Below are positions 1 to 64,000 of a DNA stretch of 64,000 nt, in pieces. The DNA is from Sulfurovum sp. (GTDB lineage: Bacteria; Campylobacterota; Campylobacteria; Campylobacterales; Sulfurovaceae): the NCBI GenBank assembly GCA_027062365.1, contig JAMOTK010000044.1, positions 1 through 64,000 on the forward strand, read 5' to 3'. The position numbers and the translations under genes were made by a program. How positions within the stretch are numbered: the stretch's first letter is position 1; each line of letters opens with the position of its first letter. The notes beneath the pieces are model-generated. The model was not told the DNA's origin, made no database searches, and saw nothing but the letters and a program-made list of their open reading frames with translations.

Positions 1-46
1 ACTCTCTCAAACCACTTGTTTGATGTCTCTGTGTTGTTGGACGCGT

Positions 47-75
47 ATTATAGCACCAAAACCTTCTCTTGTCAA
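47..75 (-). promoter_or_regulatory. Consensus sigma-70 promoter, probably of an rRNA operon
   Basis: On the minus strand there is a perfect -35 hexamer TTGACA (70-75), a 17-nt spacer and a perfect -10 hexamer TATAAT (47-52). These are followed by a GC-rich discriminator (ACGCGTCC), so transcription should start near 38-40 and run out of the left edge. GC-rich discriminators are typical of stringently controlled stable-RNA promoters. The transcribed leader includes a small CAAAC/GTTTG hairpin and ends in GAGAGAGT, which would fit the 5' end of a 16S rRNA (AGAGTTTGATC...), but the gene itself lies outside the window. The promoter is clear; its target is inferred. Confidence 0.8.
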
Positions 76-316
76 GGGTTTTACAAAAGAAATTGAAAAT
101 TTCTTTGTTTTCTTTTCTAAATAGCTCGCTTCTTCTTCTCTGCTTACATTATATATACTTTTTTTGCCTAAAAAGCACCTTGGGCTTGTAGTATTACAAC
201 TTATCTGTAGAAGCTTTTTACCACAACCTCTCAAATCAAACTCAAATTGATGATACTTAGATTACGTTCACCAGACCCCATCTACTCTCTCCTCTCCCTG
301 TTTATCTCCTAGAACA
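76..316. other. Intergenic region between the rloC-like gene and the rrn-type promoter
   Basis: No convincing gene is present. A perfect 9-bp hairpin (arms 86-94 and 98-106, 3-nt loop) is followed on the minus strand by TTTCTTTT and could terminate transcription from the rloC-like gene just before the strong promoter. A second minus-strand TATAAT lies at 148-153 with no good -35 and could be an additional upstream promoter. A 75-codon open frame across this stretch has low-complexity, basic composition and overlaps the promoter, so it was not called. Confidence 0.4.
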
Positions 317-2875
317 TTATCTCCTCTTAAATTCATCATACCAAGCTAAAATTGAATCTATATCTTTTTCTAACTCATCAGGTTCAGGCATTATAGTTGG
401 CATCTGTGGTGATTGACTATGCTCATATACAGAATATTTACTCATAAAGTTATCGATTACATCACAATCTGATTGAGTAATTTTTACAAGATTTCCAATC
501 TTTCCCATTGTGTTAATAGCTCTTCGATGCCTTTGAACTACATCAGCTAAAAAGTAATATTCAACAATACGTTCTAGTAGTATTCTAAAGTCACTACATA
601 TCGCTTTTGCTAAAGGATAATAAACTTCTGAACCATGTTCGTCATAGAGATTCTTAGCCGTAACCAGTCTACTATTTTTTAGATGTTTCAATGCTGTGTC
701 TGGTTTTTTCCCATAAATAGGTATCTCACCAACTTCTCCACTTCCCCAAGGTTCTTGTCTTATATTAACTTGTGCTACAGATGTTGCTTTATCACTAATA
801 ATTCCTAAAAAAGTCAACCTATGCGTAAACACAAGTACCTGTCTATCATTACTTAACTTTATAAGTCTATCTATTGTTTTTTCTTCAAAATCTTGGTCTA
901 GTGATGAGATAGGGTCATCAAAAACAAAGGGAGTAAATTCTTCTCGTCCAGTCACATCAGCTAAGAACGCAGCTAAAGAGATAATACGTTGTTCTCCTTC
1001 ACTCAGTACATCTACTAATGATGTATCTGTTACAGAGTCTTCTAGTTTTAGTTGATGTCTTATTACACCATGTCTTGGTCTTGTCTTTACAAGTTCAACT
1101 TTTATTCTATTTGCTCCTAAAGCTACTAACTCTGTATTAAATCTTCGTACATATTCAGTAGTAATAATAATTTCTGATAATTGACTTGCTTTAGTTGAAA
1201 TACTTCTTGTTGCAGTATAAAGTATCAAACCTTCTAATGTTTTATAGGCTTTAAGTCGTGCAACTTCAACCAATATGGCATCTTTTTGTTGCGATGTCCA
1301 CTCTAAAGTTTTTAATTCCAATAACTCACTTTTAGATTTTACTCTATCAAATTTAAGAGCATCTTCATTATGTTGTTTTGCTAATGTTTCATAACCTTCA
1401 CTAATCGTAGTAAGTGCTAATATATCCTCTGAAATGACTAATCCAACTATTTTTATACTACCATCAGTTGCTTTTAATTCAGTTGCTTTTAATTCAGTTA
1501 CTTTAGCTTCTATTACTGTCCATATAGTATCTAATTTGGCTTCCCATTCTTCAGGAGTTAATGCACTTAACTCAACTAAGTTTTTAATAGTTTCGGTATT
1601 AGGTCTAGTAGGTAAACTATTTATCTTATCTTGAAAAGCCTTCTCTGCTGTAGTTGCATCAGTTTCCACTGTACTTTTTACAAAAGTATCAAAACCTTTC
1701 ATCCTTATTTTTGCATCATCATCTAAAGCTTGATGACAAAGAACACACCTAGCATCTTCTATCTTAGGAAATGTATCACCTTCATATGCTTCTTCAACAG
1801 AATATTTCCGTGCAGCTTCCCATAATGCTTTCCATGTTTCGCTACCGACACCTTCTAGTTTAAACAAATCTCCTTGACTACTATTTGTTTCAATAGCTAT
1901 TTGTCTTTTAGTCAGTGCCGTGTTCTTAAGGATAATAATTTCATCACAAGATTCTTGACTAGTTTTACTATATGCCGTTGCCATATTTGCAATCACCCTA
2001 TTAAGTTGTGTTTTTTGTTTTCGTAATTTAATAGCTACTGCATTAGGGTCTTCTGCTTTTAGTCGTTCTTCCAAGTCTGTTATGGCTTTTACATCTGCAT
2101 CTGTAAAAACTAATATACTTGCCAACGACTCTTCAGTATATACATGGTTCAACCTATTATATAACCTAGCTTTTGTAGTATGTTCGTATTGTGTTGGTAG
2201 CGTAGGAAGTCCCTTAAGAAGACTATTTTTTTCTACTTCAAGTTTTAACGATACCCTTTTACAGACAGATACAAGATTTTCAAATAATGCGACCAACGGT
2301 GGTATATAAGATGCCTCGTTCTCTTTTGTCAAATACATATTTGCATTATCAGTATCAAATATATCAACCCCCAACAAATCATCAACTGCTACATCGGTAG
2401 CATTCCAAATAACTTCAGTAGGCGTTCCACCAAGAGTATAGTTAATCTTGCAAGACCTATCTGTAGGCACTGGTGACACATATACATTAGACTTTAGTTC
2501 TTTAGCATTGGCTTTACCTGTAGCTCTCTTTAATATACGCGTATAACCTGACTTACCTGAACCATTATTTCCATAAATGACAGTAAGATTGTCTGTACCA
2601 AAGGCTAATGGGTTTCTAGGGGCTAACCTATCTATGCCTTTTACTTCACTTATGGTATTTAGTCTTAATGTAGTGGGTGTTGTAGTTGTAATTAGACTAG
2701 GAAAAGTCCTTGTCCTTGTCACAGTTTGACCTATTGGTAATTTTAGATGTGCCACTAATACATCAATGTCTGCATCACTTATCTCATCTTGAGTCAATAT
2801 CTTTGAAGCAGCTTCTTGAAGCCAATCTTTTTGTGTATGTAACCAATTCAATATATCTTCTTGGGGTGTGAGCAT
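317..2875 (-). CDS. rloC: RloC/PrrC-like AAA ATPase, predicted anticodon nuclease
   Basis: This is an 852-aa protein of the AAA_13 (PrrC/RloC) type. It has Walker A GNNGSGKS at about 102-109, an ABC signature LSEGEQ at 624-629, Walker B ending in FVFDDP with D653/D654, and an H-loop histidine at 685. The ATPase halves are split by a long helical insert that carries a CVLC pair (C377, C380), resembling the zinc-hook CxxC of RloC. The C-terminus has R764-x3-E768 and H819 (YEHSQ), the Arg/Glu/His arrangement described for the anticodon-nuclease centre of PrrC and RloC. In that family the nuclease cuts or excises the tRNA wobble nucleotide after phage or DNA-damage signals. A strong AGGAGG precedes the ATG. 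The gene stands alone between an rrn-type promoter and the acl operon, with no hsd genes next to it. Family assignment is firm; nuclease activity is inferred. Confidence 0.8.
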   Translation of the reverse strand: MLTPQEDILNWLHTQKDWLQEAASKILTQDEISDADIDVLVAHLKLPIGQTVTRTRTFPSLITTTTPTTLRLNTISEVKGIDRLAPRNPLAFGTDNLTVIYGNNGSGKSGYTRILKRATGKANAKELKSNVYVSPVPTDRSCKINYTLGGTPTEVIWNATDVAVDDLLGVDIFDTDNANMYLTKENEASYIPPLVALFENLVSVCKRVSLKLEVEKNSLLKGLPTLPTQYEHTTKARLYNRLNHVYTEESLASILVFTDADVKAITDLEERLKAEDPNAVAIKLRKQKTQLNRVIANMATAYSKTSQESCDEIIILKNTALTKRQIAIETNSSQGDLFKLEGVGSETWKALWEAARKYSVEEAYEGDTFPKIEDARCVLCHQALDDDAKIRMKGFDTFVKSTVETDATTAEKAFQDKINSLPTRPNTETIKNLVELSALTPEEWEAKLDTIWTVIEAKVTELKATELKATDGSIKIVGLVISEDILALTTISEGYETLAKQHNEDALKFDRVKSKSELLELKTLEWTSQQKDAILVEVARLKAYKTLEGLILYTATRSISTKASQLSEIIITTEYVRRFNTELVALGANRIKVELVKTRPRHGVIRHQLKLEDSVTDTSLVDVLSEGEQRIISLAAFLADVTGREEFTPFVFDDPISSLDQDFEEKTIDRLIKLSNDRQVLVFTHRLTFLGIISDKATSVAQVNIRQEPWGSGEVGEIPIYGKKPDTALKHLKNSRLVTAKNLYDEHGSEVYYPLAKAICSDFRILLERIVEYYFLADVVQRHRRAINTMGKIGNLVKITQSDCDVIDNFMSKYSVYEHSQSPQMPTIMPEPDELEKDIDSILAWYDEFKRR
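1465..1494. repeat. In-frame 15-bp tandem duplication inside the rloC-like gene
   Basis: Two perfect copies of a 15-bp unit, CAGTTGCTTTTAATT, lie head to tail at 1465-1479 and 1480-1494, with the start of a third copy (CAGTT) after them. In the protein this gives a repeated five-residue ELKAT block in the helical insert. The unit length preserves the frame, as expected of replication slippage tolerated in a coiled-coil linker. Confidence 0.85.
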
Positions 2876-3123
2876 CTTAACTTCCCTCCTTTAAATTAAA
2901 TAGAAATATAGCGAATATAAGAGTCAGATGATAATGATAGCTCATAACCTCCACTATCTCATTCACCATCATAACCATTCCCATCTTACTCATCAAACTT
3001 AGCCTTCATAGTAGGATTCCTATAGGTCAAATTATTCGATAGGCGTAGGTTATTTAGTTAGATTATAGCATAAAAGATATTGATAAAATTTTTGAAGGGT
3101 AAAAGAAGTTGAAAAGATAAGAA
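2876..3123. other. Intergenic region upstream of the rloC-like gene
   Basis: Nearly 250 bases, AT-rich, with no open frame worth calling. The part next to the rloC-like gene holds its Shine-Dalgarno sequence and weak TATATT-like -10 candidates on the minus strand. The other end receives the T-rich tail of the acl terminator. I see no repeat or RNA gene here. Confidence 0.4.
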
Positions 3124-3157
3124 GATAATCGAATGAGAAAATACTCATTCGACTATC
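3124..3157 (-). terminator. Terminator of the acl operon
   Basis: A 14-bp stem (arms 3124-3137 and 3144-3157, one G-T type mismatch) with a 6-nt loop lies just after the aclA stop codon. On the minus strand it is followed by a T-rich stretch (TTCTTATCTTTTC). Position and shape fit Rho-independent termination of aclBA. Confidence 0.65.
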
Positions 3158-3175
3158 TGTTGTAGAAGAAAAAGC

Positions 3176-4978
3176 CTATAGCTCTTCTGCTTCTTGTACA
3201 TCATAGAGAATGTCATCCATTGGGTGACGGTACATAGGCATAGCAAGACGTTTTTCATCAAGTACGTGACCGATGAATCCAATAGAGCGACCTACGATGA
3301 AGAATGCGTTGAGTGTACCTGATTCGATAAACTCATTAATCTCAGCTTCTTCGTAACCTAAAGCTCTCCACATATCTACCATCAGGATACCGATAGTACC
3401 ATCCACATTTAAGATAAGGTTTTCTTTTTTAGAAGTAGTCAATGCTTCAACAGTTTTGGCATAATCCAAAAGTGGTGTTGAGGGGAAATGTTCTTCTGCA
3501 AAATTCATAAGACCTGTGACTCTTAAATCAGGGTTTTTTAATGATTTGATACGGTGTCCGATTCCAGGAATTGGAACACCCTCGCCTTTCATATATTTCA
3601 AGAAAGCTTTAGGGTCAAGGTTATTGTCATCAGCATGTTTGAAGTACTTCGCAGCACCATCAATCGCTCCACCAAATCTAGGTCCAATAGTAAGAAGACC
3701 AGTTACTAGTGATTCTACTACTGATTTACCTGCACGTGCTGTGACTTTTGCATTGTGAGCTCCAGAAACTGCTGGACCATGGTCTGCTACTGTTTTGATA
3801 ACTGTTTCGATAAACTCTGTAGCCCATGTTGGGTACTGTTTTTTGAACCATAGAAGGGCAATAACATCACCGATACCTTTACCTGTATCAGGTGTAGCAA
3901 CACTTGATATTGGGAAACCTGCGTAAGTACATTCTTCTCCTCTATCATCAGAAATAGTACAGATGAACTCTTTAGATCTTCTTACAGCAGGGACTGTACT
4001 CATAGCTGGTTCTGGAATCTCAGCTAAGTTCAAGCCTTCAAATACTTCTTTAATCATAGCAGGAAGTTCATTGAATGAATTTGGTACATGAATACCAGCT
4101 TCTCTCATTGCAGCATTTTTAAAGTCAGCTGTTTCCATCTCGCCATTGGCAGAAGCACCTGCGTGACCAAACTGAACACCAGAGTCATAATACTTAGCGA
4201 TTGTACCAATACACCAAGCAATCACTGGTTTAGTTATAGCACCACTTTTGATAGCTTCGATAACTTTATACTCTTCAGTACCACCAACTTCACCAAGAAG
4301 AATCATGTACTTAACAGCTGGGTTTTTTTCCATTCTAAGCATATTATCAATGAACACAGAACCTACAAATCTATCTCCACCAATAGCAACACCCTCTGCA
4401 ATACCATCTGCATTGATAGAGATAATGTTTGAAAGCTCGTTGAACAGTCCACCTGAACGCGTTACAAGTCCACAAGAACCTGCACGATGAAGTTTAGACT
4501 GAACAATATTAGTGATAGTACCACCAATATTTGCTACTTTAAATGCACCTGGAGTGATAGCACCCACAGTAGCTGGTCCAATGATAGTTACATTTTTTTC
4601 ACGAGCTGTTTGGTTCATACCACGAGCCAAACGCTCAGGGATACCTTCAGCTGTAATCATCATAGATGAGAAACCACCGATTTCTAGTGCTTCCATCGTG
4701 ACATCATACGCTGTTCTAAAAGAAGCAAAGTTTAAAAGAACGTCAGCTTGTGGCTGTGCTTCTTTGGCATCGGCAGTTGTTTTAAAAAGTGGAATCATCA
4801 CTTCATCTGGTCCAAAAAAGAACTTATCAAATTTATTGTTTGAAGTAGGTGCAACAATGGCAGCTACTGAAGGTGTTTTTCTTTGAATAGTATAATCGTA
4901 ATCTAACATTCTTTGAATTGCTGTTTTGTTGTTATTCCAAAAAATAGCTTGTGTGTCTTTTGTATATAATTGTTCCAT
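3176..4978 (-). CDS. aclA: ATP-citrate lyase, large subunit (AclA)
   Basis: ATP-citrate lyase splits citrate, with ATP and CoA, into acetyl-CoA and oxaloacetate, and is the diagnostic enzyme of the reductive TCA cycle. This 600-aa subunit has the succinyl-CoA-synthetase-alpha-like CoA-binding/ligase part first. The phosphorylated catalytic histidine is in GHAGAS (H272). A citrate-synthase-like C-terminal half follows, with GIGHRIKSL and the other citryl-CoA lyase motifs. Length matches bacterial AclA (about 600 aa). The gene follows aclB by 9 nt and is closed by a hairpin terminator, so the two subunits are made from one transcript. In this lineage the enzyme implies autotrophic carbon fixation; the reaction could also run oxidatively under some conditions. 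Confidence 0.95.
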   Translation of the reverse strand: MEQLYTKDTQAIFWNNNKTAIQRMLDYDYTIQRKTPSVAAIVAPTSNNKFDKFFFGPDEVMIPLFKTTADAKEAQPQADVLLNFASFRTAYDVTMEALEIGGFSSMMITAEGIPERLARGMNQTAREKNVTIIGPATVGAITPGAFKVANIGGTITNIVQSKLHRAGSCGLVTRSGGLFNELSNIISINADGIAEGVAIGGDRFVGSVFIDNMLRMEKNPAVKYMILLGEVGGTEEYKVIEAIKSGAITKPVIAWCIGTIAKYYDSGVQFGHAGASANGEMETADFKNAAMREAGIHVPNSFNELPAMIKEVFEGLNLAEIPEPAMSTVPAVRRSKEFICTISDDRGEECTYAGFPISSVATPDTGKGIGDVIALLWFKKQYPTWATEFIETVIKTVADHGPAVSGAHNAKVTARAGKSVVESLVTGLLTIGPRFGGAIDGAAKYFKHADDNNLDPKAFLKYMKGEGVPIPGIGHRIKSLKNPDLRVTGLMNFAEEHFPSTPLLDYAKTVEALTTSKKENLILNVDGTIGILMVDMWRALGYEEAEINEFIESGTLNAFFIVGRSIGFIGHVLDEKRLAMPMYRHPMDDILYDVQEAEEL

Positions 4979-4987
4979 TATTTCTCC

Positions 4988-6325
4988 TTACTTCTCTAGT
5001 GCCATACGAACGATGTCAGTAACATGCGTCTCTGGTCCATAAACTTCAATGTATAGACCTAATCTGTCTGCAGCTTCTTTAATATCTTTAAGACCTTTTT
5101 CATAGTTAGGCCCTCCACGTCTTACGTAGATTTTTAAATCAACTTCTTTCATCTTATCAGCATAGACTTCAAAGGCTTGGATGATACCTGTAAAAGTTTT
5201 GGCAACATCAGTAAAGTTAGCAATAGCTCCACCGATAATCATCACTTTTCCACGACCTTGTGGGTCTTTTTCTCTTGTCATAAGGTCAAGAAGCGTCTCT
5301 GCGTAGAATTTTGTCTCACCAGTCGTTGGTCCACCTGAGTACTCACCGTAGTTAGCAAGGTCATCAATACCTGCCATGTCTGCAATAGTATCTGCATACA
5401 CAACAGATGCACCACCACCAGCAACCATCGTCCAGATTCTAGCTTCTGGTTTAAGGAGTGTAAGTTTCAGTGAAGCACCCGTTTTAGCATCAGCTTCTTC
5501 AATCGCTTCAACTTCTGGAGACTTAGCTTCCATACCAAATGCAGTAGGATACGCAACATCGCCCCACTCTTCTACCATCATAAATCCAGCAGTATCATCA
5601 AGTTTTGCAACCATATCTAGTAATTCAACCTTATTGCCTTGCATAACAAAAGGATTGATTTCAAGATATGCAAAGTTTAATTCACGGTATGCTTTAAAGA
5701 AACCAATACAAAATTCAGCAAAATTAGCTTTGTCTTTTTCTGCTACGTCTTTAGGAACATTTGCTCTAATTGCTTGGGCTATCTCTTCTTCCGTTGCAGT
5801 AATAGCAAATGGGATTTCAGTTACTTTTTCATCCCAATTTTCTTCAATGGCAATACCACCTTCAGCAGACATGTAGATAACATCGTTATCGCCAACACAT
5901 GTAGCAGAAACATAATACTCTTCTGAATCAGTATGAGGCGTAAATGGCTCAACAATAAAGTGAGTTAATTTATCTACACTTGGTTCACCTGTTGGTTTAT
6001 CGCCATCAAATGAAAAATAAACAGATTGGTCAGATGATGATTTTTCATCAATCCAGCTAGAAGCTTTGGCTAAAGAAACATCCCCTGGTTTAGTGTCTTT
6101 AAAAAGAACTAAATCATTCATACCTCTTTTACCAAATAACATATCTGGTTTTGCAACCAATGCTTTTTCTTTTAACCATGTCTTTGTTTCTGCTACATCT
6201 GTTAATTCTCTTCCATTTTGAACCATTACAGTTTCATAAGCATACGTAAAGTCTGGGAAATATTTATCCCAGTGCTTTGCCAAGATTGACTTTGCGTCAT
6301 ATTCTCTAATCGCCTTTTGAGCCAT
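4988..6325 (-). CDS. aclB: ATP-citrate lyase, small subunit (AclB)
   Basis: This 445-aa subunit resembles the N-terminal half of animal ATP-citrate lyase and succinyl-CoA synthetase beta. It carries an ATP-grasp fold followed by a citrate-binding flavodoxin-like domain. Recognisable parts are the acidic/glycine segments near GGGASVVYAD, GEYSGGP and the final GPETHVTDIVRMAL. AclB supplies the nucleotide-binding site and pairs with AclA in the cytoplasm. It is the first gene of the acl operon, with an AGGAGA ribosome-binding site seven bases before the ATG and its own 132-nt upstream region. The two-gene acl layout, rather than fused eukaryotic ACLY or the ccs/ccl pair, is what is found in Campylobacterota and Chlorobi. 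Confidence 0.94.
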   Translation of the reverse strand: MAQKAIREYDAKSILAKHWDKYFPDFTYAYETVMVQNGRELTDVAETKTWLKEKALVAKPDMLFGKRGMNDLVLFKDTKPGDVSLAKASSWIDEKSSSDQSVYFSFDGDKPTGEPSVDKLTHFIVEPFTPHTDSEEYYVSATCVGDNDVIYMSAEGGIAIEENWDEKVTEIPFAITATEEEIAQAIRANVPKDVAEKDKANFAEFCIGFFKAYRELNFAYLEINPFVMQGNKVELLDMVAKLDDTAGFMMVEEWGDVAYPTAFGMEAKSPEVEAIEEADAKTGASLKLTLLKPEARIWTMVAGGGASVVYADTIADMAGIDDLANYGEYSGGPTTGETKFYAETLLDLMTREKDPQGRGKVMIIGGAIANFTDVAKTFTGIIQAFEVYADKMKEVDLKIYVRRGGPNYEKGLKDIKEAADRLGLYIEVYGPETHVTDIVRMALEK

Positions 6326-6421
6326 TGAGTTCTCCTTTAGTTTAGTTCTTATCAGTTTAACATTAAGTAGTTTTAACTTTTGTTTGAGTAATCGTAATCA
6401 TAAGAAATAAAGTAAATATTG

Positions 6422-6450
6422 TGTATTTTAGAAACAGTTTTTTAAGTCAA
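6422..6450 (-). promoter_or_regulatory. Possible promoter of aclBA
   Basis: In the 132-nt gap before aclB the minus strand has TTGACT (6445-6450) and, 17 nt further on, AATACA (6422-6427). The -35 is good and the -10 weak. Some promoter is expected here because the upstream gene is functionally unrelated. Confidence 0.35.
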
Positions 6451-6457
6451 ATAATTT

Positions 6458-7543
6458 TTAATTGTCACAAGGCTGAATCTTATAATATCGTAATTGATAA
6501 AGTTCTCTTCCATGGGCATCATTGTAACACTCTATCCCCTGCGAATGAAGTTTTTTTGATAAAAAATATGGCTGATAAATACGTTTTGCAAAATGTTTAG
6601 AGGGATCTTGTGATAAGAGATAAAGGCTTTGATGAAAGACAATAATAAAAACACTCACCCCCAAAGAGGCAATCACAATAAAAAAAGCCCTCTTATAACG
6701 CTTTTGAAATTCAGGAAGACGCACACGGACACTATGGTTAAAAACATCTAACATTAAAATAATAGCAATGGTCACATAAGGTGCAAAATCGGTAATATAC
6801 ACACGTTGGCGTATCGAAAGAAGTAAAGAAAATGCCAATGCTGTAAAAGAGATATACCAAAGTAATGTTTTTTTCTCTCGTAATAAAATTCTGTACATGG
6901 CATAAAAGAAATAAAGAAAGAGTAATGGCGAAAAAACCGTAGCATACAAACCAAAAATTTCAACAAAATGCCCTGAAGGTCTGCCTCCGATTTCTATGCC
7001 TTTGGCTAAAAATATAAAGGCTGTGAGAAATGCTGTGGAGGATATAAAAAGCTTTTTATCACGATGGACTATCGCATAAATAAACAGTGCTACAAAAAAT
7101 ATAATCGATGCTTCATGGATAAAAAAGAGTACTAACATTACAAAAGGCAAAAATAAAAAACGGTTTTGTTCATACATTAGTACAAAGAAAAGCACCAAAG
7201 GTAACACAATAATAGAAACATTTACGAGCGTTGTCGCTGTTAAGATACCTGGAAGAAACATAAAAAGTATCGTTGCTTGATAGGCATCAGAACGTTGTTT
7301 AAAATAACGCCTACTCACTTCATAAAATAAAGCAATATTCAAAAATCCAAAAAGAATAAAAAATATCCGTAAACCTAAAAATCCATCAATAAGATAGCTA
7401 CCCCAGTGCATAAAAATAGAAGGTATTTCAGTAGAGGTATAAAATATTTTTGCCTCATGGGGACTAATCGCCGTCGTAATAGAAAGATAAAAGACAGCGA
7501 TAACATAGATAAAAATAAATAAAAATAAATGTTTCTCTTTCAT
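6458..7543 (-). CDS. Polytopic membrane protein, possible GT-C type glycosyltransferase
   Basis: This 361-aa, very hydrophobic protein has roughly ten predicted membrane segments and a short soluble C-terminal tail with two cysteines. After the first segment there is a loop with SPHEAKIFY. An acidic motif at this place is typical of GT-C enzymes of the ArnT/PMT kind, which move sugars from polyprenyl-phosphate donors outside the inner membrane. No other signature is strong enough to name a donor or acceptor. It starts 3 nt after trpG and is probably co-transcribed with it and the gpt-like gene, although nothing links the functions. It could also be an unrelated integral membrane protein. Confidence 0.6.
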   Translation of the reverse strand: MKEKHLFLFIFIYVIAVFYLSITTAISPHEAKIFYTSTEIPSIFMHWGSYLIDGFLGLRIFFILFGFLNIALFYEVSRRYFKQRSDAYQATILFMFLPGILTATTLVNVSIIVLPLVLFFVLMYEQNRFLFLPFVMLVLFFIHEASIIFFVALFIYAIVHRDKKLFISSTAFLTAFIFLAKGIEIGGRPSGHFVEIFGLYATVFSPLLFLYFFYAMYRILLREKKTLLWYISFTALAFSLLLSIRQRVYITDFAPYVTIAIILMLDVFNHSVRVRLPEFQKRYKRAFFIVIASLGVSVFIIVFHQSLYLLSQDPSKHFAKRIYQPYFLSKKLHSQGIECYNDAHGRELYQLRYYKIQPCDN

Positions 7544-7546
7544 CTA

Positions 7547-8116
7547 CTAAAGTTTCAAAAAGTTATCTAAAATTTTATAACCATATTCAGACATAATCGA
7601 TTCAGGATGAAACTGTACACCATAAATAGGTTTGTCTTTGATTTGGAGTGACATAATCTCATTGTCATCCATGCTATGAGAGGTAGCTATAATATTGTCA
7701 GGTAGATTTTTTTGATTGACTGTGAGTGAATGATAACGTGTGGCTCTAAATTCATTGGGTAAATCTTTAAAGATAGACGTAGGGGTATCTATACTTACTT
7801 GTGAAGTTTTACCATGCATCATATTTTTAGCACGAATCACTTCTGCTCCAAATGCTTGGGCTATACTTTGATGCCCCAAACAAATACCAAAAATGGGTGT
7901 CGTATCCATAAATGCTTTAATCACATCTAGTGTGACTCCTGCTTCATCTGGTGTAGCAGGGCCAGGAGACAATATAATTTTTGCTGGATTTAATGCTTTA
8001 ATCTCTTCAATTGTCATCTCATCATTGCGAATAATTTTCAAATCTGCACCCAATTCACGGCAATACTGCACTATATTATACGTAAAGCTATCATAGTTAT
8101 CTATCATAAGTATCAT
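7547..8116 (-). CDS. trpG: Anthranilate/aminodeoxychorismate synthase, glutamine amidotransferase subunit
   Basis: This is a 189-aa class I (triad) glutamine amidotransferase. The nucleophile C79 lies in GICLGHQ, and the His/Glu pair is in FHPES (H170, E172). The start MIDNYDSFTYN is the standard TrpG/PabA N-terminus and the length is typical. It hydrolyses glutamine and passes ammonia to TrpE (tryptophan) or PabB (folate). No trpE or pabB is beside it, so it may serve both enzymes and the trpG/pabA choice cannot be made here. It begins one base after the upstream PRTase stop, with its ribosome-binding site inside that gene. The third codon after the chosen ATG is followed by another ATG, which could be the true start. 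Confidence 0.88.
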   Translation of the reverse strand: MILMIDNYDSFTYNIVQYCRELGADLKIIRNDEMTIEEIKALNPAKIILSPGPATPDEAGVTLDVIKAFMDTTPIFGICLGHQSIAQAFGAEVIRAKNMMHGKTSQVSIDTPTSIFKDLPNEFRATRYHSLTVNQKNLPDNIIATSHSMDDNEIMSLQIKDKPIYGVQFHPESIMSEYGYKILDNFLKL

Positions 8117-8117
8117 G

Positions 8118-8567
8118 TTATTTTTTCCTTAAATCTTCAGACCAAAAAAATTCTATCCAGCCTTTGGGTTCTTTTATGTACCACTTAGGTGTTATTTTAG
8201 CAGTTTTTTTATAAAAAAGTGAGGCTGTAAGGAAAGTAACTTCAGGATACCTCTCTTGAAGTACCTCTAAAGTAGCGATTAACGTCTCTCCACTGTCTAC
8301 AATATCATCCACAAGCAAAACAGATTTTGATGATTTTAAATCAGGGATATTAAAAACTTCAACCGATGCCTTTTGTTCTGTGCCTTCATACCCTATCGTA
8401 TTTATCGCATAGACATCACGTATATTATAGTATTCTCCTAACATTTGAGCCATAGACAAACCTCCTCTAGCAATACCTAATATCGCATCAAAAGGTTGGT
8501 CTATCTTTTGGGTTAAAATTTTTAGGTCTTCTTTGTATTCTTGGTAGGAGTAGTAGGTTTTTTTCAT
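8118..8567 (-). CDS. Purine-type phosphoribosyltransferase (Gpt-like)
   Basis: This 149-aa type I PRTase has the PRPP-binding motif VLLVDDIVDSGET (about 83-95) and an N-terminal GIARGGL loop. The size and the C-terminal KGWIEFFW match bacterial xanthine-guanine PRTases, where an aromatic residue near the C-terminus stacks on the purine. The expected role is salvage of guanine, xanthine or hypoxanthine to the nucleotide in the cytoplasm. It is first in a likely three-gene transcript with trpG and a membrane protein. Substrate choice is inferred from size and tail, not proven. Confidence 0.75.
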   Translation of the reverse strand: MKKTYYSYQEYKEDLKILTQKIDQPFDAILGIARGGLSMAQMLGEYYNIRDVYAINTIGYEGTEQKASVEVFNIPDLKSSKSVLLVDDIVDSGETLIATLEVLQERYPEVTFLTASLFYKKTAKITPKWYIKEPKGWIEFFWSEDLRKK

Positions 8568-8613
8568 AAGTTATTTCCTTTATTTCAATTATCATTTACA
8601 TCTTTGTATGGTT

Positions 8614-8901
8614 TTAACAATCCTTATTATTCTTATCATACTCACGATGATTAAGCAATGCTACAAAATACGCAGTGTCTTCTATCTGAGTAATCAAAAT
8701 TCTATACTGTGTATTTGGCACAGTAATAGACCATCGGTGCTTATCTTTTTTACAGATAATTTTGTGATACCTTAGTGATGGTTCTTTTGGATTCTCTATA
8801 AACATATCTTCTGTTTGAATAATAATATTTTTATCAAGTTTATGTGCTTTTAAAATCTTTTTGACTGTTCGTTCATAGCGTGGTCTTTTAATGAGCTTCA
8901 T
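8614..8901 (-). CDS. RelE/ParE-superfamily toxin-like protein
   Basis: This 95-aa basic protein has the RelE/ParE/YafQ layout: an N-terminal helix with many lysines, then strands RWSITVPN, YRILITQI and AYFVALLNHREYD. The closing arginine-rich strand followed by HREYD is the usual end of RelE-family mRNA interferases. Such toxins cut mRNA on the ribosome; ParE relatives poison gyrase instead. The start overlaps the end of the upstream 129-aa gene by 14 nt and lacks a clear Shine-Dalgarno, which suggests translational coupling, as in toxin-antitoxin pairs. The fold call is reasonable; toxicity is inferred. Confidence 0.65.
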   Translation of the reverse strand: MKLIKRPRYERTVKKILKAHKLDKNIIIQTEDMFIENPKEPSLRYHKIICKKDKHRWSITVPNTQYRILITQIEDTAYFVALLNHREYDKNNKDC

Positions 8902-9277
8902 TATGAGCCATGAGTGCTTCTTTTGATGCTAAAAGTGCTTGAAGAGACATACAAGAAGTTTCCATTTTATTAAAGGCATAGTAAATGGGATAGTTATACC
9001 ATTTATTTATCTCTTGACTTTCTAAGAGTTCGCTACTATAATCTGTTATTTCTTCTAGTTTTAATAAAATATTATCAATTTTTTGTGCATTATCAGCACC
9101 AAACAAAAAGAGGTACTTGTCTATATTTTTAATACCTCTTTGAAAAAAATTATTCATATTATAAAGTTCTATGAATGTTAAGAAATAGGCTTTACTAGAA
9201 TCAAATAGTTTAGTATTTGAAGAGGATTTTAAAAGACTTATATCAAATATTAAAGGGTTTTCTATTATGACTGTCAT
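8888..9277 (-). CDS. Unrecognised protein upstream of the RelE-like gene, candidate antitoxin
   Basis: I do not recognise this 129-aa protein. It begins MTVIIENPLIFD, is mildly acidic and largely helical, and shows no helix-turn-helix, ribbon-helix-helix or Phd/YefM motif that I can see. It has a good AAGGAA ribosome-binding site, and its 3' end overlaps the RelE-like gene by 14 nt. That order, upstream partner then toxin with overlap, is the common antitoxin-toxin arrangement. The length exceeds most RelE antitoxins (70-95 aa), so it could be a new antitoxin type or an unrelated gene. Confidence 0.55.
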   Translation of the reverse strand: MTVIIENPLIFDISLLKSSSNTKLFDSSKAYFLTFIELYNMNNFFQRGIKNIDKYLFLFGADNAQKIDNILLKLEEITDYSSELLESQEINKWYNYPIYYAFNKMETSCMSLQALLASKEALMAHNEAH

Positions 9278-9311
9278 GATTTTCCTTTATGCTTATTATA
9301 ACTTTATAAAA

Positions 9312-10379
9312 TTAAGACCCATACACCCTCAACTCATTATACAAACTATCACGCTCTACAGGTGTAAATCCTGCATTTTTAATCAATGCAATAAAATCAT
9401 CCAATACCATACCTTCTACACTAGAAGCCCCTGCTGCTGATTGGATAGATTCTTTTTCTATTGTACCATCTAAGTCATCACATCCAAACTCTTGAGCGAT
9501 AAGTGCTAGATTGATAGACGCTGTCACCCAATAGGCTTTGATATGAGGAATATTGTCCAAAAGTATACGTGAAATCGCATAGGTTTTAAGTATCTCTTGC
9601 CCTGAGGGGAAATTTTTTACTTTTAAAAAGTTATTTTTTCTTTGGTAGACCAACGGAATAAAGGCATTAAAGCCTCCTGTTTTATCTTGTAAATCACGCA
9701 AACGTAATATATGGTCTACACGGTGTGCGCGTGTTTCGATATGACCAAAAAGCATCGTAGCATTAGATTGTCGTCCTTTTTCATGCCATTTTTGGTGGAT
9801 TTCTAACCATTGAGAAGAGGTTACTTTTCCTTTACATAAATACTCACGTACCCCTTCATCAAAAATTTCTGCTCCACCTCCAGGCATAGAATCTACACCA
9901 TTTTCTATCATCATCTCTAACACCTCATCATAAGAGTGTCCATATTCACGTGTGAGAAAGTCTATTTCTGCTGCGGTCATCGCTTTGACATGTACATTTG
10001 GATATTTGGCTTTTATCTTTCTAAATGCACCCATATACCACTCTACCCCATCATTAGGATTGTGTGCTGAGACTACATGTATCTCTTTTGCCCCTATTTT
10101 TACAGAGTTATCTACTATCTCTAAGATTTGCTCATGACTCATCGTATATTGATTTGGATTTTTACGACTGGCACTATAGGCACAAAATTTACAAATATCG
10201 GCACAAACGTTGGTAGGATTGATATGACGATTGATATTGAAATAAGATTTTTTACCATACTTTTCTATACGGATTTCATCTGCTAATTCCCCCAAAGTAT
10301 AAAGGTCTAATTCATATAGTGCTTCTCCCTCTTCTTGGGTAAGTCTTATTTTATGACGTACTTTTTCTATTAAATCCAT
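9312..10379 (-). CDS. mqnE: Aminodeoxyfutalosine synthase (radical SAM)
   Basis: MqnE joins the enolpyruvyl side chain of 3-[(1-carboxyvinyl)oxy]benzoate to SAM-derived adenosine, giving aminodeoxyfutalosine in the futalosine route to menaquinone. The 355-aa protein has the radical-SAM cluster motif C59-x3-C63-x2-C66, preceded by NRHINPTNVC. It then has GGGAEIF and the FGHIETRAHRVDH segment, which favour MqnE over the related MqnC. A 62-nt divergent region separates it from glnD and contains its promoter. The pathway's nucleosidase is encoded near 60 kb. Confidence 0.92.
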   Translation of the reverse strand: MDLIEKVRHKIRLTQEEGEALYELDLYTLGELADEIRIEKYGKKSYFNINRHINPTNVCADICKFCAYSASRKNPNQYTMSHEQILEIVDNSVKIGAKEIHVVSAHNPNDGVEWYMGAFRKIKAKYPNVHVKAMTAAEIDFLTREYGHSYDEVLEMMIENGVDSMPGGGAEIFDEGVREYLCKGKVTSSQWLEIHQKWHEKGRQSNATMLFGHIETRAHRVDHILRLRDLQDKTGGFNAFIPLVYQRKNNFLKVKNFPSGQEILKTYAISRILLDNIPHIKAYWVTASINLALIAQEFGCDDLDGTIEKESIQSAAGASSVEGMVLDDFIALIKNAGFTPVERDSLYNELRVYGS

Positions 10380-10410
10380 CTTTTTTTATCCATCATTAGT
10401 TATTTTGGGT

Positions 10411-10419
10411 ATTATAACA
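10411..10419 (-). promoter_or_regulatory. Extended -10 promoter for mqnE
   Basis: The minus strand carries TGTTATAAT, an extended -10 (TGNTATAAT) of the kind usual in Campylobacterota, where -35 boxes are poorly conserved. Transcription would start about 25 nt before the mqnE ATG. The same stretch on the plus strand (TATTAT) may serve glnD. Confidence 0.6.
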
Positions 10420-10441
10420 CTAATAGTTTAGGAGTGAGTCA

Positions 10442-12913
10442 ATGGATAAAATAAAAACACAAATCGAAGTACTTTTATCTGAAAATGCTTCTGATTTACA
10501 AATTGCAAAAGTACTAAAGCAAGAGATTAAAACCTATTTTTCTACCCTAAAGGACACCTTTGCTACCTCTAGGGGCAAAGATTTTCTAGTCAAACATACC
10601 AAAAAGATAGATAGTATCTTACAACTGGTCTATAAAGTAGCCCTGCGTTCGATGTTTGGTGAGTATACCCCTATGAAGAACTCTGTGCCTCTAGCCCTTG
10701 TAGCACTAGGGTCTTATGGAAGAGAACAGCTTTGTGTGCATTCAGATATAGATTTGATGATAGTATATAAAGAAATAGCAGGATACAATACCAAAGAGAT
10801 GATAGAAAAGATACTCTATATCCTTTGGGATACAGGATTAAAGCTAGGACATCGTGTCCATACTGTAGAAGATGTCTTTGAGGTTTCAAAAACAGATATT
10901 ACGATAAAAACAGCCCTACTTGAATCTCGTTTTATAGAAGGGTCACAGTTAGTATGGGTAGAGACTCAAAATTCTATCTCAGCCATACGTCATGATAACA
11001 TCAAAGGGTTTATAGAAGCTAAGATACAAGAACAATCCCTAAAACATGCAAAATACCCTATCTCAATGGAGCCAAACCTCAAAGATGGTATGGGAGGATT
11101 TCGTGATGCAAACCTTATATTTTGGATAGGGAAAGTACTTTATGATGTAAATACTATCAAAGATATTCCCTCTTCAATCATAGAAGAGAAAGAATATAAG
11201 CCTTTTCGTATGGCTTTGGAGTTCTTGTTTCGTGTGCGTTCTGCTTTACATCTAGTCAACAAAAGAAAAGAAGATAAACTTCGTTTAGACCTCATCCCTG
11301 ATATTGCAAAATTACTGCAATACAAACCCACATCCAACGATCACCTTCGTTTTGCCTCCAAAGTCACAAGTAGTCTTAAAACAGTTAGGCTCTATAGTAT
11401 GATATGGCTAGAAGCGCTTACGCATACCTATCATATACCTAACCCCAAGAAAAATTATCTCTATCCTGATGCAAATACCAAAGATTTAAATACGGTGCTT
11501 ACCCAATTGGCTACCAAAGCTTCTCAGCCTTTCTACCCTCACTCTACACTACTCAAACAACTCATTACCTTACCTAAACCTCAGCGTCTTGATGACACTC
11601 TTTACCGTACGGTAGCTACGCTCTTTTATCAACCTCATTGCCACTCTATCTTAAATACTTTGTCCTATGCAAAACTTTTAAGATATACCATTCCTCCTAT
11701 CAAACAAGTCGTAGATTTACCACAATTTGATGGCTACCATCAGTACGCTGTAGATACGCATTCATTAAAGTGTCTTTACCATGTAGAGCATATTGAAGAC
11801 ACATTTATCGCTTCATTATGGGAAGCACTCAGTCAGGATGAAAAAGCCATGCTCAAATTGGTTGTCTTTTTACATGACGCAGGAAAAGGTCGCAAACGTG
11901 ACCATCACTTTGTAGGGGCAACACTATTTAAAATATTTGCTCAAAAGTTACACATAAACGATACGCTCATAGCGATGGGAGAGACACTGATTACCTATCA
12001 TACGCTTATGAGCAAAGTAGCCCAAAGAGAAGACCTTTACAACGAAACGATTATATTTTCTTTTGCTTCACACTTTAAAACCCAAAAACTTTTGGATATG
12101 ATTTATATTTTGACCTATGCTGATATGAATGGGGTAGGTAACACTATTTATAATTCATTCTCAGCAAAACTTATCAAAACACTCTATAAACAATCTAAAG
12201 AAGCATTAGGAAATACCACCATGCTTGATGAAGCATCTAAACGTGTCAAAAAAGAACAAGCACTCAAACGTATAGATAGTTTTTTATCCCTTAGTAAAAC
12301 CCAACAGAAAAAAATCTTGACCATTCCCTCTAATCTTCTTTTTTTACGCTATAGTCCCAAACGTATCCTTGCTATTACCACTAAAGCATTTAGTACATCC
12401 CAATATGAATATTTTATAGACAATACAGAGTATTTAAGTATAGAGATTATTCGCAAAGATTCACTAAATCTTAGTTTACTCTTGAGTAAACTCTCCAATC
12501 TTGATGTGGTCAATATGGATATTTGTAAACTTTTTGACACCCTAAAATATTTTAAAATAGATTTTGCACAAAAGGTCGATGAAGAAGAGATAGGCTTTAT
12601 CGAACAAATCATTCATGATGCCTTTAATCCTACCCTCACAAAAGTAATCCCAAAAGCCACGATTAGAGCGTCTGAAATAACCATAGATACCGAACATTCC
12701 AATAGCTATGCCATCATGCACATCCATAGCAAAGACCAAAAAGGGCTTCTGGCTTATATCATGGAGATGTTTGACCAAATGGGTATAGATATTGTCACAG
12801 CAAAAGTACATACACTCAAAAAACATGTCAGAGATATGTTTCTCATCGAAAAGAATGGAAACTTTTGTCATAATGTTGAGATAATAATAGAAAAATTAAC
12901 TAGGGATAACTAA
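10442..12913 (+). CDS. glnD: Bifunctional PII uridylyltransferase/uridylyl-removing enzyme (GlnD)
   Basis: GlnD senses glutamine and adds or removes UMP on PII proteins to control nitrogen assimilation. This 823-aa protein shows the family order. A nucleotidyltransferase domain comes first, with G90-S91-YGRE and the metal-binding D102/D104 (HSDIDLM). An HD phosphohydrolase domain with FLHDAGKG lies near residue 478, and ACT domains occupy the C-terminal 150 residues (KGLLAYIMEMFDQMG). Length is slightly below E. coli GlnD (about 890). GTG or other earlier starts are not needed; a GGAGTGAG ribosome-binding site precedes the ATG. The stop codon is one base before glmS, so the two are co-transcribed and probably translationally coupled. 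Confidence 0.93.
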   Translation: MDKIKTQIEVLLSENASDLQIAKVLKQEIKTYFSTLKDTFATSRGKDFLVKHTKKIDSILQLVYKVALRSMFGEYTPMKNSVPLALVALGSYGREQLCVHSDIDLMIVYKEIAGYNTKEMIEKILYILWDTGLKLGHRVHTVEDVFEVSKTDITIKTALLESRFIEGSQLVWVETQNSISAIRHDNIKGFIEAKIQEQSLKHAKYPISMEPNLKDGMGGFRDANLIFWIGKVLYDVNTIKDIPSSIIEEKEYKPFRMALEFLFRVRSALHLVNKRKEDKLRLDLIPDIAKLLQYKPTSNDHLRFASKVTSSLKTVRLYSMIWLEALTHTYHIPNPKKNYLYPDANTKDLNTVLTQLATKASQPFYPHSTLLKQLITLPKPQRLDDTLYRTVATLFYQPHCHSILNTLSYAKLLRYTIPPIKQVVDLPQFDGYHQYAVDTHSLKCLYHVEHIEDTFIASLWEALSQDEKAMLKLVVFLHDAGKGRKRDHHFVGATLFKIFAQKLHINDTLIAMGETLITYHTLMSKVAQREDLYNETIIFSFASHFKTQKLLDMIYILTYADMNGVGNTIYNSFSAKLIKTLYKQSKEALGNTTMLDEASKRVKKEQALKRIDSFLSLSKTQQKKILTIPSNLLFLRYSPKRILAITTKAFSTSQYEYFIDNTEYLSIEIIRKDSLNLSLLLSKLSNLDVVNMDICKLFDTLKYFKIDFAQKVDEEEIGFIEQIIHDAFNPTLTKVIPKATIRASEITIDTEHSNSYAIMHIHSKDQKGLLAYIMEMFDQMGIDIVTAKVHTLKKHVRDMFLIEKNGNFCHNVEIIIEKLTRDN

Positions 12914-12914
12914 T

Positions 12915-14723
12915 ATGTGTGGAATTGTAGGATATTTAGGATTAAATGAAAAAAAAGAGATTTTATTAGATGGGCTTCAAGAGTTAGAATACCGTGGCTA
13001 TGACTCAGCAGGTATTGCTGTAATAGAAGGCAATACACTTCATAATTTTAAAGCCATTGGTAAATTGAAAAATCTTAGAGAAAAAACAAAAAACTACGCT
13101 ACAAAAGGCTTTGGTGTCTCCATTGGTCATACACGTTGGGCAACCCATGGTAAACCCACAGAACTCAATGCCCATCCACATTTAGGGCAGTACTCTTATG
13201 TCGTACACAATGGTATCATAGAAAATTACCAAAGTCTCAAAGAAGAGCTACAATCCAAAGGTGTTACTTTTTTATCTCAAACCGATACCGAAACAATCGT
13301 ACACCTTTTTGAAGCAAATCATACACACAATAAAAATGTATTCTCAGCTTTTGAAGAAACGATTGAGAGATTAGAAGGTGCGTATGCTACGCTTCTTATC
13401 ACAGAAGCTGATAGTGATACTATCTACTTTGCCAAGCACGGTTCTCCTATGCTTGTAGGGTTTCATGGCGATGATGTCTATTTTGCTTCTTCAGATACAC
13501 CCATCATTGGTAAGGCTACAGCAGTTTATTACCTAGACGATGGAGACTATGGCTATGCCTCAAAAGGAAAACTACACCTCTTTGATGCCAATGGTGCAAA
13601 AGCATTTACAAAACAAGCCCTCACTACAGATAAAATTTCAGCCCAAAAAGATGGGTATAGATTTTTTATGGAAAAAGAAATCTATGAACAAAGCAACGTT
13701 ATGACAGATACCATGATGGGGCGTGTTCTTGATGACACTATCAGACTAGATGAATTGGAAAAAGATTTTTTCAAAGATATTACAGCTATTAAGATATGTG
13801 CGTGTGGGACAAGCTACCACTCAGCTCTCACTTCTGCCTATCTCTTTGAGCGTATTGCCAAAGTCCGTTGTGACATAGAAATAGCCTCAGAATTTAGGTA
13901 TAAAGAACCTCTACTTACGAAAGATACCCTCTTCATCACTATCTCACAAAGTGGAGAGACAGCAGATACACTCGAAGCCCTCAAAATGGCAAAACGAGCA
14001 GGACTCAAAAGTCTTAGTATCTGTAATGTAGACAACTCCTCCATCGTGCGTGAAAGTGATGCCTCCATCCTCACAAGAGCAGGGATAGAAAAAGGAGTAG
14101 CAAGTACCAAAGCTTTTGCCACTCAGACCATGGTACTATGGATACTATCACTCTATATAGGACAAGAGAAAAAAACACTCTCCAAAGAAACGTTAGAGAC
14201 AGAGATAAATGCCATGATTCACACACCCAAAGCACTCATAGTGAGTGATACACTCCACGAAAAGCTTCACCGTCTAAGCAAACGCTACCTACATGGGCAT
14301 GGATTTTTCTTTATTGGTAGAGATATATTTTTCCCACTTGCCCTAGAAGGTGCATTAAAACTCAAAGAGATTAGCTACATGCACGCAGAAGGTTACCCTG
14401 CTGGAGAAATGAAACATGGACCCATCGCCCTAGCCGATAGTGAACTCTTTACCATTGCCCTCATGCCCAAAACCATGCACTACGATAAGATAAAATCCAA
14501 TGTAGAAGAACTCTCTGCGAGAGATGCCACCATCTGTGCCATCTCCCCCCTCCCCTTTGACCTAGCTGATGACTTTATCCAAACACACTATGATTCCCAC
14601 CCTATGTTAGAATTTTTTGAAATGATGGTAGTCACACAACTCTTAGCACTTGAAATTTCTGTAAGACTTGGAAATGATGTAGATATGCCAAGAAACTTAG
14701 CCAAATCAGTAACGGTGGAGTAG
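12915..14723 (+). CDS. glmS: Glutamine-fructose-6-phosphate aminotransferase (GlmS)
   Basis: GlmS makes glucosamine-6-phosphate from fructose-6-phosphate and glutamine, the first step towards peptidoglycan and lipid A amino sugars. The 602-aa protein starts MCGIVGYLG, so that C2 becomes the N-terminal nucleophile of the Ntn-type glutaminase domain. Two SIS isomerase domains follow (ISQSGETADT and GHGFFFIGR/KLKEISYMHAEGYPAGEMKHGP), and the ending DMPRNLAKSVTVE is canonical. It follows glnD after a single base, with its Shine-Dalgarno (AGGGA) inside glnD. No glmS ribozyme is present because there is no room for one. Pairing with glnD puts glutamine sensing and a glutamine-consuming step on one transcript. 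Confidence 0.96.
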   Translation: MCGIVGYLGLNEKKEILLDGLQELEYRGYDSAGIAVIEGNTLHNFKAIGKLKNLREKTKNYATKGFGVSIGHTRWATHGKPTELNAHPHLGQYSYVVHNGIIENYQSLKEELQSKGVTFLSQTDTETIVHLFEANHTHNKNVFSAFEETIERLEGAYATLLITEADSDTIYFAKHGSPMLVGFHGDDVYFASSDTPIIGKATAVYYLDDGDYGYASKGKLHLFDANGAKAFTKQALTTDKISAQKDGYRFFMEKEIYEQSNVMTDTMMGRVLDDTIRLDELEKDFFKDITAIKICACGTSYHSALTSAYLFERIAKVRCDIEIASEFRYKEPLLTKDTLFITISQSGETADTLEALKMAKRAGLKSLSICNVDNSSIVRESDASILTRAGIEKGVASTKAFATQTMVLWILSLYIGQEKKTLSKETLETEINAMIHTPKALIVSDTLHEKLHRLSKRYLHGHGFFFIGRDIFFPLALEGALKLKEISYMHAEGYPAGEMKHGPIALADSELFTIALMPKTMHYDKIKSNVEELSARDATICAISPLPFDLADDFIQTHYDSHPMLEFFEMMVVTQLLALEISVRLGNDVDMPRNLAKSVTVE

Positions 14724-14745
14724 AGAATCTTCTAAGAATCAGTAT

Positions 14746-14851
14746 GCTATAATTACTTGAATACCCTATCTAACAGACTTTTACAGTTCTACCAAAATAA
14801 AGACACAAAAGCCTTAGATAAATAGTAGAAAATTACAATAGTAATTATAGC
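14746..14851. repeat. Inverted repeat with converging -10-like arms between glmS and the defence operon
   Basis: A 12-bp perfect inverted repeat, GCTATAATTACT (14746-14757) and its complement (14840-14851), bounds a 106-bp segment in the 145-nt gap between the convergent glmS and Res genes. Each arm contains TGCTATAAT or GCTATAAT pointing inward, so both could act as promoters for small transcripts. I see no target-site duplication, so a transposon origin is not supported. Confidence 0.5.
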
Positions 14852-14868
14852 AGCACATATAAGTTATA

Positions 14869-17800
14869 TTAACTCAATATCCTATCAAACATCTTCCCAA
14901 CATAACCATTCTTATCATCTTGTTGGAATAATACATTTTTATCTTCTAACTCTGATTGTTCTAATGTATCTTGAACCCATTTTATTACACCGTATGGAGT
15001 TACTGAAACTATAAATGAGTTTAGTATTACATCTTCATCGTTGAGCTTTTCTTCTATCTCTTTTATCTTAATAGATAAGTTGATTTTAGGGTCATCTTTA
15101 GTGTTTAGATTTACTAAGCCTTTAGGGTCTATAAAACTAATGTATTGCTTATCATCTTTTTTTATCCACATAATGAAATCTGGATAGAAGTTACCCTCTG
15201 TAAAAAAGCCAAGACCCGTTTTACTTTGATTTCTAAGTAGGTATATCTCTGTATCTTTATAAGTAGAACTGTTTCGCTTCAAGTAGCTATCTAAATCTTC
15301 AACAAAATCTTTTTCGCCATCATTTAGTTCTATGGGTTTTATCTGTAAAGCTGTTTCGCCTTTGTCTTTGAATACAAGAGGGTTATATAAGTGTTTATCA
15401 AATGAAAAAGCACTGAAATTCTTCTTAGATAGCTTATGAAGTTCAGCATCATCTATTACACCACTCTCAAGCATAGTTCTAAGAGCTTCTAACCTATCTA
15501 TAAGCTCTTTATTAACTTTATTGCCACTTTCATCTTCCTTATCTTCTACTGTAATGGTATAGTTATCTATTAAGTTGGCACGGTCTCTTGTCTCGTCCAA
15601 TTCTCTATATTCTAAAAATTGGCTCTCCCATTCGCTCTTTTTATACTCGTAAAATGACTTCATATATTTTTTAAGTAGTGTAATCATAATAGTTTCAAAG
15701 TTAGCAAGGTTTTTGAAGCTATTCACTTTCATATCATCTTTTGGGATATAAAGCTTATACCAATCTTTTCTATCAAGTAAATCTTCTATATCAACTTTAG
15801 ATATATTTAGATTACTCCAACTTTTTTCATTTTTGAACTGTTGGAGTGCGAAAAATATATTATCAATACTCATAAAGCTCAAGTGTTCTTTTTGAAGTAT
15901 CTCACTGTTTAAGTCATACTTGTTTCCAGTTCTGTTTTCACTTTCCAATATATCCACTTGTTTATACAAGCTCAACACAACTTTTTTACTGATACCTCTA
16001 ATATCGCTATACTCTAAATCAAGCTTCACTTCTCTTTTGAAATCTTTACCCTCTTGTAGGTCTAACACTTTTAGTTTTTTAGTTTTATAGCTCTTGTCAT
16101 AAATCAAAGGTAGAATAAATTCCACTCTTTCATCAGTAGGAACACCCTCATCTTTTAGGTAGTCCTTAAAAGCTTTCATATAATCAGCTTTTAGTCCAAA
16201 TATATTCAGTGTTTCAACTGCTTGGTATTTTCTCTCTAACTCTTTACCTCTTATAGCTCTACTTCTTTTTAGGCAAAAGTCATAACCTTTAAGTCTTACT
16301 CCACGACCAAAAAGTTGAATAATCTGAGACCCCTCTTTTTTCCCTATATTCATAAGCCCCATTGTGGATACTCTCCAAGAACTCCAACCTTCACTAAACT
16401 TTTTTGAACCTATAAGTATATTTAGGTTTGAAGTAGTGTTATTTATAGTCTTGAAAAGTGAGCTTGAAAAATCTCTACTGCTTACAGTGATACCATTAGC
16501 TTCACATATTTTTACAAGTTTATCACTATCGCCAACATTGATAACACCAAAGTGTTCATTCTCCCCAATTTTAAGTGCTATCTCTCCATCTACACCTTTG
16601 AGGTTTTCTAAATGAAGTATTCCGTTAGTTGCATTAAAGATAATATTTAACATATCATCAAAAAGTTGAGAAGCATTTAGTTTTGTATTTTCTAAAAAGC
16701 CAAACTTGTTTTTAAATATATCTACACCTTTTGTAGTTTGAAGACCACTATCAAAGCTCAAAATCTTTTCTATATTAGCGATACTCTCACTCTTGCTTTT
16801 AATAAAATCATCTATAAACAACAATACATCAACTACATCAGATACTTGCTTTTTACTCTCTGTTCTAACGGCATTTACACTTGAACCTACAAAGACCATA
16901 AGAGGCTTCTCTATAAGATAAGGTTTCAACAAACTCTTTGAACTCTCATATATCTTCATCTGTTGATAAAAGCTAAGAAGTGAAGCTGTTAAGTAAGTCT
17001 GTTTTATATCCTCACTATCTTCACTTAGATTTAGTATAGAGTAATCTTTACCATAGCCATCATTATAAAAATACTTATAGCTATAATCAAATATGATAGC
17101 CTTAGTATATTCATTTTCTAAATCAGTTTTCTTTTTACCAGTGCTACTGTTTATAGCTTGAGCAAAAGTCGCTGAGTATTCAAAAGCAAAACCTTTTTTA
17201 CTTAGCTTATCTCTATTGGTTTTCCATTTATCCCCACTACTTCCACGGTGTCCTTCATCTATAAACACAAGGTTACACTCTTCAAAACTATCAACGGCTA
17301 CTGTTTTATCTCCGTTTTCTTCTCCAAGTTTTGTTATCTCTATAATCTGGGTAGCATTACTTTCAAAAAGTCCTTTACTATCTTTTGAAAATATCTCAGC
17401 TCTCATATTTGAAGCTTCAAATTCTTCTAAATGCTGATTTGACAATCCCTCGTTTGGAGTAATAAGAACAGTTTTATTGATTTTGATTTTACCCTTAGCA
17501 TAGTGGTTAAACTGTAATAAATTCATTTGAAGTAAAAGTGTTTTACCTGAACCAGTAGCATTATATAATGCAAGTTTGTTTAGCTCTGTATCGTTATATT
17601 CAGTAAGCTTCTCTTTGTTACTATCTATCGTAGTATTGAACTCTTTGAGATAAGTATTTAGGTCTTGAAGTAGTTGCTCTTTATCTTCAAAATATTTATC
17701 TAAGTAAATCTCTACAAATAGCAGTGATAGGTATTGGAAGTATTTCCACTTGATACCACGACCCATAGTCTTAGTGTATCTTACTATATTTTCATCATAC

Positions 17801-18000
17801 TCTTGAAGCTTATCATCACTTATGATTTTGTGTGTGCTTACAAGTTTATCTTTGAGTTCGTGATAGAAAAGTGAGTTATCATTTTCATCAAGTTCTTCAA
17901 GTCGTGAAGCTTTTAAGTCTTTTGCTAACTCTTCAAAATTATCAACTCCAAAAAGTGATAGTAGATAAGAGTTTAATACTAATTTTTCGTTAAATTTCAT
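14869..18000 (-). CDS. Type III Res-like helicase-nuclease of a four-gene defence cluster
   Basis: This 1043-aa superfamily 2 protein has Walker A ATGSGKT near residue 150, a DEGH box (FIDEGHRG) near 248, and a helicase C-terminal part with FGRGVRLKG (motif VI). The C-terminal PD-(D/E)xK-type nuclease motif is PD near 940 (YPDFIMWIK) and DPKG near 958. This is the build of type III restriction Res subunits: ATP-driven translocation plus DNA cleavage. It is the last gene of a minus-strand cluster and overlaps the AlbA_2-type gene by 11 nt. Because two further proteins are encoded with it, it should not be read as a plain two-gene type III system. Confidence 0.8.
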   Translation of the reverse strand: MKFNEKLVLNSYLLSLFGVDNFEELAKDLKASRLEELDENDNSLFYHELKDKLVSTHKIISDDKLQEYDENIVRYTKTMGRGIKWKYFQYLSLLFVEIYLDKYFEDKEQLLQDLNTYLKEFNTTIDSNKEKLTEYNDTELNKLALYNATGSGKTLLLQMNLLQFNHYAKGKIKINKTVLITPNEGLSNQHLEEFEASNMRAEIFSKDSKGLFESNATQIIEITKLGEENGDKTVAVDSFEECNLVFIDEGHRGSSGDKWKTNRDKLSKKGFAFEYSATFAQAINSSTGKKKTDLENEYTKAIIFDYSYKYFYNDGYGKDYSILNLSEDSEDIKQTYLTASLLSFYQQMKIYESSKSLLKPYLIEKPLMVFVGSSVNAVRTESKKQVSDVVDVLLFIDDFIKSKSESIANIEKILSFDSGLQTTKGVDIFKNKFGFLENTKLNASQLFDDMLNIIFNATNGILHLENLKGVDGEIALKIGENEHFGVINVGDSDKLVKICEANGITVSSRDFSSSLFKTINNTTSNLNILIGSKKFSEGWSSWRVSTMGLMNIGKKEGSQIIQLFGRGVRLKGYDFCLKRSRAIRGKELERKYQAVETLNIFGLKADYMKAFKDYLKDEGVPTDERVEFILPLIYDKSYKTKKLKVLDLQEGKDFKREVKLDLEYSDIRGISKKVVLSLYKQVDILESENRTGNKYDLNSEILQKEHLSFMSIDNIFFALQQFKNEKSWSNLNISKVDIEDLLDRKDWYKLYIPKDDMKVNSFKNLANFETIMITLLKKYMKSFYEYKKSEWESQFLEYRELDETRDRANLIDNYTITVEDKEDESGNKVNKELIDRLEALRTMLESGVIDDAELHKLSKKNFSAFSFDKHLYNPLVFKDKGETALQIKPIELNDGEKDFVEDLDSYLKRNSSTYKDTEIYLLRNQSKTGLGFFTEGNFYPDFIMWIKKDDKQYISFIDPKGLVNLNTKDDPKINLSIKIKEIEEKLNDEDVILNSFIVSVTPYGVIKWVQDTLEQSELEDKNVLFQQDDKNGYVGKMFDRILS

Positions 18001-19171
18001 TGGTGCTACTTCTTGGTATGATACATTTAAATTGTTCTAACTCTTTATCATTAACAAACTCTACATTTGGGTTAATATCTATCACTCTTTGTATCCCACT
18101 TCCATAACCTGTATAAGCCAATATATTTTCACAAATAGAATTTAAGATAGGATTTCTACAAATTGACCTACCTGTTTTTATATTTTCTACAGTCAAAGAG
18201 TTGGTTAATTTACCTGGGCTAATTATCTCTACTCTATTGTGAAAAATAAAAATTTTAATAGATGAATTAATATAATAATCTCTATGAATTAAAGCATTAG
18301 TTATTAACTCGCCAAACACTCTTTCATCTATCTCCAAAACACCATTAGAGTTAAAATCTTTTTCAACTTGTCTATGCCTTAGGTTGCTTTTTACAAAATT
18401 CATACTATCCTCATAAAGTTTTTCAAATGTACCTAGCATTCTTTTCTTTGATATAAATTTATTGACAAAAATTTCATTACCATCAAAATAACAACAATCT
18501 ACATAAAACATAGGAGAAAATCTTTGAGGATTTATACCAAATATTAAATTTCCTGCCAAAGTTAAATGCTTATCTCTTAAAATCATCTCATTGTCTAAAA
18601 TACTTTCAAGATTTAAGATACCTTTTTGAAGTTGTTTAAAAATATTGATATTCTTTTTTTCTAAATAAAAATAGTACAACTGTTGATTCAAATCATTGAT
18701 GCTTGTTTTTGGAAGTATCTCTTCATCAGCATATAAGCCTTTAGGTTCAGAAAAGAGTCTTTTTAACTCTTCATCAGACATTATTTTTTTATCTGCACCA
18801 CTTTTAGTATAATAAATGCCACTACTTGTCTTATAAGGTTTTGAATACCCACTCTCTATAGTTACAATAACCAATCTTTTACCATCAATAGTAATATTTT
18901 GAGTGAGTGGATGAATAGGTGGTTTTACATTTTCTTGACCTACATTACCTACTAATTGTCCTAATCTTTCTATCTCTTCTTTTTCTAAACCAATAATATC
19001 TTCATCATCATTTACCCCAAAAATAATAATCCCACCACCTGCATTAGAAAAAGCCACAAACTCTTTAGCTAAATCTTTAGAAGATATTATTTGTCGCTTA
19101 AACTGTGTATAGCTATCTTCACCATTTGATATTCTCTCTATCACTTCTATTTCATTCATATCATTCTCCAA
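17990..19171 (-). CDS. AlbA_2 (Schlafen-type) domain protein with C-terminal ATPase-like region
   Basis: This 393-aa protein has an N-terminal AlbA_2 domain (about 10-130: EDSYTQFKRQ, FSNAGGGIIIFGVND, GIYYTKSGADKK), a putative nucleic-acid-binding fold related to Schlafen cores. The C-terminal part, with ELITNALIHRDYY and GRSICRNPILN, is of the HATPase_c_4/RecG-like type often annotated as transcriptional regulator. In this setting it may regulate or take part in the defence system. It overlaps the methyltransferase gene by 11 nt and the Res gene by 11 nt, so all are translated together. The molecular role is unknown. Confidence 0.75.
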   Translation of the reverse strand: MENDMNEIEVIERISNGEDSYTQFKRQIISSKDLAKEFVAFSNAGGGIIIFGVNDDEDIIGLEKEEIERLGQLVGNVGQENVKPPIHPLTQNITIDGKRLVIVTIESGYSKPYKTSSGIYYTKSGADKKIMSDEELKRLFSEPKGLYADEEILPKTSINDLNQQLYYFYLEKKNINIFKQLQKGILNLESILDNEMILRDKHLTLAGNLIFGINPQRFSPMFYVDCCYFDGNEIFVNKFISKKRMLGTFEKLYEDSMNFVKSNLRHRQVEKDFNSNGVLEIDERVFGELITNALIHRDYYINSSIKIFIFHNRVEIISPGKLTNSLTVENIKTGRSICRNPILNSICENILAYTGYGSGIQRVIDINPNVEFVNDKELEQFKCIIPRSSTNEI

Positions 19172-22097
19172 ACATCAACCTCTTAAACTCTTGTTCTATC
19201 AACTTCACTTTAAAACTATCTTCATCTTTTTGTAAATTAGCCAAATTGTTATCGCCATTTACAAAGATAGTATCAAACTCTCTATCATATACAGACCAAT
19301 CCATTTTTTTAAAAAACTCATTTAGCTCATCACTACTCTGTCCATCTCTCCAAATGATAAGAATTTTCTCTTTTTTGAGGTTTTGCCCCTCTATTACAAG
19401 ATAGCCTTTTAGTAGTTCTATTCGTTTTACTACAAGCCCTAAGAGGTAGTTAAATGTTTCTACTAAGTCAATATCTGTATCTTTTGTCTCTCCCACACTT
19501 GACGAAGCAATTTTAAGTTTATAATCAAATGGAGTGTTAAAAGTATCTATATTTAGAAGTGAATCTTGGCTCTCCACATCTAAAGAGTAGTTGAGTATAT
19601 AATCTTCTTTAGCTTGAGGATAATAATCCATAGTTTTTTGTTGTGCTTCTGTCTTTTTAAACTCAAGATTATTTAGTGTGTCTTCATAGCTTTCAAGTTT
19701 GAAGTATTTGAAGATACCACCATTAATAATAGATTGAATTCCATTACTGTTTCCATATAATGTATATTTCATTCTTTTTAATGTTAATGTATCAAAATAT
19801 TCTCCCATTTCAATACCAATATATTTTTTACCAAGTTTATGAGCTACAGAAGGAGTTGTTCCACTTCCCGTAAAAAAATCTAACACGATACTGTTTTCTG
19901 ATTTTTCACTTGATAAATTAATTACTCTATTTAGAAATTTTTCGGGTTTTTTCCCAGCTTTTAATTTTACATTACCTTCTTTAGCTATTCCTGTCCAAGC
20001 AATATCTGTCCATAAAGAACCTTGTTCCTTTACAATTAAATCTTTTCCCTCAATATTCATAATATTCTTAATATAAAATCTTACCATTCTTCCTTTATAG
20101 CATAGAATATCATCTTTTACTTCTCTTATATAACTATCCCAAGTTGTTATTTTTGACTTTTCCATAGCTTCTTTTAATCCACCACCAGCACCTTTAGGGG
20201 CGATTGTTTGGAATATTCTATAAGCATTGTCTATATAAAATTTTGTAGCTTTTTTAGGAGTTGGATTTTCTCCTAAAGTTGCTTTCATAACATTATTAAC
20301 TGTATCAACATTCCAATTATGATAATCTTCTTCGTCAATATTTAACACAATTTTATTATATGCTTTATCATAATCTCTTTCTGTCCAAATTGGAATATAT
20401 TTTCTTGAACTATAATTTTTAGCATATAGTAAGCCATATTCACAATTTTTCGGCATAAAAGGATTTTGAAATTCCTGAGCAGCTCCCTCATTGGATTTGA
20501 CTTCTACCGTTTGAATATAATTTGTTTCATCAAAAACCAAATCTGATATTTGCTTAAATCTAAAAAATTCATTATCATCAATACTACTAAAAATAATTCC
20601 ACTATTACTCATTAAATTCTTGGCATACGATAACCTATCAAATATAAAACTCATCCAAGAACTATGTTTATATCTATCATTATATAAAAAACCATCACTT
20701 CCAGTATTATAAGGTGGGTCAATATATACAGTTTTTATCTGCTCTTTGTATCTATCTTGAAGTAAGTTCAATGCTCCAAAGTTTTCACTGTTGATAAGCA
20801 CTCCATCTATATCTTCATCAAGATTATCAAACTCACTTAAAAGTTTATACTTGAATTTCATATCAAAAAACTTAGTGTCTAATACAAGATATTTTTCTTC
20901 TTCTAAGTCCTCAATACTTTTAACATCTACATTAAAAAGCTCTTTCCACTCTGCTAACTGCTCATCACAAGCAAAGATTTCTTCATAGTAATCTTCATCA
21001 ATTTTATCAAGAGTGATACAGTAGTTAGTTTCTATAACAAACTTTTTCTTTTCCCATAGTTTCTTTTGAAGCTCTTCAAGTTGAGTAAGAAATGAAATCA
21101 CTTTTTGAGATACATCTTTGAAGATTTTAATCTTACCCATAACCTCTTCATACTTGATAGGACTGTCCATAATGTCATCTAAGAACAACATCTCATTCTT
21201 TATGTAGAAGTCTAACTCTCTGCTTAAAAAACCACCTAAATCTTTATGTATAAAGTAGTCAAAAGAGTTTCTGCTTGTGTAGCTTTTTAGGTGCTTTTCA
21301 AATATGGTTCTTTTTTTGTTTTTCTGCGTTGGGGCTAACTCATTTAGTCCTGTTATAAACTCTATATTTTCAATATCCTCTAAAGCTTTTTGTATAGATT
21401 CTTCATTGAGTTTGTCCTGATTTATCTTGCCTACTGATTTGTACTCAAAATTTATATTAAGTTCATTTGGTGAAGCTAAAGCATCACTTCCGATATAGAT
21501 AAATCTTCTCTCTTTATCACTTGTGGCTTTGTTGTTATTGCTCTCTGTTTCGGCATCACTAAGTTTGAAGTGTATAGTTTTGTCATTTACAGTAAAAGTA
21601 TAATCTCTAAAATACTCTCCACTTTTTATATAGTATTGGTCACTATTTGCCCAATGAAGCTTGACCTCTTCTCCCTCGTAAGGTATAGCATAAGTGTCTT
21701 TTTTGTATCGTCTTAGGCTTACAAAATCCCCATCTTTGTAGTATCGCCTAAAGAAGTTGGCTAAGTGTGAGAATACTTCATTTTCAAGGTTGTTAGAAGA
21801 AGTTGTTGAAGAGAGTTGTTCTCTAAGTGCTATAACTTTTGGAAGTGTTTCGGGGTCTGCTCCAAGTGATTGTGCTTGTTGTATCGCTTCATCTAACTCT
21901 TTTTGTATAGAGTTGTTATCATTTGAACTAAAAGCACTTGCTACACTTGATAATAAGTCTTTATCTAAGAACTCATTTATCTCTTTGCTCTTAGTGTTCA
22001 TAATACGGTAGATACCAAAGTCTAAATCACTTTGGTCAAGTTGGAATATCTCGTTTAGTATTTTTAATAATTTCTTTTGATTTTCAGTTTGTGCCAT
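19161..22097 (-). CDS. Large beta-class DNA methyltransferase (type III Mod-like)
   Basis: This 978-aa SAM-dependent N6-adenine or N4-cytosine methyltransferase has the catalytic motif DPPYNTGSDGF near residue 460 and the SAM-binding motif FFTGSGTT near 739. Motif IV before motif I is the beta-class order found in type III Mod enzymes. The protein is about 300 residues longer than usual Mod subunits, with an extra N-terminal 400-residue region and a C-terminal extension that may hold target recognition or partner contacts. It abuts the SNF2-type gene directly (adjacent stop and start) and overlaps the next gene. It would protect host DNA and mark self for the two helicases. Confidence 0.85.
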   Translation of the reverse strand: MAQTENQKKLLKILNEIFQLDQSDLDFGIYRIMNTKSKEINEFLDKDLLSSVASAFSSNDNNSIQKELDEAIQQAQSLGADPETLPKVIALREQLSSTTSSNNLENEVFSHLANFFRRYYKDGDFVSLRRYKKDTYAIPYEGEEVKLHWANSDQYYIKSGEYFRDYTFTVNDKTIHFKLSDAETESNNNKATSDKERRFIYIGSDALASPNELNINFEYKSVGKINQDKLNEESIQKALEDIENIEFITGLNELAPTQKNKKRTIFEKHLKSYTSRNSFDYFIHKDLGGFLSRELDFYIKNEMLFLDDIMDSPIKYEEVMGKIKIFKDVSQKVISFLTQLEELQKKLWEKKKFVIETNYCITLDKIDEDYYEEIFACDEQLAEWKELFNVDVKSIEDLEEEKYLVLDTKFFDMKFKYKLLSEFDNLDEDIDGVLINSENFGALNLLQDRYKEQIKTVYIDPPYNTGSDGFLYNDRYKHSSWMSFIFDRLSYAKNLMSNSGIIFSSIDDNEFFRFKQISDLVFDETNYIQTVEVKSNEGAAQEFQNPFMPKNCEYGLLYAKNYSSRKYIPIWTERDYDKAYNKIVLNIDEEDYHNWNVDTVNNVMKATLGENPTPKKATKFYIDNAYRIFQTIAPKGAGGGLKEAMEKSKITTWDSYIREVKDDILCYKGRMVRFYIKNIMNIEGKDLIVKEQGSLWTDIAWTGIAKEGNVKLKAGKKPEKFLNRVINLSSEKSENSIVLDFFTGSGTTPSVAHKLGKKYIGIEMGEYFDTLTLKRMKYTLYGNSNGIQSIINGGIFKYFKLESYEDTLNNLEFKKTEAQQKTMDYYPQAKEDYILNYSLDVESQDSLLNIDTFNTPFDYKLKIASSSVGETKDTDIDLVETFNYLLGLVVKRIELLKGYLVIEGQNLKKEKILIIWRDGQSSDELNEFFKKMDWSVYDREFDTIFVNGDNNLANLQKDEDSFKVKLIEQEFKRLMFGE

Positions 22098-24971
22098 TTA
22101 TATAATCTCCCATTGGATTGTAAATAATTCATTAGTTGTAATTGTTTGTTCTTTTGCTTTTTTAAGTTCTTCTATCAACTCATCCCTTTGTTCTTCAATC
22201 TCTTCTTCAATATCAAATATCTCTCGCTGACACTTTCTTCTTTTCTTCTCTTGTGCTTTTATTTGAAGCTGTATATCCGTTTGTTCTGCTAAGTTTTCAG
22301 TGTTTATACTTTGGCGATTTAACTCTTTGATTTTAGCTTTTGTATCTTTTAACTCTTTTTCAACAGTTACTAATTTATCCTCAGCCCACTTATGTAGTTT
22401 GGTGCTTTGGTTTATGAAGTGAGTTTGATTTGTTGTTTCATTTTTTCGTAGGATTATATCTTTTTGTTTTAGGTATTCATATTCTAACTTTTCAGTGTCG
22501 TTAGTGTCTATATTTACCTTTGTATTAAGTGTAGCTTCAAGAGATAGTAGCTTTGTAGCAACTTCTTCATTTAGTAGTTTATAATCGCTTGTAAGTGCTG
22601 TAATGATTACATACTCTTCAGTATCATAAGACTGTATAGATACTTTTGTAGCTTTGAGAAAACCTCTTTTACCTTTGTAGTCATCAAGAACAGATATTTT
22701 GTATTTGTTGTGTGTAAGGTCAAAGATAAGTTTAGTCTGTTTTAACAATCGAAGTTTAGCTCTATCAATTACTTCTTCTCCAAGTGAGCTGTTTAGTCTA
22801 TAAGTATGAGCATTTTGATTTGGGTTTGTTTTTGAAGCTGATATAAGTTGATACTGATTGCCTTTATAAGAAAACTCTTGTTTGTCATCATCAAATGTAG
22901 CTTTATCACTTAACTCTGCTTTTGTAATATCCCAGAATACACTTGAAAACCTATCTACTGTTTCATTGCTTCTTAGTGCTGTATCTTTAAGTCTTAAATG
23001 AACATCTTCATCAAAATTGTCTAAGAGTGATTGTCTTGTTTTTAGAGTTGTTTCTTCTATCTTCTCACTCATCTCATCTTGAAGTTCATTAAAGGCTTCT
23101 TCTATGGCTTTATCATCTCTACAAGTTTCATATATTTTTTGTATTCTTGTTTGAAAATCAACACCACTTTCAATACTTCCAAGCACTTCATCAGAAGCAC
23201 CAAAAACACCCTCAAATAGATTAAACTTAGTTGATAGTAGTTCATATACTCGTCTATCAGCAGCATTTTTCTTATTTAAGAAATTTATAACAACTACATC
23301 AAACTTTTGTCCATATCTATGAACTCTACCTATTCTTTGCTCTATTCGTTGAGGGTTCCAAGGTAGGTCATAGTTGATAAGCATATTACAAAACTGTAAG
23401 TTTATACCTTCACTTCCTGCTTCAGTAGCTATCATAATAGAAGCTTCACTAGCAAAATAATCAACTATGGCTTGTTTCATATCAGCACTTTTTGAGCCTG
23501 TTGCTCTATCACTATCTTTATGCACATCTACCCAAGCTTTATATATCTCTTTTGATTTTGGGTCTGTATTTGTGCCATTGAACAATACAACTTTATCAAG
23601 AAATCCATTATCGCTAAGGTAGTCAAATAAAAACTGTTGAGTTCTTCTACTCTCTGTAAAAATAATTGCCTTTTGGTCTTTTACACCAAGAGTTTCTTGA
23701 GCTTCAAAACCTTTAGTTAAAGCACTTAAAAGTGATTTTGCTTTGGTATCTATCTCTATTATTTTTGCCAACTCTATAAATGTTTCAAGCTCTCCTATCT
23801 CTTTTTCAATAGCTTCTATATCATCATCAAGTAGTCTTACTTCTTGAAACGGTATGTCTGCTGGTGCTTCACTCTCTTCTTCAAGATAATCTTCTATTAG
23901 TTCATCTTCATCATCAGTTATAAGCTCTAAATCTTCCCCAGTTATTCTTTTCTCTACTACCATTTTTCTAAGTCGTTTGATAAATGTAGTAAGAGTTCCC
24001 ATAATGGCAGTGGTAGATGAAGCAAGTAGTTTTCTAACAACTAAAGTGATAAGTGTTCTTTGTGCTAAGGGTATAGAGTATAAATCTTTACTGAGCATAA
24101 AATCAGAGATTAAATCATAAAGAGCAATTTCTTCAGAGGAAGGTGTAAATTCTTCAACTATTGGTATTCTCTTTGTGTAGTTAATATACTCCACTACATC
24201 TTTTCTGAGAGTTCTTTTTACTATTGGTTTTAGTCTATCCTTTAGGTCATTCATATCGCTTGTAGTTAAGGCAGTTGATGAGAACTGTTTAGCAAAAGAC
24301 TTTTTGTCTCCAAATACAAAATCATCTATAACACTTACAAGACCAAAGATTTCAAGTAGAGAGTTTTGAAGTGGTGTAGCAGTGAGTAAAATCTTTTTAG
24401 TATCTCTTAGAGCATTGGCAATAGCAAATGACATTTTTGCTTTTTCACCACGGTGGTAGTTTCTCATCTTGTGAGCTTCATCTATAACACAGAGTTGAAA
24501 ATCTGCTAAAAATAGTGCTTCATTGTGTCTTGAAGCAAAGTGATAGGAAGTGATAACTATCCTATCTTTTTGTTCAAAAGGATTTTTATTACCTTTGGCT
24601 ACTTCTTCTTTATAGCTCTTACCATCTAATATAAAACTATCTAAAAAGAACTTCTCTTTTAGCTCCATAGACCACTGCTTTCTAAGGCTTGATGGTACTA
24701 TGATAAGTATCTTTCTTCTTCTCTCACTCCAATACTGAGTTAATACAAGACCAGCTTCAATAGTCTTACCTAATCCAACTTCATCTGCTAATATAACACC
24801 ACTTGACAAAGGCGACTTAAAGGCAAAAAGAGCTGCTTCAACTTGATGAGGGTTCAAGTCTATCTGAGCATTAAAGATTGACTGAGACAGTCTGTCAATT
24901 GAATTAGCACTGTTTTGAAGTGTTAATATTTGGGCATAATATTTTGAGTGGTATTGAGTGAAGTTGATAAT
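22098..24971 (-). CDS. SNF2/RapA-type helicase of the defence cluster, probable ATT start
   Basis: This DEAD/SNF2-family ATPase has Walker A ADEVGLGKT, a DEAH box (IDEAHKMRN), and the helicase C motif GSEGINLQFC with QRIGRVHRYGQ. Its coiled-coil C-terminus is rich in Glu/Lys. The shortest reading begins at a TTG (24857) inside the conserved LNPHQVEAALFAF segment, which cannot be the true start. The same frame stays open upstream through FTQYHSKYYAQ, a sequence I would expect in this family, back to a stop near 24990, and it contains no ATG, GTG or further TTG. An ATT at 24971 lies about five bases after AGGGG and is my preferred start, giving 957 aa. It is first in the four-gene operon. Confidence 0.75.
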   Translation of the reverse strand: MINFTQYHSKYYAQILTLQNSANSIDRLSQSIFNAQIDLNPHQVEAALFAFKSPLSSGVILADEVGLGKTIEAGLVLTQYWSERRRKILIIVPSSLRKQWSMELKEKFFLDSFILDGKSYKEEVAKGNKNPFEQKDRIVITSYHFASRHNEALFLADFQLCVIDEAHKMRNYHRGEKAKMSFAIANALRDTKKILLTATPLQNSLLEIFGLVSVIDDFVFGDKKSFAKQFSSTALTTSDMNDLKDRLKPIVKRTLRKDVVEYINYTKRIPIVEEFTPSSEEIALYDLISDFMLSKDLYSIPLAQRTLITLVVRKLLASSTTAIMGTLTTFIKRLRKMVVEKRITGEDLELITDDEDELIEDYLEEESEAPADIPFQEVRLLDDDIEAIEKEIGELETFIELAKIIEIDTKAKSLLSALTKGFEAQETLGVKDQKAIIFTESRRTQQFLFDYLSDNGFLDKVVLFNGTNTDPKSKEIYKAWVDVHKDSDRATGSKSADMKQAIVDYFASEASIMIATEAGSEGINLQFCNMLINYDLPWNPQRIEQRIGRVHRYGQKFDVVVINFLNKKNAADRRVYELLSTKFNLFEGVFGASDEVLGSIESGVDFQTRIQKIYETCRDDKAIEEAFNELQDEMSEKIEETTLKTRQSLLDNFDEDVHLRLKDTALRSNETVDRFSSVFWDITKAELSDKATFDDDKQEFSYKGNQYQLISASKTNPNQNAHTYRLNSSLGEEVIDRAKLRLLKQTKLIFDLTHNKYKISVLDDYKGKRGFLKATKVSIQSYDTEEYVIITALTSDYKLLNEEVATKLLSLEATLNTKVNIDTNDTEKLEYEYLKQKDIILRKNETTNQTHFINQSTKLHKWAEDKLVTVEKELKDTKAKIKELNRQSINTENLAEQTDIQLQIKAQEKKRRKCQREIFDIEEEIEEQRDELIEELKKAKEQTITTNELFTIQWEII

Positions 24972-25038
24972 ATTACCCCTAATTATTTAATGTTTTACAT
25001 TTTAGCAAAATAAGACTAATTAACATATTATTAGCAAG

Positions 25039-25261
25039 ATGAAATATTTAATTTTTTTGTATCAATTTTGGCATAGTTTTGAAGAAATTATTGAGACTAG
25101 ACTTATTAAAAGTAGAAGTATAGAATTGGCAAATCATAAATACTCAGGTAGTAGCGTATAATAAATATTTTTATCTAAATAAATTACTAGAAGCGATAGA
25201 ATATTCAGAAAATAGTGTATACAAGAACTATAAAGATATTGTTTTTAAGAATTTAAAATAA
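25039..25261 (+). pseudogene. Possible frameshifted gene remnant beside tRNA-Leu
   Basis: An ATG at 25039 opens a 40-codon frame (MKYLIFLYQFWHSFEE...), after which the +1 frame continues with protein-like sequence (VVAYNKYFYLNKLLEAIEYS...) to a TAA at 25259-25261. One base of frameshift would join them into about 75 residues. I do not recognise the product. It occupies the otherwise empty 297-nt stretch between the defence operon and the tRNA gene. It may equally be chance reading of AT-rich DNA. Confidence 0.3.
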
Positions 25262-25268
25262 GAAAGTG

Positions 25269-25352
25269 TGGTGCACCAGAGAGGATTTGAACCTCCACGC
25301 CGCGAAGCACGAGCCCCTCAAGCCCGCGTGTCTACCGTTCCACCACTGGTGC
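25269..25352 (-). tRNA. tRNA-Leu (anticodon GAG)
   Basis: The minus strand folds as a class II tRNA. The acceptor GCACCAG pairs with CTGGTGC. The anticodon loop is TTGAGGG (anticodon GAG), a long variable arm contains a TTCG loop, and the T-arm has GGTTCAAATCC. The 3' CCA is encoded (25269-25271). It should read CTC and CTT codons. It is transcribed in the same direction as atpE upstream. Confidence 0.95.
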
Positions 25353-25395
25353 ATATTGATAACTTAAAGGCTTATCAAACCATATACATGAGGAA

Positions 25396-25434
25396 TTAGA
25401 GTGGCATTATACCACTCTAAACTTGTTTTGTCTT
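25396..25434 (-). promoter_or_regulatory. Hairpin and promoter between atpE and tRNA-Leu
   Basis: A 9-bp perfect stem (25396-25404 and 25412-25420) closes a 7-nt loop that contains TATAAT on the minus strand (25406-25411). Seventeen bases upstream of it is AAGACA (25429-25434), giving a plausible promoter for tRNA-Leu. The hairpin may also stall or process the atpE transcript, but no T-run follows. Confidence 0.5.
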
Positions 25435-25438
25435 TAAA

Positions 25439-25747
25439 CTATCCGATGAATGGGTTAGCGTAAAGAGCGATAAGAGCAATAACAAGTGTATAGATAACTT
25501 GTGCTTCAATCATCGCCAAAGCAATAAACATAGTAGTCATTAGTTTAGCACCAAGACCTGGGTTTCGTGCAGTACCAGCGATAGTAGCAGCCGCAGTGTG
25601 ACCCATACCGATAGCTCCACCAAGAGCAGCAAGACCAAGACCAACACCAGCAGCAACTACTGAATATGCTTTAATCATAGATTCACCGTCTTCACCAGCG
25701 AACGCAACAGCACCAAGTGCTAAGAAAAGTAAGAAAAACTTTTTCAT
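25439..25747 (-). CDS. atpE: F0F1 ATP synthase subunit c
   Basis: Subunit c forms the membrane rotor ring of ATP synthase. The 102-aa protein has an N-terminal signal-like segment (FFLLFLALGAVAFAG) as in other Campylobacterota. A glycine-rich first helix (GVGLGLAALGGAIGMG) and a second helix with the ion-carrying glutamate in MIEAQVIYTL follow. There is an AAGGAT ribosome-binding site. As in this lineage generally, it is separated from the other atp genes. The 170-nt upstream region has a weak TATAGT -10 near 25788-25793. Confidence 0.94.
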   Translation of the reverse strand: MKKFFLLFLALGAVAFAGEDGESMIKAYSVVAAGVGLGLAALGGAIGMGHTAAATIAGTARNPGLGAKLMTTMFIALAMIEAQVIYTLVIALIALYANPFIG

Positions 25748-25918
25748 TTTATATCCTTTAAATTAAATGGGCTTTAAGTCCCCATCGACTATATCTGTCT
25801 TCAAAGTCTGTTCGGATAGCGTAAACAATCATCATAATTGCCAACCTACACATAAATGCCTAGATTTCCCTACTAAATACTTTTATGAACAGTGGAATTA
25901 TAGCGAAAAAGTTTTAAC

Positions 25919-28051
25919 TTACGCTAAAAACTCCAAAGTCGCTAACTCTACTTTTTTACCTTTTTGTTCCATCACTACTACAGTAATGGCATCGCCTTCA
26001 CTGTAGCGTTCTTGGAGGTTATTTACGCGTTCTTTGGCTACTTTTGAGATATGTAAGAGGGCATCAAAGCCGTCTGGCATTTCTACGAAGAGTCCAAAGT
26101 CTACAATGCGTTTGACTTTACCATGGTACTCTTCGCCTACTTTATAGACCATTTGCTTTTTTACAGGAGAAGAGGCGATACCTTCAATGTGTGCTTTGGC
26201 TTGTGCTACTTTGTCTTTGTCGCCTCCTGAGAGTTTGACACCACCCACATCACGGTCAAGGTCAACAGAGACTTCAAACTTTTCTATAATTTCACGAATT
26301 GTAGCCCCTGCTTTTCCTATAATATCTACTATCTTAGAAGGGTGTACCAAAAAGTGTTCTGTACTAGGTAAAGCATCACTTACCTCAATCTCTTTCGCTG
26401 CTATTTCCATCAATCCTAAAATATGATTTTTACCTTCACGAGCTTGAAGAAGTGCTTCTTTGAGTAGGCTCAAATCAATACCACCAAGCTTAATATCCAT
26501 TTGTAATGCTGTGATACCATGTTTTGTACCTGCTATCTTGAAATCCATATCACCATCATGGTCTTCTAATCCCATAATATCTGTAAGTATGGCATTTTTT
26601 TCTCCATTGCTTACCAGTCCCATAGCGATACCTGCTACCAATTGAGTCGTCTTCACTTCAGCAGCGAGTAGTGCCAAAGACCCTCCACAAATAGTCGCCA
26701 TAGAAGAAGATCCATTGGACTCTAAAATTTCAGAAACCATACGGATACTTCCATCATAATCCATAGGAAGGGTAGGTTCCATCGCTCTTTTTCCTAGATT
26801 ACCATGACCCAATTCACGACGACCTGGTGCGCCTATATATTTTGCTTCACCTACAGAGTAACCAGGGAAATTATAATGTACCATAAACTTTTCAGATTGA
26901 GAATTTTTTTCTGTGATAAGTTCGTACATCTGTGAATCTTTTTTGTCTCCTAATGTTACCGTTACGAGTGCTTGTGTTTGCCCACGTGTGAAAAGACATG
27001 AACCATGTACAGAAGGTAAGATATTGGTTTCAATCTCAATAGGACGTACTTCATCCAATTTTCTACCATCTGCTCTGATATTCTTATCTAGTATCATTGC
27101 TCTTACTACGGTTTTTTTGTACTGTTCAAGTACTTTTGAGACCAAATCTTTAGAGGCTTCTTTACCCTCAGCTTCTAGTGCTTCTAAAATACGTATACGT
27201 ATCTTTTTGAGTTCACTTGAACGCTCTGATTTTGCCATGTGAGCAATCGCTTTTTCCACATCTTGTACATAATTACTTTCGATAAACGTATAGAGTGCCT
27301 CATCTATCTTCTCTTCTGCTAAAGCCAAGTCTAGTGGTGTACGTACTAGACTTGTAAAAGAATCAATAAATGCTGCTGTAGATTTTTCAATCGCTTCAGA
27401 TGCCATAGCAATGACATCAACCAGTGCCTCTTCTGAAAATTCATTGGCATTTTGTATCTCACCCTCTTTGGTCGGTAAAGTACGCATTTCTATCATGACA
27501 ATATCTTTAGCAGCACCTACAACGAGTAAATCAAGTTCACTTTTGGCTTGTTGAGAAAGTGTAGGGTTGACTACGATGTCATCTCCTACTGTCCCCATGC
27601 GTACAGCTGCAATACTCGTAGTCACGGGAATATCAGAGATAAAAAGTGCTGCATTGGCTGCATGAAGTGCGGCTACTTGCATATCTACTTCACTGTCTGC
27701 ACTCACGACCATCACTGTAATCGTCACAGGATAATGAAACCCAGTAGGAAAAAGTGGACGTAAAGAACGGTCAATGATACGAGAAGTTAACGTTTCAAAA
27801 TCACCTGGCTTTGTTTCTCTTTTGATAAATCCACCAGGAATTTTAGCAGCAGCATACGATTTTTCCATATACTGTACGGTTAAAGGCAAAAAATCTTCAT
27901 CCACAGGTTTTTCATCTATGGCGACAGCAGCAATCATTACTACTTTTCCTTGTCTATACATCACAGCACCAGAAGCCTGTTTTGCTATTTTATTAAATTC
28001 ATATTTTTCATCAAGATTGTTACAGTTTATCTCTATTATTTGTGCATTCAT
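25919..28051 (-). CDS. pnp: Polyribonucleotide nucleotidyltransferase (PNPase)
   Basis: PNPase degrades RNA 3' to 5' using phosphate and can add tails. The 710-aa protein has two RNase PH-like domains (GGFIKRETKPG in the first; FTRGQTQALVTVTLG and ICGGSLALLAAEV in the second) separated by a helical linker. A KH domain (IIGKAGATIREIIEKF) and an S1 domain (GKVKRIVDFGLFVEM) follow. Length is normal for the family. The first codons overlap the upstream PRTase gene by 4 nt, making it the last gene of purD-lptD-PRTase-pnp. Confidence 0.96.
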   Translation of the reverse strand: MNAQIIEINCNNLDEKYEFNKIAKQASGAVMYRQGKVVMIAAVAIDEKPVDEDFLPLTVQYMEKSYAAAKIPGGFIKRETKPGDFETLTSRIIDRSLRPLFPTGFHYPVTITVMVVSADSEVDMQVAALHAANAALFISDIPVTTSIAAVRMGTVGDDIVVNPTLSQQAKSELDLLVVGAAKDIVMIEMRTLPTKEGEIQNANEFSEEALVDVIAMASEAIEKSTAAFIDSFTSLVRTPLDLALAEEKIDEALYTFIESNYVQDVEKAIAHMAKSERSSELKKIRIRILEALEAEGKEASKDLVSKVLEQYKKTVVRAMILDKNIRADGRKLDEVRPIEIETNILPSVHGSCLFTRGQTQALVTVTLGDKKDSQMYELITEKNSQSEKFMVHYNFPGYSVGEAKYIGAPGRRELGHGNLGKRAMEPTLPMDYDGSIRMVSEILESNGSSSMATICGGSLALLAAEVKTTQLVAGIAMGLVSNGEKNAILTDIMGLEDHDGDMDFKIAGTKHGITALQMDIKLGGIDLSLLKEALLQAREGKNHILGLMEIAAKEIEVSDALPSTEHFLVHPSKIVDIIGKAGATIREIIEKFEVSVDLDRDVGGVKLSGGDKDKVAQAKAHIEGIASSPVKKQMVYKVGEEYHGKVKRIVDFGLFVEMPDGFDALLHISKVAKERVNNLQERYSEGDAITVVVMEQKGKKVELATLEFLA

Positions 28052-28767
28052 ATTTTATTATTTTCCTCATTTAGTTTAAGTGTTTTCTCTTTTTTATTTC
28101 TTTTTTCTTGTGCATTGACGATGATAGATATTTCATCAAAATTTAATTTTTCAAAATTTTGGTAATAATATTCTATCGAAATATAATCTCGTATATTATG
28201 GGGACAAAAGACCCCATCACATACTGCTAGTAAATTTTCATACACTGCTTTGTCTAAGATAGGTGTGGCAATATAAATATTTTTAGCACCTCTTTCTATC
28301 ACAGATTTTAATGCTACCATCATAGTAAGCCCTGTCTCTATACACTCATCAGCTAAGACTACATATTTTCCCAATAAAGAGACTAAATCTTTGCCTTTAC
28401 GGTATTTATAGACATAGCTTAACACCTCTTCTTCATATTTTCTATGTGCTTCACTATAAATATAATCTTCATTGATTTCAAAAGCATCAATGAGTGCTTT
28501 ATGCATTACCACTTCTTCTGTTTCAGATATCATGGCAATGGCAATTTCAGGATTATTGGGAGCTAATATTGCCTCTGTTAATAAAAGATCCATCTGAGCA
28601 TGACAAGATCTACTTATCTTATCTGCAAAGTAGACACCTCCCTCACTCACAGCAATGACCACTGTTTCATTCTTAGAAAGTAGTTCTACAGGCAAAACAT
28701 TAATGAGTTGAATAGAAGCATCTTCTCTATCTACAAAATAAGTATTAGGGTTTGAGTCTATAGACAT
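28048..28767 (-). CDS. Phosphoribosyltransferase-family protein
   Basis: This 239-aa type I PRTase-like protein has a PRPP-loop-like segment VVLADECIETGLT, in which the usual DD is altered to DE and the following loop to ETGLT. It has ETVVIAVSEGG earlier and no typical purine-base hood. The C-terminal 20 residues are highly charged. It is conserved in position, overlapping lptD by 1 nt and pnp by 4 nt, so expression is coupled to outer-membrane assembly and RNA turnover genes. Substrate is unknown; a role as a regulator or non-catalytic PRTase fold is possible. Confidence 0.65.
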   Translation of the reverse strand: MSIDSNPNTYFVDREDASIQLINVLPVELLSKNETVVIAVSEGGVYFADKISRSCHAQMDLLLTEAILAPNNPEIAIAMISETEEVVMHKALIDAFEINEDYIYSEAHRKYEEEVLSYVYKYRKGKDLVSLLGKYVVLADECIETGLTMMVALKSVIERGAKNIYIATPILDKAVYENLLAVCDGVFCPHNIRDYISIEYYYQNFEKLNFDEISIIVNAQEKRNKKEKTLKLNEENNKI

Positions 28768-30866
28768 TATTGTAATGTATCCGTACCTATCGAACCAAAT
28801 GGTGTAAAATTCAATTGTAAATAGAAAGTACTCTCAGAAAGAACCCCTGCTGAAGTAGGTCTAATATCTTCTCTAATAGAAGCTACTAAACTCCAGCAAT
28901 CACGATAATAACTTCCTCCAACTTTCCACTGCCTACTAGCAGAATCTTCGATATTATAGGTAAATCCTCCACTAAAACTAATTTGTTGATTATAGGCATA
29001 AGAAAAATCTAAGTTCATATCATTAATGATGATACTTGTCTCATCTTCGGTTAACAGTTGTTTATATGTGTGTCCTATATTAAAACTATAATACTCATGC
29101 TTCAAAGAAAATGAACTTGATGCTTCTCTAATATTATTAAATTCATGTGAATAGATAAGGTTGTTATAGAGTGAGTAATTATCCCAATTGTATTGCATTT
29201 CATTAATAGTATCAGCCATTTTAAAATCTCTATTGATATAATATTTTTGTGTTAGTCTTTGAAAAAACTTCAAAGTCATCTTTTCATCATAAAAATATTG
29301 TCCTATAGATAAACTATACTCTTCTTCTGGTAAGCCTACTTTAAAAAGTGCTTTTTGTTCTTCATCTAGTAGTGCAAATGCTGCAGGAGATTTATTTTCA
29401 CTTCCTGGTTTTAGATAACGTAAAGAAGGTTGCATAACATGGATAAATCCATTATACTTTTTGGTTAAATCTGTAGATATTTTGGCATGATGCACATTAT
29501 TATAGTATTGAAAATCATCTGTAATTAACTCTTCATTACCAAAAAATGACTTACTATAATAAAACTCTTCACCCAAAGAAACATCTACAAAATCATCAAA
29601 GAATGAAGCTGAATACTCTAAAGGAATACGTAATTCTGCTTGTTGCATCGTAACACCCTTTTTTCTATCAAAATTACTTATCTTAAAATCTACACTATAA
29701 GTAAGGTCATCTAAAAGAAATCTTTTTAGGTACTTATGCATTTGTATCGTAGGTAAAACTTGTAATGTTTTATCATCATCCACCCCTACACGTGTATCAA
29801 TAAAATATTTGGCATTGAGTCCAAGGTAATAGTCATTGTCTTGTGCAAAATAATTAATCCTTGATTCTTGTATAGGAGAAAGACCAAAATGTCCTAAATT
29901 TGTTTTTTGTAAGCTAAGATAATCAATATCATTCAAATACGTGGTATTGACATAAAGCCCATCATCAAAACCTTTAGGTAAATACTTTTCAAATACATTG
30001 GTTGATTCATAATTAAATTCTAGTCCGTAATGGCTACTATTAGGTAGACCATATTCATCTGTATAGCTTTGCTGATCTGCAAAATATCCTGCTCTTAGTG
30101 TCCCGTGAGAATGGTCACTATCTACAAACCTAAATGTACTGTATACCCCTACTGAACGTGATGTTCTTATTTGTGGATTGACCTCTAAATCCATACTATC
30201 AGATATCGCCCAAAATACAGGTTGTTCATACAGCATACCATCTGTTGCATTGTAACCAAAAAGAGGGAAAAGCAATCCAGAACTTCTTTGTTTATTGGTA
30301 GAAAAAGAGAGGTATGGGGTATAAAATATAGGTACATCCCATAAATATACTTTTGCATTATAGACTTTGATATAGTTTTCATCTGAATTATACACAGAAT
30401 TTTCAAATCTCATCGTCCATAAAGGGTCACTAATATCACAACTAGAAAGCAATGAAGTATTGAGTGTGTATTCATTGTCCTTTTTTTCTACTTTATCAGA
30501 CATAATCCACACATCATTTTGATTGACTAAAAAAAGTTCTTCAAAGTTAATTTCTTTACTTTCTGTGTTTATTTCCATGTGTTGACTGTGTTCTTTTGTC
30601 CCTTTGTATCCGATGGTTTCAATATTTCCATCGAGTATAAGCATTTTACTATCTTGATTATACCGTGCAGAAGAGGCTTTAATCAACATACCATCATAAC
30701 GTACCACCACACTCTCTTTGGCAGTCACTACACCTTCAAAAGATTCTATATTTTTGGCTTTTATCTCAATTTTATCAGAAGACCCTAAGAGTCCATCTAT
30801 ACCCAACGTAAGACCTAATATGAGTACAAATATATAATGTACTGACAAACTAATTTTAGACATCAT
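28767..30866 (-). CDS. lptD: LPS-assembly protein LptD
   Basis: LptD is the outer-membrane beta-barrel that, with LptE, inserts lipopolysaccharide into the outer leaflet. The 699-aa protein has an N-terminal signal segment and an OstA/LptA-like jelly-roll (KIEIKAKNIESFEGVV...). The LptD barrel follows, with PIFYTPYLSFSTNKQRSSGLLFP and the final LQLNFTPFGS. Two Cys residues (CDISDP and CWSLVAS) near the usual disulfide positions are visible. It begins 6 nt after purD and overlaps the next gene by 1 nt. Confidence 0.92.
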   Translation of the reverse strand: MMSKISLSVHYIFVLILGLTLGIDGLLGSSDKIEIKAKNIESFEGVVTAKESVVVRYDGMLIKASSARYNQDSKMLILDGNIETIGYKGTKEHSQHMEINTESKEINFEELFLVNQNDVWIMSDKVEKKDNEYTLNTSLLSSCDISDPLWTMRFENSVYNSDENYIKVYNAKVYLWDVPIFYTPYLSFSTNKQRSSGLLFPLFGYNATDGMLYEQPVFWAISDSMDLEVNPQIRTSRSVGVYSTFRFVDSDHSHGTLRAGYFADQQSYTDEYGLPNSSHYGLEFNYESTNVFEKYLPKGFDDGLYVNTTYLNDIDYLSLQKTNLGHFGLSPIQESRINYFAQDNDYYLGLNAKYFIDTRVGVDDDKTLQVLPTIQMHKYLKRFLLDDLTYSVDFKISNFDRKKGVTMQQAELRIPLEYSASFFDDFVDVSLGEEFYYSKSFFGNEELITDDFQYYNNVHHAKISTDLTKKYNGFIHVMQPSLRYLKPGSENKSPAAFALLDEEQKALFKVGLPEEEYSLSIGQYFYDEKMTLKFFQRLTQKYYINRDFKMADTINEMQYNWDNYSLYNNLIYSHEFNNIREASSSFSLKHEYYSFNIGHTYKQLLTEDETSIIINDMNLDFSYAYNQQISFSGGFTYNIEDSASRQWKVGGSYYRDCWSLVASIREDIRPTSAGVLSESTFYLQLNFTPFGSIGTDTLQ

Positions 30867-30872
30867 CTCTCC

Positions 30873-32141
30873 TTATAGTGCTTGGTAAGCAATATCTGTA
30901 CGACACTGCTTCCCTGCAAAATGAATTTGACCTACCAACATATAGGCTCTTTCTTGTGCTATTGCAATACTTTCACCAATCCCAACACACACAAGCACAC
31001 GTCCACCACTTGCATAAAGCTTTCCATCTTCACCACGTGTCACCCCTGCATACGAAATATGTGCATTTTCGTTGAGTTCTTCATGATAGATATCATCTAT
31101 GAGTATCTCTGCCATTGCTGATGATTTATAAGGATAATCTTTTGACGCCATAACTACCCCTACAGCGTATTTATCATGAAACTCTATCTTAAGATTTTTT
31201 AAATCATTGGTAGAAGCTTTATAAAATAAATCAAAGACTGAAGACTTTAATAAAGGCATAAGCTCTTCACATTCAGGGTCACCAAAACGCACATTATATT
31301 CTAAAATAATTGGCTCATCATCGACTACCATGACACCAATAAAGAGTACACCCTTAAATGGCATACCTTCAGACTTCATGCCCTCTAATGTAGGAATAAT
31401 AACACGTTCATCTAACTTTTTATAGATTTTATCATTTACCAAAGGGGTAGGAGCATACGCACCCATGCCTCCTGTATTTGGTCCTTCATCGTTATTGAGC
31501 AATCTTTTATGGTCTTGTGCAGCAGGTAGAACCACATAATCCTCTCCATCACAGATAGCAAATACAGAAAGCTCATAGCCATCTAAAAATTCTTCAATCA
31601 CGATAGATGTTCCTGATTGACCAAAAGAGCTACCACTTAACATCTCACCTGAAGCTTTTTTGGCTTCTTCTTGACTTGTAGCGATAATCACGCCTTTTCC
31701 TCCACAGAGTCCATCGGCTTTGACTACGATAGGGGCTTCAAGTGTTTCTATAAAGCGATACGCATCTTGTAAAGAGTTGGTTTCTATGTAGTTTGCTGTA
31801 GGTACATTGTGACGTGCTAAGAAATTTTTCATAAAAATCTTAGAACCTTCTAATTGTGCTGCTTTAGCCGTAGGGCCAAAGATAAGAAGTCCACGTAATT
31901 CAAAGACATCTACCACACCCTCGACAAGTGGACCTTCTGGACCTACAATCGTCAAATCAATACTATTTTCTTCAGCAAAATCAGCCAATTGTGAAAAATC
32001 AGAAATATCCAAATTTTTACCTAGTTCATCTGTTGCACCATTACCTGGAGCAAAATAAATATTTTCTACATTTTTATCTTTACTAAGTGCCAATCCGATA
32101 GAATATTCTCTACCCCCTGCACCTAAAATCAATACATTCAT
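30873..32141 (-). CDS. purD: Phosphoribosylamine-glycine ligase (PurD)
   Basis: PurD makes glycinamide ribonucleotide from phosphoribosylamine, glycine and ATP, the second step of purine synthesis. I chose the ATG at 32141, giving 422 aa, because it is preceded by GGAG and begins with the family N-terminus MNVLILGAGGREYS. A longer frame adds 20 non-homologous residues reaching towards the 6S RNA. The ATP-grasp motifs (VKADGLCGGKGV, EEFLDGYELSVFA, NVRFGDPECEE) are all present. It heads the purD-lptD-PRTase-pnp run and lies directly downstream of 6S RNA, as in other Campylobacterota. Confidence 0.95.
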   Translation of the reverse strand: MNVLILGAGGREYSIGLALSKDKNVENIYFAPGNGATDELGKNLDISDFSQLADFAEENSIDLTIVGPEGPLVEGVVDVFELRGLLIFGPTAKAAQLEGSKIFMKNFLARHNVPTANYIETNSLQDAYRFIETLEAPIVVKADGLCGGKGVIIATSQEEAKKASGEMLSGSSFGQSGTSIVIEEFLDGYELSVFAICDGEDYVVLPAAQDHKRLLNNDEGPNTGGMGAYAPTPLVNDKIYKKLDERVIIPTLEGMKSEGMPFKGVLFIGVMVVDDEPIILEYNVRFGDPECEELMPLLKSSVFDLFYKASTNDLKNLKIEFHDKYAVGVVMASKDYPYKSSAMAEILIDDIYHEELNENAHISYAGVTRGEDGKLYASGGRVLVCVGIGESIAIAQERAYMLVGQIHFAGKQCRTDIAYQAL

Positions 32142-32216
32142 CTGTTTCTCCAAAAGTGTTATAACCATTACAATCTGTGGTGTATTTAGTAGAAGTGTCA
32201 CTATAACACTGCTAAT

Positions 32217-32406
32217 AAATACCCCGAGTGAGCGTTCTGCAAAAATCGGCCCGAAAAAGCCAACGGTGTAGGAGAGAGTCTCTTTTTAGGGGATATTTTC
32301 TCGTTTAGAAACTAAACTCAAACGAAAATTTCCACACACCAAGAGACTACATGTCCCACTATAATTAATGTTGGACCCCAAATACAGTAGTCGCATCACC
32401 TAGGTT
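32217..32406 (-). ncRNA. ssrS: 6S RNA (epsilonproteobacterial purD-motif type)
   Basis: The 219-nt gap before purD folds on the minus strand as 6S RNA. A closing stem joins GGTGATGCG to CGCTCACT, and a second stem joins TCCAAC to GTTGG. An asymmetric central bubble of about 21 and 12 nt follows. A perfect AGTCTCTT/AAGAGACT stem and an apical arm built on TTTCGTTT/AAACGA end it. 6S RNA mimics an open promoter and sequesters sigma-70 RNA polymerase in stationary phase. The 'purD' RNA motif described upstream of purD in Campylobacterota corresponds, as I recall it, to this RNA. Ends are approximate (about 185 nt). Confidence 0.7.
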
Positions 32407-32412
32407 AAAAAG

Positions 32413-32418
32413 ATTATA
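32413..32418 (-). promoter_or_regulatory. -10 box for 6S RNA
   Basis: A perfect TATAAT on the minus strand lies about 7 nt before the expected 5' end of 6S RNA, just after the hemD stop codon. No good -35 is visible, as is common in this phylum. Confidence 0.6.
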
Positions 32419-32420
32419 AC

Positions 32421-33071
32421 TTATTTGGTGTTAGAAGTGAGTGAAATTTCTTTGGCTTTTTCAATACAACTGCTAATCAATGCTTCATTGGCGATTTCAT
32501 ACACACACTCTAAGGGTAAATACTTTTGAGTAGCTTTACCAATGACTACAGCAGTATAACTTTCATCCCAATCAAAATTTCTTAAAAAACACTTTATCGT
32601 AGAGGGTGAGGTAAAGATAAGTATCGCATTTTTCATAGGCTTTTGTTCTGGTGCATAGCAGATACAAGATGTTTCATAAATAATTTCTTCTTCGATAAAG
32701 ACCCCTGCTTTTTGTAAAAATGCCTTTGCATCAAAAGAGACTACTTTAGGACGCAGATACAAAATACGCTTCTGTTTAAACTTTTTTATAATCTCTTCAC
32801 TTAGTACTTTGCCATAAAATTCTTTTGCTTGATACAAAATAGTGCCTCCTAAAGAGACAATTTGTTTTGCCGTAGCCGAACCAATAGCCAAAGCAGGTAT
32901 ATTTTTGGCTTGAATATTGAGGGTATAGGCTGATTTTACGGCTTGTTTTGATGTAAAAAGAAGCGTATCATACGGCTCTAAATGTATCTCTTTTTTATAT
33001 AAAGTAAAAGAAATCATAGGCAAAGATATGATACCTTTTTTTGGCGTAGAAGAGAAAAGATAGATAGACAT
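32421..33071 (-). CDS. hemD: Uroporphyrinogen-III synthase
   Basis: HemD closes hydroxymethylbilane to uroporphyrinogen III in heme synthesis. Sequence identity within this family is low. The 216-aa protein shows its usual marks: the two-domain alternating layout, LLFTSKQAVKSAY in the first domain, PALAIGSATAKQI near residue 60, and LIFTSPSTIKCFL followed by AVVIGKATQKYL in the second. It overlaps the CDF transporter gene by one base, at the end of a run htpG-membrane protein-CDF-hemD. Confidence 0.85.
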   Translation of the reverse strand: MSIYLFSSTPKKGIISLPMISFTLYKKEIHLEPYDTLLFTSKQAVKSAYTLNIQAKNIPALAIGSATAKQIVSLGGTILYQAKEFYGKVLSEEIIKKFKQKRILYLRPKVVSFDAKAFLQKAGVFIEEEIIYETSCICYAPEQKPMKNAILIFTSPSTIKCFLRNFDWDESYTAVVIGKATQKYLPLECVYEIANEALISSCIEKAKEISLTSNTK

Positions 33072-33991
33072 TATTTTTCTTGTATTAGTTTTTTACCATA
33101 AAATACTGCATCATTAAGATATTCATCATCATAAGGGTCAAAGTGTGGGGTGATGACCCACTTTCTTTTTTTGTCTAAAAGCTTGATTTTATCTTCGGCT
33201 TCATCGGCAATTCTATGGGCTTCGAGTAAAAGCATATTGGGGTGTAGTACCATGTGAAACTCTACAAAATTTGTCGTACCATCGGTACGTGTTTTGAGCC
33301 AATGATAGCTTGTAATCTCTGAATGACTTGAAATTATCTCTCCTATAGAGGCTACTATCTCTCCATCTAAAGCCTTATCAAGCAAAATTTCTATACCCTC
33401 ATGGATAATTTCATAAGCAGAATAAATGATATATACACCAATCAATAATCCAAATATCGCATCAATACTATCTATACCTGTAAAATACACCAAGCCCAAT
33501 GCTACTAAAACAGCTGCATTTGACCAAAGGTCTGTTTGATAATGTAAGGCATCCGATTTGATGACAATATTGTCCGTTTCTTTAGCCACTTTAAGTAGAT
33601 ACTTGACCAATAGATATGTCACAACAATAGAAAAAAGCATGACCCATATAGAAGGTACTAAAAGTGTAGTGACACTATCATTATTAAATTTTTTAATCGC
33701 TTCATAGATAATATAGAGTCCAGAAATACTAATGACTGTCCCTTCTATCACTCCTGCTATCGCTTGAATCTTGCCTTTACCATATTGATAGGCTTCATCA
33801 GGTTCTTCTTCTGATTTTTTAATCGCAAAAAAGTTAAATAACGAGATAAGGGTATCAAGTAGAGAATCAATCGCAGAAGCCAATACAGCCACAGAACCCG
33901 AAGCAATCCCTACGATAAGTTTGACAATAACAAGTAAAATTGCTACAAAACTAGCAATAATCGTAGCACGTTTTTGAGAAGACATTTTCAT
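33071..33991 (-). CDS. Cation diffusion facilitator (FieF-like)
   Basis: This 306-aa inner-membrane transporter of the CDF family exports divalent metals such as Zn2+ or Fe2+ in exchange for protons. About six membrane helices span residues 8-200. Metal-site motifs are visible as SAIDSLLDT in the second helix and SDALHYQTD in the fifth, the paired D/D and H/D set of the FieF group. The cytoplasmic C-terminal domain carries TNFVEFHMVLHPNM and HRIADEAE. It lies 1 nt after the neighbouring membrane protein and overlaps hemD. The metal cannot be settled from sequence; the pairing with hemD is suggestive only. Confidence 0.88.
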   Translation of the reverse strand: MKMSSQKRATIIASFVAILLVIVKLIVGIASGSVAVLASAIDSLLDTLISLFNFFAIKKSEEEPDEAYQYGKGKIQAIAGVIEGTVISISGLYIIYEAIKKFNNDSVTTLLVPSIWVMLFSIVVTYLLVKYLLKVAKETDNIVIKSDALHYQTDLWSNAAVLVALGLVYFTGIDSIDAIFGLLIGVYIIYSAYEIIHEGIEILLDKALDGEIVASIGEIISSHSEITSYHWLKTRTDGTTNFVEFHMVLHPNMLLLEAHRIADEAEDKIKLLDKKRKWVITPHFDPYDDEYLNDAVFYGKKLIQEK

Positions 33992-33992
33992 T

Positions 33993-34628
33993 TTATTTCC
34001 TTGTGTTAAGCATTAAAATAAGCTCTTTTATCGTAATGATAAGAGCAGAGAAAACAAACAGTAGCAAAGCCACCAGAAACACACTACTTACCTCTGCTAA
34101 AAAAGGGAAAAAGTGTATGATACGATACATCACACCTAAGACGACTGTAAATTTAATCATATTATGGATACGAAGATAAAGCATTTCAATATTGTTATTA
34201 TTATAGCATTTTTTGGCAATTACTTTTGCTTTGTGTCTGTCTAGTAGTCTATAAATGCGTTTCAAAAGATAACGCATGATGACAATCAAGATGGCAATAC
34301 GTAACAAGCTCCACAGCACAGAAAACCAAAATCCTTCAGGAATCTCTAGCCATAAATGCATCACTATCGCTTTGAGACTTTCCCCTTGCATCAGAGTACT
34401 CGTACCAAACCACAGCATCAAGAGAAGAGCGATAAGAAACAAAACTTTCAAAAAAGCAAAAATATAGATTTTAATTTTTTCAATTTTTTGTTTTTTGGCT
34501 TCGGATATAGACGTTTTTTGTACCAGTCTAAAAGCAAAAATATAATGCAATTTAAGTGCAAAGTACACTACCCATACACCCAAAAGAAGCCCTCCAAAAA
34601 CAAGGAGTTCTTCATAGGGTAAAAACAT
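33993..34628 (-). CDS. Unrecognised five-helix membrane protein
   Basis: I do not recognise this 211-aa protein. It has about five hydrophobic segments (roughly 9-28, 55-75, 100-118, 160-178, 182-203) and basic loops (KKQKIEKIKIY, RHKAKVIAKK) that should face the cytoplasm. No catalytic or metal-binding motif is visible. It starts 3 nt after htpG and ends 1 nt before the CDF gene, so it is expressed with them. Confidence 0.7.
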   Translation of the reverse strand: MFLPYEELLVFGGLLLGVWVVYFALKLHYIFAFRLVQKTSISEAKKQKIEKIKIYIFAFLKVLFLIALLLMLWFGTSTLMQGESLKAIVMHLWLEIPEGFWFSVLWSLLRIAILIVIMRYLLKRIYRLLDRHKAKVIAKKCYNNNNIEMLYLRIHNMIKFTVVLGVMYRIIHFFPFLAEVSSVFLVALLLFVFSALIITIKELILMLNTRK

Positions 34629-34631
34629 AAA

Positions 34632-36494
34632 CTACAGTGCTTTCGTTGCCAAAGAAGCCACTCTTGCTGAAAATGCTCCTTTGTCTTTTGGTTCTAAGCC
34701 TTCTGAGAGTTTTGCAGCGTCCAATAAAATCCATGAAATATCATCAAATAATGCTGTATCTTCTAATCCATCAAGTTTTTTAATCATTTCATGGTCTGGA
34801 TTGATTTCTAAGATAAGTGGTGTCTCAGGCATCTCTTGTCCCATTTGTGCAAACATTGCAGCCATTCCTGCCATTGGGTCAGATGGGTCTTTGAGTACAC
34901 ATGATGGGCTAGACGTCAAACGTGTCGATGTTTTGACTTCTTTAACCTCTTCACCTAAAGCTTCTTTGATTTTATCTGTGAGTGCTTTAAACTCTTTGGC
35001 TACTTCTTCTTTCTCTTCTTCTGTTTTACTATCAGGTGCATCAATACTAGAAATATCTTTGAGTGACCATTCTTTGTATGCCCCAATCATTGGAGTTACA
35101 ATACTATCTACTTCACTATCATCCATGATAAGCACTTCAATTTCTGCTTTTTTATAGGCTTCTAGCATTGGAGAGTTTCTCAATACTTTTTCATCATCAC
35201 CAACGATATAATAGATTTCTTTTTTCTCATAGTTTCCACGACTGATATACTCATCAAAGTTTATGAGTCCCTCTTGGGTAGAAGATTTATATTTGACGAT
35301 GTCAAGTAAAATATCTTTATTTGTTTGGTCAATATAAATCCCCTCTTTGATGATTTTATTATATTCAGCCGTAAAAGTATCAGCGTCTTCGCCTTTGAGC
35401 TTTTTAATTGCTCCTAAGATTTTTTTTACTGAATTTTGCTTGATATTTGCCAAGATTCTATTTTCTTGTAAAAGTTCACGAGACACATTTAAAGGCAAAT
35501 CTTCACTGTCAATAATACCTTTAACAAAACGTAAATATGGAGGTAAAAGCTCTTTGCTGTCATCAGTAATAAACACACGTTTTACATACAGTTTTACTCC
35601 TGCTTCATAGTCTGCTCTATACATATCCATGGGTGCTTTTTTAGGAATATAAAAAAGTGTTGTAAACTCTTGTGACCCCTCCACTCTGTTATGTAAATAG
35701 GTCAAAGGCTCATCATCTCCATGTGCCAAACCTTTGTAAAATTCAATATATTCTTCTTTTTTAATCTCTGATTTAGAAAGTGTCCAAAGTGCCGTTGCAG
35801 CATTAATTTGCTCCGTTTTATTGACCATTTTGGTCACAGCATCATCGCCCTCACCCTCTGTCTCTTCTTCTGAAAAGTTAAGCATGATAGGATAAGCAAT
35901 ATGGTCTGAATATTTTTTAACAATTTCTTGTGTTTTAAATTTTTCTAAAAATTCTCTTTCATCTTCTTTGAGCTTGATATAAATCACTGTTCCATGCTCT
36001 TCTTTTACTACAGGTTTTACTTCATATTCACCCGTACCATCTGTCGAAAACATATAGGCTTGGTCTTCTCCAGCTTTTTTGGAAATAACATCTACATGCT
36101 CTGCTACCATAAATACAGAATAAAAACCAACACCAAATTGACCGATAAGATTGCTGTCCTTTTGTGCGTCACCTGTCATACTGTCCATAAATGCTTTAGT
36201 CCCAGATTTTGCAATCGTCCCCAAATGGTCCATAAGGTCAGCCTCATTCATCCCAATACCATTGTCCCCAATCGTCAAAGAGTTGTCTTCTTTATCTAAT
36301 TTAATAAATACTTTACCAGACCAATTCTCTTCTTTAAAAGCATCATTGGTAAGAGAAAGATAATTAAATTTATCAAGTGCATCACTTGAATTGGAAACAA
36401 GCTCTCTAATAAAAATCTCCTTATTAGAGTAAAGAGAATGTGTCATAAGTTTAAGTAGTTGTCCTATTTCTGTCTGAAATTGATGTTTAGCCAT
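34632..36494 (-). CDS. htpG: Chaperone HtpG (Hsp90)
   Basis: HtpG is the bacterial Hsp90, an ATP-dependent dimeric chaperone. The 620-aa protein has the GHKL ATPase N-domain with REL(V)SNSSDA, GDNGIGM and GQFGVGFYS. The middle domain carries SEDLPLNVSRELLQ, and a C-terminal dimerisation domain completes it. Length is typical. It has its own consensus promoter in the 68-nt gap upstream and may drive expression of the three downstream genes. No CIRCE operator (HrcA site) is visible in the gap. Confidence 0.96.
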   Translation of the reverse strand: MAKHQFQTEIGQLLKLMTHSLYSNKEIFIRELVSNSSDALDKFNYLSLTNDAFKEENWSGKVFIKLDKEDNSLTIGDNGIGMNEADLMDHLGTIAKSGTKAFMDSMTGDAQKDSNLIGQFGVGFYSVFMVAEHVDVISKKAGEDQAYMFSTDGTGEYEVKPVVKEEHGTVIYIKLKEDEREFLEKFKTQEIVKKYSDHIAYPIMLNFSEEETEGEGDDAVTKMVNKTEQINAATALWTLSKSEIKKEEYIEFYKGLAHGDDEPLTYLHNRVEGSQEFTTLFYIPKKAPMDMYRADYEAGVKLYVKRVFITDDSKELLPPYLRFVKGIIDSEDLPLNVSRELLQENRILANIKQNSVKKILGAIKKLKGEDADTFTAEYNKIIKEGIYIDQTNKDILLDIVKYKSSTQEGLINFDEYISRGNYEKKEIYYIVGDDEKVLRNSPMLEAYKKAEIEVLIMDDSEVDSIVTPMIGAYKEWSLKDISSIDAPDSKTEEEKEEVAKEFKALTDKIKEALGEEVKEVKTSTRLTSSPSCVLKDPSDPMAGMAAMFAQMGQEMPETPLILEINPDHEMIKKLDGLEDTALFDDISWILLDAAKLSEGLEPKDKGAFSARVASLATKAL

Positions 36495-36527
36495 AGATAT
36501 TTCCTAATGTTTAATTAATTTTACGCG

Positions 36528-36556
36528 ATTATAGTCTCTTTTTATAAATATTTCAA
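36528..36556 (-). promoter_or_regulatory. Sigma-70 promoter of htpG
   Basis: The minus strand has TTGAAA (36551-36556), a 17-nt spacer and TATAAT (36528-36533), about 27 nt before the predicted leader of htpG. This is one of the best -35/-10 pairs in the window. Confidence 0.75.
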
Positions 36557-36562
36557 GCGTTT

Positions 36563-37672
36563 TTAAAAATGAACCCCAAACAAAAGTTTAGAAGTTGTTT
36601 TATTGTTTCCTACACTAGAATTGGGATTGCTATCATTTACGTTATCAATAGAAAACTTTACAGATAAAAAGTCAAAAAGTGGTATAGTAAAATTAAGATT
36701 TGAACGAAGTATCCAATCTTCATCAAAACTTTGAAGACTAGGATAATACATCACAAACCCATCTATTATCAAAGTATCTATCAACCAAAGCTCATCCATA
36801 TACCATTTACCATGAAGGTTAAAGGTAGCCACGGCAAAATCTTTATCCACAAACTCATCACTATAGTTGGTAGTAGCATATCCTAAGCCAATGGAAGGTT
36901 CAATCCATTTAGATTTATCAAACTTAAAAGTATATCCATACCCTAATGAAGGAATATAACGGTTTTCAATATGTCTAGGTCTATCATAATCAGCAGACAG
37001 GGTAGCAAAATAAAAACTATTATTTTTAAAATGATTTTTATAGTTCAAAATACCTACCAATTCATCTTTATTTTCCACTTTGTCCGTACCTTCTGTTTCG
37101 GTAGTTTCAAAAGCATAGTCTATATAAAGTCTTAGTTCGTGTTCGGCTTGTTTATGTTTAAGATTAAGACGTATATCTACTTTATTCTTTTGACTTACAC
37201 CATTTTCATTTTCTAACCCAATATCAATACTACCTTTGGTATAAGGAAAGTTATTTCGTACTCTATTCTCCAAAGAATCATCATCAGTGACAGACATAAC
37301 AAAATTATCTATATCTGCTATCTTCACCGTTCGTAAGTTTTTCCCTTCCATGATTTTGAGGTATGTATTGTTTTCTATCCCAATAACACGCCCCTCTATA
37401 TCCATACGTTTAAAAGAAATATGATAATTATACTTAGTAGTAATAGAAGAAATATCTTTATACGCTATATGGTTTAGCCCTTCGCTATAAAGTAATTTAA
37501 AAGAAAGTTTTTCAGGACCTAGATTCATTACACGCCCATACAATACCATCCCATGCACGACAATAGTATCTTTGGTCTCTTCGATTTTAGAGGGCTGTAC
37601 TATATTCCCTCCTGCATACATACCCATAGATAAGATACTCAAAAATATCCATACTCTATATACTTGAATCAT
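36563..37672 (-). CDS. DUF481-like outer-membrane protein
   Basis: This 369-aa protein has an N-terminal signal peptide (FLSILSMGMYAGG). A small beta domain of about 110 residues follows, in which a repeated pattern (GRVMNLGPEKLSFK, GRVIGIENNTYLKI) suggests an SH3-like or LSm-like fold. The C-terminal 230-residue part has alternating strands ending in FGVHF and resembles DUF481 (YdiY-type) outer-membrane barrels. The final phenylalanine is the usual BAM-recognised terminus. The function of this family is not known. It follows the response regulator gene by 38 nt and may be its regulatory target or partner. Confidence 0.65.
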   Translation of the reverse strand: MIQVYRVWIFLSILSMGMYAGGNIVQPSKIEETKDTIVVHGMVLYGRVMNLGPEKLSFKLLYSEGLNHIAYKDISSITTKYNYHISFKRMDIEGRVIGIENNTYLKIMEGKNLRTVKIADIDNFVMSVTDDDSLENRVRNNFPYTKGSIDIGLENENGVSQKNKVDIRLNLKHKQAEHELRLYIDYAFETTETEGTDKVENKDELVGILNYKNHFKNNSFYFATLSADYDRPRHIENRYIPSLGYGYTFKFDKSKWIEPSIGLGYATTNYSDEFVDKDFAVATFNLHGKWYMDELWLIDTLIIDGFVMYYPSLQSFDEDWILRSNLNFTIPLFDFLSVKFSIDNVNDSNPNSSVGNNKTTSKLLFGVHF

Positions 37673-37710
37673 TTATATACCTTTTGTTATTTGAAAATAA
37701 ATATTTTAGC

Positions 37711-38424
37711 CTATAAAATAGACTTTACCTGTAACATATAACCCAATTTACTATAAGAAAGCAAATTAAGCTCAGGGACAATTTTACGTAAAGAATAGAC
37801 CAATGTACGTAAGCCAGAAGCTGAGACATTGTCTGTACCCCATAGCTCTTCTACCAATGAATCATAACTTACCGTATGATTTACATCTCTTGCCAAAATT
37901 CCCAAAAGTTTACTTTGTTTATAGTTGAGTTTTATCATAACACCATTTTTATAGAGTTCAGATAGCTGTGTAGAATACGTATACACATCATCTATAATCA
38001 AATCTCGTCTTTGTGTGTCTTGTGCTGTATAAAAAACTTCCAAATGTGTAAGAAAACGTTTATACGCAATCTGTATCGTCACAATAATATCTTTAGAAGA
38101 AAAAGGCTTAGAGATGAAGCCATAAGGAGCTAATTCTAACACTTCTTCTACCGTTTGGGCATCATCATGTGAAGTAATAAAGACAATAGGTATACTTCTG
38201 TCTCTTAATATATGACGTGCTAATTGTATCCCATCCATTGCTCCATTAATATCAATATCAAGTAAAAGCATATCACAGTCAATCACTTTGAGAGCATCTA
38301 GTGTATCCAATGCATTATCAAAAAACCCTGCAATATTGACGTTAAACTCCACTAAAATAGCCTGTAAAGCACGTTGTGTCACTACTTCATCTTCAACAAT
38401 CACAATATTTTGAGGTAAAACCAT
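37711..38424 (-). CDS. OmpR-like response regulator without a neighbouring kinase
   Basis: This 237-aa protein has a receiver domain with the acidic pair EDE near residue 11, the phospho-acceptor D in LLLDIDING, T in FITSHDD and K in FISKPFS. A C-terminal winged-helix (Trans_reg_C) domain follows with KLNYKQSKLLGIL and LVEELWGTDNVSASGLRTLVYSLRK. All receiver catalytic residues are present, so it should be phosphorylated, but no histidine kinase gene lies in the window. A MITE sits directly in front of it and may have changed its promoter. Target unknown. Confidence 0.85.
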   Translation of the reverse strand: MVLPQNIVIVEDEVVTQRALQAILVEFNVNIAGFFDNALDTLDALKVIDCDMLLLDIDINGAMDGIQLARHILRDRSIPIVFITSHDDAQTVEEVLELAPYGFISKPFSSKDIIVTIQIAYKRFLTHLEVFYTAQDTQRRDLIIDDVYTYSTQLSELYKNGVMIKLNYKQSKLLGILARDVNHTVSYDSLVEELWGTDNVSASGLRTLVYSLRKIVPELNLLSYSKLGYMLQVKSIL

Positions 38425-38446
38425 TTAACGCATCCCTTTTTGTTTT

Positions 38447-38615
38447 AAAATCCCGTAACCATTCAGCATCACTCCAAAAAACCTCTAATTAGAGTACATT
38501 TATGTACTTTTTAGCTTAAACAATAAGCTTTTTCTATATTAATAGTGACTTTTTATTTAAAATAGATATTAGTTTAAGAAAAAATTGTTGTATGCTGAAT
38601 GGTTACAAAATCCCA
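38447..38615. repeat. 8-bp target-site duplication flanking the MITE
   Basis: AAAATCCC occurs at 38447-38454 and again in the same orientation at 38608-38615, exactly adjoining the two terminal inverted repeats. This is the footprint of a transposition event with an 8-bp staggered cut. Confidence 0.85.
38455..38607. mobile_element. 153-bp MITE with 15-bp terminal inverted repeats
   Basis: The element starts GTAACCATTCAGCAT (38455-38469) and ends with the exact reverse complement (38593-38607). It has no coding capacity, and its AT-rich interior carries small hairpins (AGTACAT/ATGTACT followed by TTTT; AGCTT/AAGCT followed by TTTTT). Ends beginning GTAA with 8-bp duplications fit the IS66 family, so it was probably mobilised by an IS66-type transposase encoded elsewhere. 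The intact duplication and perfect repeats suggest recent insertion. It lies 30 bp from the start of the response regulator gene and 90 bp past the nadA stop. Confidence 0.85.
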
Positions 38616-38669
38616 TTATAGTTTTTATTATATCATCATCATCTTTACTAGAAGCTTTGATCATGCATC

Positions 38670-38703
38670 TTAAGTTGGTTGATAAAAGAAGCTCAACTTA
38701 AGT
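38670..38703 (-). terminator. Hairpin at the end of nadA
   Basis: A 9-bp perfect inverted repeat, CTTAAGTTG and CAACTTAAG, encloses about 16 nt and overlaps the nadA stop codon. There is no clear T-run after it on the minus strand, so termination is possible but not certain. Confidence 0.35.
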
Positions 38704-39705
38704 AATCGCCAACATCCTCTCCAAAGCCATATTAGCATATTTCCTCACCTCTTCTTCAACCACTATTTCATTTATAGGATTATCATCTTCTATGGACTTT
38801 AATGTATTGTATAGGTCTTCTAATGTGGTTTCGTTCATTGTTGGGCATTCTGGTTTGGTAGAGGAGAGGACGTAGGTGTTGCCTTTTCTCATACGGTTTA
38901 CTAGGTTATATTCTGTACCTATGGCTACTTTTTGTTCTGGGTCAAGTTCATTTACATATTTGATGAGTTGTGAGGTAGAACCTGAGAAATCAGAAGCAAG
39001 AACTACTTTGGGGTCACATTCTGGGTGTACGGCTATCTTGATGTCAGGAAATTTATTGCGATAAAATTCTATATCATCAACGGAGAAGAGTTGGTGTACC
39101 GAACAAAAGCCGTTGAAACAGATAATATCAGCTTCTTTAGGGTCGCATTCTTTGCCGTCTACCTCAACGCCAATCACACAAGACTTTAGCCCCATTTGTA
39201 TCGCAAAATTTTGCCCCAAACATCTATCAGGCACAAAAAGTATCTTTTTTCCCGTCTCCAAACCTTTTTTTATAATCTTAAAGGCATTAGAAGAGGTACA
39301 AACATAGCCACCCATCTGTCCTACTTTGGCTTTGACCGATGCATCGGAGTTGATGTAAGTAATAGGTAAAATATCTTCTCTTGCTATGCCTCGGTCTTCC
39401 ATATATTGTACAGATTCTTCAAAATACGAGCCATCCATCATACGTGCCATAGCACAACAGGCTATCTTTGGCATGAGTACACGCTTGTTTGGGTCTATGA
39501 TTTTGACACTTTGCCCCATGAAGCCTACACCACAAAAGACGACCCATTTATTGTCATTGGCTTGGCATCTTCTTGCCAATTCTAGGCTATCTCCTGTGAT
39601 GTCTGCCATCTCAAAAACTTCATCACGTTGGTAATAGTGTGCTACTACAGTGACAGCTAATGCCTTCTTCATTCTATTTATTTCTGCTTTAAAATCTATC
39701 ATCAT
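38698..39705 (-). CDS. nadA: Quinolinate synthase NadA
   Basis: NadA condenses iminoaspartate with dihydroxyacetone phosphate to quinolinate in NAD synthesis and uses a [4Fe-4S] cluster held by three cysteines. The 335-aa protein has VVAHYYQRDEV near the N-terminus, FCGVGFMGQS, the cluster segments around MPKIACCAMA and CPTMNETTLEDL, and VHPECDPKV. The start is one of two adjacent ATG codons; the second is better spaced from AAAGGG. It is divergent from plsY, with minus-strand TATATT as its likely -10. Confidence 0.93.
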   Translation of the reverse strand: MMIDFKAEINRMKKALAVTVVAHYYQRDEVFEMADITGDSLELARRCQANDNKWVVFCGVGFMGQSVKIIDPNKRVLMPKIACCAMARMMDGSYFEESVQYMEDRGIAREDILPITYINSDASVKAKVGQMGGYVCTSSNAFKIIKKGLETGKKILFVPDRCLGQNFAIQMGLKSCVIGVEVDGKECDPKEADIICFNGFCSVHQLFSVDDIEFYRNKFPDIKIAVHPECDPKVVLASDFSGSTSQLIKYVNELDPEQKVAIGTEYNLVNRMRKGNTYVLSSTKPECPTMNETTLEDLYNTLKSIEDDNPINEIVVEEEVRKYANMALERMLAIT

Positions 39706-39786
39706 TTACCCTTTACACTTAATATAGTATGGATTTTAGCTAAATTCGGCTAAAATTGCAGTATAAAATTTAATTCTGGACAAATC

Positions 39787-40410
39787 ATGGACTTATTAAC
39801 CAATCAAAATATACTATTTTACCTCATCGCTTACATCATTTCTGCTGTTCCTTTTGGATATCTTCTTGCCAAACAATTTGCAGGAGTAGACATCAAGAAT
39901 GAAGGTTCTGGTAACATTGGAGCTACTAATGTTATCCGTGTTGTCAAAGAGAAAGACCCTAAACTTGCTAAAATTTTAGGAGGTGTTACCTTTTTCCTAG
40001 ATGCAATTAAAGGGGTTGTTGTCATTCTCATTGCTCAAATGTTTGGGGCACCTGAGAGTGTCTTGTGGACAATTGCTGTTTTGGCTGTACTAGGTCACTG
40101 TTTTTCACCCTTTTTATCTTTTGAAGGGGGTAAAGGTGTGGCAACAGGGTTTGGGGTACTACTTATTATGATGCCTATTCCTGCGCTTATTGCGATAACG
40201 ATATGGTTTGGGGCTGCTAAAGGACTCAAAATTTCATCACTTTCATCTCTTATTGGTGTATTTTCTTTTCTAATACTCTCTTATATTATGTATCCTGAAG
40301 TCACGGGTATCTCTTCTCATGCCCCTATATGGATTATCGCTTTTATCATTACGTATAAACATATCCCAAATATAGTAAGACTTTTTAAGAAAGAAGAACA
40401 AAAAGTATAA
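39787..40410 (+). CDS. plsY: Acyl-phosphate:glycerol-3-phosphate acyltransferase PlsY
   Basis: PlsY transfers the acyl group from acyl-phosphate to glycerol-3-phosphate, the first step of phospholipid synthesis, in the inner membrane. The 207-aa protein has about five helices and the family motifs SAVPFGYLLAK, GSGNIGATNVIR and FEGGKGVATGFG, the last two being the phosphate- and acyl-binding loops. It is followed by folB after 2 nt. Confidence 0.94.
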   Translation: MDLLTNQNILFYLIAYIISAVPFGYLLAKQFAGVDIKNEGSGNIGATNVIRVVKEKDPKLAKILGGVTFFLDAIKGVVVILIAQMFGAPESVLWTIAVLAVLGHCFSPFLSFEGGKGVATGFGVLLIMMPIPALIAITIWFGAAKGLKISSLSSLIGVFSFLILSYIMYPEVTGISSHAPIWIIAFIITYKHIPNIVRLFKKEEQKV

Positions 40411-40412
40411 CC

Positions 40413-40739
40413 ATGACCATTCATATTGAGAATCTTAGTTTTGAGGTCATCATTGGGTTATTGGACTTTGAAAGGACAACCCCTCAACGTGTCATTATTA
40501 CTTTAGAAGCTACGTATGCATATAGTGATAACAATTTTATCAACTATGCTGATATAGTCCTACTTATAGAAGAAAAACTCCAACTAGAAAAATATGCTCT
40601 TTTGGAAAATGCTCTTCTAGGTATAAAAACATTACTACATACTAAATACCCAAAAATACGCCATCTTTATATCAAGATTTCTAAGCCTGATATTATTGAT
40701 ACTTGTACTGTTTCATTAAGTAAAACTTGGAATTTTTAA
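40413..40739 (+). CDS. folB: Dihydroneopterin aldolase (FolB)
   Basis: FolB cleaves dihydroneopterin in folate synthesis. The 108-aa protein is short, as the family is, and has the N-terminal strand IENLSFEVIIGLLDFERTTPQ. It then has Y...IVLLIEEKLQLEKYALLENAL, with the conserved Glu in the region that binds the pterin, and the C-terminal IKISKPDIIDTC. It is coupled to plsY, its stop followed by 70 nt before hsrA. Sequence similarity is moderate, so a relaxed pterin aldolase or epimerase remains possible. Confidence 0.78.
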   Translation: MTIHIENLSFEVIIGLLDFERTTPQRVIITLEATYAYSDNNFINYADIVLLIEEKLQLEKYALLENALLGIKTLLHTKYPKIRHLYIKISKPDIIDTCTVSLSKTWNF

Positions 40740-40765
40740 ATTCTTTTTAATAAGCTTCTTTTTTA

Positions 40766-40774
40766 TGCTATAAT
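40766..40774 (+). promoter_or_regulatory. Extended -10 promoter of hsrA
   Basis: TGCTATAAT (TATAAT at 40769-40774) is an extended -10 about 38 nt before the hsrA ATG, with AAGGAG as ribosome-binding site. The upstream region is AT-rich without a consensus -35, as is usual in Campylobacterota. Confidence 0.65.
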
Positions 40775-40811
40775 ATTAAATAAAACTTAAAATATAAGGA
40801 GTCGTATCATA

Positions 40812-41480
40812 ATGAGAATATTAATTATAGAAGAAGATGTGTCTCTTGGAAAAATAATTTCTGAGACACTCATAAATGAAGGCTATCAAGCTGATATTGC
40901 TGAAAATTCTGGAGATGCTAAATACTATCTTGATATTAGAACGTATGATTTGGTACTCCTTTCATTGAGCCAAAACAATACTATTGACCTCATTCCTAAT
41001 ATTAAAACCAATGCAAATAAAACATCTGTGATTGTACTCTCTGAAAATACAGAAAAAGCACATGAGATAGATGCACTCAAATCAGGGGCTGATGACTTTA
41101 TCAGAAAGCCCTTGGATTATGATATATTATTGGTACGTATAGAAGCCAAATTACGCCGTGGTATCTCAAATATTATAGAGATAGACGAGCTTATTATCAA
41201 CCCAGAAGAAGAAAAGATTATCTATCAAGGTGAGGAGATTGAACTCAAAGGAAAACCTTTTGAAGTCCTCACTCACTTGGCTATGCACAAAGACCAAATT
41301 GTCTCAAAAGAGCAACTATTGGATGCCATTTGGGAAGAACCTGAACTCGTAACTCCCAATGTTATCGAAGTAGCCATCAACCAAATTCGTCAAAAAATGG
41401 ATAAACCTCTTAATATTACTACTATCGAAACGGTCAGAAGACGTGGGTATAGATTTTGTTTTCCTAAAGAAATTTCTTAA
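40812..41480 (+). CDS. hsrA: Orphan atypical response regulator HsrA (HP1043 type)
   Basis: This 222-aa OmpR-type regulator is the counterpart of Helicobacter HP1043 and Campylobacter Cj0355, an essential phosphorylation-independent homeostatic regulator. The C-terminal DNA-binding half is strikingly conserved (GKPFEVLTHLA, SKEQLLDAIWEEPE, TPNVIEVAINQIRQKMDKP, RRRGYRF). The receiver lacks the phospho-acceptor: the usual Asp is S51 in DLVLLSLS, and the acidic pocket is EED. No kinase is nearby. It probably controls central metabolism and ribosome genes in response to growth and oxidative cues, as known in relatives. Confidence 0.92.
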   Translation: MRILIIEEDVSLGKIISETLINEGYQADIAENSGDAKYYLDIRTYDLVLLSLSQNNTIDLIPNIKTNANKTSVIVLSENTEKAHEIDALKSGADDFIRKPLDYDILLVRIEAKLRRGISNIIEIDELIINPEEEKIIYQGEEIELKGKPFEVLTHLAMHKDQIVSKEQLLDAIWEEPELVTPNVIEVAINQIRQKMDKPLNITTIETVRRRGYRFCFPKEIS

Positions 41481-41512
41481 TTTAATGCTTTAATAATAAC
41501 AAATAGATAATA

Positions 41513-41541
41513 TATACTTTTTTCTATACTTTTTCTATACT
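41513..41541 (+). promoter_or_regulatory. Three-fold TATACT array upstream of ferredoxin
   Basis: TATACT hexamers occur at 41513-41518, 41525-41530 and 41536-41541, each followed by a T-run, spaced 12 and 11 nt. This is either tandem -10 elements or a simple-sequence expansion in the 142-nt gap before the ferredoxin gene. Closer to the gene, a TATAAA-like box (CTCGTATAAATAAC) may be the actual promoter. Confidence 0.4.
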
Positions 41542-41622
41542 TTTTAACGAAGTCATAAGCTATCTTGGGTTATAACTCGTATAAATAACTTTAGGTTAAA
41601 TAGAACTTTTATAAGGGTCAAT

Positions 41623-41877
41623 ATGGCATTAGTAATAACAGATGAATGTATCGCATGTGATGCATGTAGAGAAGAGTGTCCAAATGAAGCAATCGAAGAG
41701 AATGATCCAGTATATTTGATAGATGCTGATACGTGTACAGAATGTGTGGGTCATTTTGATGAACCACAATGTATTGCAGTGTGTCCTGTAGATTGTATTA
41801 TTTCAGACCCTGACAATGTAGAAAATGTCGAAGAACTGATGTTCAAGTACAATAAACTTCAAGAAGAATTGGAATAG
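41623..41877 (+). CDS. fdx: 2[4Fe-4S] ferredoxin
   Basis: This 84-aa soluble ferredoxin holds two [4Fe-4S] clusters. The motifs are C-x2-C-x2-... in CIACDACREECP and C-x8-C-x3-CP in CTECVGHFDEPQCIAVCP, with the lengthened second loop typical of the YfhL/Allochromatium type. It carries electrons at low potential, and a reductive TCA organism needs such donors for 2-oxoglutarate and pyruvate synthases. It is followed by ppx after 6 nt. Confidence 0.92.
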   Translation: MALVITDECIACDACREECPNEAIEENDPVYLIDADTCTECVGHFDEPQCIAVCPVDCIISDPDNVENVEELMFKYNKLQEELE

Positions 41878-41883
41878 TTTAGC

Positions 41884-43407
41884 ATGCTAAAACGAACTGC
41901 TATCATAGATATTGGTTCAAACTCAGCAAGACTTGTAATTTTTGAAACGACAAGTCAATATGGATTTCATCTTATTTGTGAACAAAAATCCAAAGTACGT
42001 ATCGGAGAAGGTGCGTATGCAAAAGAAGGCTACCTTCAGCCTATTGGCATTAAACGTGCTTTCCTTACTCTCAAATCTTTTATCCAAACCATAGATAAAT
42101 ATCAAGTCAATGATACGATATGTGTAGCCACCTCTGCCTTGCGTGATGCACCCAATGCTAAGGTATTTACACAATGGATAAAAAAAGAGTTAGGCTTAAG
42201 CATACAAATCATAGATGGAAAACAAGAAGCCAGATATGGAGCGATTGCTGTAAGTAATCTACTGCCTATAGAAGAAGGCATTACGGTAGATATTGGGGGA
42301 GGTTCTTCAGATATTACTCTGATAAAAGAGGGCAAAATACTAGATAGTTATTCTCTTGATATTGGGACTGTCCGTATCAAAGAGCTTTTCTTTGATAAAG
42401 CACTCTCTACTATGAATATCTATGAAGAGGCTAAAATATATATAGAAAATGAACTCACACGACTCCCCTCACATTTTAAGCATTCTACTGCTATAGGTAT
42501 AGGAGGTACAGCACGAACGCTTTCTCGTGGTATCATGAAACGTTCGGAGTATCCTTTAGATAAACTTCATGCCTTTGGCTATCATATCAAAGAGCACGAA
42601 GCCTATCTTCATGCCATACCACTCTCTAGTGCCAAAAATTTAAAGCAATTTGGACTAAAGAAAAACCGTTATGATACCATTAGAGAGGGGACACTTATTT
42701 TTAATGCTATCCTCTCCCATATCGAAGCCAAAGAAGTCATATCTAGTGCCGTAGGGGTAAGAGAAGGTGTATTTTTAGAGACATTCTTAGCCAAAGATAA
42801 TTATCGCTTTCCTGCTACTATTAATCCTAGTATTGTATCTATACTTGATAGATTTAAGCCTGTGGTAACTATCGAAAAAAAGCGTAAACTCAAGCTCAAA
42901 ATTGCTTCTACTCTTTATGCCGTATTGCAGTCTGAAATAAATGACGATATGCAGTATCATCAAAGCCTACAAGAGGCACTTAAACTAACCTCCATAGGTA
43001 AGACCCTTACTATCTACAAATCACATCAACATGCTTTTTATATCGCTACGCAAGAGCTAAACTATGGCTTTAGCCATAAAGAGATTGTCCTTATCTCACT
43101 TTTGCTACGTATGCACGGTAAAGAGCTTCTTACCAAAGAGCTTTATGAGAAGTACAAAACACTCCTCCCTAAAAAAGAGTCCGTAAGATGGCTTAGTTTT
43201 ATCTATACCCTTACAGTATTTTTGCATGAAGCATCTAATTCTGCTGAGATTACATTTGATTTTACAAACAAAACCCTCACTATATATTCCAACAAACCAC
43301 TCTACCTAGCAAAAGAGAAGATAAAAGTATTAGAAAAACCTATAAGTTTGGCTATTATCATAAAAGATGAGTCTATATTACCGAAGAATAAAGTATTGGG
43401 TATTTAA
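41884..43407 (+). CDS. ppx: Exopolyphosphatase/guanosine pentaphosphatase (Ppx/GppA)
   Basis: This 507-aa protein of the actin-like ASKHA fold hydrolyses polyphosphate ends or pppGpp. The phosphate-1 loop is AIIDIGSNSARLVIFE. The catalytic-region motif GQEARYGA and phosphate-2 IGGGSSDITLIK follow. A C-terminal helical HD-like domain begins near residue 310. Length is typical of the Ppx form. It is co-directional with fdx and ends at the bamA terminator. Ppx versus GppA cannot be told apart by motif alone. Confidence 0.9.
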   Translation: MLKRTAIIDIGSNSARLVIFETTSQYGFHLICEQKSKVRIGEGAYAKEGYLQPIGIKRAFLTLKSFIQTIDKYQVNDTICVATSALRDAPNAKVFTQWIKKELGLSIQIIDGKQEARYGAIAVSNLLPIEEGITVDIGGGSSDITLIKEGKILDSYSLDIGTVRIKELFFDKALSTMNIYEEAKIYIENELTRLPSHFKHSTAIGIGGTARTLSRGIMKRSEYPLDKLHAFGYHIKEHEAYLHAIPLSSAKNLKQFGLKKNRYDTIREGTLIFNAILSHIEAKEVISSAVGVREGVFLETFLAKDNYRFPATINPSIVSILDRFKPVVTIEKKRKLKLKIASTLYAVLQSEINDDMQYHQSLQEALKLTSIGKTLTIYKSHQHAFYIATQELNYGFSHKEIVLISLLLRMHGKELLTKELYEKYKTLLPKKESVRWLSFIYTLTVFLHEASNSAEITFDFTNKTLTIYSNKPLYLAKEKIKVLEKPISLAIIIKDESILPKNKVLGI

Positions 43408-43447
43408 AAATATTGGATATTTTAGTAGATTAAGTATTTATAAAAAT

Positions 43448-43472
43448 AGATTTCGTGCCAAGCACGAAATCT
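43448..43472 (-). terminator. Terminator of bamA
   Basis: A perfect 11-bp stem, AGATTTCGTGC and GCACGAAATCT, has a 3-nt loop and is followed on the minus strand by ATTTTTATAAA. It lies between convergent ppx and bamA and is clearly oriented for bamA; it may also halt ppx transcripts. Confidence 0.85.
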
Positions 43473-43491
43473 TAAAGAGTAGTATGAATCT

Positions 43492-45786
43492 TTAGAATTT
43501 TGATCCCATAGAAAATTCAAATGTTGAAGTATGGTCGCCCTCTTCTTCATCCAATGGATATGCGAAGATAAGGTTAATTGGTCCAAAGGCAGATTGCCAT
43601 TCAAGTACCACACCTGTTGATGATCTAGCTACACTGTCTACTGCGATATTGATTTCACTGTCTAGTGATACGACACCATAGTCATAGAAGAATGCCAAAC
43701 GCATCTTAGCAGCTTCAGAGAGTGGAATACTAGCTTCCAAGCTTCCTGATGCACGGCTAGTACCACCAACAAGGTCACCTGACACCAATGATGGAGAAAG
43801 TGAATAAGGGTCATACCCTCTTACACTACCCACTCCACCCATAAAGAGTTTTTCAGCTGTAGGTATTTTTTCACCATCATTACGAGAAATATATGTAAAT
43901 CTACCTTTAGCACGGAAAATCAAATCATAGTCTATCAAGTCTTCCATCCCATAATACACACCAACTTTACCAGATGTTTTAAGAAATTGACCATAGCCAT
44001 CAGGGAAAAGTGTCAAATCAACATCATCACCATCCAACTGTGCATACTCAAAATTAATAGTCGCTTTCATACCTTCTCTAGGGACATAATAATCATCTGT
44101 ATTATTGTAGCTAATATTTGTAAAGACGGATGTCTTTTTATATTGGTCATTATACAAAAAGTCTTGTACAATATTTTCAGCATTTTCATTGATAGTTGAT
44201 TGGTTGTCTACATACCCAACACCTACAGAAGCATGAAAATATCTATAAAATTCTCTACCCACTGATGCTGATGCACCTAATTGATCTTGTGTATAATCAA
44301 TGTATTCATAATCTTTTTTATAAAAACTCAAAGACATACTGTACATACTATCCCATACCTTTGGATTGACAAAAGAGAGATTGTAATTGGTTGCAATTTG
44401 TGATATTTCAAACCCTAACGTTGTGTTAATCCCAGAACCAAAAAGGTTTTTATCTGAGATTGAAGCATTGACCATAAGTCCTTCATACGAACCATATCCA
44501 CCACCTGCTGAGATAGTACCTGTTGAAGCTTCTATTACATTGACCAAAAGATTGATTTCATGTTCTGAAATTCTTTGACTTTGTATATCTACTTTTTCAA
44601 AGAAACCTGTTCTACCCAAAGCAGCTTTTGAATCTTTCAAATCTTTTGTATTAAACTTATCCCCTGGAGCTAGATAGATATAACGACGGATAACTCTATC
44701 TTTCGTTGCTGTATTTCCTGCGATAATTACATCTTTAATAGTCACAGATTGTCCAGGTTGGATGACATAGTTTAAATCTACTGTTTTAGCAGATGTATTT
44801 TTATTCATTTGAGGAGATACTTTGACATAGGCAAAACCAAAGTTTCCTACTTCTGCTTCTATATTGGCAATATCTTTACGCATACGTTTTACATTAAAAA
44901 CTTTTCCCTCTTTTAAGATAAGGTCATCTTTTAGACCAGCACTCTTAAATCCAGCGATATTATGTGTTAGTGTAATCTTTCCGACACGATACTGAACACC
45001 CTCAACTATCTTATAATCTACTTCAGCATTATACGAACCAAAATCTACACGCATAAGAGGTTTACTTACCGTTACATCTAAATACCCTTTTTCCATATAG
45101 GTATTTCTTACACGGTGTGTATCATATTCCAATTGAGATACGGATGCTTCACCATTATTTCTCCATGGCATCCATCCTAGGCTGTCGGCTTCTTTACTTG
45201 CTATATCGACTTGAATTTCATCTTTACTTAATGCTTTTGCACCCACAAAGTTAATCTTCTTCACCGTAATTTTTTCGCCTTTGTTCACATCAAAAGTGAT
45301 AGACATACTATTGCCACCAATCTTTTTGGTACTTACATCAACAACACTATCATAATACCCTTGTGCTTCTAGCTTTGCTATCAATGTTTTGGTTGCTTTT
45401 TTGATACGTCTTTCATCATATAAGTCCCCTTTTTTGACACCTATACCTGCAATAAGCTCTTTACCATCATCACCAGAACCATATCCTTTGATAGATACAT
45501 TAGAGATAGCTAGTTTTTCTTTAAAGTGGTACACCAATGTACCCCCATTTTGATCCACCCATACATCTTTAAAATATCCTTGATCAAAAAAGTTTTTGAT
45601 TGATTCATTGATATTTTCTGCCGTGATAGTATCACCTACACGAATCCCTGCTATCTCTTTTGCAGAAGAAGAAGAGAGATGTGCAAGTCCCTCAAATTTG
45701 ATATGTGTTACTTTTTGAGCCAAGAGAAATGAACCTATCAGTACCCAAGAGAGTATTACTTTTGAAAATAGTGTCGTTTTTACCAT
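43492..45786 (-). CDS. bamA: Outer-membrane protein assembly factor BamA
   Basis: BamA folds and inserts beta-barrel proteins into the outer membrane. I place the start at 45786, where MVKTTLFSKVILSW begins a signal peptide and AAGG precedes the ATG, giving 764 aa. A longer frame overlaps the tyrA promoter and lacks a signal sequence. Five POTRA-type repeats occupy about 25-420. The Omp85 barrel follows, with GSVRGYDPYSLSP (the VRGF/Y loop), GGTSRASGS, and a C-terminal FSMGSKF. It is divergent from tyrA and closed by a strong terminator. Confidence 0.94.
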   Translation of the reverse strand: MVKTTLFSKVILSWVLIGSFLLAQKVTHIKFEGLAHLSSSSAKEIAGIRVGDTITAENINESIKNFFDQGYFKDVWVDQNGGTLVYHFKEKLAISNVSIKGYGSGDDGKELIAGIGVKKGDLYDERRIKKATKTLIAKLEAQGYYDSVVDVSTKKIGGNSMSITFDVNKGEKITVKKINFVGAKALSKDEIQVDIASKEADSLGWMPWRNNGEASVSQLEYDTHRVRNTYMEKGYLDVTVSKPLMRVDFGSYNAEVDYKIVEGVQYRVGKITLTHNIAGFKSAGLKDDLILKEGKVFNVKRMRKDIANIEAEVGNFGFAYVKVSPQMNKNTSAKTVDLNYVIQPGQSVTIKDVIIAGNTATKDRVIRRYIYLAPGDKFNTKDLKDSKAALGRTGFFEKVDIQSQRISEHEINLLVNVIEASTGTISAGGGYGSYEGLMVNASISDKNLFGSGINTTLGFEISQIATNYNLSFVNPKVWDSMYSMSLSFYKKDYEYIDYTQDQLGASASVGREFYRYFHASVGVGYVDNQSTINENAENIVQDFLYNDQYKKTSVFTNISYNNTDDYYVPREGMKATINFEYAQLDGDDVDLTLFPDGYGQFLKTSGKVGVYYGMEDLIDYDLIFRAKGRFTYISRNDGEKIPTAEKLFMGGVGSVRGYDPYSLSPSLVSGDLVGGTSRASGSLEASIPLSEAAKMRLAFFYDYGVVSLDSEINIAVDSVARSSTGVVLEWQSAFGPINLIFAYPLDEEEGDHTSTFEFSMGSKF

Positions 45787-45860
45787 AATAAGACCTTCGT
45801 ATAATTTAATACTATCATATCTATATTTCGATAAAAATATCATAATAAATAGAAAAATCA

Positions 45861-45869
45861 TGCTATACT
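45861..45869 (+). promoter_or_regulatory. Extended -10 promoter of tyrA
   Basis: TGCTATACT (TATACT 45864-45869) is an extended -10 placing the start about 17 nt before the tyrA ATG at 45893. It also rules out longer reading frames for both divergent genes. Confidence 0.6.
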
Positions 45870-45892
45870 TAGCAAAAATTGAATGGGGTAAC

Positions 45893-46732
45893 ATGTTTCA
45901 ACGCAAGATAGGTTTTATTGGGCTAGGTCTTATGGGTGGTTCTTTAAGTATTGCACTTAAAAAACTTTCAAACAATGACTATTTTATTGGCTATGACCAC
46001 AATAAAACACATTGCCAACAAGCCTTAACACTCAACCTAGTAGATACCATTGCTCAATCACTTGATGAGATAAAAGAGTGTGATATTATATTTCTCTCTA
46101 TCCCCGTAGATGGCATCATCGCTGTAGCACAAAACCTTGCACCACTCTCTCCTACCTGTACCGTCATAGATTTAGGAAGCACCAAAGAAAAAATATCACT
46201 CTCCATCCCCAAAAATATACGCCAAAACTTTGTCACAGCACACCCCATGACAGGTACAGAAAAATTTGGACCTACAGCCGCCATAGAAGATTTATACACA
46301 GATAAAGTCATCGTACTGTGTGACTTAGAAAAAAGTGGAAAACATCAAGAAACGGCAGCCAAAACATTATTTACCGATATAGGCATGAAAATCGTCTGTA
46401 TGAACGCAAAAGAACACGACCGACACGCTGCATTTATCTCTCACATGCCCCATGCCCTCTCGTATGCCCTTGCCAATTCCGTCATAGGACAAGAAGATGC
46501 CAAGAGTATCATTGCCCTAGCAGGTGGAGGATTCAAAGACATGAGCCGTATCGCAAAATCATCACCCAATATGTGGGAAGACATCTTTAGACAAAACAAA
46601 GACAACGTCCTAGAAGCCATGCAAACCTTCCAACTAGAACTTCAAAAATGTCAAAAACTAGTAGAAGATGAAGACTGGAAAGCACTCAATACATGGATGA
46701 ACAATGCCAATGCATTACATAATATTTTGTAG
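45893..46732 (+). CDS. tyrA: Prephenate dehydrogenase TyrA
   Basis: TyrA oxidises prephenate to 4-hydroxyphenylpyruvate in tyrosine synthesis. With the ATG at 45893 (GGGG ribosome-binding site) it has 279 aa and begins MFQRKIGFIGLGLMGGS, the NAD-binding Rossmann loop. Prephenate-site motifs follow: LSIPVDGI, VTAHPMTGTEKFG (catalytic His), HAAFISHMPHALSYALAN and GGGFKDMSRIAKS. There is no fused chorismate mutase or ACT domain. It ends 24 nt from the convergent SWIM-SNF2 gene. Confidence 0.93.
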   Translation: MFQRKIGFIGLGLMGGSLSIALKKLSNNDYFIGYDHNKTHCQQALTLNLVDTIAQSLDEIKECDIIFLSIPVDGIIAVAQNLAPLSPTCTVIDLGSTKEKISLSIPKNIRQNFVTAHPMTGTEKFGPTAAIEDLYTDKVIVLCDLEKSGKHQETAAKTLFTDIGMKIVCMNAKEHDRHAAFISHMPHALSYALANSVIGQEDAKSIIALAGGGFKDMSRIAKSSPNMWEDIFRQNKDNVLEAMQTFQLELQKCQKLVEDEDWKALNTWMNNANALHNIL

Positions 46733-46756
46733 AAATTAATTAGAACATCTCAAACT

Positions 46757-49700
46757 TTACATCTTCAACAATGCCATGAGTTCTTCTCCACTAAATTTAT
46801 CGTCACTTTGTTCTTTGCCTTGGTAGATGCCTTCTTGTAGGGATTTTTTCTTCTCTTGTAGGGTGAGGATTTGTTCTTCTATGGAGTTTTCTACGATGAG
46901 CTTGTAGACGAAGACTGGTTTGTCTTGTCCTATACGGTAGGCTCTGTCTGTGGCTTGGTTTTCTACAGCTGGATTCCACCATGGGTCATAATGTATGACG
47001 GTATCAGCTTCTACGAGGTTAAGCCCTACCCCTCCTGCTTTGAGACTGATGAGGAAGATAGATACATCTCCATTGGTAAATTTGGAGATAACTTCTTCTC
47101 TTTTGCGTGTCGCTCCTGTAAGCTTGGTATAGCTTATCTTTCTTTTTTTAATCTCTTCTTCTATGATACTTAGCATAGAGGTAAATTGTGAAAAAACCAA
47201 TACTTTTCTACCCTCTTCATGTAGCTCATCTATAAGTTCCAAAAACATCTCTAGCTTGGTAGAATCATGGACATCTTTGGCACTGTCTAGTTTGAGTAAT
47301 TGGGGATGACAACACACTTGTCTAAGTTTGAGAAGGGCATCAAGTATCGTGATATGGCTACGTGATAAGCCCTTGCCTTTGATGACATCTTTTACTTTAG
47401 CTTCCATTGAGATACGGATATTTTCATATAAAGTCGCTTGTTTTTTGCCAAAAATAGCTTTTTTAATAATTTCTGTCTTCGGTGGTAGCTCTGTGACTAC
47501 CTCATCTTTGGTACGTCTAAGTATAAATGGGGCTACTTTTTTGTTGAGTAGTTTCCGTTTGCTCATGTCTCTGTCTTGTTCTATAGGGTTTTGATAGTAT
47601 GACCTAAAGAAACTAAGATTATCTAAAAAACCAGGCATAAGAAAATCAAAAATAGACCATAGTTCGCCTAAATGATTTTCTATAGGTGTACCACTTAGTG
47701 CTAGTTTATGACTGCTTTTAAATCCTTTGATAGCTACGGCTAGTTTGGTCTTAGGATTTTTAATCTTTTGTGCTTCATCCAAAACAATATAAAAAAACGT
47801 ATGTGCATCATACTTCGCTTGGTCTCTTTGGGCGAGTGCATACGTGGTTAAGATAATGTCATAGTCGTTAATCTCTCTAAACTTTGTTGCTCTATCAGAA
47901 CCATACAGTTCAAGATAAGTAAGATTGGGGGTAAATTTTTCTATTTCATTTTTCCAATTGCCCATCAGTGAAGTAGGCATGACAATCAGTGTAGAGCCTT
48001 TCATCTCTCCACGTTCTTTGAGAAGCTGTAAAAATGCTAAGGTTTGTACGGTCTTTCCTAGACCCATATCATCAGCTAAAATACCAGAAAATTTAAAGGT
48101 ATATAAAAAGTTTAACCAATCCAATCCAAACTGTTGATACTCACGTAATTTTGCTTGTAACTTTGTAGAAGGAGGGACAGATTCTATCCCCTCAAAATTT
48201 TTAAGCTTTTGTGAAAGGTCTTTGAGTTCTTTTGTACCTTTCCATATAATATTACTCTGTTCATCTAACTCTAAAAGATGTGCATCATAGGGTTTGATGA
48301 CAAGATTATCGCCTTCTTTTTTATCAAAAAGTTCAAATATAGTTTTGAGTATAGGTTTTATCTCTTCGGCATTGACATGTAAGTATCGCCCCTCTTCTAT
48401 CTCTAAGTTTAGCTTTTTAGGTAAGGATTCTATCGTATCAAACTCGTGTAAGATAGAAGCGACAATAGGCACAAGTGCCACACTACACCCTCCTATCTCT
48501 ACCGTAAAAGAGAGTTCAAACCATGGATTGGTATCATCCCCTTCAGCACTCTCTACAGTAATCTCTTCCATATATTCAAAATTAAAATTAAAGCTCTCAT
48601 CTATCTCTATATTCCACCCCTCTTCACTAAGTTTAGGGATACCCTCTTTTGTAAAATTTCTCCATCTCTCTATGGCTGTTTGCATCGTAGGATTGGCAGG
48701 ACTAGAATACCCTAGCATTTGGGAATTAGTCTCAAATCCATACACTTCTATTGCTTCTCTAGCAAGACGCTCGGCTTTGCTATCACGTATGATTTTTATA
48801 TTGACATTATTGGTCAAAAATATATCATCTTCTTTGATAGGATGACTAGCAATTTGATGCCTATCATATAAAAAATGTAACTCCATCACATACACCATCC
48901 CCATTTGTTGCTTCATTCCATAGAGAAAAAGCGTAGGAATAGGTGTCACAGCTATCTCTTCTATCTCAAAAGAAGCAGGTAAAGGAAATGTTATTTTTGG
49001 GGATTCTTGTAAGATAGTATGTGCTATCTCATTGATTTTATCATTGCTAAAAGTAGGTGCTTCTAGCATACATTCCAATTCAGAAATGCTATATGTCGTT
49101 TCTATTTTATGTAAGGTATTTTTATGTATATCAATATAAAGAGGAGGGATAGTCTTAGGAATAAGAAACTCATTTTCTGTGAGATTGGAGACCAGTTGTC
49201 CTCCTGCTTCATTTTCTTTCCATCGAAATGTCAATACTTTTACGGTATCAGAAAACACTAAAGGGCTAATGCTCTTTCTAAAAAAACACCTTTTACTTTC
49301 ACAAAGTTTTTTGAGTATCAGCGTACCATACTCTCCCTCAAAACAATAGTTATCATATATATTTTGTGTATTGTGTAACTGCGATATCAATGTTCGGTCA
49401 TCCTCGGTCAGAAATTCATATTTCCAATCATATTGAGCATAATAAAACATATTATCTTTAGAAATCGTAGTACCCTTAGAAGGCAAACCATTTTTAAGTA
49501 TCTTTCCTTTATAAAAATTAAAATCAGACTTAGTATCTTCAAAAACCCTAAGCATCAAAAAAGTATCCAAATTGCTTACACGTTTAGATTCTTTTTCTTT
49601 TTGAATCGTCATAAATTTTTCTAACCAAAGATGAGAAACATCCTTATTTTCAAACACATGATTATGATTGATGACTTCCAACAATACAGCCACAGCATGT

Positions 49701-49951
49701 TTACAGTTATACCCCACAGGGCAAGAACAATCGGACTCTATCTCCAAATCTTCAAAATCATTAAGTTCTATCGTTTGATGATATATCTGTGTACCTGATA
49801 CCTTAGAGCGTATCACAATACCTTCTTCTACATTACCATAAATATCATACTTAAGTACTTTCCCTTGTTCATAATAGCTTAACCCTCTAGTATAATCTCT
49901 ACTCTTAAAATTGTCTCGTATATCTTTTTTTGTAAGTTCTGCTTGTATCAT
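46757..49951 (-). CDS. SWIM zinc-finger SNF2-family helicase
   Basis: This large (about 1064 aa) Swi2/Snf2 ATPase has an N-terminal SWIM zinc finger (SDCSCPVGYNCKHA, CxC...CxH). The ATPase has ADDMGLGKT near residue 625 and a DEAQKIKNP box. The C-terminal helicase half has KAGGVGLNLVEAD and ENQATDRAYRIGQ. Such proteins track along DNA and remodel protein-DNA or RNA polymerase complexes; bacterial SWIM-SNF2 proteins have no settled role. Start: the ATG at 49951 is used; a GTG at 49966 is the alternative, and neither has ideal Shine-Dalgarno spacing. It is a separate locus from the defence cluster's SNF2 protein. Confidence 0.88.
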   Translation of the reverse strand: MIQAELTKKDIRDNFKSRDYTRGLSYYEQGKVLKYDIYGNVEEGIVIRSKVSGTQIYHQTIELNDFEDLEIESDCSCPVGYNCKHAVAVLLEVINHNHVFENKDVSHLWLEKFMTIQKEKESKRVSNLDTFLMLRVFEDTKSDFNFYKGKILKNGLPSKGTTISKDNMFYYAQYDWKYEFLTEDDRTLISQLHNTQNIYDNYCFEGEYGTLILKKLCESKRCFFRKSISPLVFSDTVKVLTFRWKENEAGGQLVSNLTENEFLIPKTIPPLYIDIHKNTLHKIETTYSISELECMLEAPTFSNDKINEIAHTILQESPKITFPLPASFEIEEIAVTPIPTLFLYGMKQQMGMVYVMELHFLYDRHQIASHPIKEDDIFLTNNVNIKIIRDSKAERLAREAIEVYGFETNSQMLGYSSPANPTMQTAIERWRNFTKEGIPKLSEEGWNIEIDESFNFNFEYMEEITVESAEGDDTNPWFELSFTVEIGGCSVALVPIVASILHEFDTIESLPKKLNLEIEEGRYLHVNAEEIKPILKTIFELFDKKEGDNLVIKPYDAHLLELDEQSNIIWKGTKELKDLSQKLKNFEGIESVPPSTKLQAKLREYQQFGLDWLNFLYTFKFSGILADDMGLGKTVQTLAFLQLLKERGEMKGSTLIVMPTSLMGNWKNEIEKFTPNLTYLELYGSDRATKFREINDYDIILTTYALAQRDQAKYDAHTFFYIVLDEAQKIKNPKTKLAVAIKGFKSSHKLALSGTPIENHLGELWSIFDFLMPGFLDNLSFFRSYYQNPIEQDRDMSKRKLLNKKVAPFILRRTKDEVVTELPPKTEIIKKAIFGKKQATLYENIRISMEAKVKDVIKGKGLSRSHITILDALLKLRQVCCHPQLLKLDSAKDVHDSTKLEMFLELIDELHEEGRKVLVFSQFTSMLSIIEEEIKKRKISYTKLTGATRKREEVISKFTNGDVSIFLISLKAGGVGLNLVEADTVIHYDPWWNPAVENQATDRAYRIGQDKPVFVYKLIVENSIEEQILTLQEKKKSLQEGIYQGKEQSDDKFSGEELMALLKM

Positions 49952-49966
49952 ATTTATAAATTTCAC

Positions 49967-50133
49967 CTAATTTGAATTTTCATCTGATTTGTAAATTAAC
50001 CATATATTGTAACTCTTTTAACCCTAATTGTTAATTTTAAAAAGCCAATTTATACTTTAATCTACGTTTAAGTCCCTTTTTAAACCCTAATGAAGAGATA
50101 ATGTTGATATTATATTTGTAATTATGTTTAAAT
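49967..50133. other. Intergenic region between envC and the SWIM-SNF2 gene
   Basis: These 167 bases are AT-rich and contain no gene. ACCCTAAT occurs twice, and ACAATATATGG-like sequence on the minus strand may be promoter material for the SWIM-SNF2 gene. Confidence 0.35.
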
Positions 50134-51501
50134 CTAAAGCTTAATCAATTGTAGAGGGTTGATATGTTTGGAGTTTTTAGTGGCTTGAAAAATAAGTTTT
50201 CGGCTTACTTTTCCTACTACATATCCTTTTTTTATCTTAGACCCTACATGGATAGTCGGTGCTATTTTGGAGAGTCCTGCGTACACTGTATGTATTTTTC
50301 TACTATGTTCTACCACCACTACTTTACCTAGCATACTACTTTTTCCTGCAAAAACTACTTTACCATTGAGTACATTTTTGACTTTTGCATTAAACTTATT
50401 TGATTTTAAAGTAATTGATTCATTAAAGATTTTTATCTTATAAATAGGGTCTGTATAAGTTCCAAATCGTTTGATGACTCTTGCATTATACAAAGGAGAG
50501 ATGGTCTTGCTTCCTCTGTAGTTATAGGTTTTCGATTTTTTGTAAGATGAGTTTACTTGTTTGACTTTAGGACTAGACTTATAAACTTTTCTGCGTTCTG
50601 CTTCTGCTTTTTTACTTGCTAAGAGGGCTGTTGCTTTCTCTTGGGAGGTGGTAGCATTGAGTAGGGCTTCTCTAGCAAGTCTTGCTTTGGTTCGTGCTTT
50701 GGCTTTGGCTCTACGTATCTCTCTTTGTCTTTGTTTTTCCAAACGCATGGCTTCTTTTTTAGCCATTGCTCTTTTTCGTGCTACTTCTACTTCTTTGCTA
50801 TGTAAGATATTGAGTTTTGCCAAGGTAGAACGTAATGAATTTTGTTTATCTACAATCTTTTCAAGCTTTGCATTATATTTCTCTTCATGTGTTGAAAGTT
50901 TTTTAAGTAACTTTTCTTTTGCTACTTTTTTTTGTGCAAATAATTTTCTTTTATCACGCATTGTGGCTATCTTTTTTTGTGTTTTACTACGCAGTGCTAC
51001 TTTGGCTTTTTTAGATTCTCTTAGTAATTCAATATCTGCACGTAAGAGTGCCAATGTCTTAGAGTTTTGTTTTTTATATGCCTTATATACTTCATGTAAG
51101 ACAATAGTAGATTCAGTCGGTTCATGGGCTTGATTCATAGCAAATACAATAGAGAGTTGTTCTGAAAGTAAAGAGATAAATTTATTTTGTTTATTCTCTA
51201 ATTTTTCTGTGGTATGCTTTAAATCAGTATCAAATTCAGAAAGTTCTGCTTTAAGTATATTAAATTTCTTTTCTGTTTTAAGTTGATTAACTTTAAGAGT
51301 ATCTATCTTTTTTTCAAGATAAACGATGTCTTTTTCAGCTGATTTTATATCTTTTGCAATTTTATCTAAATGACGACTTGCTTTCTTTTGTGCTGTCGTA
51401 GTCACAGATAAATTTTTCTTAGAATCATTGATTTTGACTGTCGTAGAAGCCCCATAGAGAACAGACAATGAAAAGATAGATAAAAAGACTAAAGATTTCA
51501 A
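50134..51501 (-). CDS. envC: EnvC-like murein hydrolase activator (degenerate LytM domain)
   Basis: This 455-aa periplasmic protein has an N-terminal signal peptide (SLVFLSIFSLSVLYG), a long coiled coil of about 250 residues rich in Lys/Glu/Arg, and a C-terminal M23 (LytM) domain from about 335. The zinc-ligand pattern is degraded: VEHSRKIHTVYAGL replaces the usual HxxG...YxHL, and the HxH ligand is missing. That matches EnvC, which activates amidases without being an enzyme and is recruited by FtsEX at division. It overlaps ftsX by 4 nt, so FtsE-FtsX-EnvC are made together, supporting the assignment. Confidence 0.88.
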   Translation of the reverse strand: MKSLVFLSIFSLSVLYGASTTVKINDSKKNLSVTTTAQKKASRHLDKIAKDIKSAEKDIVYLEKKIDTLKVNQLKTEKKFNILKAELSEFDTDLKHTTEKLENKQNKFISLLSEQLSIVFAMNQAHEPTESTIVLHEVYKAYKKQNSKTLALLRADIELLRESKKAKVALRSKTQKKIATMRDKRKLFAQKKVAKEKLLKKLSTHEEKYNAKLEKIVDKQNSLRSTLAKLNILHSKEVEVARKRAMAKKEAMRLEKQRQREIRRAKAKARTKARLAREALLNATTSQEKATALLASKKAEAERRKVYKSSPKVKQVNSSYKKSKTYNYRGSKTISPLYNARVIKRFGTYTDPIYKIKIFNESITLKSNKFNAKVKNVLNGKVVFAGKSSMLGKVVVVEHSRKIHTVYAGLSKIAPTIHVGSKIKKGYVVGKVSRKLIFQATKNSKHINPLQLIKL

Positions 51502-52310
51502 TCTTCTACTCCCTTACTAGAAAATACTACAGAATAAACTGCTAAAATAACTATCACAATAGCTGATATAAATAATACCATAATATCAGATGCCTGAAAA
51601 AGGACATCTCTATTTTTGACTATCATATCAATACCACTTTGAGAGGCCCACGAATACTTAATATAAAAAAAGAGTATCGAGACACATATCGTAGCAATGA
51701 TAGCATCAAAAAATGCCACACGAAACAATACACCTGAACGTAGCATCATAGGCGCACCAAAGGTCTCCATAATTTGCATACGTTCTTTATGTGCATATTT
51801 CCATATCTCCATTTGCTTCATAATCAAAAAGAGACTCACCACGGTCATAAATAAAATAAACACTTCTAATATCAGTTTGATAAATGAAAAAAGCTTATAG
51901 TTGGAGCTATGAGAAGAGCCAAATGTTTCTACACGCTTAATATAATGATTTGATTCAAGCGTTTGCTTAATCTTCTCTATTTCACTCGTTTCTAAATATG
52001 CATCTAGTCCGATATTATAAAAATAAGGCAAAGCATTTAAGATAGCATTGGCATTGTCTTTACTAATACCCTCAGCTACATTCGAGACAATACCCTTACG
52101 TTCTATCTCTATTGTCGTGATAATATGCTCATTTAAATCTTGAAAAAATTCTAATTCAAGAGGGGTTTTACTTACTACTAATATCCTATAATCTTCGGTT
52201 AAGGTTGTCTCATAATTATTGGTGGTACGTTCAAATACTAAATAAAACTCTAAGCCCAATAAAATAGCCATTAAAGGCAAAATAAACATCAAATGGTTAA
52301 TGAACTTCAT
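51498..52310 (-). CDS. ftsX: Cell division protein FtsX
   Basis: FtsX is the membrane part of the FtsEX ABC-type complex that transmits ATP hydrolysis to EnvC in the periplasm. The chosen ATG at 52310 overlaps ftsE by 14 nt and starts MKFINHLMFILPLMA, giving 270 aa. A longer open frame upstream only reads through ftsE. Four transmembrane segments are visible (about 5-22, 148-170, 200-222, 240-265), with a periplasmic loop between the first two that would bind EnvC. Confidence 0.9.
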   Translation of the reverse strand: MKFINHLMFILPLMAILLGLEFYLVFERTTNNYETTLTEDYRILVVSKTPLELEFFQDLNEHIITTIEIERKGIVSNVAEGISKDNANAILNALPYFYNIGLDAYLETSEIEKIKQTLESNHYIKRVETFGSSHSSNYKLFSFIKLILEVFILFMTVVSLFLIMKQMEIWKYAHKERMQIMETFGAPMMLRSGVLFRVAFFDAIIATICVSILFFYIKYSWASQSGIDMIVKNRDVLFQASDIMVLFISAIVIVILAVYSVVFSSKGVED

Positions 52311-52971
52311 ATATACCCCTATTCTCAATAATAAAATGTCTATACGGCAATGAAAAGATTGTTGGTATTTTATGAGTGACCACCAAAACAGTCGTATCGA
52401 GCTGTTGACAAGCATTTTCCATCAAATCCCAAATAACATTGGAAGAGTAATCATCCAAATTTCCTGTAGGCTCATCAGCCAAAATCACTACAGGATTTTT
52501 GGACAATGCACGTGCTACACCTACACGCTGTTGTTCTCCACCTGAAAGCTCTAAAGGATATTTGTCTGCATGTTCTGCTAACTTTACATGCTTTAATAGT
52601 CTTCGTGCTTGTGTATCTTGTACTTCATTAGAATACCCTGCTATCATCAAAGGTAATACTACATTTTTAGCCACTGTCCATTCGTTGACCAATTTATAGT
52701 CTTGAAAGATAATACCCATGTGTGTACGAAGCTCTTGTAGTTTTGGTCTGCTGATATTAGAAAGGTTATTACCTCCTACTACCAGTGTCCCAGTACTAGG
52801 TTTGAGCTGACCGTAAAGGGCTTTAAGTAAAGTAGATTTACCAGAACCACTAGGACCAGTAATAAAAACAAATTCACCTTTTTTAATACTAAAATTAGCA
52901 TCTTGGATAATCGATTTTGTACCATTATCATAGGCTAGTGTTAAGCCTGAGGCTTGTATGACATTAGACAT
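52297..52971 (-). CDS. ftsE: Cell division ATP-binding protein FtsE
   Basis: FtsE is the ATPase of the FtsEX complex. The 224-aa protein has Walker A GPSGSGKST, signature LSGGEQQRVGVARAL, Walker B VILADEPTGNLD and H-loop VVTHK. It abuts trmB (one base) and overlaps ftsX. The C-terminus (IENRGIYEVH) is short, as usual. Confidence 0.94.
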   Translation of the reverse strand: MSNVIQASGLTLAYDNGTKSIIQDANFSIKKGEFVFITGPSGSGKSTLLKALYGQLKPSTGTLVVGGNNLSNISRPKLQELRTHMGIIFQDYKLVNEWTVAKNVVLPLMIAGYSNEVQDTQARRLLKHVKLAEHADKYPLELSGGEQQRVGVARALSKNPVVILADEPTGNLDDYSSNVIWDLMENACQQLDTTVLVVTHKIPTIFSLPYRHFIIENRGIYEVH

Positions 52972-54156
52972 CTATTGTCCTTCCTTTAGGGTAAGTTGTT
53001 CTATCAATTTTTGATGTGCTAACAAATTGACTTTTGTCTGCACAGGGGGAGATACAAAATAACGACACCCTTCTTGCGTTAACAAAATATATTTGTGTTC
53101 AGGTCTATCAAAACTACCAAAAGCACATTTAATCAATAGCATAGTTGCATCACTTTTGAAAAGACGTTCAAAGTGTATAAAATACCCATCATACACCAAT
53201 GCTTCTTTGCTTAAACGCTCTTCTATCCCATGGGTATATATTACCCCATTAAAGTTAAAATCAATCTTCTCTCTTGTTTGTGTAGAAATCTCATTACACT
53301 GAACATACACATCATAAATATCTTTTTCTTGACGCAACCATCTGGCTTCATATTTGCTCGTTACTTCTAGTGCTTCATTTTTACGTATCTCTACAGCTGT
53401 TTTGGGTACAGCAAAAAACGTCTCTAATGCATACCAAAAGTAATTATCACTATCTGTACGTAGTTCTAAACGTCCCTCTTTATCAAGGACTCTCATAGAC
53501 TCAGCTAAAAAGCTTTTACTGATTACGCGTCTTTGTGGTTTTTTATCCCATGGTACAGGAAAATGTACAAAAATCTCTTGACAGATATTCGAAGGTAACA
53601 TTTCTAAAAAAAGTCTTGCATCATAATTTACTACCCAAATATTTTCAATATTTTGTAGTTCTATTTGTTTGAGTACTTGTTGGGCAGAGGGGGTATGTAT
53701 CTCTAGTCCTATAAAAAGCGTATCAGGATTTTTGTGTGCTTGGTATAAGAGATGTTTGCCAGAACCAAAGCCTACCTCAACAGATACTTTTTTTTTGGGA
53801 TACTCTATCTCTACAAAATCTTCAATTTTTTTAAAATATTTTGATGATAATAAAGCTTTCGTACTAGAGATAGCAATATTAGAAGCATAAACCTCTAACC
53901 CTAACTCTTTGGCTACTTTGCCAATGGCTTCTTTTAAAATATTGACTTTAAGAGGTCTTGTGACTTTGTCATATTTTAAAAGATAGGCTTTTTCATCTGC
54001 TTTGAGTTGAAGTAAAAACTCTTCCCCTTCGTGTTCAATACCTATGAGTATATCATCACTATTTAAGGCTTTGGAAACATGTGTCATGATAGTTGATTCG
54101 TCTATCTTTGTGGCGATAATACTGCTATCAAATGGTTTAACTTTTAAATGTGGCAT
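52972..54156 (-). CDS. trmB: tRNA (guanine-N7)-methyltransferase TrmB, extended form
   Basis: TrmB makes m7G46 in tRNA. The SAM-binding part has VEVGFGSGKHLL near residue 130, EIFVHFPVPWDKKPQRR (the PWxKxRH-like signature) and SDNYFWYALETF. The protein is 394 aa, against about 240 for most TrmB. It has roughly 120 extra N-terminal residues and a C-terminal extension, a form usual in Campylobacterota; the extra domains have no recognised function. It is coupled to ftsE by abutting ends and follows rluD. Confidence 0.9.
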   Translation of the reverse strand: MPHLKVKPFDSSIIATKIDESTIMTHVSKALNSDDILIGIEHEGEEFLLQLKADEKAYLLKYDKVTRPLKVNILKEAIGKVAKELGLEVYASNIAISSTKALLSSKYFKKIEDFVEIEYPKKKVSVEVGFGSGKHLLYQAHKNPDTLFIGLEIHTPSAQQVLKQIELQNIENIWVVNYDARLFLEMLPSNICQEIFVHFPVPWDKKPQRRVISKSFLAESMRVLDKEGRLELRTDSDNYFWYALETFFAVPKTAVEIRKNEALEVTSKYEARWLRQEKDIYDVYVQCNEISTQTREKIDFNFNGVIYTHGIEERLSKEALVYDGYFIHFERLFKSDATMLLIKCAFGSFDRPEHKYILLTQEGCRYFVSPPVQTKVNLLAHQKLIEQLTLKEGQ

Positions 54157-54181
54157 ATTTTCTACTTATTTCTATTTACTT

Positions 54182-55135
54182 TTATAATGCTAAAAAGTGT
54201 TTTTTTAATTCAAAAGGGTTAATTTTCTCTTTTAACATCTCTGGGTCAAAATATTTACTCATATAGCGTGTCATATCATCAAAAAATGGGGCTTTAAACT
54301 CCATTTTTTCACCCGTATGAGGATGGACTAAATACAGTAGATACGCGTGCAGGTTTACTCTTTGTATTTTACCTTTTTTGCTCTTAAAACCATATAAATC
54401 ATCTCCTAAAATGTGTCGACCCAAGGCATTGAGGTGTACACGTATCTGATGTGTTCTTCCAGAAAAAAGTTTAGCAGCGATGAGTTCTACCTGATACTCT
54501 GTCTGCATCAATTTAATAAACGCTGTTTTAGCACTCTTTCCATCCATGACGACATCCATTTTGAGTCTATTTTTAGCGTTTCTTCCTATGGGCTTATTGA
54601 CGATAATATCTTCTTTAAGTGGACAATCAATCAACGCAATATAATAACGCCCCATACTCTTATCTTGAAGCTGTAGGCTTAGTTTTTCATGGGCATCATT
54701 GGTCTTTGCTACGACCAATGCCCCAGTCGTTTCTTTATCGATACGGTGGACAATCCCATGACGCTCTTCACCAGAGAGGGTAGAAAGAGAAATCCCTTTA
54801 TGTATCAGCCAATCCACCAACGTAGGCTCTTTGACCGAGGGAGCAGGATGAACCACCAGTCCTGAGGGTTTATTGACCACCAAAAAATGCTCATCTTCAT
54901 ATAAAATTTCTACATCAAAATCTATAGGAGGGACAACCCTCTTTGTAGCTTCTACTATCTCATAGCTTATCTCATCGCCTTCTACAGTTTTGTAACTACT
55001 CTTAGTCATCGTTTTACCATTGACCTTAACCAAAGCATTTTTAATCAGCTTTTCAACCTGATTACGACTCACATCAAGCGTTTGAGCCAAAACTTTATCT
55101 ATCCTATCGGAGGAAGTTGTTATGAATGTTTGCAT
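54182..55135 (-). CDS. rluD: RluA/RluD-family 23S rRNA pseudouridine synthase
   Basis: This 317-aa enzyme isomerises uridine to pseudouridine in rRNA. It has an N-terminal S4 domain (RIDKVLAQTLDVSRNQVEKLI). The catalytic domain has the motif HRIDKETTG, containing the catalytic Asp, then LFSGRTHQIRVHL and HAYLLYLVHPHTGE. The layout matches RluD rather than RluC, but the site cannot be read from sequence. It lies 25 nt before trmB. Confidence 0.87.
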   Translation of the reverse strand: MQTFITTSSDRIDKVLAQTLDVSRNQVEKLIKNALVKVNGKTMTKSSYKTVEGDEISYEIVEATKRVVPPIDFDVEILYEDEHFLVVNKPSGLVVHPAPSVKEPTLVDWLIHKGISLSTLSGEERHGIVHRIDKETTGALVVAKTNDAHEKLSLQLQDKSMGRYYIALIDCPLKEDIIVNKPIGRNAKNRLKMDVVMDGKSAKTAFIKLMQTEYQVELIAAKLFSGRTHQIRVHLNALGRHILGDDLYGFKSKKGKIQRVNLHAYLLYLVHPHTGEKMEFKAPFFDDMTRYMSKYFDPEMLKEKINPFELKKHFLAL

Positions 55136-55193
55136 CTTTATCCAATCCTATGTATTTCTTATCTACGTTTTATTTTTTTGGCAATCTAATAGG

Positions 55194-55553
55194 CTAGTCA
55201 TCTTCATCTAAAAATTCATTTTTTAAATACTTTTGTAACACCCAACCTTTTTTATCTCCTACAGCCACACGACACCATACAGGATTACTATATGAAAAGT
55301 AATAACGCTTCTTTTGGGGCATAGCATCTATCTCTTTTTGGGTCACTTCTCTAATACAACCCATATTTTCTACTTTATCCCCATACGAGGCTGATGTAAA
55401 TTGCTTTTGAGATTTCAAATCAGGCTTCTCATGCAACATAAGCATCTGACACTTTTTAGGCAAATCCACAGTCAACTGCCGAGGAAGTATCCCCTCATCC
55501 CCTGCAACAACACCGATACTCACAACTATTATACTATATATTATCTTGTTCAT
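55194..55553 (-). CDS. Small periplasmic SH3-like protein
   Basis: This 119-aa protein has a signal-like N-terminus (IIYSIIVVSIGVVAGD). A domain follows with paired cysteines (CQMLML, NMGCI, WCRVAVG) and GWVLQKYLKNEF, the usual end of a bacterial SH3 domain. Such domains bind peptidoglycan or peptides in the periplasm. The gene marks the left boundary of the adjoining restriction-modification cassette. Function unknown. Confidence 0.65.
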   Translation of the reverse strand: MNKIIYSIIVVSIGVVAGDEGILPRQLTVDLPKKCQMLMLHEKPDLKSQKQFTSASYGDKVENMGCIREVTQKEIDAMPQKKRYYFSYSNPVWCRVAVGDKKGWVLQKYLKNEFLDEDD

Positions 55554-55580
55554 TTTTTATCCTTTATAAATTATTACACG

Positions 55581-56555
55581 CTATATACTAAAATCAAAAT
55601 AATATATACCTTCATCAAGTAAAGATATATTAATATCAGTTCTTCCATATTTATTTAAGTCATCAATAGATACTCTTTCTCCTAAAGGAACACCTAATCT
55701 ATGTCTAAGATATTCTCCCATTAAACTTTTTTTAGGAAATGAGCTAAATTTATTTGGATATTTTAATTTATTTTCAATTTGACTACCTTCAAGTAATCCA
55801 TTCATAGTAATTCCATCATCCCAAATAATTTCAATAATATCATTATGTCTGTTGGAACGACCACCCATATTAGTCATTGTTGTAAAATCTTGTTTTGGTG
55901 GAAATAAATTTGGATATTGTCGTATATATTCTTTTCTAATGACAAGACAAGCGTCATTGGGAGCTGTGTGTGCATTACCTTGACCCCAATTTAAACCACT
56001 TTTTAATTGAACTACTCCAGTTCTACTGTCTAATAATGATATTCTACAAAATTCCCTTGAAATTTGAATACTAGGTGTGTTAATAGTGTTAATACCATCT
56101 TTAACTTCTTGAATATCTGTACAAAGTATTGAGTTTTTCATCACTCTGTTTATATACTCATCTAATGGATTGAAAGTATCAAAAGTAGTTTCTGCTAATA
56201 TTTCTCGGTAAGGTGTAGTTAATCCATTTGTAGAAAAATTAGCTGAACCAATTAATGCATGTTGTATTTGTTTTTTATTTTTCCATATATAACATTTAGA
56301 ATGAATAGGAACAGTTGAATAATATATATTAATATTTGGTATATTGAGTTGGTGAGTTATCAAGGCTGTATGTAACCTTTTTTGAATACCTCTATCTCCA
56401 TACATTCCATAAATTACAGTACTATTTAATGGTAAATCTTTTAATCTTTCGACAGGATTTGGACCTAAATATCCAGATAAAATAATTAATTCATCAGAAC
56501 GAACTGTTTGATGTCTATGAAATATGATTTCTTCTAAGTTTGTATTAAATAACAT
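55581..56555 (-). CDS. NgoFVII-like PLD-family restriction endonuclease
   Basis: This 324-aa protein has an N-terminal phospholipase-D-type nuclease domain with the HxK motif HSKCYIW (H85, K87) and GSANFSTNG (S104, N106), matching the RE_NgoFVII group. This fold cleaves DNA without metal through a covalent histidine intermediate, as in BfiI. The C-terminal 170 residues (LNWGQGNAHTAPNDA, SNRHNDIIEIIWDDG) probably recognise the target, as the B3-like domains of BfiI/EcoRII do. It starts on the stop codon of the upstream methyltransferase (TAATG overlap), so it is made only after the modification enzymes. Specificity is not deducible. Confidence 0.8.
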   Translation of the reverse strand: MLFNTNLEEIIFHRHQTVRSDELIILSGYLGPNPVERLKDLPLNSTVIYGMYGDRGIQKRLHTALITHQLNIPNINIYYSTVPIHSKCYIWKNKKQIQHALIGSANFSTNGLTTPYREILAETTFDTFNPLDEYINRVMKNSILCTDIQEVKDGINTINTPSIQISREFCRISLLDSRTGVVQLKSGLNWGQGNAHTAPNDACLVIRKEYIRQYPNLFPPKQDFTTMTNMGGRSNRHNDIIEIIWDDGITMNGLLEGSQIENKLKYPNKFSSFPKKSLMGEYLRHRLGVPLGERVSIDDLNKYGRTDINISLLDEGIYYFDFSI

Positions 56556-57778
56556 TAAAAATACCTTTGTAATAAAATATCTATAGATTGAGCAATTTTT
56601 TTGGATAATAGAGGTGGGACAGCATTTCCTATCATCTTATAACACGCCCCTTGACTTCCTATAAATTCAAAATCATCATCAAAAGTTTGTAACCTTCCAG
56701 CTTCTCGTGGTGTAATACTTCTTGCTTGTTTATAATCAGGGTGTATATGATACAACCCATCTTTATATAAATGAGCTGTAATTGTATTACTTTGTTTATT
56801 ATAGTCTAAAACATTATATTTATGAAATGAGGATTTTTTACCAGTTTTTTGAAAATATAATGCTCGTAATGAGTCTTTATCAGGATATTTTTTTGAACCA
56901 TTTTGTACATCTAAGGCTAATTCATTAAAAATTTCTATATCTCTTTGACTATGAAATCTTGGAAAATGATTTTTTATTTTTGATTGATTATAATGAGATA
57001 CTCTTTTTTGATTTGCTTTTTCATCTTCACTTAATGGATACAGTGCTTCTAAATCTCCAATAGATTCTTTTACGGTAATTTTCTTTTCTACTTTAAAAGA
57101 GGGTAAGATATTTAAATAAAAATCATTTAGAATATCTTTTGGATTATAGCTAGTAAGATTTTTATTTATTCCAATAATAATAACTCTTTTTCGTACTTGT
57201 GGCACTCCATAGTCTGATGAATCTAATAAAGAAACTTCTTTTAGCTTTTTTGTGATTATATATCCCTCTTTTTCAAAATCCTCTCGTATTCTATCAATAA
57301 TATGAATACCATCAGGTTTTGCACTCAAAATTCCTTGTACATTTTCAAAAACAAATAATTTAGGTTTAAACTCTTTGACTACTTTTAAATAATTTTCAAA
57401 AAGATAATTTCTATAATCACATTTCATATCATTTTTATCTTGTATTCTTCCAGCTATTGAGTAGGCTTGACAAGGAGGACCACCAATAATTACATCAATA
57501 GTTGTATTTTTAATTAGCTTTTTTAAGCCTATATGTTTTCCATACTCTTCATCATCAAAACCATTTAAAAGTTCTTCCATTCTTTGTATATCAAAATGTA
57601 AAACTTTTGCATCTAAATTATCTAATCTCCATTTAGTTTTTAGTCTATTTTTCAATGTATTAACAGCATTTTTATCCCATTCTACAAAAGCAAAGGGTTT
57701 ATATTTATTGGTCTGTTCAAAACCATCGGTTAAACCACCACAACCAGCAAATAAATCTATATAATTATATTTTTTCAT
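56555..57778 (-). CDS. C5-cytosine DNA methyltransferase (second of the pair)
   Basis: This 407-aa m5C methyltransferase has motif I IDLFAGCGGL, motif IV with the nucleophile C103 in GGPPCQAYS, motif VI ENVQ, motif VIII QVRKRVIIIG, and motifs IX/X RLQTFDDDF and MIGNAVPPLL. The variable target region lies between VIII and IX. It differs clearly from the other methyltransferase (length, target region). Two m5C enzymes would be needed if the recognition site is asymmetric. It overlaps its upstream neighbour by 4 nt. Confidence 0.9.
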   Translation of the reverse strand: MKKYNYIDLFAGCGGLTDGFEQTNKYKPFAFVEWDKNAVNTLKNRLKTKWRLDNLDAKVLHFDIQRMEELLNGFDDEEYGKHIGLKKLIKNTTIDVIIGGPPCQAYSIAGRIQDKNDMKCDYRNYLFENYLKVVKEFKPKLFVFENVQGILSAKPDGIHIIDRIREDFEKEGYIITKKLKEVSLLDSSDYGVPQVRKRVIIIGINKNLTSYNPKDILNDFYLNILPSFKVEKKITVKESIGDLEALYPLSEDEKANQKRVSHYNQSKIKNHFPRFHSQRDIEIFNELALDVQNGSKKYPDKDSLRALYFQKTGKKSSFHKYNVLDYNKQSNTITAHLYKDGLYHIHPDYKQARSITPREAGRLQTFDDDFEFIGSQGACYKMIGNAVPPLLSKKIAQSIDILLQRYF

Positions 57779-58836
57779 TTATTTAAAATCTTTTTTAATT
57801 GAATTGCAATATGATAGCCTAATAAAGGAGGTACAGCATTACCTACTTGTCTATATTGTTGTGTTTTTGTACCTAAAAATAGAAAATTATCAGGAAATGA
57901 TTGTAGTCTTGCATTCTCTCTTACTGTTGGGACTCTATTAAATTTATAATGGAAATGATTTCCGTGTCCTGTATCTATTGTTTTTGATGGTTTCTGACTA
58001 TGGTATCTTGTCCAAGCTTCATTAAATTTTCTATGTTCTCCTACACCTTTTGGTAAATCTTTATGATTTCCACCCTCTGGAACTTGTGCAATAACATTTT
58101 TTACAATTTCAGTATGATTAACACTTATATGATTATAAACATATTTAGATTTTTGTCTCATATTTTTTTGATATTGAGATGTAGGTTTTGTTATATAGCT
58201 ATTTTCTACTATTCCTAAATTATCTTCTAATGTTGGTAAATCAGAAATAGCATCTTCACAACCAATATAATTATCTTTATCTAAAATTGCTTTTGGAAAT
58301 TTAAATGCTATATCTTCTTTATATAATCCAACAAAAAAGAGTCTTTTTCTAATTTGTGGTACTCCATAATTTGGAGCATATAATACCTCGGAATTATAAA
58401 TATAATTATTTTCATCAAAACTTTGTTCTATCTCTTTTTTTGCTTTACCTTTATACAAAGTAGCTAAACCAGTTACATTTTCAATGATAATAGCTTTTGG
58501 CTTTTTCTCTAAAAGTTTAGCTATTTTAAAGACAGAATAAAAAAGCTCATTTCTTTTATCATCTTCTTTACGAGAACCCGTAAGAGAGAAACCTTGACAA
58601 GGAGGTCCCGCGATAATTACATCAACACCCCCTTGATTATCAAGAAATAAAGCTATTTTTTGTAAATTTTCTTCTATGGATAAATCAAGATTAAATACTT
58701 CTGAGTTTTTATGATTATGTTTAAATGTATCTAACGCTATTTTTTCATTATCAATACCTAAAACTACATCATATCCTGCTTCTTGAAATCCATAAGAAAA
58801 TCCACCACATCCTGAAAATAAATCTAATACTTTCAC
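57775..58836 (-). CDS. C5-cytosine DNA methyltransferase (first of the pair)
   Basis: This 353-aa m5C methyltransferase starts with GTG and the motif I sequence LDLFSGCGGFSYG. It has C80 in GPPCQGFS, ENVTG (VI), QIRKRLFFVG (VIII) and QVGNAVPPLL (X). It is first in the three-gene cassette and has an AAGAAGGA ribosome-binding site. A 45-nt gap separates it from ttcA and must hold the promoter. Early expression would protect host DNA before the nuclease appears. Confidence 0.9.
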   Translation of the reverse strand: MKVLDLFSGCGGFSYGFQEAGYDVVLGIDNEKIALDTFKHNHKNSEVFNLDLSIEENLQKIALFLDNQGGVDVIIAGPPCQGFSLTGSRKEDDKRNELFYSVFKIAKLLEKKPKAIIIENVTGLATLYKGKAKKEIEQSFDENNYIYNSEVLYAPNYGVPQIRKRLFFVGLYKEDIAFKFPKAILDKDNYIGCEDAISDLPTLEDNLGIVENSYITKPTSQYQKNMRQKSKYVYNHISVNHTEIVKNVIAQVPEGGNHKDLPKGVGEHRKFNEAWTRYHSQKPSKTIDTGHGNHFHYKFNRVPTVRENARLQSFPDNFLFLGTKTQQYRQVGNAVPPLLGYHIAIQLKKILNK

Positions 58837-58881
58837 TTTTTATCCTTCTTTCAATTTATCTAAACATTATGATAAAAATAT

Positions 58882-59706
58882 TTAATCAACAATATCATCT
58901 CTATGCCAACGTGTGGGGTCTAAAAATGTATCATCGTGTATATGCTTAAAAGAAGCTCTAAACATTTTGAAGGCATCTTTATTTTTAGATTCTATCTCTG
59001 CTAACCATGCTTTGGTCGATGCTCTTGCATGGGGCATTTTTACCTCTTTTAACATTGCTGGACAGGCTTCATCTCCTATGAGTTCTAGCTTATTGTCTTC
59101 TGCAAAGGCTAGAAGTTGTGATTCTCTAGCTTGAATGAGGGGGCGTATGAGGTGGAAGCCTCGGCTTGTTTTGTAGATAGGGGCTAAGGCTCTCATACTT
59201 CCATTGTAAAACATATTCATAAAAAAGCTCTCTACCGTATCATCAAAATGGTGTCCTAAGGCTACTTTATTGAAGCCATGTTCTTCTGCAAAAGAGTATA
59301 ATGCCCCTCTTCTCATACGTGAAAAATAGCTACAAAAAGAAGAGTTTTCACGGATAGCATCTTGTGAAACATCAAAGATATTGGTCTCATACACCGTATG
59401 TTTTATCTCATACTTTTTACAATGCTCACCTAAAGAGTTGTATTGCTCTTGGGGCATACCATAGCTAATCGTACAAGCTTCAAATTCAAAGTGAAAAGGG
59501 GCATGACGTTGTATATGTTTGAGTGCATGGACTAAAGCCAGTGAATCTTTACCTCCACTAAGCCCTACGAGTATCTTATCCCCCTCGCCAATAAGCTTAA
59601 ATTCACCATTGGTTCGCCCTATAATACGCAGGAGTTTTTTACTCATAGGAAGGGTTTTGGTTTTGCTTCTTCTTGCGTTGTCCTTGTCTTTATCGTTCAA
59701 TGGCAT
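58882..59706 (-). CDS. ttcA: TtcA-like tRNA thiolation PP-loop ATPase
   Basis: TtcA puts sulfur on C32 of tRNA using an adenylating PP-loop and a [4Fe-4S] cluster. The 274-aa protein has the PP-loop LSGGKDS (49-55) and ALGHHFDDTVESFFMNMFY. In E. coli TtcA the cluster is bound by CxxC plus one Cys. Here the motif is CSYF followed by SRMRRG, so the second cysteine is Phe, with a lone later Cys in EACPAM. I recall the same change in campylobacterotal homologues, which may use another residue or lack the cluster. Its first 17 nt overlap the nucleosidase gene. Confidence 0.75.
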   Translation of the reverse strand: MPLNDKDKDNARRSKTKTLPMSKKLLRIIGRTNGEFKLIGEGDKILVGLSGGKDSLALVHALKHIQRHAPFHFEFEACTISYGMPQEQYNSLGEHCKKYEIKHTVYETNIFDVSQDAIRENSSFCSYFSRMRRGALYSFAEEHGFNKVALGHHFDDTVESFFMNMFYNGSMRALAPIYKTSRGFHLIRPLIQARESQLLAFAEDNKLELIGDEACPAMLKEVKMPHARASTKAWLAEIESKNKDAFKMFRASFKHIHDDTFLDPTRWHRDDIVD

Positions 59707-60385
59707 CCACCATAGACAAGATAAAATCAGCCGAAATCTGTGCAGAAGATTCTAAAAATGCTTCAAAATTAAAACTCGCATCCATATCTGCCGAATCAGA
59801 AATCGCTCTAAGGATAAAGAATGGTATATCTAACGAAGAACACACCACAGCCACAGAAGCCCCTTCCATCTCCAAAGCATCGGCTTTAAAGGTATCTCCT
59901 ATCCATGTTTTTCGTGCTTCATTGGCTACAAATTGGTCACCTGTAGCAATAATACCCGCTTTTAAAGTCAAGCCTTTTTCTTTGGCTACTTCTTTGGCTA
60001 TATTTCGTAAGGTAATATCCGTAGGAATACACACCTCACCCTCAGGCACAAAACCAAAAGGATGTCCAAAAGAGGTAATATCTAAATCATGTTGACATAA
60101 ACCATCAGCGATAATCAAATCACCAATTTGCAAATCATCACTAATCGCTCCTGCTACACCAGAAAAAAGAAGTGTATCACATTCAAATTTTTCTATGAGT
60201 ATCGTGGCTGTCAAGGTAGCAAATACTTTACCTATTTTAGAATACGCTACCACTACCTCTTGACCATTATACACACCCTCATAGTAGGTATTAGAAGCAT
60301 AGACGGATTCTTTAAGATTTGTAAGCTTGGCTACAATCGGTGCGATTTCTTCGGGCATTGCACCCATGATGGCTATCTTAGACAT
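59690..60385 (-). CDS. mtnN: 5'-methylthioadenosine/SAH/aminodeoxyfutalosine nucleosidase
   Basis: This 231-aa PNP/UDP-family nucleosidase removes adenine from MTA and SAH. In Campylobacterota the same enzyme also removes it from 6-amino-6-deoxyfutalosine in menaquinone synthesis, so it acts after MqnE. Motifs: MPEEIAPI near the N-terminus, FSGVAGAISDDLQIGD, ADALEMEGASVAVV with the catalytic Glu, and AISDSADM with the catalytic Asp. It lies between fabD (8-nt overlap) and ttcA (17-nt overlap). Confidence 0.92.
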   Translation of the reverse strand: MSKIAIMGAMPEEIAPIVAKLTNLKESVYASNTYYEGVYNGQEVVVAYSKIGKVFATLTATILIEKFECDTLLFSGVAGAISDDLQIGDLIIADGLCQHDLDITSFGHPFGFVPEGEVCIPTDITLRNIAKEVAKEKGLTLKAGIIATGDQFVANEARKTWIGDTFKADALEMEGASVAVVCSSLDIPFFILRAISDSADMDASFNFEAFLESSAQISADFILSMVDAIER

Positions 60386-61322
60386 TGAGTGCCTTTACTG
60401 CTTCGATGGTCGATTCTAGTGAAGCCATATCAGAGACATTAAAATGAGGTTTTTTAGTGGCTTTACGGTTAAGCCCTTTGAGTACATTACCATGACCAAA
60501 CTCAATATAACAATCTACATCATCATCAATATTTGCCATAGAATGTTTATAAAGTACAGGTTTTACCAACTGTTGAGGCAATAATTCTAAGGCTTCTGCT
60601 TTGGTATTGTACGCTTTTGCTGTGACATTAGAAATAACAGGAGCGATAAAGTCATCTTTGAGCATCTCTTTGAGCTTTGCTTCAAGTGGTGCTGAAGCAG
60701 ATGCCAAAAGTGGACAATGAGACGCTACAGACATATCTAGTAACATGGCTCTTTTTGCCTTTGCTTCTTTGAGTACTGGTACAAGTGTTTCTAAATCTTT
60801 CTTAATCCCTGCTATCACGATTTGCCCATCAGAATTATAGTTCACTGCCCATACTTGTTTACCCTCAGTTCTTTGGGCTTCACACACAGCCTCTACGCTC
60901 TCATCGCCCAATCCTAGACTAACGAGCATCCCCACTTCTTGCTTCGCACACGCTTTTGCCATAAGTTGCCCTCGTAGATTGACAAGCTCTACAGCATCCA
61001 TAGCATCCAATGCTCCAGAAGCCACCAAAGCAGTAAACTCACCCAAAGAGTGTCCCATCGTGACAGACGGTATGATACCTGTAGCCTCAGTAAAAAGTCT
61101 ATGTGCCATCGCTCCTACGAGGAGTATCGCAGGTTGTGTATATTCTGTTTCTCCCAATTGTCTATTTTCTTGAAACAATAAAGCAGAAAAATCAATCCCT
61201 GTTCTGACACTTGCATCTATAAGCATCTTTTTTGCTACTGCTGAATGGTTAAAAAAATCTTGTCCCATACCAATTGCTTGAGACCCTTGACCTGGAAATA
61301 AAAATGCACATTTGATTGACAT
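60378..61322 (-). CDS. fabD: Malonyl-CoA-acyl carrier protein transacylase FabD
   Basis: FabD loads malonyl groups onto ACP for fatty acid synthesis. The 314-aa protein has FLFPGQGSQAIGMG at the start, the active Ser in TMGHSLGEFTALVA, an Arg/Gln pair (LVNLRGQLM, NVTAKAY) and the catalytic His in VASHCPL. Length is normal. It is first in the fabD-mtnN-ttcA run, divergent from the superoxide reductase gene. Confidence 0.95.
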   Translation of the reverse strand: MSIKCAFLFPGQGSQAIGMGQDFFNHSAVAKKMLIDASVRTGIDFSALLFQENRQLGETEYTQPAILLVGAMAHRLFTEATGIIPSVTMGHSLGEFTALVASGALDAMDAVELVNLRGQLMAKACAKQEVGMLVSLGLGDESVEAVCEAQRTEGKQVWAVNYNSDGQIVIAGIKKDLETLVPVLKEAKAKRAMLLDMSVASHCPLLASASAPLEAKLKEMLKDDFIAPVISNVTAKAYNTKAEALELLPQQLVKPVLYKHSMANIDDDVDCYIEFGHGNVLKGLNRKATKKPHFNVSDMASLESTIEAVKALNV

Positions 61323-61402
61323 TGTTGTCCTTTGAGATAAATTAAAGTAATAACAGTATTTTAGCTAAAGGAGTTTAAGGATAGATAGTAGAATGCTTTG
61401 GC

Positions 61403-61408
61403 TATAAT
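61403..61408 (+). promoter_or_regulatory. -10 box of the superoxide reductase gene
   Basis: TATAAT lies about 29 nt before the ATG at 61437, in the 114-nt divergent region with fabD. No -35 consensus is seen. Confidence 0.5.
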
Positions 61409-61436
61409 CAACTTTAATCAATCTAAAGGAAATAAA

Positions 61437-61865
61437 ATGAACAGAAGAAATGTACTCAAAATAGCAGGTGTTACAGCCCTAGCTATGACTGTTAATGCCA
61501 ATGCCTCAGTAGATACTAGTGCTAAGAATCGTATAGAAATGAGTCCTAAAGACCCTAAAAAGATGGAAAAAGGTGAACTCAAACATACACCGTTAATCAC
61601 TATCAAAGACAAAGATGCCAAAGGCTATACACTTGTAGAGATTAACATCGGTCAAGGGGGTATCATCCACCCAAGCACCCCTGAGCATTGGATTGACTTT
61701 ATAGAACTCTATGCCGATGATAAACTTGTAGGCAAAAGTATCTTAGAAGCTGAAATATCAAGAGGGTATGCTTGTTTTAGCGTCAAACTAGATGCTGTTA
61801 AAACACTCAAAGCCAAAGCAGGATGTAACTTGCACGGAATTTGGACGAGTACGGTGAGCGTGTAA
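61437..61865 (+). CDS. Superoxide reductase-like protein with twin-arginine signal
   Basis: With the ATG at 61437 (AAGGA ribosome-binding site) the protein has 142 aa. It begins MNRRNVLKIAGVTALAM, a twin-arginine (Tat) signal followed by an AxA-type cleavage site near NANAS. The mature part is a neelaredoxin/desulfoferrodoxin domain with the iron ligands in order: LKHTP (His), IHPSTPEHW (two His), GCNLHG (Cys, His). Such enzymes reduce superoxide to peroxide. No N-terminal rubredoxin-like desulforedoxin site is present. Export suggests periplasmic protection; an earlier in-frame ATG would bury the signal and is not favoured. Confidence 0.8.
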   Translation: MNRRNVLKIAGVTALAMTVNANASVDTSAKNRIEMSPKDPKKMEKGELKHTPLITIKDKDAKGYTLVEINIGQGGIIHPSTPEHWIDFIELYADDKLVGKSILEAEISRGYACFSVKLDAVKTLKAKAGCNLHGIWTSTVSV

Positions 61866-61911
61866 TAAAAGTGAATAATAATTTTAGTAGGCTCTTATAG
61901 ATGAAATCTAC

Positions 61912-62418
61912 TTAACTGTATTTATCAATAAGACTTACTAAAATTTTACCATCAATAAGTTTTATCTTTTTGCCTTCAATAAAAGTATAACACTCTTTAG
62001 TAAAACGACTCGTAGTGACGATATAGACCTCATCTACTTTATATTCGTGCATCAATCCATACATCTCACGCACTACTTTGATAGTCACTGGGGCATTTTC
62101 ATAGCGTTTACACTGTACGATAGCCGATAGATTTTTATATCCAAAAGACTTTTTGTGCATCCAAATATCTACCCCACCATCAGCACCTTTTTTTTCGTTG
62201 CCTGATACTGTCCATCCTGCTTTGGCAAATAACTCCATACTCAAACGCTCAAAATCATCCCATGAAAGACGTTTGAGCTTTTTGATTGTTCTATTACGAG
62301 AGAGTAAGCTTCTAGGGTAAAAATGTTTAAAAAATTGCATTATTTTATAGAAAAAAATGATAAGAAAAAGAAGAAGTATTGCGATAGAATAAGTTTGGAT
62401 ACTGTTATAGTTTGTCAT
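61912..62418 (-). CDS. Membrane-anchored Mrr-like nuclease-domain protein
   Basis: This 168-aa protein has one N-terminal transmembrane segment (TYSIAILLLFLIIFFYKIMQ). An Mrr_cat-type PD-(D/E)xK domain follows: WDDFERLSMELFAKAGW, then GGVDIW (catalytic Asp) and AIVQCKRYE (Q-x-K). It resembles the Mrr-domain proteins that cleave methylated or foreign DNA, but with a membrane anchor it may face the cytoplasm at the inner membrane. No methyltransferase or partner is beside it; flanking genes are core. Confidence 0.75.
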   Translation of the reverse strand: MTNYNSIQTYSIAILLLFLIIFFYKIMQFFKHFYPRSLLSRNRTIKKLKRLSWDDFERLSMELFAKAGWTVSGNEKKGADGGVDIWMHKKSFGYKNLSAIVQCKRYENAPVTIKVVREMYGLMHEYKVDEVYIVTTSRFTKECYTFIEGKKIKLIDGKILVSLIDKYS

Positions 62419-62517
62419 AGTAGTATTATAGTTATAAAAACTAAAAAAAGATAGAAATATCTCAAATTGTCATATTTTTAAAAAACTTAGTTAAAACGTC
62501 TTTAATAATAAAGAAAT

Positions 62518-62548
62518 TACCAAGGCACAATTGTAGTATACTTTGGTA
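62518..62548 (-). terminator. Hairpin after rhlE
   Basis: TACCAAGG and CTTTGGTA (one mismatch) form a stem downstream of the rhlE stop. The minus strand continues ATTTCTTTATT, and the plus strand continues ATTTTTTC, so it could work in both directions. Confidence 0.5.
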
Positions 62549-62561
62549 TTTTTTCTTTACC

Positions 62562-63800
62562 TTATTGGGCATCCATAAGTGCTTTCTCTCTAAGCTTATC
62601 TTTCTTACTCTTTTTCTTTCCTTTTACAGGTGCATTCCCTTTTTCTCTCATCATCGCCTCACCCTTTAGCTCAAACCCTGCTATCTGTTCTCTCATAAGC
62701 TTCATAGCATTTCGTTTTTCTATAAGTCTAAAATGTGCTTGTTCTTCATGTCCTATAAATGTCACAGCCAAACCCGTCTTTCCTGCCCGTCCTGTCCGAC
62801 CGATACGATGAATATACTCAGCAGGAGAACGGGGTAAATCGTAGTTTATGACACAGCTAATATCGTCTATATCCAAGCCCCTTGATACCAAATCCGTAGC
62901 AAAGAGTATCTGTATTTTTTTGGCTTTAAAAGCTTTAAGCGTAGTATTGCGTTCTTCTTGCGTCAAATCCCCATGGAAAGACTCGGCAAAATACCCTCGT
63001 TTTCTAAACTTTTGAGCGATATTATCTGTAGCCCTTTTATTTGCCATAAACACAAGCACACTTTTCCACTTCTCTTTTTTCATCAAAAGCCGAAGGACTA
63101 CTCCACGATTTTCAGGATTAACTTCTATCACCCTTTGAACAATTTTCTCTACAATATGGGCTTCCTCTTCAATGCGTACTTCTCTAGGATTTTGGGTAAT
63201 CTTAGATGCAATATCTAGCATCTTTTGAGGATAAGTTGCCGAAAACATAAGATTTTGACGCATAGTAGGTATAGCTTCTAAAATCAAATCAAGCTCTTCA
63301 CTAAAGCCCAAATTCAACATCTTATCAGCTTCATCAAGCACCAAAAATTCCAAACTAGATAGGTTCATCTGCTTCTTAGAAAGCACATCCAAAAACCTTC
63401 CAGAAGTTGCCACAAGAATATCACAGCCCTTTTGTATGGCATAAAGCTGTTCCCCAATACTCTCACCACCAATCACAGAAACTACCTTTGGCTTTCGTGA
63501 TAAATACTTTCCAAAAGTAGAGAAATATTCAGCTACTTGAAGCGTAAGCTCACGCGTAGGAGTCAAAACCAAAATCTTAATCTTCCCCTTTCCCTCACCT
63601 ATATTTTGAGACCAAAGCTCCAAAAGAGGCAAAACGAAACTAGCACTCTTCCCCGTCCCCGTCTGAGCCTTCGCCATAATATCATGATTATCAAGCACTA
63701 GAGGAATAACCTTTTTTTGTATTGCTGTAGGTTGTATATAGTTATTTTCTCTAAGGGCTTGTAGTATGGGTGATGAAAGGTTAAGTGTAGAAAATGACAT
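62562..63800 (-). CDS. rhlE: DEAD-box RNA helicase (RhlE-like)
   Basis: This ATP-dependent RNA helicase unwinds short duplexes in ribosome assembly and RNA decay. With the ATG at 63800 (AAGGAA ribosome-binding site) it has 412 aa. It shows a Q motif, Walker A AQTGTGKS, DEAD in LVLDEADKM, SATYP (motif III), ATDLVSRGLDID and HRIGRTGRAGK (VI). A basic tail (KGKKKSKKDKLREKA) follows and is common in RhlE. The longer frame to 63851 adds non-homologous residues. Confidence 0.92.
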   Translation of the reverse strand: MSFSTLNLSSPILQALRENNYIQPTAIQKKVIPLVLDNHDIMAKAQTGTGKSASFVLPLLELWSQNIGEGKGKIKILVLTPTRELTLQVAEYFSTFGKYLSRKPKVVSVIGGESIGEQLYAIQKGCDILVATSGRFLDVLSKKQMNLSSLEFLVLDEADKMLNLGFSEELDLILEAIPTMRQNLMFSATYPQKMLDIASKITQNPREVRIEEEAHIVEKIVQRVIEVNPENRGVVLRLLMKKEKWKSVLVFMANKRATDNIAQKFRKRGYFAESFHGDLTQEERNTTLKAFKAKKIQILFATDLVSRGLDIDDISCVINYDLPRSPAEYIHRIGRTGRAGKTGLAVTFIGHEEQAHFRLIEKRNAMKLMREQIAGFELKGEAMMREKGNAPVKGKKKSKKDKLREKALMDAQ

Positions 63801-63880
63801 TGAGTTTCCTTGGGTTAGTTGTAGTGGGATTATAGCGTATAAAAAATACAAGGATGGGTTTTAGCCTATAAAAAATAGAG

Positions 63881-63903
63881 AGATGATACAAAGTATATCA
63901 TCT
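63881..63903 (-). terminator. Terminator of the partial right-edge gene
   Basis: A perfect 8-bp stem, AGATGATA/TATCATCT, with a 7-nt loop is followed on the minus strand by CTCTATTTTTT. It lies downstream of the gene that enters from the right edge. Confidence 0.7.
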
Positions 63904-63914
63904 TTAGAAAGTAT

Positions 63915-63938
63915 CAAATGGTGTAGATACACCATTTG
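63915..63938 (-). terminator. Second hairpin before the right-edge gene's stop
   Basis: A perfect 10-bp stem, CAAATGGTGT and ACACCATTTG, with a 4-nt loop lies immediately after the stop codon on the minus strand. With the next hairpin it makes a double terminator. Confidence 0.6.
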
Positions 63939-63947
63939 ACAAAAAGG

Positions 63948-64000
63948 TTAGTGACAACCACATCCTGTACCACAGCTACCAGCTGCTTCGGCTGCAGCAC
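63948..64000 (-). CDS. C-terminal end of a Cys-rich protein, cut by the window edge
   Basis: The minus-strand frame ends AAAEAAGSCGTGCGCH and a TAA (63948-63950); the rest lies outside. A Cys/Gly/His tail of this kind is metal-binding and occurs at the end of SlyD-type prolyl isomerases and some Fe-S or nickel chaperones. Which family it belongs to cannot be decided from 16 residues. Confidence 0.5.
   Translation of the reverse strand, partial: AAAEAAGSCGTGCGCH

Follow-up and report, generated by a model that had tools for sequence, protein, structure and literature searches.

A four-gene operon in the 64,000-nucleotide stretch of Sulfurovum sp. DNA analysed here (the window) probably encodes a type III restriction-modification core together with a RapA-like SNF2 helicase and, as cargo in a slot that separates mod from res, a Schlafen-type AlbA_2/GHKL gene. 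Type III restriction is usually regarded as a two-gene system, in which Mod methylates one strand of an asymmetric site and Res carries out ATP-dependent restriction, cutting DNA that has two unmodified sites in inverted orientation. Judged from its sequence, the operon is a variant of that system with a cargo slot, and restriction is its presumed activity. The four reading frames all lie on the minus strand (window positions 14869 to 24971) and carry the SNF2, Mod, AlbA_2 and Res domains first ascribed to them; they are listed with smaller features in Table 1.

Table 1. Features of the operon and its upstream flank, in window coordinates.
Feature	Position	Strand	Basis or remark
SNF2 helicase, RapA/DrmD-like SWI2/SNF2	22098..24968	-	first in the operon; AUC at 24968 as probable start
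Mod, type III beta-class N6 DNA methyltransferase, 978 aa	19161..22097	-	MTase_III, N6_N4_Mtase, motifs
Cargo gene AlbA_2/GHKL, 389 aa	17990..19159	-	Pfam, predicted model, fold matches, alignment
Res, type III restriction subunit, 1043 aa	14869..18000	-	REase_III 660 bits, ResIII, motifs
Conserved 3' end of mod, TTGATGTTTGGAGAATGA	19161..19178	-	comparison with relatives
Shine-Dalgarno TAGGGG of the SNF2 gene	24976..24981	-	7 nt 5' of the AUC start
tRNA-Leu, upstream flank of the operon, outside the system	25269..25352	-	

The genes are co-oriented, abut or overlap, and are flanked by glmS on one side and by tRNA-Leu and atpE on the other; they form a single operon, as the earlier note had held. 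Its description of the junctions stands in part. SNF2 and mod meet with a gap of 0 nt, and AlbA_2 and res share 11 nt (17990-18000), but the 11-nt overlap claimed for mod and AlbA_2 is present only if AlbA_2 starts at TTG 19171, and the likelier start is ATG 19159, which falls one base past the mod stop codon and has GGAG 5' of it. The helicase, methylase and nuclease motifs are all intact, so the genes have not decayed, and the same architecture is kept in unrelated phyla, so it is not due to chance. Among the relatives found, the nearest belong to Campylobacterota, and several of these are Sulfurimonas. A genomic island at tRNA-Leu was considered and rejected: no copy of the tRNA 3' end was seen in 221 bases around the downstream end of the operon, and, since the gene that follows tRNA-Leu varies among the relatives read and glmS is not nearby, no clean empty site can be defined. 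Phase variation of mod was likewise rejected, as no simple repeats of the required kind were found, and scans for promoters and terminators gave hits not above those in shuffled sequence.

Elsewhere in the window, an NgoFVII-type restriction endonuclease and two adjoining C5-cytosine methylases make up a type II restriction-modification set (55581-58836). An 852 aa AAA_13/SMC-type ATPase, of the kind that includes RloC-like proteins, is encoded at 317-2875, and at 61912-62418 a short protein that looks membrane-anchored and has an Mrr_cat restriction endonuclease domain. Two small overlapping reading frames of 95 and 129 aa at 8614-9277 look by eye like a toxin-antitoxin pair and have no Pfam match.

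Mod matched 35 PADLOC families, the best of them MTase_III at 653 bits, and it matches the Pfam family N6_N4_Mtase as well as the sequences of the solved EcoP15I Mod and other solved Mods. DPPY at residues 460-463 precedes FTGSGT at 742, the beta-class order, and a hypervariable target-recognition region lies at about residues 500-700. There the proteins of loci L003, L004 and L006 show 10-36% identity to that of the window, against mostly 74-100% in the flanks, evidence of target-recognition (TRD) swapping. Res scores 660 bits with PADLOC REase_III and matches Pfam ResIII; it has the motifs GSGKT, DEGH, SAT and motif VI, and a C-terminal PDF at 940 followed by IDPK that fits PD-(D/E)xK, while a sequence search of Res against the PDB returned no match. 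Res is 86% identical to the window protein in L004 and 51% in L003, and in the latter locus SNF2 and AlbA_2 are 90% and 92% identical; together with the divergence of the TRD, this disparity indicates that parts have been exchanged independently. The pair thus resembles the EcoP1I/EcoP15I class in its beta-class Mod, with DPPY, a variable middle TRD and then FxGxG, and in a Res that combines an SF2 helicase with a PD-(D/E)xK-like motif. It differs in that both proteins are longer, in the conserved third gene for an SNF2 helicase, and in the internal cargo slots; mod and res share one operon, with one cargo gene between them in the window and no insert of more than 300 bases in 22 cargo-free loci.

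Profiles built from the core proteins found SNF2, Mod and Res genes on one strand in 47 distinct loci, arranged as SNF2-Mod-Res in 37 and as Mod-Res-SNF2 in 10. These loci, drawn from genome contigs, from genome searches in Bacteroidota and Pasteurellaceae and from plasmids, place the three-gene core in Campylobacterota, Bacteroidota, Pasteurellaceae and plasmids; they were collected by SNF2 similarity, which under-counts Mod-Res cousins free of SNF2, and the reading frames of public contigs were called mechanically, some loci being broken or truncated. The genome searches in Bacteroidota and Pasteurellaceae found relatives in 13 of 301, 17 of 140 and 25 of 345 genomes. Plasmid relatives occur in 50 records, 32 of them typed as conjugative. 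An IncF plasmid of E. coli has exactly the three genes, as does a Cupriavidus plasmid. The E. coli plasmid members match PADLOC MTase_III PDLC03646 at 1174 bits and REase_III PDLC03654 at 1651 bits, nearly end to end; the Cupriavidus Mod and Res fit different type III models, so that two or more type III lineages are associated with the helicase. When 298 genomes of the class were searched with Res, a single further close copy turned up, and its contig breaks off within mod. Among open-access papers on type III and SNF2, none was found to describe this set of genes. As read from these loci, the conserved unit is the three genes SNF2, Mod and Res. The earlier note had all four genes acting as one unit and proposed conservation of the four-gene order as a check: the three core genes do stay together across the 47 loci, in two orders, while the place of AlbA_2 is a variable slot.

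SNF2 proteins are double-strand DNA translocases, and in the one encoded here Walker A, DEAH, TATP and motif VI are all intact. It scores 681 bits with PADLOC DrmD but 156 bits with HmaA, and 685 bits with NCBIfam DrmD_b (NF038318), below the curated cut-off of 950. A predicted model of moderate confidence (pLDDT 72, from an input alignment without plasmid sequences) aligns over its whole length to E. coli RapA residues about 120-966 (about 700 residues, Z about 16), which suggests a protein like RapA, the RNA polymerase recycling SNF2 ATPase, minus the N-terminal domain of RapA; it differs from RapA in sitting in a defence operon.

The cluster had been likened in the earlier note to Hma, the helicase-methylase-ATPase system related to DUF499 and type-1 BREX, with PADLOC models suggested as a check. 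The resemblance is real at the level of ingredients, since Hma too is an operon of SNF2 helicase, adenine methylase and a further NTPase, and HmaA is a weaker match of the SNF2 protein (156 bits). However, none of the four proteins matches HmaC/DUF499 (for Res and AlbA_2, all PADLOC families were inspected), HmaB is not among the best 25 of the 35 PADLOC families of Mod, the similarity of the helicases is distant, and the models that Mod and Res do fit are those of type III. That the scan can detect Hma follows from locus L037, a distant control locus with a helicase 27% identical to the SNF2 of the window, which in the same scan gave HmaB at 1176 bits and HmaC at 1072 bits. An Hma identity was therefore rejected, and we consider it extremely improbable, unless a DUF499 ATPase encoded at another place takes part. 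DISARM was rejected as well: although the helicase is closest to DrmD_b and PADLOC DrmD, it falls short of the DrmD_b cut-off, the methylase is a type III Mod, the other proteins of the operon match no DISARM model among the matches listed, and of the DrmA/DrmB core DrmB is absent from the matches listed for the four proteins and DrmA appears only as a generic helicase match of SNF2. BREX was rejected because neither PglZ nor BrxC is among the matches listed for the four proteins; the flanking genes are housekeeping genes. The scans agree with the original view that the operon is neither plain two-gene type III nor DISARM nor BREX, and the conserved SNF2 gene sets it apart from the first of these.

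The SNF2 gene might instead be a neighbour in its own right, coding for a solitary DrmD-like helicase of defence that is functionally outside the type III core. We consider this unlikely, given the gapless SNF2/mod junction in the window and the co-occurrence of the three genes in 47 loci, also in the permuted order Mod-Res-SNF2. The observation that favours it comes from L009 (9980-15387), where an SNF2 gene whose product is 54% identical lies directly upstream of a ZorA-like gene and an OmpA-type gene (ZorB-like by eye). The helicase can thus join other systems, and it may be shared between them. A protein with an FRG domain and a type III-like Res are encoded in the L009 island as well. In another arrangement, at L121 (11702-15752), an SNF2-Res locus has a C5-cytosine methylase gene and others at the place of Mod.

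Counting inserts longer than 300 bases, 21 of the 47 loci have one between mod and res, 8 have one between SNF2 and mod, and 22 are free of both. Identified by Pfam and PADLOC, the cargo is AlbA_2 in the window, L003 and L027; a PHP-SMC (Ppl-like) gene plus AlbA_2 in L004; PDC-M38A/B in L002 and L006, with PemK/MazF also in L002; DUF4143 PDC-S01 in L023; Abi_2 in L024 and L080; an AAA_15 ATPase with an unknown gene in L032; AAA_21 with DUF4276 in L092; DUF1016/YhcG PDDEXK (PADLOC PDC-S02) in L094 and L097; Fic in L099, L101 and L185; DUF3800 in L092 and L104; an OLD-like TOPRIM ATPase in L119; and a cytosine methylase in L121. (L080, L104, L121 and L185 stand outside the 47, L185 because its contig ends there and the others because a core gene was unrecognised.) In a Rhizobium plasmid the slot is taken by DUF262, and in a Salmonella plasmid an Abi gene next to an IS element separates SNF2 from mod. 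The same core with so many different slot genes looks less like a fixed machine of four parts than like a modular chassis for defence, and since about half of the loci hold no cargo, the core can persist without it. Apparent plus-strand cargo in L014 and L016 was rejected, being the antisense of a GNAT-like reading frame on the opposite strand. That GNAT-like gene (TacT-like by eye) itself occupies the slot between mod and res on the minus strand, opposite to the operon (L014, 15942-16457; L016, 15936-16454).

The replacement of cargo can be followed at the level of single bases. The last 18 bases of mod (TTGATGTTTGGAGAATGA) are identical in the window, L002, L003, L006 and L027, and TATGA comes next; past the cargo ATG, which opens AlbA_2 in three of these loci and PDC-M38A in two, the sequences of the two groups diverge completely. 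In L004, a near-identical mod end is followed by the PHP-SMC gene. An identical mod 3' end running into unrelated cargo shows directly, in the sequence itself, that replacement was clean. The GGAG inside the last codons of mod sits as a ribosome-binding site for whichever cargo gene follows. What ties the cargo to Mod-Res functionally is its position only.

The AlbA_2 protein matches Pfam PF04326 at 82 bits and also HATPase_c_4, and its predicted model (pLDDT 85) has a Schlafen-type domain at about residues 1-114 and a GHKL ATPase domain at about 217-388. The model matches the N-domains of SLFN5, SLFN11, SLFN12, SLFN13 and SLFN14 (Z about 10 over about 105-120 residues), and the GHKL motifs are intact. 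The Schlafen acidic set, taking the catalytic residues to be those of SLFN13, is incomplete: E14 and D51 are present, but the second Glu of ExxxxE is Q19. This position is Gln in all six members of the window subfamily and Glu in all eight type-I-type homologues aligned, which makes RNase action uncertain and argues against a simple Schlafen RNase.

AlbA_2 is also portable. Homologues 61-62% and 43-44% identical occur outside the operon in L162, L163 and L164, each adjoining a gene for a PHP-SMC ATPase and near housekeeping genes; this pair of PHP-SMC (Ppl-like) and AlbA_2/GHKL genes is a candidate stand-alone defence module. L004 holds the pair inserted whole, and the window, L003 and L027 keep AlbA_2 only. 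The gene in the window could, then, be what is left of a PHP-SMC+AlbA_2 module after loss of the partner, confined today to regulating transcription or without a role in defence, a reading to which the intact pairs, embedded in L004 and alone in L162-L164, and the exchange of the catalytic Glu for Gln both lend some colour. We regard it as doubtful, because the gene is intact, is 92% conserved in L003 and retains its GHKL motifs. Considerably less probable still is that a specific four-gene system requires AlbA_2 as its fourth subunit, in the part of sensor or effector that the earlier note had suggested for it. The gene does occupy the slot in four of the six Campylobacterota genomes in which the slot is readable (window, L003, L004 and L027), and its product in L003 has kept 92% identity where Res has fallen to 51%. 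Yet the same slot holds PDC-M38A/B in L002 and L006 and Fic in L185, 22 of the 47 loci do without cargo, and close relatives live outside the operon with PHP-SMC partners. The earlier note had itself named independent occurrence of the genes in relatives as a finding that would overturn it, and for AlbA_2 this is what is seen.

More distant AlbA_2 homologues (26-31% identical) include genes inside type I loci L165, L169, L171 and L172, between genes that, from their translations, we take to be hsdM, hsdS and hsdR. In L165 (2437-13354), a large gene with a SIR2-like N-terminus (a reading by eye), AlbA_2 and a Fic-like gene lie between hsdS and hsdR. Type I loci with embedded genes, such as EcoprrI-PrrC and L165, resemble the present operon in having an accessory gene between restriction-enzyme subunits and, in L165, in the embedded distant AlbA_2 and Fic-like gene; the core here differs, being type III with SNF2. 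PrrC, an anticodon nuclease, is unrelated. In more than 1000 taxa, BREX and related loci have auxiliary genes for Schlafen RNases fused to a histidine-kinase-like domain, according to a published survey that catalogues them as backup effectors (PMC12839542). The operon differs from those loci in that PglZ, BrxC and BrxX are missing and the host is a type III system.

The SNF2 gene probably starts at ATC 24968. Position 24971, the end first given for the gene, is an ATT directly before it, and the reading-frame lister, which accepts only ATG, GTG and TTG, placed the start at TTG 24857. In nine distinct close-clade genomes (window, L001, L002/L006, L003, L004, L005, L027, L028 and L043), the conserved (N/K)FTQYH is immediately preceded by an ATC or ATT codon in every case (9 of 9), and an AGG-containing Shine-Dalgarno sequence lies at -13 to -10 of that codon in all nine. 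ATG, GTG and TTG are absent between the preceding in-frame stop and this codon in seven of the nine; in L005 the stop directly precedes ATT ATT. The two remaining genomes, L004 and L043, carry an ATG in frame at the Shine-Dalgarno edge. Codons 3-38 are coding, since their differences from the window, summed over eight relatives, are 75 synonymous versus 19 non-synonymous, and the first canonical codon downstream varies by locus, falling at codon 16, 39 or 55. Relatives in other phyla mostly have ATG or GTG near the same position. Starts of the AUC or AUU kind are rare as a means of regulation, with infC as the main known case. The infC of the window's own genome has an apparent TTG start, not ATT, so the use of AUU or AUC is not common to infC there. 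In E. coli and Streptomyces, infC starts with ATT and ATC, and IF3 represses such starts (PMC5472188). By analogy, the AUC/AUU start would keep helicase output low, and this output may depend on IF3.

Taking the operon as a type III core with a RapA-like helicase and a cargo slot, we can propose how it would work. Mod, reading an asymmetric site with the variable region in its middle, would methylate one strand of self DNA. On unmodified DNA, Res, in an ATP-driven complex with Mod, would communicate along the DNA and then cleave. The SNF2 protein, kept scarce by its low-efficiency AUC/AUU start, probably strips proteins off invading DNA or else remodels the complex of Mod and Res, and would so help Mod-Res on DNA that is covered with protein or otherwise difficult. 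The AlbA_2 protein would be an exchangeable accessory, translated by ribosomes coupled from mod, and most likely a standby effector or regulator that acts once the restriction complex is blocked or failing. The idea of such a guard draws on its position in the operon and on the precedent of PrrC, whose gene is embedded in a restriction locus and which fires when restriction is inhibited (PMC12707154). A bolder form of the proposal, which we put forward tentatively and by analogy, makes SNF2-Mod-Res a general chassis and the mod/res junction an evolved docking site, where swappable effectors, coupled to mod and silenced by the intact complex, would fire when phage anti-restriction blocks it; this would be a type III counterpart of PrrC/EcoprrI, with its helicase held low by the AUC/AUU start.

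If the operon is what it appears to be, there is a widespread three-gene form of type III system with a conserved helicase, carried also on conjugative plasmids, and with a hot-swap slot for Fic, Schlafen, OLD-like, Abi and PDDEXK genes. Such a slot would explain why orphan effectors recur inside restriction loci. Whether embedded effectors guard the restriction enzyme becomes a testable matter, and reading what sits between mod and res would offer a systematic route to new effectors.
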